Of a DNA stretch of 38,863 nt, positions 1 to 38,863 are shown in pieces. Below the pieces are notes generated by a model. That model did not search any database. It was given only the letters and a program-made list of their open reading frames with translations, and had not been told where the DNA came from. Source of the stretch: Lysobacterales bacterium 63-13 (GTDB lineage Bacteria > Pseudomonadota > Gammaproteobacteria > Xanthomonadales > Rhodanobacteraceae); NCBI GenBank assembly GCA_001899855.1, contig MKWR01000015.1, forward strand, positions 119,826-158,688, in the 5' to 3' direction. Numbering within the stretch: position 1 is the first letter of the stretch; every line of letters begins with the position of its first letter. A program made the position numbers and the translations under genes.

Positions 1-104
1 GCCTTCATGATGGTGTTGCCGAGGGTGACCTGGCCGTCACCGCCGATGACGACCCTGCCGTTGCGGCGCACCGAGACAATGGTTGTGGCGTGAAAGGATT
101 CCAT
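1..104 (-). CDS. hslV: ATP-dependent protease subunit HslV, N-terminal part (cut by window edge)
   Basis: HslV is the proteolytic subunit of the cytoplasmic HslUV (ClpQY) protease, an N-terminal-threonine hydrolase that degrades unfolded proteins delivered by the HslU ATPase. Only the first 34 codons are present. They read [16 protein letters not shown] and continue with [17 protein letters not shown], the very conserved start of the family. The catalytic threonine should be one of the two Thr after HA, exposed by removal of a short propeptide, an arrangement I remember from Xanthomonas HslV. The ATG is at 104, preceded on the minus strand by a GGAA-type ribosome site. hslU would be expected beyond the left edge. 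Identification is secure; only completeness cannot be judged. Confidence 0.93.
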
Positions 105-183
105 CGCTGTTCCGCAATCGGGCGAGACCGGACTATCTGGGGTTGGCCCTGCGCATTCCAAGTAGCCGGCGAGCCGGCACGGC

Positions 184-753
184 TCAGCGCGGCACCAGCT
201 CCACCGACATCACCGTGCCATTGAGCAGGTGCAGCACCCGCAGGCGCTGGGAATCGCCGAAATCGTAGGTCCATTCCTCGCGGCGCTGCTCGCGCCAGTT
301 CTCGATGCCCGGACCCGGCCGGAACACCGTGCTGTCGTGCGCGCTGCGGCGGGCGGCGGGCTCGCCACAGCGCGCCACCAGTTCGCCGCTGCCGAGGCCG
401 GTGAAGTTCATGTTGGCGCGGCAACTGTCGCCAATCTCGCGCACGCCATAGCCGAGCGTCTCGCCACGCTGCAGGTCGCCATCGCGGAAGACCAGGCGCA
501 GCATCAGCGCGCGCGGACCGAAGTTGTAGTACCAGACACTCCATTGCACCTCGCGCTGGCGTTCAAGCGGCGAGTCGCGACCGATCACGTCGACGCCCAT
601 CCAGGTTTCCGACCAGAACGGATCGCCGCAGCGCTCGCGAACCTGGAAATCGCGTGCGTCATCGGCGAGCACGCGGTTGCCGCAGCGCAGGGCCAGCGCG
701 GCCGGACTGGCCAGCAGCAGGCCGAGGCCGAGCACGACAGGGAATCGCATCAT
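184..753 (-). CDS. DUF2845 family secreted protein
   Basis: Exported protein of about 189 residues with no known function. It opens with [21 protein letters not shown], a typical signal peptide, probably cleaved before LRCGNRV. The mature part carries the DUF2845 pattern: a leading RCGNR, then CGDPFW, and near the C-terminus a second CGEP, so four cysteines are available for two periplasmic disulfides. The start lies at one of two adjacent ATG codons (753 or 750), with GGAAA upstream. Reading frame remains open further upstream, but that part crosses the thioesterase gene and is not coding. The gene is divergent from the thioesterase, with 112 bases between them. The family is common in Xanthomonadales; function is unknown. 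Confidence 0.8.
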
Positions 754-810
754 GTTCAGGTTTCCACTGGCGGGGCCGGAGTGACCAAGCATAGTGCGCA
801 TCCACGCTGA

Positions 811-837
811 TTGGTTCCCTGGCGTGCTTGATATAGT
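811..837 (+). promoter_or_regulatory. Probable sigma70 promoter of the thioesterase gene
   Basis: An extended -10 element, TGATATAGT, lies at 829-837, with a weak -35 (TTGGTT, 811-816) at a short 15-base spacing. It is followed by an AGGAG ribosome site at 854-858 and the GTG start at 866, giving a leader of about 22 bases. The position in a divergent intergenic region fits. The -35 is poor, so the extended -10 carries most of the support. Confidence 0.4.
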
Positions 838-865
838 CGGCCCCTGCACGCACAGGAGTTCAGCC

Positions 866-1306
866 GTGGCCATCTGGAAGCAGTCGATCGATCTCGATCG
901 CGTCAATGCCTGGAACCGCAACACCCTGGTCGAGCTGCTCGACATGCGCGTCACCGAAATCGGCGAGGACCACGTGCGTGGGACGATGCCGGTCGATGCG
1001 CGCACCCGGCAACCGTTTGGCCTGCTGCACGGTGGCGCCTCGGTGGCCCTGGCCGAATCGCTGGGCAGCCTTGCCGCCAACCTCGTGCTCGACGGCGATG
1101 CGTCGATGGCGGTCGGCCTCGAGATCAACGCCAATCACCTGCGCGCGGTGACCAGCGGGCACGTCATCGGCACGGCGCGACCGCTGCACCTTGGCCGTTC
1201 GACCCAGGTCTGGGAAATCCGCATCGAGGATGCCGACGCCAACCTGGTCTGCATTTCGCGCCTGACCATGGCCGTCGTGCCGCGCCGTCCCGGCAAGGCG
1301 GCGTGA
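866..1306 (+). CDS. PaaI/MenI-type hotdog thioesterase (YdiI-like)
   Basis: Cytoplasmic acyl-CoA thioesterase of 146 residues. It resembles E. coli YdiI/MenI, which hydrolyses 1,4-dihydroxy-2-naphthoyl-CoA and also other aromatic or acyl-CoAs. The sequence follows the family almost end to end: MAIWKQ, MPVDARTRQPFGLLHGGASV, GLEINANH and a C-terminal QVWEI strand. Q49, H55 and E64 correspond to the YdiI catalytic residues Q48, H54 and E63. The GTG start at 866 is chosen because AGGAG sits 7 bases upstream and the N-terminus then matches YdiI; an earlier in-frame ATG at 794 would read through the promoter. The srkA-like gene follows after 4 bases, so the two are probably co-transcribed. The true substrate is unknown. 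Confidence 0.88.
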   Translation: MAIWKQSIDLDRVNAWNRNTLVELLDMRVTEIGEDHVRGTMPVDARTRQPFGLLHGGASVALAESLGSLAANLVLDGDASMAVGLEINANHLRAVTSGHVIGTARPLHLGRSTQVWEIRIEDADANLVCISRLTMAVVPRRPGKAA

Positions 1307-1310
1307 TCCG

Positions 1311-2273
1311 ATGCACGCGCGCGCTGCCCCATATGCGACGCTCAGCCCGGATCTGATCCTCGATGCGGTGGCCGCCGCCGGCTATGAGCCCGATGGGCGC
1401 ATGCTGGCATTGGGCAGCTACGAAAACCGCGTCTATCAGGTCGGCATCGAGGCGGCGACACCTCTGGTCGCCAAGTTCTATCGCCCCGGCCGCTGGAGCG
1501 ATGCGGCCATTGATGAAGAACATGATTTCGCCCTTGAACTCGCGCAAGCGGAACTGCCGGTGGTGGCACCGCTGCTGATCGACGGGCAGACCCTGCTCAA
1601 GCATGCGGGATTCCGCTTCAGCCTGTATCCGCGCCAGGGCGGGCGTTCGCCGGAACTGGAATCGGCCGAGAATCTCGCCTGGATGGGCCGCCTGCTCGCG
1701 CGCATCCACGGCGTTGGCGGGCGCGCGGAATTCCACGAACGCGGTTCCATCGATGTCGAGACATTTGTCCGAGCCCCGGCCAGCGCCGTGCTTGCCTCGA
1801 AACTGCTGCCGGCCAGCCTGCGCCCGCGTTATGCCGACGCCAGCGAACGCCTCGCCGGCCTGCTCGACCAGCGCCTGCAGGCGTGCGCGCCCATCCGCCA
1901 CATCCGCCTGCACGGCGATTGCCATCGCGGCAATGTCCTGTGGACCGATGCCGGCCCGCATTTCGTCGATCTGGATGACGCGCGCATGGGCCCGGCCGTG
2001 CAGGACCTGTGGATGCTCGCCGCGTCGCCGGCCGCGCTCGACAGCCTGCTTGAAGGCTATGCCGAATTCCGCGATTTCGATTTCGCCGAACTGGCCCTGA
2101 TTGAACCCCTGCGCATCATGCGCCAGGTGCACTGGGCCGGCTGGGTGGCCTTGCGCTGGCACGATCCGGCTTTCCCGCTCGCCTTCGCCCACCTCGGTGA
2201 GGCGCGTTGGTGGGAGGAGCATTGCAACGACCTTGCCGTGGCCATCGACCTGCTGCGCGAATCGATCGATTAG
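1311..2273 (+). CDS. srkA: Stress response kinase SrkA/YihE-type Ser/Thr protein kinase
   Basis: A 320-residue APH/choline-kinase-fold protein kinase like E. coli SrkA (YihE), which protects cells in stress by counteracting MazEF-type death pathways. Visible features are the N-lobe GSYENRVYQVG and the lysine in VAKFYRPGRW. The catalytic loop is HGDCHRGNVLW (D203), and the metal-binding aspartates are in FVDLDDARMGP (D220 and D222). The tail WAGWVALRWHDPAFP also fits this family. Length is close to the E. coli enzyme. The ATG at 1311 follows the thioesterase stop by 4 bases, so the two are probably one transcript. In many proteobacteria srkA pairs with dsbA; no dsbA is seen here. Confidence 0.9.
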   Translation: MHARAAPYATLSPDLILDAVAAAGYEPDGRMLALGSYENRVYQVGIEAATPLVAKFYRPGRWSDAAIDEEHDFALELAQAELPVVAPLLIDGQTLLKHAGFRFSLYPRQGGRSPELESAENLAWMGRLLARIHGVGGRAEFHERGSIDVETFVRAPASAVLASKLLPASLRPRYADASERLAGLLDQRLQACAPIRHIRLHGDCHRGNVLWTDAGPHFVDLDDARMGPAVQDLWMLAASPAALDSLLEGYAEFRDFDFAELALIEPLRIMRQVHWAGWVALRWHDPAFPLAFAHLGEARWWEEHCNDLAVAIDLLRESID

Positions 2274-2333
2274 AGCATTCGGTCGATTCGATCAGGCGAG
2301 TATCCTTGTCGCTTCCGCTACGATGGCAACCCG

Positions 2334-3140
2334 ATGAACTCCGCTGCCGACCGAACCACCGCCAGTCCGCGCCGCGATCGGATGCGTCCCTTGCGCTACC
2401 TGGTTCGCACGCCGCTGCTGCTGCTGCACGTCGGCCTCGGCCTGCCGTTGACCGTGATCACCCTGAATCCGCTGCTCGGCAAGATCCCGGTCGGCAAGCG
2501 GCGCCTGGACCAGTTCATGATCAGCTGGTGGTCGGGCACCCTGGTGCGCGTGTTCGGATTCCGCATCCGCAGGTTTGGCACGCCGCTGCCGGGCGCGGTG
2601 ATGTACGTGGCCAATCATTTGTCCTGGCTCGACATCGAACTCATGCACAGCCAGCGGCCGATCAGTTTTGTCGCCAAGAGCGAGATTGCCGGCTGGCCGC
2701 TGGTTGGCTGGCTGGCCACGCGGGCCGGCACCATCTACCACCGCCGCGGTGACTCCGATTCAATGTCGGCGGTGCTCGGGCGCGTCGTCGAACGGCTGCG
2801 CCTGGGTGAGCCGGTGGGCATCTTTCCGGAAGGCGGCACCGGCTCCGGCGAACGCGTGCGAACCTTCCATGCGCGGGTTTTCCAGGCCGCGCTGGATGCC
2901 GAGGTGCCGGTGCAACCGGTGGCCTTGCGCTATGGCCGCGAGGGTCGCCAGGATCCCAGCATGCCGTTTGCGCCAAAGGAAAGTTTCTTCGCCAACCTGC
3001 TGCGCATCCTCGGCAATCCGGCCATGGATGCCGAGGTGCATTTTCTCGAGCGCGTCGAGGCGACCCCGGATGCACGTAGGCGCATGGCCGAGGAGAGTCG
3101 CGCGCAAATTGCCCGCGCGCTGGGTTTCGGTGACGCCTGA
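2334..3140 (+). CDS. PlsC-type 1-acyl-glycerol-3-phosphate acyltransferase family protein
   Basis: A 268-residue membrane-associated acyltransferase of the PlsC/LPLAT family, expected to move an acyl chain from acyl-ACP or acyl-CoA to lysophosphatidic acid or a related lysolipid at the inner membrane. Motif I is NHLSWLD (94-100) with the catalytic His and Asp; motif III is FPEGGTGSG (164-172). A hydrophobic segment at about residues 25-48 should anchor it. The ATG at 2334 has no clear ribosome site; a TACGAT hexamer at 2319-2324 lies only 9 bases upstream, so the transcript may be almost leaderless. M17 (2382) is an alternative start. It could act on ornithine lipids instead of phospholipids; sequence alone does not decide. 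Confidence 0.85.
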   Translation: MNSAADRTTASPRRDRMRPLRYLVRTPLLLLHVGLGLPLTVITLNPLLGKIPVGKRRLDQFMISWWSGTLVRVFGFRIRRFGTPLPGAVMYVANHLSWLDIELMHSQRPISFVAKSEIAGWPLVGWLATRAGTIYHRRGDSDSMSAVLGRVVERLRLGEPVGIFPEGGTGSGERVRTFHARVFQAALDAEVPVQPVALRYGREGRQDPSMPFAPKESFFANLLRILGNPAMDAEVHFLERVEATPDARRRMAEESRAQIARALGFGDA

Positions 3141-3193
3141 ATGCAGGCCGCGCATGCCCCGGGTTCAGGATCCGACGCGGAACATGCGCGACC

Positions 3194-4207
3194 ATGAAGA
3201 TGGCCGATTTCCAGCCGCCGCGCTTGTTGAGAAATCCGCATGTGCAATCGGTGCTGGCTTCCAGTGGCGTGCGCCGCATGTTGTTCCGGCGGCGCCTGTC
3301 GGTGCTCGAACGCGGTGCCCGCGAACATCTGCTCGATTGCGGCGACGGCGTGCGCCTGCTTGGCTTGCACACGCCGCAACAGGCGTTGCCACGCCCGCGC
3401 GGCCTGGTCGTGCTGCTGCACGGATGGGAAGGCAGCGCGCAATCGAGTTACCTGCTGCACACCGGATCGCGCCTGCTCGACGATGGTTATGACGTCTTCC
3501 GCCTGAATTTTCGCGACCACGGCGCCACCCACCATCTGAACCGCGAGTTGTTCCATTCCTGCCGCATCGACGAGGTGGTTGGCGCAGTTGCCGCGGTCGC
3601 CAGGATGTTTCCCGAACTGTCCCTGGCCATTGCCGGATTCTCGCTCGGTGGCAACTTTGCCTTGCGCGTCGCCCTGCGCGCGCCGCAAGCCGGCATTCCG
3701 CTTGCCTATGCCCTGGCCGTCTGCCCGGCGATCAGTCCCAGAGACGCGATGGACGCGATCGAGCGCGCGCCGTGGTTCTACGAGGCGTATTTCCTGCGCA
3801 AATGGAGGCGCTCGCTTGCTGCCAAGCAGCGCACGTTTCCCGACCAACCGTTGTTTGCGCCGGAAGACATGCGCGGCAACCTGCGCGCGCTGACCCGCGC
3901 CCTGGTCCTGCGGCATACCGCTTTCGCCTCCATCGAAGCCTACTTCGACGGCTATTCGATTGCCGGCGATCGCCTTGCACCGCTGCAGGTGCCGACCACG
4001 ATCCTCACCGCCGCCGATGATCCGATCATCCCGGTCGAGGATTTCCGCCGGCTGCAACTGCCGGCTTGCGCCGAACTCGACATCACCCCGGGCGGCGGTC
4101 ATTGCGGCTTCATCCGCAACCTCGCCTTGACCAGCTGGACCGAGGATTACATTGCCGAACGCATGCGCCGGCACCTGCCGCCGGCGCGCCAGGCGATGCG
4201 CGGCTGA
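3194..4207 (+). CDS. YheT-type alpha/beta hydrolase
   Basis: A 337-residue alpha/beta hydrolase of the YheT/ABHD1-3 group (UPF0017), probably an esterase or lipase of unknown substrate. The catalytic triad can be read: nucleophile S150 in GFSLGGN, acid D275 or D276 in ADDPIIP, and H303 in GGHCGF. The N-terminus PPRLLRNPHVQSVLAS and the oxyanion region LLHGWEGSAQSSYL are typical of this group. The gene follows the acyltransferase by about 50 bases on the same strand and ends 42 bases from the convergent ATPase gene. The proximity to plsC-like and thioesterase genes hints at lipid metabolism, but that is only context. Confidence 0.87.
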   Translation: MKMADFQPPRLLRNPHVQSVLASSGVRRMLFRRRLSVLERGAREHLLDCGDGVRLLGLHTPQQALPRPRGLVVLLHGWEGSAQSSYLLHTGSRLLDDGYDVFRLNFRDHGATHHLNRELFHSCRIDEVVGAVAAVARMFPELSLAIAGFSLGGNFALRVALRAPQAGIPLAYALAVCPAISPRDAMDAIERAPWFYEAYFLRKWRRSLAAKQRTFPDQPLFAPEDMRGNLRALTRALVLRHTAFASIEAYFDGYSIAGDRLAPLQVPTTILTAADDPIIPVEDFRRLQLPACAELDITPGGGHCGFIRNLALTSWTEDYIAERMRRHLPPARQAMRG

Positions 4208-4211
4208 AGCG

Positions 4212-4235
4212 GCCAGCCGGTGCCGCGCCGCTGGC
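4212..4235. terminator. Inverted repeat between convergent genes, possible terminator
   Basis: GCCAGC (4212-4217) pairs with GCTGGC (4230-4235) around a GC-rich loop, in the 42-base gap between the hydrolase and the ATPase gene. There is no T-run on either side, so a rho-independent terminator is not established. It is noted because of its position. Confidence 0.25.
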
Positions 4236-4249
4236 GCCACGGAATCCGG

Positions 4250-5728
4250 CTAGTCGGCCGACACCGTGCGTTCGCGCGCCCACTCGCGCAGGGCGGAAAC
4301 GCGGTCGGCCATCATCACCGACAGCGGTCGCGTCAGGCGTGCTTCCTCGATCAGATGGCGGGTTGCCAGCGGGGTGTTCTCGGAAGCCGCCGTGTACAGG
4401 GCGGCAACCACCAGTTGTTCGATCTCGGCACCGGAAAAACCGGCGCTTGCGGCGACGATGGCATCGAGGTCGAAGTCGAGCGGATCGAGATCGCGCTTGT
4501 GCAGGTGGATGCGCAGCACCTCGGTGCGCACCTCGGCATTCGGCAGGTCGACAAAGAAGATCTCGTCGAAGCGGCCCTTGCGCAGCAACTCCGCCGGCAG
4601 GGCCGCCACGTCGTTGGCCGTGGCCACGACGAATACCTGGCCCTTGCGCTCGGCCATCCACGTCAGCAGGTAGCCAAGCACGCGCCGCGAGACGCCATCG
4701 TCGTTGCCTTCGGTGGCCAGCGCCTTCTCGATTTCGTCCAGCCAGAGCACGCACGGCGAAAGCATTTCCGCGTTCTTCAGCGCCGCGCGCAGGTTGCGCT
4801 CGGTCTCGCCGTGATACTTGTTGTACAAGGTGCCAATATCCAGGCGCAGCAAGGGCACGCCAAAGCCGCCGGCAACGGCTTTCGCCGCCAGCGACTTGCC
4901 GCAACCCTGCACGCCGAGGAGGAGGATGCCTTTCGGTGGATCGAGCTTGACTGCGGTCTTGCGCCCGATGAAGGCCGGTACGCGCTGCTGGATCCAGCGC
5001 TTGAGGCGGGCCAGTCCGGCGACGTCGGCGAAACGCGCGGTCTCGTATTCGAAGTGCAGCAGGTTGTCGCGATCGAGCAACTCGAACTTGGCCTGGGCCA
5101 GGCCCGGAAGGTCGGCCGGGCCGAGCGCGCCATCGGCATAGATCAGCTTGCGCACGATGCGTCGTGCGTCGGCATGGGTGAGGCCGGAGAGATTGCGCAC
5201 GATGGTGCGTGCGGCGTCGGCATCGACCTCGACGCGGCGACCGCTGTTCTCGCGCGAATAGTTGAAGGCCTCCTCGCGGACAAGGGCGGCCAGCGCCTGG
5301 ATGTCCGGCAGGGCCATCTCGAAACGCGTCGCCAGCGCCTGCAGGTCGTCGGGCAGTTCGAACTTCGAGCCGACCAGCACCAGGGTGTGCTCGACCGTTG
5401 CCTGGCGCAGGACGATTTCGCGCATCAGGCGCAGGGTCATCGGATAGCGCAGGTAGGGCTGGAAATCGAGCAGCAGGAACACTGCCGCCTCGGTGCGCTG
5501 CTTGATCGAGGTCAGCGTCAGGGTCGCATCGGGAACGGCGCTTTCGCCCTCGTCGTCCATGTCGATGCGGCGCAAGCCCTCGGTGATGCTCCAGGTGAAC
5601 AGCGGGCGCAGCGACTGCGCAATGGCGTGCCGGAAACTGTCGATGACGCGGCCTTCCTCGACCGATTCAATGACCAGCAGCGGCGTGCGCGCGCGCAGCA
5701 AGGTGGTGAGATCCTGATTGACGCCCAT
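4250..5728 (-). CDS. Ycf46-like AAA+ ATPase
   Basis: A 492-residue AAA+ ATPase resembling chloroplast/cyanobacterial Ycf46 (COG0464). The N-terminal 250 residues form the family's own domain, beginning QDLTTLLRARTPLLVIESVEE. The AAA module follows: Walker A GVQGCGKS (K278), pore-loop region YNKYHGETERNLR, Walker B LWLDEIEKA (D331, E332), sensor/arginine-finger region ATANDVAALP and LRKGRFDEIFF, and a C-terminal helical lid with SGAEIEQLV. The start at 5728 is chosen because GGGAA stands just upstream and MGVNQDL matches the family N-terminus. Its role in proteobacteria is not known to me. It is convergent with the YheT gene and divergent from the TPR gene. Confidence 0.85.
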   Translation of the reverse strand: MGVNQDLTTLLRARTPLLVIESVEEGRVIDSFRHAIAQSLRPLFTWSITEGLRRIDMDDEGESAVPDATLTLTSIKQRTEAAVFLLLDFQPYLRYPMTLRLMREIVLRQATVEHTLVLVGSKFELPDDLQALATRFEMALPDIQALAALVREEAFNYSRENSGRRVEVDADAARTIVRNLSGLTHADARRIVRKLIYADGALGPADLPGLAQAKFELLDRDNLLHFEYETARFADVAGLARLKRWIQQRVPAFIGRKTAVKLDPPKGILLLGVQGCGKSLAAKAVAGGFGVPLLRLDIGTLYNKYHGETERNLRAALKNAEMLSPCVLWLDEIEKALATEGNDDGVSRRVLGYLLTWMAERKGQVFVVATANDVAALPAELLRKGRFDEIFFVDLPNAEVRTEVLRIHLHKRDLDPLDFDLDAIVAASAGFSGAEIEQLVVAALYTAASENTPLATRHLIEEARLTRPLSVMMADRVSALREWARERTVSAD

Positions 5729-5785
5729 TGATTCCCGGCTACGCCGCCAGCATGAAGCGCAAAAGCCTAGCACGCCCGCATGCGG

Positions 5786-5791
5786 CATAAT
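5786..5791 (+). promoter_or_regulatory. Candidate -10 element (CATAAT) of the TPR/sulfotransferase-like gene
   Basis: CATAAT within GGCATAATGGG, about 45 bases before the chosen ATG at 5837, in the divergent gap after the AAA ATPase start. A nearly identical GCATAATGG stands upstream of the thiolase gene (22385-22390), which supports a shared -10 type. No good -35 is visible. Confidence 0.3.
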
Positions 5792-5836
5792 GGGCGTTTC
5801 CCTCGCGCGCGAGCGCCGCCACCAGACGCAGAGAAC

Positions 5837-7915
5837 ATGCTCAGAGAAGCCATTGAACACCATCGCCAGGGCCGTCTTGCCGATGCCGAAACCGCCTATC
5901 GCGAGGCACTGACGGCCAATCCCGTCGATGCCGAGGCCCTGCGTGGTCTGGCCGTGGTGCGCCGTGCGCTGGGCGACCTCGCCGAAAGCGCGACGCTGAT
6001 TGCCGCCGCCCACGAACAGCAACCCGAGCAGGCCAACCTGCTGCTCATGCTTGGCGCGGTGCGCTTCGAGCAGGGCGATGTCGAGGCCGCGCGCATTGCC
6101 TACGAAAAGGCCCTGGCCCTGGATCCGAACCTGGCCGGCGCGCACACCGCGATTGGCCACATCGCCATGATGCAAGGCAAGCCGGAACTGGCCGACCAGC
6201 ATTTCCGCACCGCCTTGCGCGTCGAGGAGGACCCGCAGGCCTTGAACGGGCTTGGCACCCTGGCCCTGAACCGGGGCGATGCCGAGACCGGCGTCAAATA
6301 CTTCACGCGGGCGGCCGACCTGGCACCCAACGATGCGCCGATCGCCTTCGGCCTCGGCCGTGCGTTTGCCGCGCGCAACATGCTGGCGTTTGCCGAGCAG
6401 TCGCTGCGCAAGGCACTGAGCCTGCGCCCGGGCATGCCGCAGGCCAGCGGTGCGCTGGGCCAGTTGCTGATCCAGGACAAGCGCGTTGCCGAAGCCGAGC
6501 CGTATTTCCAGGCGCTGCGCGGCATTGCCGGCTTTGAACTGGCCCACGAGCTGGGCCTTGGCGATGTCGCCCGCATGCAGGGTCGCCTCGAGGACGCGGT
6601 TGGCTTCTACGAGCGCGCGCTGCGCGTGCGCCCCGAGCATGAAGCCGGCTTCGAGGCCTTGTTGTGGTCACTCGGCAAACTGGGTCGCAGCGGCGAACTG
6701 CTCGCCCTGCTCGACCAGCGCATTGCCGATTTCCCCGAACAGCCGCGCTGGCGGGCTACGCGCGCGCGCATCCAGGCCAGCAGCGGACATCCGGCCAAGG
6801 CCGTGGCCGACTGGCAGCGCCTGCACGAGATGGAACCGACGAACGCCGAAGTCGCACTCGAACTGGTGCGCGCCCGCGAACGCAACGGCGAATTCGAAGC
6901 GGCCAGCAAACTGGCCGAAGCGATCGTGGCGTTGGCGGCGAACAATCCGGAGCTGACCCTGGTGCGTGCCCGCGCGCGCCTGCGCAACGGTGACCTGGCG
7001 GCGGCACGCGAGCTGCTGTCGACCGTCAACCTTGCCCGCATCGACGCCGACCTGGCGCGTGCCTGCAAGAACCTGCTCGGCCAGCTGAGCGACCGCGAGC
7101 GCCAATATGGCGATGCCGTGCGTTTCTTCCGCGAAGCGCAGAGCGGCTTGCCCGGCGCCTTGCCGAGACTTGAATCGATGCCTGCCGACTATCAGGCAGC
7201 CATCGCCAAGCCGCAGGGGGAGGCGTGGCAGCACGCGCCGATCCTGCTCATCGGTGCCCCGGGCAGCGGCGTCGAACGCATTGCCGCCCTGCTCGCCGAC
7301 CAGGCCGGGGTGAATGTCCTCCGCGATCGCGTGCAAGGCGCACGCAACGATTGCTTCGATGCCGCCACCATCAATCCCGCCGATGACATCTCGGCCAGCG
7401 AAATCGAGATGCATCGCGAGCGCTACCTGAGCTCGATGCGCGAGCGCATGGACATGGACAAGCCGCTGGTCGACTGGATCCCGCGTTTCTATGCGCAGTA
7501 CCTGCTGGTCGCGCGACGCCTCATGCCCGGCACCAAGGTCATCCTCGTCGATCGCGACGCCCGCGATTGCCTGCTTGGCTGGCTCGCTTTCGGCTGGCTG
7601 CCGTATGCCGGACTCAATGATTTCGACAGTTGCGTCGAATGGCTGGATCGCGCCATGGCGCACTTGCGCCTCGTCGACGAACAAGGTGGCCTGCCGCATC
7701 TGGTCGTCAATGCCGAACAGGTGCTCGCCGATCCCGCCGGTGCCGGTGCCGAGCTGGCGCGCTTCGTCGGTGTCGAATCCCTGCAGCCCGGCAAACTGAC
7801 AGCGCTGGTCGACCAGGGCCCGGGCGGCCTGCCGACCCGTTTTGCCGATGGCCATTGGCAGGAATACGCCGAGGTGCTCGCCGAGGCATTTGCCAAGTTG
7901 CCCGTGAAAGCCTGA
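5837..7915 (+). CDS. TPR protein with degenerate sulfotransferase-like C-terminal domain
   Basis: A 692-residue protein. Residues 1 to about 440 are a long series of tetratricopeptide repeats (for example AETAYREALTANPVDAEAL and ARIAYEKALALDPNLAGAH), a protein-binding scaffold. The C-terminal third has the fold pattern of TPR-linked sulfotransferases, but the PAPS-binding loop that reads LPRSGTT in active members is IGAPGSGVER here (472-481), so the loop Arg and both Thr are lost. The second motif is VDRDARDCLLG instead of RRDPRDxxxS, and the GRGE glutamate seen in the related protein at 10963 has no counterpart. It is therefore probably a pseudo-enzyme or a binding protein. Start at ATG 5837 with a weak AGAG site; an upstream in-frame ATG (5780) would overlap the promoter. 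Confidence 0.82.
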   Translation: MLREAIEHHRQGRLADAETAYREALTANPVDAEALRGLAVVRRALGDLAESATLIAAAHEQQPEQANLLLMLGAVRFEQGDVEAARIAYEKALALDPNLAGAHTAIGHIAMMQGKPELADQHFRTALRVEEDPQALNGLGTLALNRGDAETGVKYFTRAADLAPNDAPIAFGLGRAFAARNMLAFAEQSLRKALSLRPGMPQASGALGQLLIQDKRVAEAEPYFQALRGIAGFELAHELGLGDVARMQGRLEDAVGFYERALRVRPEHEAGFEALLWSLGKLGRSGELLALLDQRIADFPEQPRWRATRARIQASSGHPAKAVADWQRLHEMEPTNAEVALELVRARERNGEFEAASKLAEAIVALAANNPELTLVRARARLRNGDLAAARELLSTVNLARIDADLARACKNLLGQLSDRERQYGDAVRFFREAQSGLPGALPRLESMPADYQAAIAKPQGEAWQHAPILLIGAPGSGVERIAALLADQAGVNVLRDRVQGARNDCFDAATINPADDISASEIEMHRERYLSSMRERMDMDKPLVDWIPRFYAQYLLVARRLMPGTKVILVDRDARDCLLGWLAFGWLPYAGLNDFDSCVEWLDRAMAHLRLVDEQGGLPHLVVNAEQVLADPAGAGAELARFVGVESLQPGKLTALVDQGPGGLPTRFADGHWQEYAEVLAEAFAKLPVKA

Positions 7916-7932
7916 TCAATCCGGAGGTTGCC

Positions 7933-8565
7933 GTGCATATCCGCAGCAAGAGTTTCCATGACATGCAGCCGATCCCCGCGGAGTTCGCCTTTGGCCAGCC
8001 CGGCCCGCAGGGCGAGCCCTGCGTGTTTGCCGCCAACCGCAATCCGCACCTGACCTGGAGCGATGTCCCCGAAGGCACGCGCTCGTTCGTGCTGACCTGC
8101 ATCGATGTCGATGCGCCAAGTGTCGGCGATGACGTCAACCAGGTCGGGCGCAGCGTGCGTGCCGCGCTGCCGCGTACCGAGTTCGTGCACTGGCTGATGA
8201 TCGACATCTCGCCGGAATATCGCGAGTTCGGCGTCGGTGCCTGTGCCGAAGGCGTGGTCGCGCATGGCAAGCAGGAGGTCTCCGGGCCGCCCGGATCGCG
8301 CCAGGGCATCAACGACTACACCGGCTGGTTCGCCGCTGACGAGAGCATGCGCGGCGACTACTACGGCTATGACGGTCCGTGCCCGCCCTGGAACGACGAA
8401 CGCCTGCACCATTACCATTTCCGCGTCGCCGCCCTCGATGTCGCCAGCCTCGGCCTCGAAGGGCGCTTCGACATCAGCGCCGTGCGCAAGGCCATGCAAG
8501 GCCACGTGCTGGCCGAAGCCGAGCTGATTGGCACCTACACCCTGAGTGCCTCGCTGCGGCGCTGA
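7933..8565 (+). CDS. YbhB/YbcL family Raf kinase inhibitor-like (PEBP) protein
   Basis: A 210-residue phosphatidylethanolamine-binding-protein fold, related to E. coli YbhB/YbcL; the bacterial members have no firm function. Signature parts are NPHLTWSDVPEGTRSFVLTCIDVDAP, FVHWLMIDIS, SGPPGSRQGINDYTGW and YYGYDGPCPPWND. The last carries the GxxPP-type ligand pocket and is followed by HHYHFRVAALD. It is longer than E. coli YbhB because of inserts after the DVDAP motif. The GTG start at 7933 is fixed by a strong GGAGG five bases before it. The gene lies 17 bases after the TPR gene and 9 before the AspH gene, so the three are likely one operon. No signal peptide is seen, so it should be cytoplasmic. 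Confidence 0.88.
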   Translation: MHIRSKSFHDMQPIPAEFAFGQPGPQGEPCVFAANRNPHLTWSDVPEGTRSFVLTCIDVDAPSVGDDVNQVGRSVRAALPRTEFVHWLMIDISPEYREFGVGACAEGVVAHGKQEVSGPPGSRQGINDYTGWFAADESMRGDYYGYDGPCPPWNDERLHHYHFRVAALDVASLGLEGRFDISAVRKAMQGHVLAEAELIGTYTLSASLRR

Positions 8566-8574
8566 GCAGCATCG

Positions 8575-9903
8575 ATGATGCATTCGCCCAAGCCTGCCGA
8601 TTTGCTGGAAAGTGCCCGCGCCGCGCTGCGCGACGGTGAGCGGGCGCGCGCCGACACGCTGTTTGCCGCGCTGCTCGACGCCGATCCGCAATCGTTCGAG
8701 GCGCTTACGCAACTCGGCCAGAGTGCGTTTGCCGCTGGCCGCCTGGACGTGGCGCTGGATCTGCTTGGTCGCGCGCAGCGGCTGCGCCCCGCCGATGCGC
8801 ATGCCTGCAAGAATCTTGGCGCGGCCCTGCGCGCCGCCGGCAACAACGAAGCGGCGGTCGACCTGCTGCGCGAAGCGGTGCGCCTGGATCCGAATTTTTT
8901 CGTCGCGCGCCTGCTCTACGCGGCCGCCTGCGAGGATCTTGGTCGCACGCAGACCGCGTTGTGCGCCTACTACGGTGCCTTGAACACCGCGCAACGCCAG
9001 GGTCGCTGGCTCAACACCGCGACCACCGCGCCGCTGCTGCGCCCCCTGGTGACGCACGCCATGCACACCGTCGATGCCGGTCGCGGCGCGTTTTACGCCA
9101 ACGCGCTGGATCCGTTGCGCGAGCGCTTTGGTGCCGAGGCGCTGCGCCGCGTGGAAAAGGCGCTGGAGATCTACCTGGGCAACCTGCCCGCCGACTATCC
9201 CGATCCCCGCCAGAAGCCCTCGTTCCTGTATTTCCCGGACATTCCCTCGCAACCGTGGTTCGAGCGTTCCCTGTTTCCCTGGTACGAGGAGTTCGAGAGC
9301 CACGCCCCGGCAATCCGTCGCGAGCTGGATGCCGTGCTCGATGACGAGGCCGCCTTTGCCGCCTTCCTCAAGGCCCGCCCGAATGTGGACATGGAGGAAT
9401 ACCTGAGCAACGCGCGCGGCCCGGCAAGGTGGGACGGCTATTTCTTCTACGACCACGGCGAACGCTTCGAGGAAAACTGCCGGCGTTGCCCGGAAACCGC
9501 GGCGGCGCTGGATCGGCTGCCGTTGGTGCGCCTGCCGGCGCATGCACCGGAATGCCTCTTCTCCAAGCTCACCGCCGGCTCGCATATCCGCCCGCATCGC
9601 GGCGTCACCAACACGCGCCTGGTCACGCACTTGCCGCTGATCGTGCCGGGCAACGGCGCCCTGCGCGTTGGCGGCGAGGATCATGTCTGGCAGCAGGGCC
9701 GCTGCATCACCTTCGACGACACCTTCCTGCACGAGGCCTGGAATTTCAGCGACCACACGCGCGTGGTGCTGCTGTTCGACGTGTGGAACCCGCACATGAC
9801 CGAAGCCGAGGTCGCCGCCTGTTCGCAACTGGTGCTGGCGATCAGCGGCTTCAACCGCGAAGCCATGCTCGGTGCACCAATGCAGGAAACCGGCGAGCCG
9901 TAG
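8575..9903 (+). CDS. TPR protein fused to aspartyl/asparaginyl beta-hydroxylase domain
   Basis: A 442-residue protein with TPR repeats (about residues 8-130) and a C-terminal AspH-type Fe(II)/2-oxoglutarate dioxygenase, the enzyme class that hydroxylates Asp/Asn side chains or related substrates. The iron ligands and cosubstrate residue are present: H341 in RPHRGVTN, H386 in FLHEAWN and R396 in HTRVVLLFDVW. The domain also keeps SxIRPHxG-TN-RL-HLPL spacing, so it should be active. TPR-AspH fusion resembles the architecture of eukaryotic AspH. The start is one of two adjacent ATG codons (8575 or 8578) 9 bases after the YbhB-like gene. The substrate may be a protein bound by the TPRs; that is inference. 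Confidence 0.88.
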   Translation: MMHSPKPADLLESARAALRDGERARADTLFAALLDADPQSFEALTQLGQSAFAAGRLDVALDLLGRAQRLRPADAHACKNLGAALRAAGNNEAAVDLLREAVRLDPNFFVARLLYAAACEDLGRTQTALCAYYGALNTAQRQGRWLNTATTAPLLRPLVTHAMHTVDAGRGAFYANALDPLRERFGAEALRRVEKALEIYLGNLPADYPDPRQKPSFLYFPDIPSQPWFERSLFPWYEEFESHAPAIRRELDAVLDDEAAFAAFLKARPNVDMEEYLSNARGPARWDGYFFYDHGERFEENCRRCPETAAALDRLPLVRLPAHAPECLFSKLTAGSHIRPHRGVTNTRLVTHLPLIVPGNGALRVGGEDHVWQQGRCITFDDTFLHEAWNFSDHTRVVLLFDVWNPHMTEAEVAACSQLVLAISGFNREAMLGAPMQETGEP

Positions 9904-9935
9904 CCTCCGCTTTCACGGCCATGTGCCCGGCACGT

Positions 9936-10724
9936 TCAGTTTGCCGGCACCCACAGCAGCAGGCCGATACCGAGGGCGATCCGGTACAGCGCAAAGGCAT
10001 TGAAGGTGTGCGTGCGGATATAGCCGAGCAGCCATTTCACGGCGATGAAGGCGGTGATCGTTGCCGCCACGAAGCCGACGCCGACGCCCAGCCAGTCCTC
10101 CTGCATGGCACCGTCCTGGCCATGCCTGAGGATCTCGTAGGCACTTGCCGCGAACATGGTCGGGATGCCGACGAGAAAGGCGAACTCGGTCGCCGCGGCG
10201 CGATTGTTGGTGCCGGCGAGCATGGCGATGAAGATGGTTGCCGCCGAGCGCGAGGTGCCGGGAAAGATCCCGGCGACAACCTGTGCAATGCCGACGAGGA
10301 TGGCCACCGTCCAGGTGATGCGTTCGCTTTGCGGGCGGCGTGCGCTGAACCACTCGGCGGCAAGTATCCAGAATCCGCCGACAATCAAGGCCAGCGCAAT
10401 CGGTTTCACCGTATCGGGCAACTGGAAGCCGAGCTTGGCGACAATCAATCCCAGCCCGGCCGTGATGGCAAAGGCAACGACGAGTTTCAGCAGGTAGTCG
10501 CGATTGGCCGCCTCGCGCCAGCCGCTGGCAAGCTGCCACAGGCGTTTGCGGTAGATCAGCGTCACCGCGAGGATGGCCCCCGCCTGGATGACGATGTTGA
10601 AGGCATCCGAGCGCTGCCCCAGCCAGTGCTGGGCAATCAGCAGGTGTCCGGTGCTCGAGATCGGCAGGAACTCGGTGATGCCTTCGATGATGCCAAGCAG
10701 GATGACGTTGATCAGGTCAGGCAC
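9936..10724 (-). CDS. uppP: Undecaprenyl-diphosphatase UppP (BacA)
   Basis: A 262-residue polytopic inner-membrane enzyme that dephosphorylates undecaprenyl diphosphate to recycle the lipid carrier for peptidoglycan and other envelope polymers; it also gives bacitracin tolerance. The two family motifs are intact: EGITEFLPISSTGH (14-27) and PGTSRS (155-160, with the conserved Arg159). About eight hydrophobic segments fit the known topology. The start is GTG at 10724, with GGAAA upstream; PDLINVILLGIIEG matches the family N-terminus. It stands alone on this strand between the AspH gene (32 bases away, convergent) and a TPR-sulfotransferase gene (divergent). Confidence 0.95.
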   Translation of the reverse strand: MPDLINVILLGIIEGITEFLPISSTGHLLIAQHWLGQRSDAFNIVIQAGAILAVTLIYRKRLWQLASGWREAANRDYLLKLVVAFAITAGLGLIVAKLGFQLPDTVKPIALALIVGGFWILAAEWFSARRPQSERITWTVAILVGIAQVVAGIFPGTSRSAATIFIAMLAGTNNRAAATEFAFLVGIPTMFAASAYEILRHGQDGAMQEDWLGVGVGFVAATITAFIAVKWLLGYIRTHTFNAFALYRIALGIGLLLWVPAN

Positions 10725-10962
10725 GCGTGTTTCCGCAACAATCGGCGCGCAAGGATAAGACAGATTCCCGCACCCGCGGCATCCGCGCCTTGGCCGTGCG
10801 CGATCATGCGAGAATCATCGACCGCCCGCCGCCTACCCTGCTCGCGGTCAGGCGCAGCGGATCAGGCACCATCGCAAGGCGCCACAACTGATTGAATTGC
10901 AGTTGCAGGACTCGATCCGGGTGACGGATTGATTCGGCAGCTGAGCCGGCAAGGATTGATGC

Positions 10963-12606
10963 GTGAACATGACACCCTTCGAATGGGCCCTTGGCCGCCT
11001 TGGCGGCTTGTTGCCCGAGAACAACACCATGCTCCTGGTCGAGCGCCTGCGCAGTGCCGAGGCTGGCGAATCGGAATGGCTGATGGCCGCCGAGTTGCTG
11101 CTGCGCAGCGATCCGGCGGCGGCCGCCGCCTTGCTTGAAGTTGCCGTGCGGCAACGCCCGGATGCGCCCAGGCTGCACTATCTGCACGGCAATGCGTTGC
11201 GCGTGAGCGGCCAGCCCGGCGCTGCCGAGAGCGCCTTGCGCACGGCCATTGCGCTGGATCCCGCACACGCCAATGCGAGCATCTCGCTGGCCCATCTGCT
11301 GCGCGAGCAGGGCCGCATGAAGGCCCTGGCCGAGGTCATGCTGGCGCTGTGGCGAAACGAGCCGCGCAGTCTCGAACGCGATCGGCGCATTGTTTCCTTC
11401 CTCTTCGAATGCACGCGTCATGCCGATGCCGACAGCCTGCTGCCGGCCTTGCTCGCGGCGCATCCGCAGGATCCGTTGCTGCTGCGCCATGCCGGCGAGT
11501 GCGCCTTGATGTTCGGCCGTTTCGACGAGGCGCGCACGCACCTGCGCGCGGCCATCGACGTCGACCCGGAGCAAGCCTCGACCTGGCTGCGCCTTGCGCA
11601 CACGCATCGTTTTGTCGATGCAGAGGACGACGACCTGCGCTTGTTGCAGGCCGGCGCGATAAGAGGCGAACTCGCCGAGGAAACGCGCATCGCCATCGGT
11701 TTCGCGCACGGCAAGGCGCTTGATGATCTCGGTCGCCTTGGCGAATCCGTCGATGTGCTCAAGCGTGCCAATGCCGACTGGCACCAGGGCCACCGCTGGG
11801 ACGGCCAGGCCTGGCGCAAGTTTGTCACCGCGCAGCTGCAGGCACCGGTCGCCGCGCGCTCGGCGGCATCGGGCCCGACCATCCCCATCTTCATCGTCGG
11901 CCTGCCGCGCTCCGGCACCACCCTCGTCGAGCGCCTGCTCAGCCGCGATGCGCAAATCCGCGGCCGCGGCGAGTTGAACTGGATTGCCTCGCTGGCCCGC
12001 CAGCTTGGCCCGCAGGTGCCGGCATCGAACCTGACAGCGGCAGGAAATTTCTATCTTGCGCAATTGCGCCAGGATGATCCGCCGACACGCTTTGCCATCG
12101 ACAAGAACCCGCTCAACTTCCGTCATCTCGGCTTGATCGCCGGCATGCTGCCGATGGCACGGATCATCCACTGCCGGCGCGACCCGCGCGATGCCGCACT
12201 GTCGATCTGGAGCCAGCATTTTGCCCATGCGGACATGGCCTGGAGCTACGATTTCGGCGAGATCGGCGAGTACGCGCGCGGCGAAGCCGAATTGATGGCG
12301 CACTGGCGGCAGGTGCTGCCGCTGCCGATCTTCGAGCTGGACTACGAGGCCCTGGTTGCCGATCCCGAAACAACCATCAGCGCGGTGCGGCGATTCCTCG
12401 GATTCACCGCCGACGCCGTGCCGACGCTGTTCGACGTGCCCGACACGATTTCCACGGCCAGCGTCTGGCAGGCACGCCAGGATGTGCATTCCCGATCCGT
12501 CGGTCGCTGGCAGCGTTACCGCGGGTTCCTGCCCGAGCTTGAGGCGTGGGCAAGTGTCTCGGGCGCTGCCGGTGACACGGCGGCGGTGTTCCCTGGACAG
12601 CGCTGA
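10963..12606 (+). CDS. TPR-linked sulfotransferase (PAPS-dependent)
   Basis: A 547-residue protein with an N-terminal TPR array (about 1-290) and a C-terminal sulfotransferase of the TPST-like family. The PAPS 5'-phosphosulfate loop is intact, VGLPRSGTTLVER (312-324), followed by GRGE with the likely catalytic base E337. The 3'-phosphate motif CRRDPRDAALS (404-414) is also complete. It should therefore transfer sulfate from PAPS, perhaps to a protein or peptide tyrosine as in RaxST of Xanthomonas, though TPR members are poorly studied. The start is GTG at 10963 with AAGGA seven bases before; an ATG two codons on is possible. It lies 84 bases upstream of the acyl carrier protein gene and may share its transcript. 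Confidence 0.87.
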   Translation: MNMTPFEWALGRLGGLLPENNTMLLVERLRSAEAGESEWLMAAELLLRSDPAAAAALLEVAVRQRPDAPRLHYLHGNALRVSGQPGAAESALRTAIALDPAHANASISLAHLLREQGRMKALAEVMLALWRNEPRSLERDRRIVSFLFECTRHADADSLLPALLAAHPQDPLLLRHAGECALMFGRFDEARTHLRAAIDVDPEQASTWLRLAHTHRFVDAEDDDLRLLQAGAIRGELAEETRIAIGFAHGKALDDLGRLGESVDVLKRANADWHQGHRWDGQAWRKFVTAQLQAPVAARSAASGPTIPIFIVGLPRSGTTLVERLLSRDAQIRGRGELNWIASLARQLGPQVPASNLTAAGNFYLAQLRQDDPPTRFAIDKNPLNFRHLGLIAGMLPMARIIHCRRDPRDAALSIWSQHFAHADMAWSYDFGEIGEYARGEAELMAHWRQVLPLPIFELDYEALVADPETTISAVRRFLGFTADAVPTLFDVPDTISTASVWQARQDVHSRSVGRWQRYRGFLPELEAWASVSGAAGDTAAVFPGQR

Positions 12607-12643
12607 GCAAGCCGCGCCGTATGCAGCCTGGCGGAGCCTGCGC

Positions 12644-12649
12644 TAGCAT
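12644..12649 (+). promoter_or_regulatory. Candidate -10 element (TAGCAT) of the ACP-ketosynthase-rpfF operon
   Basis: TAGCAT within CGCTAGCATG, about 40 bases before the ACP start and just after the sulfotransferase stop. It would give a leader of about 35 bases that includes the AAAGGAAG ribosome site. No -35 matching TTGACA is seen, so this is a weak call, and read-through from the sulfotransferase gene is equally possible. Confidence 0.28.
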
Positions 12650-12690
12650 GTCGCACCACTTCTTCCACCCTTGCAAAAGGAAGCGGCACC

Positions 12691-12945
12691 ATGCCAAAGC
12701 TCGACCGCGAGGGCATCCTCGCGATGCTGCAGGAGTTCCTCAACCAGCGTTTTGACATTCCGCTGGAATCCGCCAAACCGCACTTGCGCCTGTCGGAACT
12801 CGGACTCGATTCGATGCTGATGCTCGACATCATGCTCGAGTTCGAGGATCGCCTTGCCATCAAGCTGAGCGACATGAGCCTGCCGCGCGATGCCAGCCTG
12901 GGGGATGTCGCCGCCTTGATCGAACGCAACCTCCCCTCGGACTGA
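12691..12945 (+). CDS. Acyl carrier protein, dedicated copy beside rpfF
   Basis: A small acidic 84-residue acyl carrier protein. The 4'-phosphopantetheine attachment serine is S41 in LGLDSMLMLD, and helix II EFEDRLAIKLSD follows as in the family. It differs from a housekeeping FAS ACP in the DSM instead of DSL motif and in a rather basic N-terminus (MPKLDREGI). It is not in the usual fabD-fabG-acpP-fabF order. The ribosome site is AAAGGAAG, about 10 bases before the ATG. The ketosynthase ATG comes one base after its stop, so the two are translationally coupled. Context suggests it carries the acyl chain used by the ketosynthase and by the RpfF-like enzyme; this is inferred. Confidence 0.9.
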   Translation: MPKLDREGILAMLQEFLNQRFDIPLESAKPHLRLSELGLDSMLMLDIMLEFEDRLAIKLSDMSLPRDASLGDVAALIERNLPSD

Positions 12946-12946
12946 C

Positions 12947-14227
12947 ATGCAGCCCCGGGAAAACGATGTGCTGATCAGCGGAATCGGCGTGATCTCGCCG
13001 ATCGGCTCATCCGTGGCCGCGCTGCATGCCAGCCTGCTGGCGAATCGTTCCGGGATACGTCTCTGGCAATCGCCGGAACTGTCCCGAACCTTGCCGGCCG
13101 GCCTGATCGAAGAGGATTTCAGCAGCCGGTTTTCCAAGCTGGAGCTGCCCTATCTGGATCGCTGCAGCCAACTGGCCATGCTCGCGGCGACGCAGGCAAT
13201 CGACGATGCCGGGATTGCCGGCTTCGCCGCGCATGCACAGCGTGCCGGCCTGTATTACGGATCGGTCGCCGGCGGCGTCAAGACCGAGCACGACTGGGTG
13301 CATCAGTTCCATGTCGAGCATGCGCAAGTCTCGCGACCGTTCACCATCATGGCGAGCATGCTCAACGCGGCACCGGCACTGATCTCGATTCGCCACAAGA
13401 TCCTCGGTCCGGTGATCACCAACAGCAGCGCATGCTCGTCCTCGGGTGCGGCAATCGGCGAAGCGGCGAGGGCGATACGTGACGGCTACCTCGACATTGC
13501 CGTGGCCGGCGGCGCGGAAGCTGCGCTGACGCCAACGTTCATGGCCTTGTGGGGCGGCTTGCGGGCCCTGGCCGAGGTCGATCCCGTCGATGTCGGGCGC
13601 AGTTGCCGTCCCTTCTCGGCCGATCGCAGTGGCCTGGTGCTGAGCGAAGGCGCGGTTTTCCTGGTGCTTGAATCGCGTCGCCACCTCGAGCAACGTGGCG
13701 CCGACTGCTATGCGCGGCTATCCGGTTACGGAATCGCCTCCGATGCCCACCACATCGGCTCGCCGCACGCGCCAGGCCAGGCCGCGGCCTTGCGCGCGGT
13801 CCTGCAGGATGCCCAGCTTGATCCGGCGAGCATCGACTATTTCAACGCCCATGCGACGGCCACCCGCGGCGGCGATCCGGTCGAGGCGGCTGCCATCCGC
13901 GAGGTGTTCGCGGAAGAAACCGAGCGCCTTCCGGTGAGCTCGACCAAGGCCATCCATGGCCATCTGCTCGGCGCCGCCAGCGCCATCGAGCTGGCCGTCT
14001 GCGTGCTCGCCGTGGCCGATTCCTTCCTGCCGGCGACTGCCCACCTCGACCAGGTCGACGCGGAATGCGCACTGCACCACGTGAGCGGCCAGGCACAACG
14101 CAACCAGGCGGTCGAACACGCGCTCTCGCTGTCGGCCGGATTTGGCGGGACCAATGTGGCGCTGGCGGTGTCGAAGGAGCACGATCTGCGGACAAGAACT
14201 CTCCAAACGGGAGAGTCCAGCGGCTGA
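12947..14227 (+). CDS. Beta-ketoacyl-ACP synthase (KAS II/FabF-like)
   Basis: A 426-residue thiolase-fold condensing enzyme that extends an acyl-ACP by two carbons with malonyl-ACP. The catalytic Cys-His-His triad is complete: C163 in SSACSSSG, H302 in FNAHATATRGGDP and H337 in STKAIHGHLLGAAS, with K334 also kept. The C-terminal GFGGTN loop is present. It is FabF-like in length but differs from housekeeping FabF around the active-site cysteine, so it may serve a specialised pathway, as in polyene or signal synthesis. It starts one base after the ACP stop and is followed by the rpfF-like gene after 44 bases. No ketoreductase or dehydratase is encoded next to it. Confidence 0.9.
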   Translation: MQPRENDVLISGIGVISPIGSSVAALHASLLANRSGIRLWQSPELSRTLPAGLIEEDFSSRFSKLELPYLDRCSQLAMLAATQAIDDAGIAGFAAHAQRAGLYYGSVAGGVKTEHDWVHQFHVEHAQVSRPFTIMASMLNAAPALISIRHKILGPVITNSSACSSSGAAIGEAARAIRDGYLDIAVAGGAEAALTPTFMALWGGLRALAEVDPVDVGRSCRPFSADRSGLVLSEGAVFLVLESRRHLEQRGADCYARLSGYGIASDAHHIGSPHAPGQAAALRAVLQDAQLDPASIDYFNAHATATRGGDPVEAAAIREVFAEETERLPVSSTKAIHGHLLGAASAIELAVCVLAVADSFLPATAHLDQVDAECALHHVSGQAQRNQAVEHALSLSAGFGGTNVALAVSKEHDLRTRTLQTGESSG

Positions 14228-14271
14228 CGAGCGCTTCGCCCCGGGGTGCTCCGCCACGACAGGAGAGCGCC

Positions 14272-15147
14272 ATGAATGCGTTGAATTTGTTCCAGCACGA
14301 TGCAACCAGTTTTCACGTCGAAGCACGTTTCGATGTAAAGGCAAACAATACACTATGGATCACCTTGCCATCGTCCAGAGATGGCGGCCCTCCGTACTTC
14401 TCGCGCCCTTTGCTCGATGAGTTGATGGCGCTGCTGCAATCGATCAAGCAACGCGGCGTGACCTGGCCGGCGAACGGCGCGATGCAGCCGATCCACTACG
14501 TGGTGATGAAATCGGCGCACGCGGAATATTTCAGCCTCGGCGGCGATCTTGCCCATTTCCATGAGTGCATCACGCGCGGTGACCGCAAATCGCTGCACGA
14601 GTATTCGGCCAATTGCGCCGACATGCTGCACGACTGGTCGAGCCTGCTCGGCAACGAGGCAACCACGATCGCCCTGGTGCAGGGTCGTGCCCTTGGCGGC
14701 GGTTTCGAAACCGCGCTTGCGGCCGACCTGATCGTCGCCGAGGAACACGCCGAGTTTGCCTTCCCGGAAATCCTCTTTGGACTTTTTCCCTGCACCGGCG
14801 GCATGAGCCTGCTGGCGCAGCGGATTGGCGCGCGGGCGGCGGAGCGCATGCTTGGCGATGCCCGCGTGCACGCCGCGCCGGCGCTGAAGGAGCTTGGCAT
14901 CGTCGACGAGATCTGTCCGCGCGGACAAGGTGAGCTGGCCGTGGAACGATTGATTGCAGGCCATGCCCGCCAGCGCCGCGCGCGCCTGATGCTTCAGCGC
15001 AGCCGGCATCGACTGAGTGGATTGAACCGGCGTGAGCTGCATGCGGTGGTCGAGGAATGGACGGAGACCGCGATGCGCCTGGATCAGCACGAATTGCGCG
15101 TGATGGATGCCCTGGTGCGTCTACAGCGTGGTCGTGCCATCCGCTGA
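14272..15147 (+). CDS. rpfF: DSF synthase, RpfF-like enoyl-CoA hydratase/thioesterase
   Basis: A 291-residue crotonase-fold enzyme of the RpfF type, which converts 3-hydroxyacyl-ACP to the diffusible signal factor (cis-2-unsaturated fatty acid) by dehydration and thioester hydrolysis. The two catalytic glutamates of Xanthomonas RpfF, E141 and E161, are matched by E146 in GGGFETAL and E166 in PEILFGLFP, with the same 20-residue spacing. FSLGGDLAHF, ALVQGRALGGG and the C-terminal half also match RpfF. Its length is near that of the 289-residue Xanthomonas protein. AGGAG stands 6 bases before the ATG. Its 3' end overlaps the convergent rpfC-like gene by 27 bases, reproducing the convergent rpfF-rpfC arrangement of Xanthomonas. 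Confidence 0.9.
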   Translation: MNALNLFQHDATSFHVEARFDVKANNTLWITLPSSRDGGPPYFSRPLLDELMALLQSIKQRGVTWPANGAMQPIHYVVMKSAHAEYFSLGGDLAHFHECITRGDRKSLHEYSANCADMLHDWSSLLGNEATTIALVQGRALGGGFETALAADLIVAEEHAEFAFPEILFGLFPCTGGMSLLAQRIGARAAERMLGDARVHAAPALKELGIVDEICPRGQGELAVERLIAGHARQRRARLMLQRSRHRLSGLNRRELHAVVEEWTETAMRLDQHELRVMDALVRLQRGRAIR

Positions 15148-17271
15148 ACGCGTACCGCCGGCTGCAGCAATTTCCTGCCGCAGGGCGGCCAGGGTGACCT
15201 GCAATGCGTCGCCAAGATCCACCGACAGTCGCTCGGCGGACTCCTCCAGATCGGTCCTGGATGCCGACATCAGTCGGTTCGCCAGGGCCAGGCAACGCTG
15301 CGCGCCAACGTTCGCGCTGACGCCCTTGAGGGCGTGGGCGGCATCACGCACGCAAGAATGATCGTGCATCGCAAGGGCGTGGCGGATCTGCTCGCCACAG
15401 CGCTGCATGTCAACACTGGCTTCATGCAACAGGGCCGGGAAGAACTCGGCTCGCTGGCTGACCGACTTCAGTTCATTGATGATCTCCGCATCCAGCGGGT
15501 TGCTGGAAACCACCGCCAGCAGCGGCTGCGTGGCGCGCGCGGCGGGTGCCGCCGGCGCCTCGGCAAGCGCGTCCGGCATGGCCGCGTCGCTTGCGGCATC
15601 CAATTGCGCAATCGCCTGGCGCAGCTTGGCCAGGGTAATCGGCTTGTAGAGCACGCCATTGCCGCCCGAATCGCGCAGGCGCGCCGCCGTCAGTTGCGTG
15701 GTGTCGGCGGTGAGGAACAGGGTTGGCATGCGTTTCGTGGAACCCAGTTGCCAGGTTTGCAGGACGCGCACGCCATCCATGTCGCCCAGGTTGTAATCAA
15801 GCAGGAGCAGGTCGAAATCCTGCTCGACCAGCAAATCCAGCGCCTGCATGCCGCTGCTGCAGGTGGTCACGGCATGCCCGTCCCTTTCCAGAAGCTCGCG
15901 CAGCAGCAGGAGGTTGGTCTCGTGGTCCTCGGCGACAAGAATGCGTCGCGGACGGCAGACATTCTCCGCGAGCGCATCGTCAGCCGCGCCACTGACCGGC
16001 AACAGTGGCGTGCAGCGCAACAGGGAAACCTCGAACCAGAAGCGGCTGCCCTTGCCGGGCGCGCTATCGACCTTCAACACGCCACCCATCATCTCGACGA
16101 TCTGCCGCGACAAGGCGAGACCCAGGCCGATACCGCCATAGCGCCGCGCACTTCCCTGATCCACCTGCATGAACGGCTCGAACAATTGTGCGTGGAAGGA
16201 TTGCGCGATGCCGATGCCGCTGTCGGTGACGCTGAAGCAGAGACGATAACGAGTGGCGCTCTCCTCAAGCAATTCGATGCGGGTCTCGACCTGGCCGCTG
16301 TCGGTGAACTTGACGGCATTGCCGGCCAGGTTCAGCAACACACGGGCCAGGTGATGTGCATCGGCCTGCACCCAATCGGAAATGCGCGGATCAACCACCA
16401 CCTGGAAGCCGATGCTCTTGCTTCGTGCCGTGGCTTCCAGTGCATCGCGGACGAGTTCGAGCTCGCGGGCGAGATCGGTCGGATGATTGTCCAGGCGTGC
16501 CGCGCGCGCGCCAAACTTGGCCTCGTCGAGCAGAGCGTTGATTTCATGCAGGAGTTCGTTGGAAAGCGCCAGGATTGTCCCGGTCAGGTGGGCGACTTCG
16601 ACCCGGCCGGGTTCGGCGGCAATCAGCTCGGTCGCCGAAACAATGCCGGTCAATGGCGTGCGCAGCTCGTGGCTGACCATGGCCAGCAGCTCGGACTTGG
16701 CCTTGCTTTCCTGCTCGGCGTGCTCGCGTGCCTTGCGCAACGACTTGAGCAGGCCCCCCGAGTAAACCGGAACCACCACCAGCGGCAGCATCAAGGCGGC
16801 AAACAAGGTCGGGTTGGCCTGCCAGTACGGCACACTGAAAAACACCAGCAGGAAGCCGCCGATGGCGGTCAACTGGCACAGATACATCAAGGCACGGCCG
16901 GTGCGAAAGCCAAAGCCGAGGATGGTGAACAGGTAGAAGCCGACAATCAGGCTGCCGTATTCGCCGGTCACCGCCAGCCAGGCTGAAAGTGCCAACGGAT
17001 CGAGCACCGCCGTCGCCACCAGCAATTCGCGCGCGTGCAGCGTCGTCCGATAGCGCAGCAGCAAGTGCACGATCAATACGTACAGGCAATAGCAGGCCGT
17101 CAGCAGCACCAGCCGGGCGGCGACATTTTCCGGTGAGGCCAGGTACAGCAAGGCCTCGACGATCACCACCGGAATGGCGATGCCGATGCGCACTTTCGCC
17201 TGCGCCACCAGGACCGCGCGCAGCCCCGCTTCGGAGCGGTCGGGGGCACCTTCGACTATGTCTTCGATCAT
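15121..17271 (-). CDS. rpfC: RpfC-like hybrid sensor histidine kinase for DSF
   Basis: A 716-residue hybrid kinase with the RpfC layout: a short cytoplasmic N-terminus and an input region of about five membrane segments (roughly residues 30-175). A HisKA domain follows with H201 in VSHELRTPLTGI, then HATPase with NLAGNAVKF, DSGIGI and GGIGLGLALS. The receiver domain (about 440-560) has D492 in LLLLDYNLGDMDG, and a C-terminal HPt domain has H646 in AHALKG. In Xanthomonas, RpfC binds DSF, phosphorylates the RpfG phosphodiesterase, and restrains RpfF through its receiver domain. Membrane part and order of domains match; PYWQAN and FGFRTG in the input region resemble Xanthomonas RpfC. No rpfG is in the window. 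Confidence 0.9.
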   Translation of the reverse strand: MIEDIVEGAPDRSEAGLRAVLVAQAKVRIGIAIPVVIVEALLYLASPENVAARLVLLTACYCLYVLIVHLLLRYRTTLHARELLVATAVLDPLALSAWLAVTGEYGSLIVGFYLFTILGFGFRTGRALMYLCQLTAIGGFLLVFFSVPYWQANPTLFAALMLPLVVVPVYSGGLLKSLRKAREHAEQESKAKSELLAMVSHELRTPLTGIVSATELIAAEPGRVEVAHLTGTILALSNELLHEINALLDEAKFGARAARLDNHPTDLARELELVRDALEATARSKSIGFQVVVDPRISDWVQADAHHLARVLLNLAGNAVKFTDSGQVETRIELLEESATRYRLCFSVTDSGIGIAQSFHAQLFEPFMQVDQGSARRYGGIGLGLALSRQIVEMMGGVLKVDSAPGKGSRFWFEVSLLRCTPLLPVSGAADDALAENVCRPRRILVAEDHETNLLLLRELLERDGHAVTTCSSGMQALDLLVEQDFDLLLLDYNLGDMDGVRVLQTWQLGSTKRMPTLFLTADTTQLTAARLRDSGGNGVLYKPITLAKLRQAIAQLDAASDAAMPDALAEAPAAPAARATQPLLAVVSSNPLDAEIINELKSVSQRAEFFPALLHEASVDMQRCGEQIRHALAMHDHSCVRDAAHALKGVSANVGAQRCLALANRLMSASRTDLEESAERLSVDLGDALQVTLAALRQEIAAAGGTRSADGTTTL

Positions 17272-17341
17272 GGCATGGCCAGGGACAGCGGCCAGTCGCC
17301 GCGTGCTTCATCATCAAAATAAATGTGCAAATAACACAGAA

Positions 17342-17356
17342 TTGCGCATTGCGCAA
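17342..17356. promoter_or_regulatory. Palindrome TTGCGCA-T-TGCGCAA in the rpfC/ntrB divergent gap
   Basis: A perfect 7+1+7 inverted repeat about 70 bases upstream of rpfC and 170 bases upstream of ntrB, inside a noticeably AT-richer stretch (about 17312-17370) of an otherwise GC-rich gap. The form and place suit an operator for a dimeric regulator controlling rpfC. I do not recognise it as the site of a known regulator. Confidence 0.4.
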
Positions 17357-17514
17357 CAAAGCAATCGGCAGCGTCGTCACCGTCCTGGCACAGAATCTGG
17401 GCAAAGCCGGACCGGCAGTCTGCGCCAGAAAGCGATGCGCTGCCGACGCAGGGGCATGCTGCTGCCAAGGTGGCCTCGGCGAACGGATCGGCGGAAAGTC
17501 CAAGGATTTTGCCC

Positions 17515-17520
17515 TACTAT
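17515..17520 (+). promoter_or_regulatory. Candidate -10 element (TACTAT) of ntrBC, leaderless arrangement
   Basis: TACTAT ends six bases before the ntrB ATG at 17527, and no ribosome site is visible. If used, transcription would begin at or next to the start codon. The same 6-base spacing is seen for gspA (TAGAGT, 35255-35260). Confidence 0.3.
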
Positions 17521-17526
17521 CGGGCA

Positions 17527-18570
17527 ATGACCGATATTCGCACCAGCATGATGCAAAATGGCGCGGCGCCCGCCGTCGACGTGCTGATGCAATGCGTGAC
17601 CGCGATGGCCGGGCTGGATGCCGAGCTTCGTTTTGTCTGGCTCAATCCGGCCATGTCCGACCTGCTGGGTGCCGGCGGCGTGCGCTGGCAAGGCACCTTG
17701 CTGGAGGCAATCGATCCAGGTGCCTCGGCCATCGTCGCTGCGGCCAGGCGTGCGCTTGATGGCGAGCAGGTTGTGCTGCTGCGCCAGGTGGCAGTGCGCA
17801 GCGGCGGCGCGCGCGAGCGCGTGGTCGATCTGGCTTTCAGCCCGCTGCCCGGCAAGGGCTTGCTGCTCGAGGTGCTGGCGGCGGCAGCGGCCAGTGAACG
17901 GATCTCGCCGCTGTTGTCCGAATCGCTGCGCGGCTTCGCCCACGAAGTGAAGAATCCGCTGGCCGGCGTGCGTGGCGCGGCGCAATTGATTGGTCGGCGT
18001 GTCGAGGGCGCTGAACTGCGCGAGCTGGCCGATCTGATCATCGCCGAAAGCGATCGCCTGGCAGGCCTGGCCGACCGCCTCCTGCGCGCCGGTGGCAAGC
18101 CACGCCTCGCGCGCCTGAACGTGCACGAGTTGCTCGAGCGCGTCGCCTTGCTGCTCGCGGCCGAAGCCGGCGCACCCGAGGTGCGTCGTGATTACGACCC
18201 CAGCCTGCCCTTGCCGATTGGCGATGCCGATCGCCTGTTGCAGCTGCTGCTCAATCTCGCCCGCAATGCGCTCGAAGCCGGCGCACGGACATTGACCCTG
18301 CGCACCCGCGTCGAGTTTGGCGCGCGGCTCCGAGATCGCCTGCGCCGCGCGGCCATGCGCATCGACGTCATCGATGACGGCCGCGGCATTGCGCCCGAAC
18401 TGGCCGACTCGCTGTATCAGCCGCTGGTCTCCGGGCGCGCCGACGGCAGCGGTCTCGGCCTTGCCCTGGCGCGGGAAATCGCCGACGAGCACGGCGGCCA
18501 GTTGCAGCATGTCAGCCGCCCCGGGGCGACCACGTTTACCCTTTTGCTGCCGCTGGAGTTGTCCGCATGA
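17527..18570 (+). CDS. glnL: Nitrogen regulation sensor kinase NtrB (GlnL)
   Basis: A 347-residue soluble histidine kinase of the NtrB type, which phosphorylates NtrC when nitrogen is limiting and is switched off by PII protein. An N-terminal PAS-like region (about 15-115, LDAELRFVWLNPAMSDLLG) is followed by the phospho-acceptor H139 in GFAHEVKNPLAGVRGAAQL, a pattern specific to NtrB. The ATPase part has NLARNALEAG, DDGRGI and GSGLGLALAREI. The ATG at 17527 is preferred; a longer frame upstream (from 17470) has no better site. It overlaps ntrC by four bases (ATGA), so the two are one operon. glnA is not adjacent here. Confidence 0.9.
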   Translation: MTDIRTSMMQNGAAPAVDVLMQCVTAMAGLDAELRFVWLNPAMSDLLGAGGVRWQGTLLEAIDPGASAIVAAARRALDGEQVVLLRQVAVRSGGARERVVDLAFSPLPGKGLLLEVLAAAAASERISPLLSESLRGFAHEVKNPLAGVRGAAQLIGRRVEGAELRELADLIIAESDRLAGLADRLLRAGGKPRLARLNVHELLERVALLLAAEAGAPEVRRDYDPSLPLPIGDADRLLQLLLNLARNALEAGARTLTLRTRVEFGARLRDRLRRAAMRIDVIDDGRGIAPELADSLYQPLVSGRADGSGLGLALAREIADEHGGQLQHVSRPGATTFTLLLPLELSA

Positions 18571-19967
18571 GCACGGTCTGGATCGTCGATGACGACCGCG
18601 GCGTGCGCGTCGTCCTCAGCGCGGCCATGCGTGATGCAGGATTGACGCCGCGCGAGTTCAGCGATGCCGAAAGCGCCATCGATGCGCTCGCCAGCGAAAC
18701 ACCGGCGGTCATGTTCACCGATGTGCGCATGCCCGGCAGCAGTGGTCTGGAGCTGCTGGGCCGGCTGGCGGGCACGGCGGCGTTTCCGATCATCGTCATG
18801 AGCGCCTTCACCGATGTCGCGACCACGGCGGCGGCCTTTCGCCAAGGCGCGTTCGACTATTTGCCCAAGCCCTTTGACCTTGATACCGCCGTGGCCATGG
18901 CCGAGCGCGCCCTTGCGCAGTCGCTGCAGGCCAGCGAGGAAACGAGCAAAGGCGCTGCGCTGGCCGACGCAGAATTGATCGGCAGCAGTGCCGGCATGCG
19001 CGACTTGTTCCGCGCCATTGGCCGCGTCGCGGCGAGCGGCTTGAGCGTCTTGATCACCGGCGAGACCGGCACCGGCAAGGAGCTTGTTGCACGTGCCCTG
19101 CACCGCGAAAGTCCGCGCGCCAAGGCGGTGTTCGTGGCCATGAACACGGCGGCGATCCCGGCCGACCTGCTCGAATCGGAACTGTTCGGTCACGAGGCCG
19201 GTGCCTTCACCGGGGCCACGCGGCGCCACGCCGGTCGCTTCGAGCAGGCCGATGGCGGCACCTTGTTCCTCGACGAGATTGGCGACATGCCGCTGGCCTT
19301 GCAGACGCGCCTGCTGCGCGTGCTGGCCGCCGGAGAGTTCTATCGCGTCGGCGGACGCGAGCTGATCCGCAGCGATGTGCGCGTCATCGCCGCGACCCAC
19401 CAGGATCTGGAAGCCAAGGTCGAGCGCGGCGAATTCCGTGCCGACCTGCTGCATCGCCTCGATGTGGTGCGCCTGAGCTTGCCGCCGCTGCGCGAACGGC
19501 GTGACGACATCGCCGTGCTGGCCACGCACTTCCTCGCCCAGGCCAGCGTCGAAGCCGGTCTCGAACCCAAGCGATTTGCCCCCACCGCCCTGGCCGCGCT
19601 GCGCGAACTGCCCTGGCCGGGCAATGTGCGCCAGCTGGAAAATCTCTGCCGACGCCTCGCCGTGCTGGCCAGCGGACGGCAGATCCATGTCGCCGACCTG
19701 CCGGCAGCCATGCGCCAGGGCGTGCCCGCGCAGAGGCCAGCCTGGAGCAGCGCCCTGGCCGAGTGGACCGAACAGGAGTTGCGCGGCGGCGCGGCGGCCG
19801 TGCACGCACGCGCGCTGGCCGAATTCGACCGCGTATTGCTGGAAACGGCCTTGGCGGTCAGTGCAGGACATCGGCAGAATGCAGCAAAGGCACTCGGCCT
19901 CGGCCGCAACACGCTGACCCGCAAGCTCGGCAGTTCGCGCAAATCCGCGACGCGCAAGCCGCGTTGA
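18567..19967 (+). CDS. glnG: Nitrogen regulator NtrC, sigma54-dependent activator
   Basis: A 466-residue response regulator that activates sigma54 promoters of nitrogen-assimilation genes. The receiver domain has DDD at 9-11 and phospho-acceptor D52 in MFTDVRMPG. The central AAA+ domain has Walker A GETGTGKE, the sigma54-contact loop GAFTGA (212-217) and Walker [12 protein letters not shown]-terminal Fis-type helix-turn-helix reads [17 protein letters not shown]. All key residues are present, so it should be functional. The start overlaps the ntrB stop. After its end there are 54 bases without a recognisable terminator before the GNAT gene. Confidence 0.93.
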
Positions 19968-20021
19968 GCGCGCGCGCCACGTTCGCTCACTTCCATCAAT
20001 GTCCCAGGGCGAGGCTCACTC

Positions 20022-20492
20022 ATGAACGATGCCATCTCCATCCGCGCGGCGAGCCTTGCCGACACCGCGTTCCTCGTCGACTGCAATGCCGCGATGGCAC
20101 TGGAAACCGAACACAAGCTGCTCGACCGCGAGGTACTGAAGCGCGGAACCGAGGCTGTCTTCGCAGATGCCCACCGCGGCTTCTACCGCATTGCCGAACG
20201 CGCAGGCGTGGCGGTTGGCTGCCTGCTCGTCACCCGTGAATGGAGTGACTGGCGCAACGGTGACTGGTGGTGGATCCAGAGCGTCTATGTCGCCGCCGAG
20301 GCGCGGCGCGGTGGCGTCTTCAGCGCCTTGTACGCCGATGTTGCCCGGCACGCGCGGGCAACGCCCGGGGTAGTTGGCCTGCGCCTCTACGTCGAGAATG
20401 AAAACCACGCCGCGCAAGCGACCTATGCAGCGCTCGGCATGCGCGATTCCGGCTATCGCCTGCTGGAGACGGCCTTTGCCGATCCGCTTTGA
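20022..20492 (+). CDS. GNAT family N-acetyltransferase
   Basis: A 156-residue GNAT acetyltransferase using acetyl-CoA; substrate unknown. The fold is recognisable from the N-terminal SIRAASLADTAFLVDCNAAMALETE, the acetyl-CoA loop region VYVAAEARRGGVFSALYADV, and the C-terminal LRLYVENENHAAQATYAALGM. The glycine loop is RRGGVF, close to the usual Q/RxxGxG/A. An aromatic patch (WSDWRNGDWWWIQS) precedes the CoA loop, as in several small-molecule acetyltransferases. It is on the same strand as ntrBC, 54 bases downstream, and convergent with the next gene; there is no proof that it belongs to the nitrogen operon. Confidence 0.82.
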   Translation: MNDAISIRAASLADTAFLVDCNAAMALETEHKLLDREVLKRGTEAVFADAHRGFYRIAERAGVAVGCLLVTREWSDWRNGDWWWIQSVYVAAEARRGGVFSALYADVARHARATPGVVGLRLYVENENHAAQATYAALGMRDSGYRLLETAFADPL

Positions 20493-20522
20493 GCGACGCG
20501 TCGGAGGCGCACTGCGCCGGCG

Positions 20523-21323
20523 TCAGTGGCGCGGCGTCGCCATCAACTCAAGCCCGTGCGCGGCGAGGATCGCCCGACTGTGCGCAAGTTTCCGAGGCTC
20601 GGAGGCATCGCTTTCCACGCCGCCGTGCCGGTAGCGCAGGCTGCCATCGCCCAGGGTGACCGCGTGTTCCTGATCGGGTCGCAGCAAGGCGGTTTCGATG
20701 ATCTGCCAGATGTCGCCAAGCCCGGCGTGCTCGTATTGCGCACAGGTCAGCGCGCACAGGTCGAGGGTGGTCAAGTGTCGCGCATGCGCGGTCTTCACGG
20801 CAAACGCCTCGCCAATGGCCAGCGCCAGTTCGGCACCGATCAGGCCATTGTCGAAGAGGCCACGCTCGAGGCGCTGGCCGACGGTGTGGATGGTTTCCGG
20901 GTTGCCGCAAAGCAGCCACGGCATGACCAGCATCGGACTGCCAAGCAGGCGCGTTTCCGGTTCCAGGGCGCTCAGCGGCAGCTTGCCCTCGTGTGCCCCG
21001 AGGGCAATCACATGGCCATCGCCAGCCTTGCGCGGCAAGCGTTCCAGCGCGTCGCCGAGCGCGGCGTGCAAGGGCCAGCCCGGGCGCAGCAGCTGGGCCT
21101 GGTCATACAACGCACCGACAAAGACAAAGTCGAGTTCGCGGATCTCGGGAACGTGCACGGCCAGATCGTGGGCAAGGGCATCGGCGAGGATGCTGGCGGT
21201 TGCCCGATCCAGCGCGATCACCGGCGGAATCCCGGGTTGCTCGCATTCGATGGCAACCAGGGCGAGGAAATGCGATCCAGCAGGCACGTTGCGGTTTTCG
21301 CAGTGGGAGCCGCAGTGTACCAT
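20523..21323 (-). CDS. Conserved-looking hypothetical protein, family not recognised
   Basis: I do not recognise this 266-residue protein. The frame is long and its codon use resembles neighbouring genes; no signal peptide or membrane segment is seen, so it is probably cytoplasmic. The N-terminus has two cysteines (MVHCGSHCENR). The middle reads LDFVFVGALYDQAQLLRPGWPLHAALGDAL, and later LDLCALTCAQYEHAGLGDIWQIIETALL, suggesting an alpha/beta fold. The ATG at 21323 is preferred over one at 21356, because the latter overlaps the divergent methyltransferase start; with 21323 the gap is 31 bases. The tight divergence suggests a shared regulatory region with the methyltransferase gene, but no functional claim can be made. 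Confidence 0.6.
   Translation of the reverse strand: MVHCGSHCENRNVPAGSHFLALVAIECEQPGIPPVIALDRATASILADALAHDLAVHVPEIRELDFVFVGALYDQAQLLRPGWPLHAALGDALERLPRKAGDGHVIALGAHEGKLPLSALEPETRLLGSPMLVMPWLLCGNPETIHTVGQRLERGLFDNGLIGAELALAIGEAFAVKTAHARHLTTLDLCALTCAQYEHAGLGDIWQIIETALLRPDQEHAVTLGDGSLRYRHGGVESDASEPRKLAHSRAILAAHGLELMATPRH
21318..21323 (+). promoter_or_regulatory. Candidate -10 element (TACCAT) of the methyltransferase gene
   Basis: TACCAT stands 31 bases before the ATG at 21355, with TTTTCG 17 bases further upstream as a poor -35. The hexamer coincides with the proposed start codon of the divergent gene on the other strand, so the promoter and that coding start overlap. Confidence 0.27.
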
Positions 21324-21354
21324 CGCGGCCCCGTTCACCGTGTCTGGCCTGCTC

Positions 21355-22281
21355 ATGGATTCTCAAAAGAACTACAAGAATTTCTGGAATGAAAAAGCCG
21401 CCACGCCCGATAGTGCCTTCATTGCCGTCGATGGCAGCACAAACGAGGAAACCGCACGCCTGACCGGCCACTACAGCGCGCGCCAGGTTGTCGCTGCGCT
21501 CGAACTGAAGCCGACTGATCGCGTGCTCGAACTTGGCTGTGGCGTTGGCCGCATCGGTCGCGAGATCGCACCCCTGGTTGCGCACTGGCATGGCACCGAC
21601 ATCTCCGCAAACATGATCGAGGTCGCGCGCGAGCGTCTGCGCAATCATGCCAATGTCGGCTTCACCGAACTCACCCGTTCCAGCCTGCAGCCGCTGGCTG
21701 ATGCCAGCTTCGACAAGGCTTACTGCGTCGCCGTCTTCATTCACATGGACAAGGAGGATTTCTTCCTCTATCTGGAGGAAATTGCGCGTGTGCTCAAGCC
21801 GGGAGGCCTGATCTATTTCGACGTCTGGAACATGGCCAGTCCAGTGGGTTGGCGTCGCTGCGCACTCGAAATCAATCAGCACCGGATCGCAGATCATTCC
21901 AGGCGCAAGGATGTTGCTCGCAATCAGTTTTCCTCGCCCGAGGAAGTACGCATCTTCCTCGATCACGCCGGTTTCGATTTGACCCTGTTGCTCGCTGAAT
22001 CGCCGTGGGTGCAGGCAATCGGCGTGCGTCGTGGCGGCCATGTCGATGTCGAGGCATTGCGTCGACAGGCTGCCGAGCAGACGGCGCGTATCGCCTATTC
22101 GCCGCTGTGGACCGAATTGTTCGATGGCATTCTGGATGTCGTCATCGGCAGGATCTCGCCCGAACTGATGTGGCAGTCACTCGGCGACGATTCGCGAGGT
22201 GAGGAAGTGCCAATGTTCCGCGAGTGGTTCCTCGGCATGTGGAAGGGCAACGAGACGGCCTGGGGCCCGGCACCACGCTGA
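21355..22281 (+). CDS. Class I SAM-dependent methyltransferase
   Basis: A 308-residue methyltransferase with a Rossmann fold. The SAM-binding motif I is VLELGCGVGRIG, the acidic residue after strand 2 is in GTDISANMIEVAR, and motif III is LKPGGLIYFDVWN. The C-terminal 130 residues are an extension without a family I know, containing FSSPEEVRIFLDHAGFDL and a Trp-rich end. The substrate cannot be told; a small molecule or lipid is possible. The start at 21355 overlaps the more distal start of the divergent gene. No clear ribosome site precedes it. The thiolase gene follows after 145 bases with its own likely promoter. Confidence 0.83.
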   Translation: MDSQKNYKNFWNEKAATPDSAFIAVDGSTNEETARLTGHYSARQVVAALELKPTDRVLELGCGVGRIGREIAPLVAHWHGTDISANMIEVARERLRNHANVGFTELTRSSLQPLADASFDKAYCVAVFIHMDKEDFFLYLEEIARVLKPGGLIYFDVWNMASPVGWRRCALEINQHRIADHSRRKDVARNQFSSPEEVRIFLDHAGFDLTLLLAESPWVQAIGVRRGGHVDVEALRRQAAEQTARIAYSPLWTELFDGILDVVIGRISPELMWQSLGDDSRGEEVPMFREWFLGMWKGNETAWGPAPR

Positions 22282-22384
22282 ATGATCGTCGCGCACGCAC
22301 GACGTGCGGTGTGACATCTGCATCGATCCATGCGGGTCCGAGGGACGGCGTGCCGCCAATTCGGCGCAGCACGCGCAGGCGTTG

Positions 22385-22390
22385 CATAAT
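22385..22390 (+). promoter_or_regulatory. Candidate -10 element (CATAAT) of the thiolase gene
   Basis: CATAAT in TTGCATAATGG lies 36 bases before the GTG start and matches the GCATAATGG seen at 5785-5793. No -35 is obvious. Confidence 0.3.
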
Positions 22391-22426
22391 GGCTGCCGAT
22401 TTCAGCTGCCCTGAGCGAGGTTCGAT

Positions 22427-23707
22427 GTGACTGCGATCAAGCGAGTCGGTGTCATCGGTGGTGTGCGCATTCCGTTTTGCCGCAACAACACCACGTATGC
22501 CGACATCGGCAATTTCGGCATGTCGGTGAAAACCCTCGGTTCGCTGGTCGAGCGCTACGGACTGCATGGCGTCGAACTCGGCGAGGTCGCCTTCGGCGCG
22601 GTCATCAAGCACGCTTCGGAATGGAACCTGGCCCGCGAGGCGACCTTGTCCTCGGGACTGGCACCGACCACGCCGGGCATCACCACGGCACGCGCCTGCG
22701 GCACCGGCCTCGACAACGCCATCATCATCGCCAACAAGATTGCCAGCGGCCAGATCGAAGCCGGCATTGCCGGTGGCAGCGATACCACCAGCGACGTGCC
22801 GATCGTCTACGGACGCGCCTTGCAGCAGCGCCTGCTCGCGGTCAATCGCGCGAAGAAACCGTTCGACAAGCTGAAGACCGCGCTCAAGGGTTTCTCCTTT
22901 GGCGAGTTGGCACCGTCGTTCCCCGGCGTCGCCGAACCGCGCACCGGCAAGTCGATGGGCGATCATTGCGAGCTGATGGCGCGCGAATGGAACATCTCGC
23001 GGGAAGATCAGGACAGGCTCGCCTGGGAGAGCCACCAGAAGGCCGCCGCGGCCTATGAACGCGGATTCTTCAAGGATCTGGTGGTGCCGTTCCGTGGCCT
23101 TGATCGCGACAACATCCTGCGCCCCGACACCACCCTGGAAAAACTCGCTGCGCTGAAACCCGCCTTCGACAAGAGCTCCGGACACGGCACCCTCACCGCC
23201 GGCAACTCGACGCCGCTCAGTGATGGCGCATCGGCCGTGCTGCTGGGCTCGGAAGCCTGGGCCAGGGAGCGTGGCCTGTCGGTGCAGGCCTGGATCACCC
23301 ACGCCGAGGTGGCCGCGGTGGATTTCGTGCATGGCGAAGGCCTGCTCATGGCACCGACGATCGCCGTTCCGCGCATGCTCGATGCGGCGGGCATCACCCT
23401 GCAGGATTTCGACTACTACGAAATCCACGAAGCCTTTGCCGCGCAGGTCTTGTGCACCCTGCGCGCCTGGGAATCGGAAGACTACTGCAGGAATCGTCTT
23501 GGTCGCGACAAGGCGCTTGGCGCCATCGATCCGGCCAAGCTCAATGTCAACGGCTCGAGTCTTGCCCTTGGCCATCCGTTCGCGGCAACCGGCGCGCGCA
23601 TTGTCGCGACCCTGGCCAAACTGCTGGAACAGAAGGGATCCGGCCGCGGCCTGATCTCGATCTGCACCGCCGGCGGCATGGGCGTGACGGCGATACTCGA
23701 ACGTTAG
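22427..23707 (+). CDS. Acetyl-CoA C-acyltransferase (thiolase, FadI-like)
   Basis: A 426-residue thiolase that cleaves 3-ketoacyl-CoA in fatty-acid beta-oxidation, or makes acetoacetyl-CoA in the reverse direction. The nucleophile is C91 in ARACGTGLDN; the acid-base residues are H334 in YEIHEAFAAQV and C413 in SICTAGGMG, with GHPFAATGAR also present. Length and the AVNRAKKPFDKL...FSFGELAP insert point to the larger FadI/trifunctional-beta type rather than the short acetoacetyl-CoA thiolase. The start is GTG at 22427 with GAGG six bases before. There is no fadJ or other beta-oxidation partner next to it, so it is probably a solitary unit. Confidence 0.9.
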   Translation: MTAIKRVGVIGGVRIPFCRNNTTYADIGNFGMSVKTLGSLVERYGLHGVELGEVAFGAVIKHASEWNLAREATLSSGLAPTTPGITTARACGTGLDNAIIIANKIASGQIEAGIAGGSDTTSDVPIVYGRALQQRLLAVNRAKKPFDKLKTALKGFSFGELAPSFPGVAEPRTGKSMGDHCELMAREWNISREDQDRLAWESHQKAAAAYERGFFKDLVVPFRGLDRDNILRPDTTLEKLAALKPAFDKSSGHGTLTAGNSTPLSDGASAVLLGSEAWARERGLSVQAWITHAEVAAVDFVHGEGLLMAPTIAVPRMLDAAGITLQDFDYYEIHEAFAAQVLCTLRAWESEDYCRNRLGRDKALGAIDPAKLNVNGSSLALGHPFAATGARIVATLAKLLEQKGSGRGLISICTAGGMGVTAILER

Positions 23708-23780
23708 CGGCGCGCGCGATGGCGTGGGGTCGCTGTCGCGGGAAATGCATCGACGTGATACCGAATCGGGGAGGGGAGGC

Positions 23781-25127
23781 ATGGAATCGAACAAGCATGC
23801 GCTGATCTTGACCGGCGATCTGCTGGCGGGCTTCGAAGCGGGTGCCGTCTGGCAGGCGGTTGCCGAGCACTTCCGCATCGAGCCTGCGCGCCTGCACGGC
23901 GAGGTGCTGGCGCGGGTGCCGATGATGCTCAAGGAATCCGAAGACCTCGCCGATCTCGAGCGCCGCGCCGCTGCCCTGCGTGCCATCGGTGCGCAATGCG
24001 AAGTGCATCCCTCCAGCGGTGGCAGCTACTTTGTCCTCCTTGAAAATGTGCCACGCGGCCCGCTGCCACGCAGCTACATTGATCAGCGCATTCGCAGCGG
24101 TGCCTGGCCGGCGGTGCTCAAGGCGGCGCCGCCCGGCAGTTCCGAATGGCGCGTGCTGCCACCGCTCGCCGCCGGCGTGCCACTGGCAGCGCTTGCCGCT
24201 GCAGCGATCCCGGCCGCGGCCGAGAGCGAGGCCGATACGGTTGCGGCGAAAATCGCCCGCGTCGCCGACGGCATCGCCAGTCGCAAGGAAGCCGTGTTGC
24301 CCTTGCCGGCCGGCGAGGCCATCCATGCCGGCTTCTGGCGTCGCTGTGCGGCGTATCTGATCGACAACCTGATCCTGGCCATTCCGACCACGATCATCCT
24401 GATGATTCCCATCCTCGGCTTCTTCGTCTACATCGCCGGTCGCTGGGCGTATTTCGCACTGATGGAAAGTTCGCCCGCGCAGGCGACCCTCGGCAAGCGC
24501 GCCATGGGCATCATCGCCACCGACGGCAAGGGCCAGCGCCTGAATCTCGGCCAGGCCAGCGGACGCTACTTTGCCGGCGCTATCTCCTACATCACCTTGT
24601 ATATCGGCTATGCGCTGGCGGGCTGGACCACGCGCAAGCAGGCCCTGCACGACCTCATTGCCGATACCTGCGTGGTTTTCGACACGGTGCGCCCGGACCA
24701 GCCGCTGCCGACGGTGCGCCCGCGCATGCCATGGTATGGCTGGGCCGCAAACTGCCTGCTTCTGGCCGTGTTCCCGATTGCCATCCTTGCCGCGATTGCC
24801 CTGCCGGCCTACCAGCAATACACCGTGCGGGCCAAGGTGGCGATGGCCATGGTTGATGCCGATGCGGCCAAGCTTGCGGTCGCCGAAGCGGTCGCTGCGC
24901 AGGACGGTTGCCAGGCGCAATTCCCCGCATCGACCAATCCCCTCGTCGCCTCGATCCGCATCAGCGGCGAGGCTCCGGACTGCGTGGTGACCCTGTTGTT
25001 CGCCGCGGATTCCAGTACGCCCGGCATGATCCGTGGCCAGGCCGTCGAATGGCAGTATTCCGATGCGGCAGCCTGGACCTGCAGCTCGGCCATCGAGTCG
25101 AAATACCTGCCGGCTTCCTGCCGCTGA
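23781..25127 (+). CDS. RDD membrane protein with C-terminal type IV pilin-like domain (paralogue 1)
   Basis: A 448-residue protein of unusual make-up. Residues 1-75 form an N-terminal domain (HALILTGDLLAGFEAGAVW). Residues 82-125 look like a GYF_2/DUF4339-type module (LENVPRGPLP...RSGAWP). Residues 182-300 are an RDD domain with membrane segments (AGFWRRCAAYLIDNLIL; TLGKRAMGI; RKQALHDLIADTCVV). Residues 320-370 copy a type IV pilin N-terminal helix (ILAAIALPAYQQYTVRAKV), and the rest resembles a pilin C-terminal domain ending WTCSSAIESKYLPASC. Cysteines are C377, C401, C434 and C447. The prepilin glycine is in register (G320) but Glu5 is Cys. Start at 23781 after a GGGGAGGGGAGG ribosome site. 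Function unknown; no such fusion is known to me. Confidence 0.8.
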   Translation: MESNKHALILTGDLLAGFEAGAVWQAVAEHFRIEPARLHGEVLARVPMMLKESEDLADLERRAAALRAIGAQCEVHPSSGGSYFVLLENVPRGPLPRSYIDQRIRSGAWPAVLKAAPPGSSEWRVLPPLAAGVPLAALAAAAIPAAAESEADTVAAKIARVADGIASRKEAVLPLPAGEAIHAGFWRRCAAYLIDNLILAIPTTIILMIPILGFFVYIAGRWAYFALMESSPAQATLGKRAMGIIATDGKGQRLNLGQASGRYFAGAISYITLYIGYALAGWTTRKQALHDLIADTCVVFDTVRPDQPLPTVRPRMPWYGWAANCLLLAVFPIAILAAIALPAYQQYTVRAKVAMAMVDADAAKLAVAEAVAAQDGCQAQFPASTNPLVASIRISGEAPDCVVTLLFAADSSTPGMIRGQAVEWQYSDAAAWTCSSAIESKYLPASCR

Positions 25128-25247
25128 TGGGCGCCGCGGGCCGAAGGCGTGCATCTGCCGCGCCTGCCGGCGATACTTGATCCGCAATCGGGCCGCTTGC
25201 CGGCACTGGCCCGCAACCACCACTGAAATCGAACGGGAATGGAAACA

Positions 25248-26834
25248 ATGCAACCCATCAAGCACGCCCTGGTTCTGACCGGTGAAATCCTGCCTGGTTT
25301 CGACGCCGCGACGGTCTGGCCGGCTCTGGCCGCCTACTTCCGCATGGAGCCCGAGCGGCTCAAGGCCGAGTTGCTGGCCCGCGCGCCCATCTCGATCAAG
25401 GAAAGCGACGATCTCGGCAAATTGCAGAAATTGCAGGATGGCGCAGCGGCCATCGGCGCGGCGACGGATCTGCAGGCCGTCAGCGGCGACAACCTGTTCG
25501 TGCTGGTCGATGGCGTGCCGCGCGGTCCGGTGCCGCATGCCTTCGTCGAGGATCGCGTGCGCAGCGGGGCCTGGCCATCGAGCATCAGCATTGCCGTGGT
25601 CGGCAGCTCCGACTGGAAGCCGTTCATCGTGCCGAGCTCGCCAGCCACCGACATGGACCAGCAGGCCACGGTCGCCTTCAGCACGATTCGCGCCGAAGCC
25701 ATGGCGCCAAGTGCGGCAAGTGCACCAAGGCCGGCGGCACCGGCGGCCGTCGACATGCGCATGGCCGCTGCGGCGCCTGCCGCCGTGGCATTCACGCCGT
25801 CTGCCGCCGCCGGCAACCTGTTGCCCGAAGGCGGTATCGTGCATGCCGGCTTCTGGCGCCGATTCGCCGCCTACTCGCTGGATTCGCTGATCCTGACGAT
25901 TCCCTTCCTGATCGTCTTTGGCCTGCTCGGATACCTCAGCTTCCGTGCCGCGATGTCGGGCGAGTCGCCGGGTGGCATGATCTTCCTGTTTTACTTCCTT
26001 GCCTATGTGGGTGCGATCGTCGGCTCGTGGCTGTACTTCGCCAAGTTCGAGAGCGGCGTCAACCAGGCCACGCCGGGCAAGCGCATCATGGGCCTGAAGG
26101 TCACCAATGCCAGCGGCGAGCGCATCACTTTCGGTCGCGCGACCGGTCGCTTCTTCGGCAAGATCGTCACCGGCATCATTCCCTTCGGCATTGGCTGGAT
26201 GATGGCCGGCTTCACCGGCCGCAAGCAGGCCCTGCACGACATGATGGCCAGCACCTGCGTGGTGTTCCGCGAGGTGAACCCCGGCCAACCGCTGCCGACC
26301 GTGCGGCCGAAGATGCCGTGGTACGGCTGGGTGCTCAACGGCCTGCCGATCCTCGGCATGATCATCATGATCGCTGGCTACAGCTACATGATCAGCATGT
26401 TCATGGGGCGCATGGGCAGCATGGATATCCCCGATTCCTCGATGTCCGGGCTTCCGGACATGTCGAGCAGCAGCCCGGACCTGTCCAGTTCAAGCAGCAG
26501 CTCGGGCGTCGACGAGGGCGACAAGGAGACGATCCGCACCGGCCTGACCGCCGTGTACATGGTCGCCAGTGCCACGCAAAGCGAAGTGGCGGCCGTTGCC
26601 GATGCCGCCGGCGATTGCCCGGCGGAGGAACGCAGCTCGGACAATGCCTGGATCGAATCGATCCAGCTTGGCGGCATTTCGCCCGCATGCACGGTGACGA
26701 TCCGCCTGTCCTCGTCATCCGACATTCCGTTTGCCGCGCGCATCGAACGCATCGAGTGGACCTACACCGGCAACGGCAACTGGCGCTGCGAATCGAGCAT
26801 GGCCTCGGATCTGTTGCCGTTTGCCTGCAACTGA
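25248..26834 (+). CDS. RDD membrane protein with pilin-like four-cysteine domain (paralogue 2)
   Basis: A 528-residue paralogue of the preceding gene with the same order of parts. There is an N-terminal domain (KHALVLTGEILPGFDAATVW), a GYF-like module (VDGVPRGPVPH...RSGAWP), an Ala/Pro-rich linker (about 150-190) and an RDD domain (about 198-340, AGFWRRFAAYSLDSLIL, ATPGKRIMGLKV). After that come another membrane segment (360-386), a Ser-rich spacer (397-419) and a C-terminal domain with C457, C481, C514 and C527. These cysteines repeat the 24/33/13 spacing of paralogue 1, but the ILAAIALP pilin helix is lost. ATG 25248 is chosen because MQPIKHALVLTG then aligns exactly with the paralogue; ATG 25239 is possible. 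Tandem duplication with divergence is the simplest reading. Confidence 0.8.
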   Translation: MQPIKHALVLTGEILPGFDAATVWPALAAYFRMEPERLKAELLARAPISIKESDDLGKLQKLQDGAAAIGAATDLQAVSGDNLFVLVDGVPRGPVPHAFVEDRVRSGAWPSSISIAVVGSSDWKPFIVPSSPATDMDQQATVAFSTIRAEAMAPSAASAPRPAAPAAVDMRMAAAAPAAVAFTPSAAAGNLLPEGGIVHAGFWRRFAAYSLDSLILTIPFLIVFGLLGYLSFRAAMSGESPGGMIFLFYFLAYVGAIVGSWLYFAKFESGVNQATPGKRIMGLKVTNASGERITFGRATGRFFGKIVTGIIPFGIGWMMAGFTGRKQALHDMMASTCVVFREVNPGQPLPTVRPKMPWYGWVLNGLPILGMIIMIAGYSYMISMFMGRMGSMDIPDSSMSGLPDMSSSSPDLSSSSSSSGVDEGDKETIRTGLTAVYMVASATQSEVAAVADAAGDCPAEERSSDNAWIESIQLGGISPACTVTIRLSSSSDIPFAARIERIEWTYTGNGNWRCESSMASDLLPFACN

Positions 26835-26936
26835 GTTGCCGGGACGCGGGTCGGCCCGTGGCCAGCATGACGACAGGCAAGCCCGCGCGAGCGCTTCGCG
26901 CAGGCTGCCTGTCGTCGCCGTGCGGGAAACAGCGCG

Positions 26937-27344
26937 ATGATCCACGTTCGTGAAATCGACCACCTGGTCCTGCGCATTGTCGATGTCGCGGCCATGCTGC
27001 ATTTCTATTGCGACGTGCTCGGCTGCCCGGTCGAGCTTCGAGACGACAGCATCGGCCTCATCCAGTTGCGCGCCGGGCAAAGCCTGATCGACCTGGTGCC
27101 GGTGGCTGGAAAGCTTGGCCGCGAAGGCGGTGGCACGCCCGACCCGCAAGCGCGCAACCTCGATCATTTCTGCCTGCGCATCGAGCCGTTCGACGCGGTG
27201 GAGATCCGCCAGCACCTGGCGGCATTCGGCATCGAGGCCGGGGACATGCAGTCGCGCAACGGTGCCGAGGGTGAAGGCCCGTCCATCTATGTCGCGGATC
27301 CCGAGGGCAATGTCGTCGAGTTGAAGGGACCGCCGAGCCCTTGA
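26937..27344 (+). CDS. VOC (glyoxalase/bleomycin-resistance fold) family protein
   Basis: A 135-residue metalloenzyme-fold protein of the vicinal oxygen chelate superfamily; the reaction cannot be predicted (lyase, dioxygenase or binding protein). Two beta-alpha-beta-beta-beta modules are visible: [23 protein letters not shown] and [20 protein letters not shown]. The probable metal ligands are His in IDHLV, His in LDHFC and Glu in [23 protein letters not shown] is the standard C-terminal strand. The ATG at 26937 has CGGGAAA upstream. It stands about 100 bases after the RDD paralogue and 28 before the YbjQ-like gene, with which it may form an operon. Confidence 0.85.
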
Positions 27345-27372
27345 TTCCTGTTCGGCAAGCCGGAGAAAGCCA

Positions 27373-27762
27373 TTGGAAACCATCAACCTGAGTCCTGCCA
27401 CGCCCCCTGCGGATGCCCATCGAAACATGTCGATCAACAACGCCATGGTCACCACCGCGCTCGAGCTGCCGGGTTTCCGCATCGTGCGCAGCCTCGGCGT
27501 GGTGCGCGGCCTGACCGTGCGTTCGCGCTCGATCGTCGGCAACTTCATTGGCGGCCTGCATTCGCTGTTTGGCGGCAACATCACGGTGTACACGACACTG
27601 TGCGAGCAGACCCGCGCCGAGACCTACCAGTTGATGATCCGCCAGGCACGCATGCTTGGCGCGAACGCGATCATCGGCATGCGCTATGACGCCACGGAAA
27701 TCATGCCCGGCCTGGCCGAGGTGCTCTGCTACGGCACCGCCGTGGTCGTCGAGCCCGCCTGA
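27373..27762 (+). CDS. YbjQ/UPF0145 family protein
   Basis: A 129-residue small protein of the YbjQ (UPF0145, heavy-metal-binding-like) family, which forms a pentameric cytoplasmic beta barrel of unknown function. The family core is clear: [56 protein letters not shown] and the last strand GTAVVVEPA. It differs from E. coli YbjQ in an extra N-terminal stretch of about 20 residues. The start is TTG at 27373, supported by GGAGA six bases before it; if this is wrong, the ATG at 27427 would remove the extension. It is followed by the repeat cluster without another gene. Confidence 0.82.
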
Positions 27763-27803
27763 ACCGAACGGGGCAAGAACTGGCCAAGGAGGGCTCGATC
27801 GTG

Positions 27804-27874
27804 AAGGTGGGTTCGATCCGTGATCGAACGCTTTGCCCCATCGTGGAAAGCGTCAGCGCGCAGCGCCGACCCAC
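27804..27874. repeat. Palindromic repeat unit, copy A (71 bases)
   Basis: A 71-base unit bounded by GTGGGT on the left and ACCCAC on the right. It holds two potential hairpins: TTCGATC-CGT-GATCGAA (27812-27828) and, near the right end, GTC(A)GCGC-GCA-GCGC(C)GAC. It is 68/71 identical to copy B. The paired inverted structure recalls REP/BIME-type elements, which I infer but cannot confirm from one locus. Confidence 0.75.
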
Positions 27875-27914
27875 GGGATGCGCCGATGTGTGAGGTGGTA
27901 TCGCTGCGCATTGC

Positions 27915-27985
27915 AAGGTGGGTTCGATCTGTGATCGAACGCTTTGCCCCACCCTGGAAAGCGTCAGCGCGCAGCGCCGACCCAC
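27915..27985. repeat. Palindromic repeat unit, copy B (71 bases)
   Basis: The second full unit, differing from copy A by three substitutions. The inner hairpin TTCGATC-TGT-GATCGAA is at 27923-27939, and the second hairpin at 27963-27981. In this copy GGTGGG at the left also pairs with CCCACC about 30 bases on, lengthening the first hairpin. Confidence 0.75.
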
Positions 27986-27999
27986 AAGAAGCGGGATGT

Positions 28000-28030
28000 T
28001 GGAAAGCGTCAGCGCGCAGCGCCGACCCAC
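28000..28030. repeat. Partial repeat unit, copy C (31 bases)
   Basis: The right-hand 31 bases of the unit only (from TGGAAAGCG to the terminal ACCCAC). With the AAGAAG that follows, 37 bases (28000-28036) exactly repeat 27955-27991, so copy C looks like a recent local duplication of the end of copy B. Confidence 0.75.
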
Positions 28031-28111
28031 AAGAAGTTGTGGCTTGAGTCGCGCATCCGGCCAGGCCGGTCTGCGATGATCGTCATCTGCCAGGCCAACG
28101 GAATCGCCAGC

Positions 28112-29833
28112 ATGCCAATCTCCACGCGAACCAACCTGATTGCGCTGATGCTGGCGGCATTGTTGTTCAATGCAGTCGATGCCCGCGCCGCCATCAATAT
28201 CGATCTGTCCTACGTCAACCTGCAGTCGGCCGAATACCAGCGTTTCAAGCTCTGGGTCGATCAGGCCGTGGCCGGCAATCCGGGTTATGAATTCTCGGCC
28301 ACCGATGCGGTGACCATGTACCGGCTGACCGGGCAGGCGGCTTATGCCAATCTCGCCATCGCCATGGTCGAGGCACAGGTGGCCGCGGCCGAAGCCGCAA
28401 TGGCGCTTGGCCAACGCCCCGACGTGGCCGGCGACTCCTACCTCGAAGTCGGGCCGATGATTGGCGATCTCGCGCTGACCCTCGACTGGTGTTCGGCGTT
28501 GATAACGCCGACGCAACGCAATCGCTGGTCGGCCTATGCCGAACAGGCGGTGTGGAACGTCTGGCATCCTGCCAATGCCCAGTGGGGCGGCGTTGCCTGG
28601 CCGTGGTCCGGCTGGTCGATCACCGATCCGGCCAACAACTACTATTACAGTTTCCTGCAGGCGACCATGTACTGGGCGCTGGCCTCCGGCAACAACACCT
28701 GGATGCAGTTGCTGCAGAACGACAAGCTGCCGGCGTTGAGCGCCTACCTGGCAACGCTGCAGGGCGGCGGCAGCGAGGAAGGCACGGCTTACGGCCTGTC
28801 GCATCGCAGCGTGTTCGCCCTGTACCGGGTCTGGCGCGATTCCACCGGCGTCAACCTGGCCGCCCTGAATGGCCATCTGGATGCGAGTATTTCCTGGTGG
28901 ATCCACGCCACCGTGCCGACCCTTGACCGGGTTGCGCCCATTGGCGACCAGGCGCGCGTCTCCGAGCCGGTCATCTACGACTACCACCGCACGCTCATGC
29001 TCGAAGCACGGGCAATGTCGACCGATGCCGTCGCCCGCGACGATGCCGCCTGGTGGCTGCACTCGATTTCCAACCAGATCATGGAAAGCGGTTTCAACTA
29101 CCGGCACAACCTGCTGCCCAGCGGTGCAGGCGGCACGCCGCCCGCCGCGCTCACCTACCATGCCACCGGCACCGGCCAATTGTTCTCGCGCAGCGGATGG
29201 GATACCGGCGCCATGTGGCTGCAGTTTTCCGCCGGCCCCTATGTGCAGAGCCACGCCCACCAGAACCAGGGTTCGTTCACCCTGTTCGAGGGCGATTGGC
29301 TGGCCGCCACGGAAAACATGTGGACGCACAGCGGCATCCAGCAGGGCACCGAGGTGCACAACCTGCTGCGCTTTGTCCACAACGGCACAACCGTGCCACA
29401 GCGCGAGGGCACCACCTCGAGCATGCTGGTGACGCCGGGCAGCGGCGGCGACGTGCATGTCGTCGCCAACCTGACCCCGGCGTACGACGGCAATGCGGCC
29501 GTGCAATCCTGGCAGCGCACCCTCGATTTCGCGCAACGCACATTGCGCGTGCACGATCAGTTCAGCCTTGGCAGCAACACCAGTGCGGTGTTCCAGATCA
29601 ATGTGCCGGTGCAGCCCGTGATCGTCGGCCGCACCGCCACGGCCGGCAACCTGCACATCCGCGTGCTCAGTCCGGCCAACGCGAACTTGAGCGCGCTCGA
29701 CTGGCGCACGCAATCGGTGCCTGGCGATGAAACCTATTACTCGGGCTGGCGCATCGATGTCAGCGGCGGCAGCACGGAATACCTCGTCGAATTGACCGGC
29801 AACGACAGCATCTTCGCCCACGGTTTCGAGTAG
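28112..29833 (+). CDS. Secreted heparinase II/III-like polysaccharide lyase with C-terminal GFE tail
   Basis: A 573-residue exported protein. The signal peptide is MPISTRTNLIALMLAALLFNAVDARA. An alpha-helical toroid-like region follows (about 40-330; WSAYAEQAVWNVWHP, NNYYYSFLQATMYWAL, GTAYGLSHRSVFALYRVW). A heparinase II/III-type beta-sandwich starts near residue 350 (ATGTGQLFSRSGWDTGAMWLQFSAGP) with H381 and H383 in SHAHQNQGSF. Such enzymes cleave uronic-acid polysaccharides such as heparin, alginate or related glycans; which one is unclear. The protein ends NDSIFAHGFE, like many secreted proteins of this bacterial order. ATG 28112 has a GGAAT eight bases upstream; ATG 28076 is possible but spoils the signal peptide. 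It converges with the patatin gene, 6 bases apart. Confidence 0.8.
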   Translation: MPISTRTNLIALMLAALLFNAVDARAAINIDLSYVNLQSAEYQRFKLWVDQAVAGNPGYEFSATDAVTMYRLTGQAAYANLAIAMVEAQVAAAEAAMALGQRPDVAGDSYLEVGPMIGDLALTLDWCSALITPTQRNRWSAYAEQAVWNVWHPANAQWGGVAWPWSGWSITDPANNYYYSFLQATMYWALASGNNTWMQLLQNDKLPALSAYLATLQGGGSEEGTAYGLSHRSVFALYRVWRDSTGVNLAALNGHLDASISWWIHATVPTLDRVAPIGDQARVSEPVIYDYHRTLMLEARAMSTDAVARDDAAWWLHSISNQIMESGFNYRHNLLPSGAGGTPPAALTYHATGTGQLFSRSGWDTGAMWLQFSAGPYVQSHAHQNQGSFTLFEGDWLAATENMWTHSGIQQGTEVHNLLRFVHNGTTVPQREGTTSSMLVTPGSGGDVHVVANLTPAYDGNAAVQSWQRTLDFAQRTLRVHDQFSLGSNTSAVFQINVPVQPVIVGRTATAGNLHIRVLSPANANLSALDWRTQSVPGDETYYSGWRIDVSGGSTEYLVELTGNDSIFAHGFE

Positions 29834-29839
29834 CGTCGC

Positions 29840-31597
29840 TCACACGCGCAAGGGCAGCTGCTCGTGCAGGCTGTCGCGATGGGTACCAATCACGCGCACG
29901 GCGTACTGATAACCGGATTCGACCGCGCGTTCGTAAGCCTTCCAGTCGAGCAGGCCAATGTCGCGTACCGGTGGCTCCAGCAGCAGGCTGACCAGCCTGC
30001 GGCGTTCGGCGCTGGCCAGCTCGGCATTGACCATGCCCGAGCGGATCAGGATGTCGAAGATGCCGGGTCGCAGGGCACGCCTGAAGTCGAAGATGAGTTT
30101 CCAGAATGGCGGGGTTGCGTATTCCTCGATGCGCGTGCGCAGGGAATCGTCGGCGCCAATGTCTACGGCGGCCATCGCCCCGGGCTGCAAGGCATGCATG
30201 ACGTCGGTCGGCAGGTTGTTGATGACCGCGCCATCGACATACACCTCACCGTGGTGGCAGACCGGCGGAATGACCCCCGGGATGGCGCAGGAGGCACGCA
30301 GCCAGAACCACAACGGTCCTTGCCGATGCGTATCCAGCTGGCCGCTGCTGAGGTTCGAGGAACAGCAGAAATACGGCACCGCCAGGTCGGTGATGTCGCG
30401 CGCGCCAAACTGCTCGCGGAGCAGGCGCGAGACGCGCCTGCCACGGGTCAGTGCCACCAGCGGCAAGGTGTAGTCGCCGAGCGGACGGCTGCTGACGAAG
30501 CTGTGGCGGTAATTGTCGAACATTTCCTGATCCGACCATTCCAGCGCCACGCCGGCACCGATGATGGCGCCAATGCTGGTGCCGCCGACGCAATCAATCT
30601 CCAGGCCGGCTTCGCGCAGGGCACGCACGATGCCGATCTGGGTAAAGCCGCGCGCACCGCCGCCTGACAGCACCAGGCTCAGGCTGCGCCCGGTGAGCAG
30701 GCGCGCGATGCGGCGCACGTCGCGCGCATCGCGGACGTGGTGGTGGCGAATGCCGGGTGTCTTCTGCAACCAGCGCAGCGCCGCGCCCTCGATGAGCTGC
30801 CGCGGATGCACGAGGATCAGGTGACGCGGCCGCGACAACGCCAACGAGGCATCGGCGCAGGCACCCGCCGGCCATTCGCCTGGATCTTCGTCGGCATTCG
30901 CCAGCAGCAGCAGGCAATCGGCCTGGCGCACGCACAGGGCCTGCCATTCGTCGTCGGCATCGGCGACATAGATGACAAAACGTGTGCGCGCCTCGAGTTC
31001 GTTGAACCAGCTGCTCAGGTGACCCTGGCCTTCCTTGCGATCGATCATCGCGCAGCTGGCAAAGGCGCCAAGCATGCGCACCAGTTCCTCGGCAAAGCCA
31101 TGCACGTCGACGCCGGCATTCTGGCGCAGCACGGCAAAGGTGCGCGGCGCGCTCATCGAGGCGTTCTCGTCTTGCGAGGAGGTACGCCGCACGGCCAGCC
31201 GCGCCATGGCCAGCATCGAGCGCGGATGGTGGTTGACCAGTTTCTCGAAATCGTGCCGGGAAAGGCGCAGCAATTCCGAATCGCGCAGGGCGCGGATGCT
31301 GGCATTGCGCGGCATGTCGACAATCATGCCGACCTCGCCGACCGTCTCGCCGGCGGCGACCACGCCGACCAGTTGCGCGTTGCCATGCGCGTCGTTGCGG
31401 AAGGCACCGACACTGCCGCTCTTCAGCACATACAGCGCATCGCTGGCATCGCCTTGCTCGAACAGCGACGAGCCGCCGGGCAGGGCGAACCACTGCAGTT
31501 CGGCACCAAGCTCGGCAAGGGCGGCGTCATCGAGATGGCGGAACAACGGCAGGGCACGCAGGATGTCGCGGGTCTGGCGGGCATCTTCGATGTTCAT
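29840..31597 (-). CDS. Patatin-like phospholipase with cyclic-nucleotide-binding domain (NTE family)
   Basis: A 585-residue protein joining a cNMP-binding domain (about 15-130: LFRHLDDAALAELG, SLFEQGDASDALYVLKSGSVG, GEVGMIVDMPRNASIRA) to a C-terminal patatin lipase domain. A middle region (about 150-300) lacks a recognised domain. The Ser-Asp dyad is complete: oxyanion loop LSGGGARG, S341 in GTSIG and D455 in VDGAVINN. This is the layout of neuropathy-target-esterase-type lysophospholipases. PRNASIRA replaces the usual RxA(x)V phosphate-cassette, so ligand binding by cAMP or cGMP is uncertain. No signal peptide. The gene is divergent from prlC. Confidence 0.88.
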   Translation of the reverse strand: MNIEDARQTRDILRALPLFRHLDDAALAELGAELQWFALPGGSSLFEQGDASDALYVLKSGSVGAFRNDAHGNAQLVGVVAAGETVGEVGMIVDMPRNASIRALRDSELLRLSRHDFEKLVNHHPRSMLAMARLAVRRTSSQDENASMSAPRTFAVLRQNAGVDVHGFAEELVRMLGAFASCAMIDRKEGQGHLSSWFNELEARTRFVIYVADADDEWQALCVRQADCLLLLANADEDPGEWPAGACADASLALSRPRHLILVHPRQLIEGAALRWLQKTPGIRHHHVRDARDVRRIARLLTGRSLSLVLSGGGARGFTQIGIVRALREAGLEIDCVGGTSIGAIIGAGVALEWSDQEMFDNYRHSFVSSRPLGDYTLPLVALTRGRRVSRLLREQFGARDITDLAVPYFCCSSNLSSGQLDTHRQGPLWFWLRASCAIPGVIPPVCHHGEVYVDGAVINNLPTDVMHALQPGAMAAVDIGADDSLRTRIEEYATPPFWKLIFDFRRALRPGIFDILIRSGMVNAELASAERRRLVSLLLEPPVRDIGLLDWKAYERAVESGYQYAVRVIGTHRDSLHEQLPLRV

Positions 31598-31699
31598 CGA
31601 ATCCGGTCAGGGTCGTGGGTTGCGCTTGATTTTGCGCCATCCGCGCTCCAAGTTCACCGCTCGACGCTTGGCCACGAGCGTGCCCGCATGGAAACCCGC

Positions 31700-33736
31700 A
31701 TGAGCAATCCGCTGCTTGAAAACACCGTCCTGCCACGCTTCCCGGCGATCCGCCCGGAGCACGTCGAGCCGGCGATCGACACCATCCTCGCCGACTACCA
31801 GGCCGGCATCGATGCCTTGCTCGCGACGAAGACCCCGCGCAGCTTCGAGAATGTCATCGGCGTCTGCGAGGATCTCGACGACCGCCTGTCGCGGGCCTGG
31901 GCACCGGTCGGCCACCTGCACGGCGTTGCCGACTCCGAGGCATTGCGCGAGGCCTATGCCAAGGCGCAGGAAAAGATCGTCGCCTTCAGCAGTGCCCTTG
32001 GCCAGAACCGCGAGCTCTATGCGGCAGTCAAGGCGGTACATGAAGCGGCCGCGTTTACGGCCTTGCCAGCGGCGGCGCGCACCCTCGTCGAGCACGAGCT
32101 GCGCGATTTTGTCCTTGCCGGTGTCGCCCTCGAGGAACCGGCACGTTCGCGTTACCGCGAGATCTCCAGCGAACTGGCGCGGCTTTCCACCGAGTTCGAG
32201 GAGGCCGTGCTGGATGCCACCGATGCCTGGAGCGAGCACATCACCGATGCCGCCGGTATCGCCGGCATCCCGGAATCGGGGCGCGCCGTGCTGCGTGCCT
32301 ATGCCGAGGAAAAAGGCCTCGAAGGCTGGCTGGTCACCCTCAAGCAGCCCAGCGTGCAAGCCGTGCTGAGCTATGCCGATGATCGCGCACTGCGCGCCCG
32401 CGTCTATCGCGCCTATGGCACGCGCGCCTCGGAAAACGCCGATGGCGGGAAATTCGACAACACCGCGCGCATCGAGCGCATCCTCGCCCTGCGCCACGAA
32501 TCCGCCCTGCTGCTCGGCTTCGCCAGCACCGCCGAGGAATCGCTGGCGACGAAGATGGCGACTTCGCCAGAACAGGTGATCGCCTTCCTGCGCGATTTTG
32601 TCGCCAAGGCGCGGCCGATGGCCGAAGCCGACCTCTCCGAGTTGCGCGCATTCGCCGCCGAACACCTGCAGATCGCCGACCTGCAACCCTGGGATGTCGG
32701 CTATGCCTCGGAAAAACTGCGTGAGCGCAAATACGCATTGAACGAGGAGGAGTTGAAACCCTACTTCCCGCTGCCGGCGGTCATGGATGGCCTGTTCGCG
32801 GTGATCGAGCGCGTGCTTGGCGTCGGCGTGCGCCTGCGCGAAGGCGTCGATGTCTGGCATGAGGATGCGCGCTACTACGACCTGCTCGATGCCGACGGCG
32901 TGGCTTTCGCCGGTTTCTATGTCGACCTCTACGCGCGCACCGGCAAGCGCGGTGGCGCGTGGATGGACGTATGCACATCGCGATTGCGAAAAAAGGATTC
33001 CTTGCAGTTGCCGATCGCCTTCCTCACCTGCAATTTCGCCCCGCCGACGGCAAGCACGCCGTCGCTGCTCACGCATGACGATGTGATCACCCTCTTCCAC
33101 GAATTCGGCCATGGCCTGCATCACATGCTGACCGAGGTCGATTTTGCCGGGGTTTCCGGGATCAGCGGCGTGGAATGGGATGCTGTGGAATTGCCCAGCC
33201 AGTTCATGGAGAACTTTGCCTGGAAGCGCGAGGGCCTCGACCTGATCACACGCCACTGGCAGACCGGCGAGCGCCTGCCGGATGCGCTGTTCGAGCGCAT
33301 GCAGGCGGCACGCAATTTCCAGTCCGGCCTGTTCCTCGTGCGCCAGCTGGAATTCGGCCTGTTCGATTTCCGCCTGCACCACGAGTTCGATCCGCAACTG
33401 GGCGCGCGCACGCTGCAGCTGCTCGACGAGGTGCGTCGCGAAGTCGCGGTGCTGCAGCCGCCCGAGTGGCATCGCTTTCCGCATGCCTTCACCCACATCT
33501 TCGCTGGCGGCTACGGTGCCGGCTACTACAGTTATCTGTGGGCCGAAGTGCTGTCCGCCGATGCCTTCGAGCGTTTCGAGCAGGAAGGCGTGTTCAACCG
33601 TGAAGTCGGCGAAGCCTGGCGCAAGGCGGTCCTCGCCGTCGGTGGATCGCGGCCGGCGCTGGAATCCTTCGTCGCCTTCCGCGGCCGCGAACCGAGCCCG
33701 GATGCGCTGTTGCGCAGCTACGGCGTGGCCGCCTGA
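31700..33736 (+). CDS. prlC: Oligopeptidase A (M3 zinc peptidase)
   Basis: A 678-residue cytoplasmic zinc oligopeptidase that degrades short peptides, including cleaved signal peptides. It aligns along its whole length with E. coli PrlC, from MSNPLLENTVLPRF to the C-terminal REPSPDALLRSYGV. The zinc site is HEFGH (467-471), with the third ligand in the SGVEWDAVELPSQFMEN region, and the family block FPHAFTHIFAGGYGAGYYSYLWA is complete. ATG 31700 is preferred because GGAAA stands 5 bases before it and the start then matches PrlC; ATG 31688 is possible. It is a normal housekeeping copy. Confidence 0.95.
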   Translation: MSNPLLENTVLPRFPAIRPEHVEPAIDTILADYQAGIDALLATKTPRSFENVIGVCEDLDDRLSRAWAPVGHLHGVADSEALREAYAKAQEKIVAFSSALGQNRELYAAVKAVHEAAAFTALPAAARTLVEHELRDFVLAGVALEEPARSRYREISSELARLSTEFEEAVLDATDAWSEHITDAAGIAGIPESGRAVLRAYAEEKGLEGWLVTLKQPSVQAVLSYADDRALRARVYRAYGTRASENADGGKFDNTARIERILALRHESALLLGFASTAEESLATKMATSPEQVIAFLRDFVAKARPMAEADLSELRAFAAEHLQIADLQPWDVGYASEKLRERKYALNEEELKPYFPLPAVMDGLFAVIERVLGVGVRLREGVDVWHEDARYYDLLDADGVAFAGFYVDLYARTGKRGGAWMDVCTSRLRKKDSLQLPIAFLTCNFAPPTASTPSLLTHDDVITLFHEFGHGLHHMLTEVDFAGVSGISGVEWDAVELPSQFMENFAWKREGLDLITRHWQTGERLPDALFERMQAARNFQSGLFLVRQLEFGLFDFRLHHEFDPQLGARTLQLLDEVRREVAVLQPPEWHRFPHAFTHIFAGGYGAGYYSYLWAEVLSADAFERFEQEGVFNREVGEAWRKAVLAVGGSRPALESFVAFRGREPSPDALLRSYGVAA

Positions 33737-33749
33737 CAGGCCCCCCGGC

Positions 33750-34310
33750 ATGACAATGGCAGGGCCGTCCAACTGCGCACGCCTGCCATTGCGCACCGCG
33801 CGCCTGATCCTGCGCGAACTCGATGTCGATGACGCAGCCTTCATCCTGAGCCTGCTCAATGATGCGGAATTCCTGCGCCATATCGGCGATCGCGGCGTGC
33901 ACACGCTGGAACAGGCGCGCGCCTACATCGTCGCGGGTGCCATGGCCAGCTATCGCCAGCATGGTTTTGGCCTCTGGGCGGTGCGTCTTGCCGAGGCAGC
34001 GGATTGCATCGGCATCTGCGGCCTGATCCGCCGCGACACGCTGGAGGATGTCGATATCGGCTATGCCTTCCTGCCCGCATGGCGCGGCCAGGGTTATGCG
34101 CTGGAGGCGGCGCAGGCGTGCATGGCGCTGGCCCGGCAGGACTTCGGCCTGCGCCGTGTGGTGGCGATCACCGCGCTGGACAATCCGGCGTCGGCGCGCG
34201 TGCTGGAAAAAATCGGCCTGCGTTTCGAGCGCCTGATCCGCCTTTCCGGGGATGCCGAAGAGCTGCGCCTGTTTTCCTGGAACGCCGGGGATGCGCTATC
34301 CGGCACTTGA
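33750..34310 (+). CDS. RimJ/RimL-type GNAT N-acetyltransferase
   Basis: A 186-residue GNAT enzyme of the RimJ/RimL group, which acetylates protein N-termini or small amines. LRTARLILRELDVDDAAFILSLLNDAEFLRHIGD is the typical beginning; GLWAVRL, IGICGLIRR and IGYAFLPAWRGQGYALEAAQACM contain the acetyl-CoA loop RGQGYA. NPASARVLEKIGLRFE is the usual C-terminal part. ATG 33750 or 33756 could be used. It starts 13 bases after prlC and may be co-transcribed with it. The target is unknown. Confidence 0.88.
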   Translation: MTMAGPSNCARLPLRTARLILRELDVDDAAFILSLLNDAEFLRHIGDRGVHTLEQARAYIVAGAMASYRQHGFGLWAVRLAEAADCIGICGLIRRDTLEDVDIGYAFLPAWRGQGYALEAAQACMALARQDFGLRRVVAITALDNPASARVLEKIGLRFERLIRLSGDAEELRLFSWNAGDALSGT

Positions 34311-34379
34311 GCGTGGCGGCGGTGGACAGCCGCCCGGGTGCACCGCAAACTTCACCTTTGCCTTCATGGAGCGCGGCAA

Positions 34380-35138
34380 GTGCCGATTCTCGGGCTGGGT
34401 CTGCATGTCATCGTGGCGATCCTCTGTGCCGTGCATGTGTGGCGCACGAACCAGGAGCGCAGCTGGCTGTTCGTGCTGTTTTTCTTTCCGCTGTTCGGCA
34501 GCATCATTTATGCGCTGGCGGTGATCGCGCCGGAGATGTCGCGCTCGCGTGGCGGACGGCGTGTTGTGCGCAGCGTGCGCCACTCGCTGGATCCGGGCCG
34601 CGAACTGCGCGAAGCCGAGGCCGCATTCGAGCATTCGGCAACGATCGCCAACCGCATCCGCGTCGCCGATGCCCTGCATGGCGCCGGCCGCCATGCCGAT
34701 GCCATCACCGCCTATCGCGAGGCCTTGCACGGCGTGCACCGCGATGATCCGGACATCCAGGTCAAGCTGGCCGGTGCCCTGCTCGACAGCGGCGATGCGC
34801 CGGCGGCACGCGCCCTGCTTGAGACGCTGATCGCGCAACAACCGGATTTCAAGTCACCTGCAGGCCATCTCATCTATGCCCGGGCTCTGGCGGCATGTGA
34901 CGAGCGCGCCAAGGCCCGCGAGGAGTTCGACGCCCTGGTCGGCTATTTCGCCGGCATCGAGGCCCGCGTGCGCTATGTCGGCATCCTTGAATCCTGGGGC
35001 GAGCAGCAGGCGGCACGCGCGCTGGTCGAGGATTCCATGCGCCACATCAAGCACATGCCGGCCGGCTCTCGACGCCTCAACGATGAATGGATCCGCCAGC
35101 TCAAGCACGCGGCGTCGCGCCTGGCCACGCCAGCCTGA
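34380..35138 (+). CDS. Membrane-anchored TPR protein with PLDc_N-like N-terminus
   Basis: A 252-residue protein. The first 45 residues hold two membrane segments (GLGLHVIVAILCAVHVW and SWLFVLFFFPLFGSIIYALAV), resembling the PLDc_N phospholipase-D nuclease N-terminal module. The rest is a cytoplasmic TPR array (AITAYREALHGVHRDDPDIQ, AAFEHSATIANRIRVADALHGAG, YARALAACDERAKAREEFDAL). The start is GTG at 34380, set by GGAG eight bases upstream; without it the first membrane segment would gain an unlikely extension. It probably acts as an assembly or adaptor factor at the inner membrane. It precedes gspA by 128 bases, so a link to secretion is possible but unproven. Confidence 0.75.
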   Translation: MPILGLGLHVIVAILCAVHVWRTNQERSWLFVLFFFPLFGSIIYALAVIAPEMSRSRGGRRVVRSVRHSLDPGRELREAEAAFEHSATIANRIRVADALHGAGRHADAITAYREALHGVHRDDPDIQVKLAGALLDSGDAPAARALLETLIAQQPDFKSPAGHLIYARALAACDERAKAREEFDALVGYFAGIEARVRYVGILESWGEQQAARALVEDSMRHIKHMPAGSRRLNDEWIRQLKHAASRLATPA

Positions 35139-35254
35139 TCCGGCCATTGCCGAACCTTTCCGCTGCGCTCCGGGTCCCTGCCGCGCGGCGCGGCCTGGCG
35201 GGCGTGGGTTCCCTCGTCCTGCAAGAAGAACGCCGTCGGCAGCATGCGGTCGGG

Positions 35255-35260
35255 TAGAGT
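35255..35260 (+). promoter_or_regulatory. Candidate -10 element (TAGAGT) of gspA, leaderless-like spacing
   Basis: TAGAGT ends six bases before the gspA ATG (35267). An AGG at 35261-35263 is too close to the ATG to be a good ribosome site. The same spacing is seen at ntrB, see 17515-17520. Confidence 0.25.
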
Positions 35261-35266
35261 AGGCAC

Positions 35267-36856
35267 ATGTATCTCGAGTATTACGGCCTGCGCGAGGCCC
35301 CGTTCTCAATAACGCCGGACCCGCGCTATGTATTCCTTTCCGAGCGCCACCGCGATGCGCTCGCGCACCTGTTGTATGGCGTCGGCAAGGGCGGCAGCGG
35401 CGGCTTCGTGCAGCTCACCGGCGAAGTCGGCACCGGCAAGACCACCCTCAGCCGCCTGCTTCTCGAACAATTGCCGGAAGACACCCAGGTTGCCCTGCTG
35501 CTCAATCCCAAGCTCTCGCCCGTGGAGATGGTCGAGACCGTCTGCGAGGAGCTCAAGCTCGACATCACCGGCAAGCACGGCAGCCTCAAGGGGCTGACGG
35601 ATGCACTCAACTCCTATCTGCTGGATGCCTACGCGCAAGGCCTGCGCGTGGTGTTGATCGTCGACGAGGCGCAGAACCTGTCCCTGGATGCGCTGGAGCA
35701 GATCCGCCTGCTGACCAATCTGGAAACGCCGACGCAGAAGCTGCTGCAGATCATCCTGCTTGGCCAGCCCGAGCTGCGCGACATGCTCAATCGCCCGGAA
35801 CTGCGCCAGCTTGCCCAGCGCATCACCGCGCGTTATCACCTGACCCCGCTGGATGCCGCCGAGGCCGAGGCCTACGTCAAGCACCGCATGGCGGTTGCCG
35901 GATGCCAGCATGTGCCGTTCTCGCGGCTTGGCATGCGCGCGTTGTTCCAGCGTTCCGGCGGCATTCCGCGCCTGATCAACGTCATCGCCGACCGCGCCTT
36001 GATGGCCGGTTATGCGCGCGAACAGCAATCCATCGGCGAACGCCTGGTTGACCGCTCCGCCGACGAGACCCTGCCCGGTCACGCCCGCTACTGGGTGCGC
36101 CGTTACGCGCGTTGGGTGCTGGCAGCCCTGGTGCTGCTGGTGGCGGCTTATTTCGTGCTGCGCCCGGCACCACCCGAGCCGGCCGTGGCCACGCCCACCA
36201 CCGCCGCGCCGAGCGCGCCAGCGGATGCCGGCATCGATCGCCTCGAAGCGCGCCTGGCGGCACCGCCGGAAACCGAATTGTCGACCCTGACGCAACTGCT
36301 TTCGCGTTGGCAGATCGGCTCGGGCGAGGTTTCGGTGCGTGCGGCGACGCGCTGCCAGGCGCTGGTTGCACCGGGCATCTTCTGCCTGCGCGGGCGCGCC
36401 ACGCTGGAACAGGTGTTGCGCTTCGATCGCCCGCTGATCCTCGTCCTTGGTGCCGCGGAAAAGCCCATGCACGTGTTGTTGCAGGGTGCCGGCAAGCGCG
36501 AGGTGCATGTCGACGTCGGCGGCGAGACGATCAAGCTGCCGCGCACGGCGCTGGGTCGCTACTGGGCCGGGGATTTCATCGCCATCTGGCGGGTTCCTGC
36601 GGTGATCAGCGGGCCGCTGCGCAAGGGCGATGCCGGCCCCGGCGTGGCCTGGGCCAAGCAAAACCTGAGTCGCCTCGATGGCGGTGCCGATGCCGAGGCC
36701 GGCCCCGCTTATTTCGATGCCGAACTCGAGGAGCGCGTGCGCAAGCTGCAACTCGCCTATGGCATCCAGGCCGATGGCATCATCGGCCCGGAAACCCTGT
36801 TTGCGCTGTCCGCGCTGGAAGAAACAGGCCCGCACCTGACCCGCAACATCGAATGA
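35267..36856 (+). CDS. gspA: General secretion pathway protein A (ExeA/GspA) with peptidoglycan-binding domain
   Basis: A 529-residue inner-membrane ATPase that, with GspB, helps the type II secretion secretin assemble across the peptidoglycan. The N-terminal half is an AAA ATPase: MYLEYYGLREAPFSITPDPRYVF, Walker A GEVGTGKTT (K58), and Walker B VLIVDEAQNL (D133). One membrane segment follows (about 275-300). The periplasmic part holds a peptidase-C39-like/GspA middle region and ends in a PG_binding_1 domain (about 447-520, LRKGDAGPGVAWAKQNL...YGIQADGIIGPETLFAL). All parts of ExeA are present. gspB follows after 170 bases. No other T2SS gene is in the window. Confidence 0.92.
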   Translation: MYLEYYGLREAPFSITPDPRYVFLSERHRDALAHLLYGVGKGGSGGFVQLTGEVGTGKTTLSRLLLEQLPEDTQVALLLNPKLSPVEMVETVCEELKLDITGKHGSLKGLTDALNSYLLDAYAQGLRVVLIVDEAQNLSLDALEQIRLLTNLETPTQKLLQIILLGQPELRDMLNRPELRQLAQRITARYHLTPLDAAEAEAYVKHRMAVAGCQHVPFSRLGMRALFQRSGGIPRLINVIADRALMAGYAREQQSIGERLVDRSADETLPGHARYWVRRYARWVLAALVLLVAAYFVLRPAPPEPAVATPTTAAPSAPADAGIDRLEARLAAPPETELSTLTQLLSRWQIGSGEVSVRAATRCQALVAPGIFCLRGRATLEQVLRFDRPLILVLGAAEKPMHVLLQGAGKREVHVDVGGETIKLPRTALGRYWAGDFIAIWRVPAVISGPLRKGDAGPGVAWAKQNLSRLDGGADAEAGPAYFDAELEERVRKLQLAYGIQADGIIGPETLFALSALEETGPHLTRNIE

Positions 36857-37026
36857 CCGCCGGACTCTCCATGAATCTTGTTCGCCCAAGCTTGTCCCCT
36901 GCATCCACAGCGCGTTGCGCGTGCCCGCTGCCCGTATCGGCGCGGCGCTTGATCGCGCAATGCGCCGTGCAGCGCATGCCCTGCGCGAACATCGCGCGTG
37001 TTTCCGCATAAGCCGGGCCAGTCATC

Positions 37027-37845
37027 ATGTCCTTGATCCTCGAAGCCCTGAAAAAATCCGAACGCCAGCGTCGCCTCGGCGAATCGCCTTCGCTTGGTTC
37101 GCCGGTCATGGCCGTGCGTCGTCGGCGCAGCCTGTTGCCCGCGCTCATCGTGCTGATCGCCGTCGGCCTCGCCGTGTTGTGGTGGATGGGCCGCGAAAGC
37201 GCCACTCCGGGAAGCGGCGCGGATGTCGCCGCGACTGCCCCGACGGATGCCGCGAAGCCGGCGCCGCCTGCCGCCGCGGTCATTGAAAGCGTGAAGCCCG
37301 CGCCCGCCGCGGAACGAAAGACAGCCAGGGTGCCGACCCTGGCGAATGATGCCGAAGCCAGCCAGCGTGAAAAGCTGCGCAGCGGCGAACTTGTTGCCGC
37401 CAATCCGCAAGCCGGAGTGGCGGCCACGATCAAGGAATCTGCGCCGGTTTCCGCAACGGACACGGCGGCCATTGCCGCGGCCATGGGCGAGGCCGCGAAG
37501 CCGCTGCCCGCCGGCAGCGAAAAGGCAGCCAGCGTGAATGCCCCGGCAGGGACTGCGCCGGCAGCCGCCACCGTGGGTGCAGCAGCTGCGCCAGCCACCG
37601 CCGCGGAATCCAATCTCAAGCTGATGTGGGAGCTGCCACTGGCGACCCGCCGCAGCCTGCCCGAGTTGAAGCTCAGCATGCACGTCTTCGCCACCCAGCC
37701 CGACCAGCGTTTCGTCATCATCAATGGCGAGCGCCGTGCGCAAGGCGACGAGTTCGAGGGCCTCAAGCTGATCGAGATCCGCAGCGACGGCATCGTTCTC
37801 GAACACGAGGGTGTGCGCTTCCTCTATCCGCGCGGCGGACGCTGA
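37027..37845 (+). CDS. gspB: General secretion pathway protein B (GspB/ExeB)
   Basis: A 272-residue bitopic protein, the partner of GspA in the secretin-assembly complex. It begins MSLILEALKKSERQRRLGE, a hallmark of the GspB N-terminus, then has a membrane segment (about 34-54), a long Ala/Pro-rich periplasmic linker (60-195) and a C-terminal T2SSB domain (WELPLATRRSLPELKLSMHVFATQPDQRFVIINGERRAQGD...LIEIRSDGIVLEHEGVRFLYP). All are in the family order. Its stop codon is in the same frame as the following rhomboid gene, 87 bases downstream. Confidence 0.92.
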   Translation: MSLILEALKKSERQRRLGESPSLGSPVMAVRRRRSLLPALIVLIAVGLAVLWWMGRESATPGSGADVAATAPTDAAKPAPPAAAVIESVKPAPAAERKTARVPTLANDAEASQREKLRSGELVAANPQAGVAATIKESAPVSATDTAAIAAAMGEAAKPLPAGSEKAASVNAPAGTAPAAATVGAAAAPATAAESNLKLMWELPLATRRSLPELKLSMHVFATQPDQRFVIINGERRAQGDEFEGLKLIEIRSDGIVLEHEGVRFLYPRGGR

Positions 37846-37932
37846 GCGCGGACGGCGGCGGGGTTCGTCCATCTGCAGAGCCGCCGGCGTCGCCAACCAC
37901 CCTGGGCCATCCTGTTCCTGGTCGCCGCCTGC

Positions 37933-38544
37933 GTGGCCATGTTCCTGTGGATCGTCGCCGAACCGGCCAGCGGTCGCGGCCGCTTGCTGACATTCTGGGG
38001 CACCGTGCCAACGACCTTGCTGGATTCCAGCGTGCCCTGGCAGACGCAACTTTCCGAATTGCGTTTCGCCCGCCTCGTCACCGCCTTGTTCATCCACGCC
38101 GACTGGATCCACCTCACCACCAACCTGCTGTTCCTGATCATCTTCGGCGTGCCCACCGAGCGCGCCCTCGGCGCCGGTCGCTTCTTCGTCCTGTTCATCC
38201 TTGCCGGTGCCCTTGCCAACCTCGCCGGTGCCTGGACCCTGGCCGCGACCAACTCGCCGATCATCGGCTCCAGCGGCGCGGTGTCCAGCGTCGTCGGTGC
38301 CTATCTGGTGCTTTATCCAAGGGCCGATCTGGGCCTGGTATTGCCGCTTGGCTTCTTCCTCGAATTCGTGCGCGTGCCGGCCTCGCTGCTGATCGGCTTC
38401 TGGGCCGTGCTGCAGATCCTCTTCACCTATGTCGGCCCGGCCTTCGGCGCCGTCGCCTGGTGGACGCACGTCTCCGGTTTTCTCCTCGGCATCGTCCTCG
38501 CCCTGCTCTGGCGACCCGGCATCGCCCGCCGCGCGCGGCGATGA
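37933..38544 (+). CDS. Rhomboid family intramembrane serine protease (start codon uncertain)
   Basis: At least 203 residues of a rhomboid protease. Residues counted from GTG 37933 show HADWIHLTTN (H60, N64 region), the catalytic serine in GSSGAVSS (S114) and the catalytic His in WWTHVSGF (H179), so the enzyme should be active. However, GTG 37933 begins inside the first membrane helix. Reading frame upstream encodes the rest of that helix (PWAILFLVAACVAM) with basic residues before it (SRRRRQP), but contains no ATG, GTG or TTG between the gspB stop and 37933. A CTG at 37873 with GGCGGCGGGG nine bases before is the best candidate for the true start. Confidence 0.85.
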   Translation: MAMFLWIVAEPASGRGRLLTFWGTVPTTLLDSSVPWQTQLSELRFARLVTALFIHADWIHLTTNLLFLIIFGVPTERALGAGRFFVLFILAGALANLAGAWTLAATNSPIIGSSGAVSSVVGAYLVLYPRADLGLVLPLGFFLEFVRVPASLLIGFWAVLQILFTYVGPAFGAVAWWTHVSGFLLGIVLALLWRPGIARRARR

Positions 38545-38863
38545 ATTGCAAAATCCGCCCAGCGCGCTTCCCGCAACGGCCGACACGGCACGGAAGCAAC
38601 TGGAGGTTGCTTAAGGTTGAGTTGCCTGTTGGTGAATCGCGTCGCTGCACTTGACTGTCGCCCGCGAGCGGAAGCTGGGGAACCGACAGGCATCAAGCGG
38701 AGGCCTTGGTCCATAAGGAGCCGAATCCGCAAATTGCAACTGGAAAAGACATCATGCGGATCGAAGAGGTCAGAGTCGAATGGCACTTACTTAAGCCCAA
38801 GCCACTGATCTGAAAAGTGAAGTCGGCTCCAAATGCTAAGGTGAAGCTACCAGACACCACCAC
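38545..38863. other. Right-edge region without a supported gene
   Basis: 319 bases, AT-richer toward the right end than the rest of the window. I find no open frame with family features. It contains GGTCAGAGTCGAATGGCACT (38769-38788), which recalls flanking sequence I associate with transposase-linked repeats. Two CTTAAG sites are also present. It may be the start of a mobile or repeat region continuing beyond the window. Confidence 0.4.

Follow-up and report, generated by a model that had tools for sequence, protein, structure and literature searches.

The window analysed here, a stretch of 38,863 nucleotides from Lysobacterales bacterium 63-13 (contig MKWR01000015.1), carries two intact plus-strand open reading frames (ORFs) in tandem, each of which matches both the Pfam RDD and the Pfam Pilin model above cut-off, as expected from the earlier note, which had read the pair as tandem RDD-pilin chimeras (Table 1). 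The two proteins, P0001 (copy 1) and P0002 (copy 2), are 36% identical. An ORF at 22427-23707, which from reading its sequence we take to be thiolase-like, is separated by 73 bases from the start of copy 1, and a scan for promoters and terminators found none of either.

Table 1. Features of the tandem gene pair, with positions counted along the window.
Feature	Position	Strand	Evidence
Copy 1 (P0001), RDD-pilin chimera, 448 aa	23781..25127	+	ORF; Pfam RDD + Pilin; AlphaFold mean pLDDT 90.9
Copy 1 N-terminal domain, L7/L12-CTD / ClpS-like fold, residues 1-78	23781..24014	+	
Copy 1 GYF-like domain, residues 79-125	24015..24155	+	
Copy 1 RDD domain, residues 183-294	24327..24662	+	Pfam PF06271, 62.3 bits
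Copy 1 membrane helix including second half of pilin helix, ILAAIALPAYQQYTVR, residues 318-350	24732..24830	+	Model helix 318-372; P342, Y344, Y347 and R350 invariant in 17/17 aligned chimeras
Copy 1 pilin head with four Cys, residues 349-448	24825..25124	+	
Copy 2 (P0002), RDD-pilin chimera, 531 aa	25239..26834	+	ORF; Pfam RDD + Pilin; AlphaFold mean pLDDT 84.4
Copy 2 L7/L12-CTD / ClpS-like domain, residues 1-81	25239..25481	+	
Copy 2 GYF-like domain, residues 82-128	25482..25622	+	Foldseek to GltJ GYF domain 7z3c
Copy 2 RDD domain, residues 203-337	25845..26249	+	Pfam PF06271, 84.0 bits
Copy 2 last membrane helix, without pilin motif, residues 361-394	26319..26420	+	Model helix 361-394; hydropathy
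Copy 2 serine-rich tether, residues 395-425	26421..26513	+	pLDDT <50 over 401-412 and 414-422
Copy 2 pilin head, start near pilin residue 25, residues 426-531	26514..26831	+	

Profile matches and predicted structures show paralogous membrane proteins that begin with a domain of the L7/L12 or ClpS fold, followed by a GYF-like and an RDD membrane domain, and end in a type IVa pilin module. In this module, RDD-side sequence takes the place of the prepilin signal (the segment with Gly-1, Phe1 and Glu5). The RDD domain, which scores far above the Pfam cut-off of 24.1 bits in both copies, is what the chimeras share with the RDD family (PF06271), from which they differ by adaptor-like domains ahead of it and the pilin module behind it. 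The N-terminal domain of both copies has the fold of the L7/L12 C-terminal domain or ClpS, and its profile matches point weakly to L7/L12 in seven of eight cases (best E 0.17). As to the GYF-like module claimed earlier, the fold is present in the models, but neither protein gives a Pfam GYF match at E up to 10. The copy 2 part aligns with 7z3c at a Foldseek probability of 0.98 (1.8 A, 45 columns, E 0.2), and among relatives the GYF or GYF_2 profile reaches 21.8 bits in L071 (cut-off 25.8), 46.2 in L044 and 54.9 in L079. The N-terminal parts of the chimeras vary among relatives, comprising L12-like plus GYF domains, GYF_2 alone, a zinc ribbon or none.

In GltJ, a cytoplasmic GYF domain and zinc ribbon lead into a membrane segment and then a domain in the periplasm. 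As a working analogy, the chimeras resemble this Myxococcus gliding-motility protein (NF033761, 7z3c) in having cytoplasmic GYF domain, membrane segment and periplasmic domain in that order, and also in the zinc ribbon, which on the chimera side occurs only in relatives; they differ in that their periplasmic domain is of another kind and that they come without evidence of a gliding machine. P0001 and P0002 give no match to the GltJ model NF033761, whose equivalog cut-off is 450 bits, and four of eight relatives match it at 22-36 bits in the GYF part, far below that cut-off, with the other four unlisted.

The C-terminal domains were said to resemble type IV pilins, and their models indeed contain the long helix and four-stranded sheet of that fold. 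The Pilin profile (PF00114, cut-off 22) gives 50.3 bits for P0001 and 22.7 bits, barely above cut-off, for P0002, and all 18 matches of P0001 among solved structures are pilins or pili (best E 3.6e-6). Helix and sheet are shared with type IVa pilins (PilA/PilE; P. aeruginosa K122-4 pilin, 1qve), as are, in copy 1, a C-terminal Cys loop ending in YLPxxCR and the residues P22, Y24, Y27 and R30. The chimeras differ from these pilins in lacking the prepilin signal and Glu5 and in being fused behind a multi-pass RDD domain, and the pilin membrane helix is wholly missing from copy 2. The reported cysteine spacing of 24, 33 and 13 residues is exact in both copies (377/401/434/447 and 460/484/517/530) and recurs across the genus in 8/8 copy 1 and 6/8 copy 2 sequences, the remaining two having 24/32/13. 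The presence of four cysteines is nevertheless unremarkable, because the last pair is the standard pilin C-terminal loop and the PilA of the window's own genome also has four, spaced 19/36/14.

To place copy 1 in the pilin register, pilin residue n was set to P0001 residue n+320 (with pilin numbering as we take it to run), so that Gly320 falls at -1 and Cys325 at 5. The arithmetic behind the register glycine of the earlier note is thus correct, but the glycine as a relic of the prepilin site is ruled out because it belongs to the motif MPWYGW, which is common to nine of the ten pilin-less RDD relatives inspected (L065, L066, L067, L069, L070, L074, L075, L076 and L078; not L077). The loss of FTLIE and the replacement of the key Glu5 by Cys were read correctly; position 1 of copy 1 is Trp, and from copy 2 the signal region is missing altogether. 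GFTLIE is found in none of 63 distinct RDD-family ORFs matching the pilin profile, a set that includes two split RDD-less forms (L204 and L226) and the contig-end-cut L073 and excludes the copy 2 sequences, which the profile used misses, while GF[TS][LF]IEL is present in 53 of 63 other ORFs matching the same profile (repeats kept). Since the prepilin signal is absent, the chimeras are expected to stay anchored in the membrane, as had been predicted. We infer that they lie in the inner membrane with N-in topology and a disulfide-bonded periplasmic head (377-401 and 434-447 being the pairs expected in copy 1), and that they are not processed by PilD, extracted or assembled. An unusual pilus subunit, processed and assembled after all, would agree with the complete pilin fold and with the glycine at -1 in the window's copy 1, but it is hardly credible given the Trp and Cys found at positions 1 and 5, the signal in 0/63 ORFs, a glycine common to pilin-less relatives and a multi-pass RDD domain ahead.

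The remainder of the pilin helix, from about residue 13 on, is kept in copy 1 and most relatives. None of the 17 aligned chimeras departs from the equivalents of P22, Y24, Y27 and R30, a non-circular count, and an alignment of 21 rows has Y24 and R30 invariant with P22 and Y27 at 90% or more. Among 60 placed ORFs (three were unplaced), P22 is found in 57, Y24 in 60, Y27 in 56 and R30 in 57, counts that are partly circular for P22, Y24 and R30 because the motif served to locate the place; in the set used for head charges, this partial circularity affects the landmark counts of P22 and Y24.

Within the Rhodanobacteraceae, RDD-pilin chimeras occur in at least 28 of 147 genomes and 8 of 26 genera, a lower bound from the loci read, with one further case cut by a contig end. 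In the window's genus they are present in eight of ten genomes; in the remaining two (G004 and G086) an RDD protein shares the N-terminus but has no pilin part, so that the head is dispensable in these two. Among the best 80 matches, 79 named loci contain 93 P0001-matching ORFs, of which 51 also match the pilin profile, none of them with a prepilin signal; ORFs of the copy 2 type are missed by this profile. Among the matches listed, the record titles of carriers name Dokdonella, Oleiagrimonas, Rhodanobacter, Luteimonas, Lysobacter, Arenimonas, Chiayiivirga and Stenotrophomonas, together with Thermomonas (where the helix alone is clear), Aliikangiella and other Kangiellaceae, the betaproteobacterial Gallionella, Chitinilyticum, an Azonexus MAG, a Burkholderiaceae MAG and two class-level MAGs, and MAGs with broader titles. 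In one Stenotrophomonas (L204) and one Lysobacter (L226) the halves are separate adjoining ORFs, TM-pilin and GYF-RDD, the TM-pilin ORF of L204 also bearing a GYF domain. A scan of 369 genomes of the class gave a match spanning RDD and pilin in the window's own genome only, among the matches listed. Since the named loci include carriers outside the family, the spread of the chimera beyond it is, judged from these sequence matches, patchy but not nil.

In the eight genus genomes copy 1, with the pilin helix kept, precedes copy 2, in which the helix is lost and the head tethered. The culturable relative Dokdonella immobilis (L149) has the pair. Copy 1 of the tandem pair in G110 is cut by a contig end. 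The same asymmetric pair, with cysteines spaced 25/33/13 and 27/33/14, lies on a contig of the Burkholderiaceae MAG (L154), where misbinning is possible. For two unsaturated genome pairs, dN/dS of copy 1 is 0.10 and 0.04 in the helix and 0.16 and 0.11 in the head, that of the copy 2 head is 0.06 and 0.10, and all other parts of both copies are below 1. Across 21 pairs from seven genomes, which are non-independent and mostly near saturation in distance, with some short parts of distant pairs reaching or exceeding 1, the helix of copy 1 is conserved more than the head in every pair, while the head of copy 2 is conserved more than the TM in 18, less in two (G121/G099 and G099/G073) and equally in one. 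This pattern suggests that the copies may have split their contacts, copy 1 within the membrane and copy 2 in the periplasm. The constraint on the pilin domain asserted by the earlier note is borne out by the low dN/dS and by the cysteine spacing, which 14 of 16 genus sequences retain. The dN/dS values of head and helix, far under 1 in the unsaturated pairs, the retained spacing and the wide distribution make a decaying fusion with a functionless head very improbable, even though the linkers are variable and pilin-less relatives exist.

The proposed check on co-occurrence with pil genes gave PilQ in all 147 family genomes (143 above cut-off) and, likewise above cut-off, in each of 11 carriers outside the order. 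It is uninformative because PilQ is common across the class too (above cut-off in 156 of 185 genomes, and in 175 at E up to 0.001). Among the neighbour clusters listed, grouped by similarity, no pil gene was recognised beside the chimeras in the flanks compared, and no neighbour common to all chimera loci was seen by eye. TfpX, TfpY and TfpZ are pilin accessory proteins located beside pilA; their names are absent among the Pfam and NCBIfam matches of P0001 and P0002, if models for them exist there.

Minor pilins such as ComP bind DNA, and the chimera head might likewise bind incoming DNA as a periplasmic receptor that passes it on. In line with such a role, weak Pfam ComP_DUS matches, all below cut-off, occur in 3 of 10 relatives scanned, and dprA-like and topA-like genes (presumably so named, from reading their sequences, with gene order not established at each locus) flank 11 loci of eight named groups. 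DNA binding is improbable, however, because the heads are neutral to acidic: 32 helix-bearing RDD heads have a median net charge of -1 (range -8 to 6) and eight copy 2 heads one of -7, against +2 for 50 PilA-type heads. Moreover, the dprA-topA arrangement probably reflects ancient synteny, and the window's pair is located elsewhere.

On the tree of heads, the RDD label needs five changes as compared to a shuffled mean of 27.3, i.e. the heads of RDD chimeras cluster. Starred branches of the free tree force at least two label changes, and grouping all RDD heads in one clade is statistically acceptable (p-AU 0.573, tested without the three long rows L006, L040 and L104_827). Head comparisons left out the contig-end-cut L073 and the repeats and partial ORFs of L005, L008, L098, L108 and L118. 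The RDD tree of 102 rows, from which eight ORFs (RDD ends unfound by motifs) and 27 named loci judged repeats were dropped, requires at least eight label changes with weak support; gain and loss of the head are indistinguishable on it, and a single origin is compatible with it. The P0001 head shares 30% of its residues with the PilA of its genome and 37% with the closest PilA from a different genus; against other chimeras identity reaches 52%. Mimicry of the PilA encoded by the same strain is not supported, as the heads are no closer to it than to other pilins. Neither this comparison nor the spread of PilQ speaks for the sensing, capping or sequestering of pilin subunits that the earlier note thought possible. 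Lineage g25 (L052-L055) has heads 45-59% identical to the PilA of the same genus, where a separate capture of the head is possible.

Signal-less pilin heads also sit on quite different backbones, namely on a GYF domain with several TM segments (L079, L080, L083 and L086) and on large lipoprotein-like proteins (L081, L082, L084, L085, L087, L088 and L090). A serious, though tentative, alternative is therefore that the head is a general stable periplasmic domain outside pilus biology, used by the RDD/GYF part for docking or for a ligand, be it an envelope ligand, a polysaccharide or another protein. The head's retention in copy 2 after loss of the helix, its failure to track PilA and the listed neighbour clusters, with no pil gene recognised, speak for this alternative as well. 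Against it stand pilin residues 14-30, kept in nearly all aligned helix-bearing RDD chimeras, and the stronger conservation of the copy 1 helix over its head, neither of which would be required merely to carry a head.

The mechanism that we consider most likely, if still short of probable, is a membrane-locked pilin mimic acting as a putative adaptor. The copy 1 helix (pilin residues ~13-30) and the copy 2 head would touch a partner that normally recognises pilins, which might be subunits of the pool, the inner-membrane platform of the pilus or a pilin-handling factor, and the cytoplasmic GYF, zinc-ribbon or L12-like domains would relay this contact to a cytoplasmic partner. The pair would share the labour, copy 1 supplying the intramembrane helix and copy 2 the flexibly tethered head. 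The retained helix landmarks argue for a partner of the pilin type; caution comes from the missing likeness to the own PilA, the lack of a recognised pil neighbour in the clusters listed and the heads on unrelated backbones. Also weighing against an adaptor are the dispensable head in two of ten genus genomes, the silence of PilQ co-occurrence, the score of copy 2 so near the Pilin cut-off with its relatives missed by the profile, and the fact that TM helices are frequently conserved in any case. Precedent for sensing a pilin pool at the membrane exists in P. aeruginosa, where PilS is described, in an excerpt of PMC6058289 citing Kilmury and Burrows 2016, as a membrane protein reading the inner-membrane pool of pilin. 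PilS differs in being a sensor kinase, whereas in the chimeras the membrane protein itself has the pilin fold. In its fullest form, the proposal is that gamma- and betaproteobacterial inner-membrane adaptors have domesticated a pilin module without its assembly signal, and that paralogs splitting helix and head contacts let the cell read or control the pilin pool or the pilus base from the cytoplasm; we regard this as rather unlikely in its entirety.

Public domain databases presumably already hold the RDD + Pilin architecture without comment. In the open-access literature searched, no paper was found that describes both domains in one protein; in an excerpt of PMC4657364 an RDD protein is named in a tat operon, with pilus genes elsewhere. 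The chimera family is conserved and, as far as searched, new as a described entity, its parts, the RDD and type IVa pilin domains, being known.

Type IV pilins are viewed as subunits that their N-terminal signal commits to the filament. Pilin helix and head kept while the signal is absent in all cases examined would mean a second life of the pilin fold, probably as a permanent part of the membrane. If the adaptor reading applies, the chimeras would offer a clean handle on how cells sense and handle the inner-membrane pilin pool. Even if the head should be unrelated to pili, a known fold would have been reused for a new extracytoplasmic task, a reuse that is visible in databases as two Pfam matches.

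Pilin heads (the globular domain of type IV pilins) lacking the prepilin signal, the Gly-1/Phe1/Glu5 segment needed to build a pilus, were also found on other backbones in the Rhodanobacteraceae genomes. Four loci (L079, L080, L083 and L086) encode a further chimera type of this kind, 385-430 aa long, in which a GYF-type N-terminus is followed by several membrane helices and then the pilin head. Both members of this group that were scanned against Pfam (L079 and L086) matched GYF_2 and Pilin above the cut-off, and in each of these two a DUF4234 match lay below it.

Variants of the RDD-pilin chimera itself were observed as well. In the family locus L040 and in L158, a locus from the wider scan for relatives of copy 1, an extra ~140-220 residues stand C-terminal to the pilin head. 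The loci L039 and L045 of one genus of the family (g24) form a second tandem RDD-pilin pair, different from that of the window, and both retain the pilin helix. At 11 loci (including L166, L167, L170, L188, L199, L200, L204, L210, L212 and L226) the chimera, or the split pair with RDD and pilin halves as separate neighbouring ORFs (L204, L226), is flanked by what we take, from reading the sequences, to be LysM, dprA-like and topA-like genes, names that record presence only and imply no gene order.

The window's own genome also encodes the pilin-type proteins L006 and L007 (see table). The first has an ordinary-looking N-terminal membrane anchor and has kept the head (Pfam Pilin, 42.5 bits), and its pilin helix is missing. 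The second, the genome's own PilA, is adjoined on the same strand by an ORF spanning 463 aa or more that resembles a polytopic membrane protein and, judging by its appearance, is perhaps a glycosyltransferase. Within the window, the 79-nt repeats extend into the 5' start of an ORF.

Coordinates of the repeat and ORF in the window and of pilin-type loci elsewhere in its genome (G000)
Feature	Position	Description
79-nt repeat unit	27804-28038 (window)	three copies; other two 92% and 62% like reference
ORF overlapped by repeats	called at 27944 (window)	
L006	G000:C13:266674-266937	182-aa protein
L007 (PilA)	G000:C23:76163-76489	GFTLIELM, four Cys

Finally, seven loci (L081, L082, L084, L085, L087, L088 and L090) encode large proteins of 645-773 aa, sizes that include some ORFs cut at the locus end, with a C-terminal hydrophobic segment and a pilin head from which the prepilin signal is absent. 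Both members scanned matched Pfam Pilin, and a lipobox-like start is present in four of the five sequences printed. A periplasmic body would make the head's topology in these proteins puzzling.
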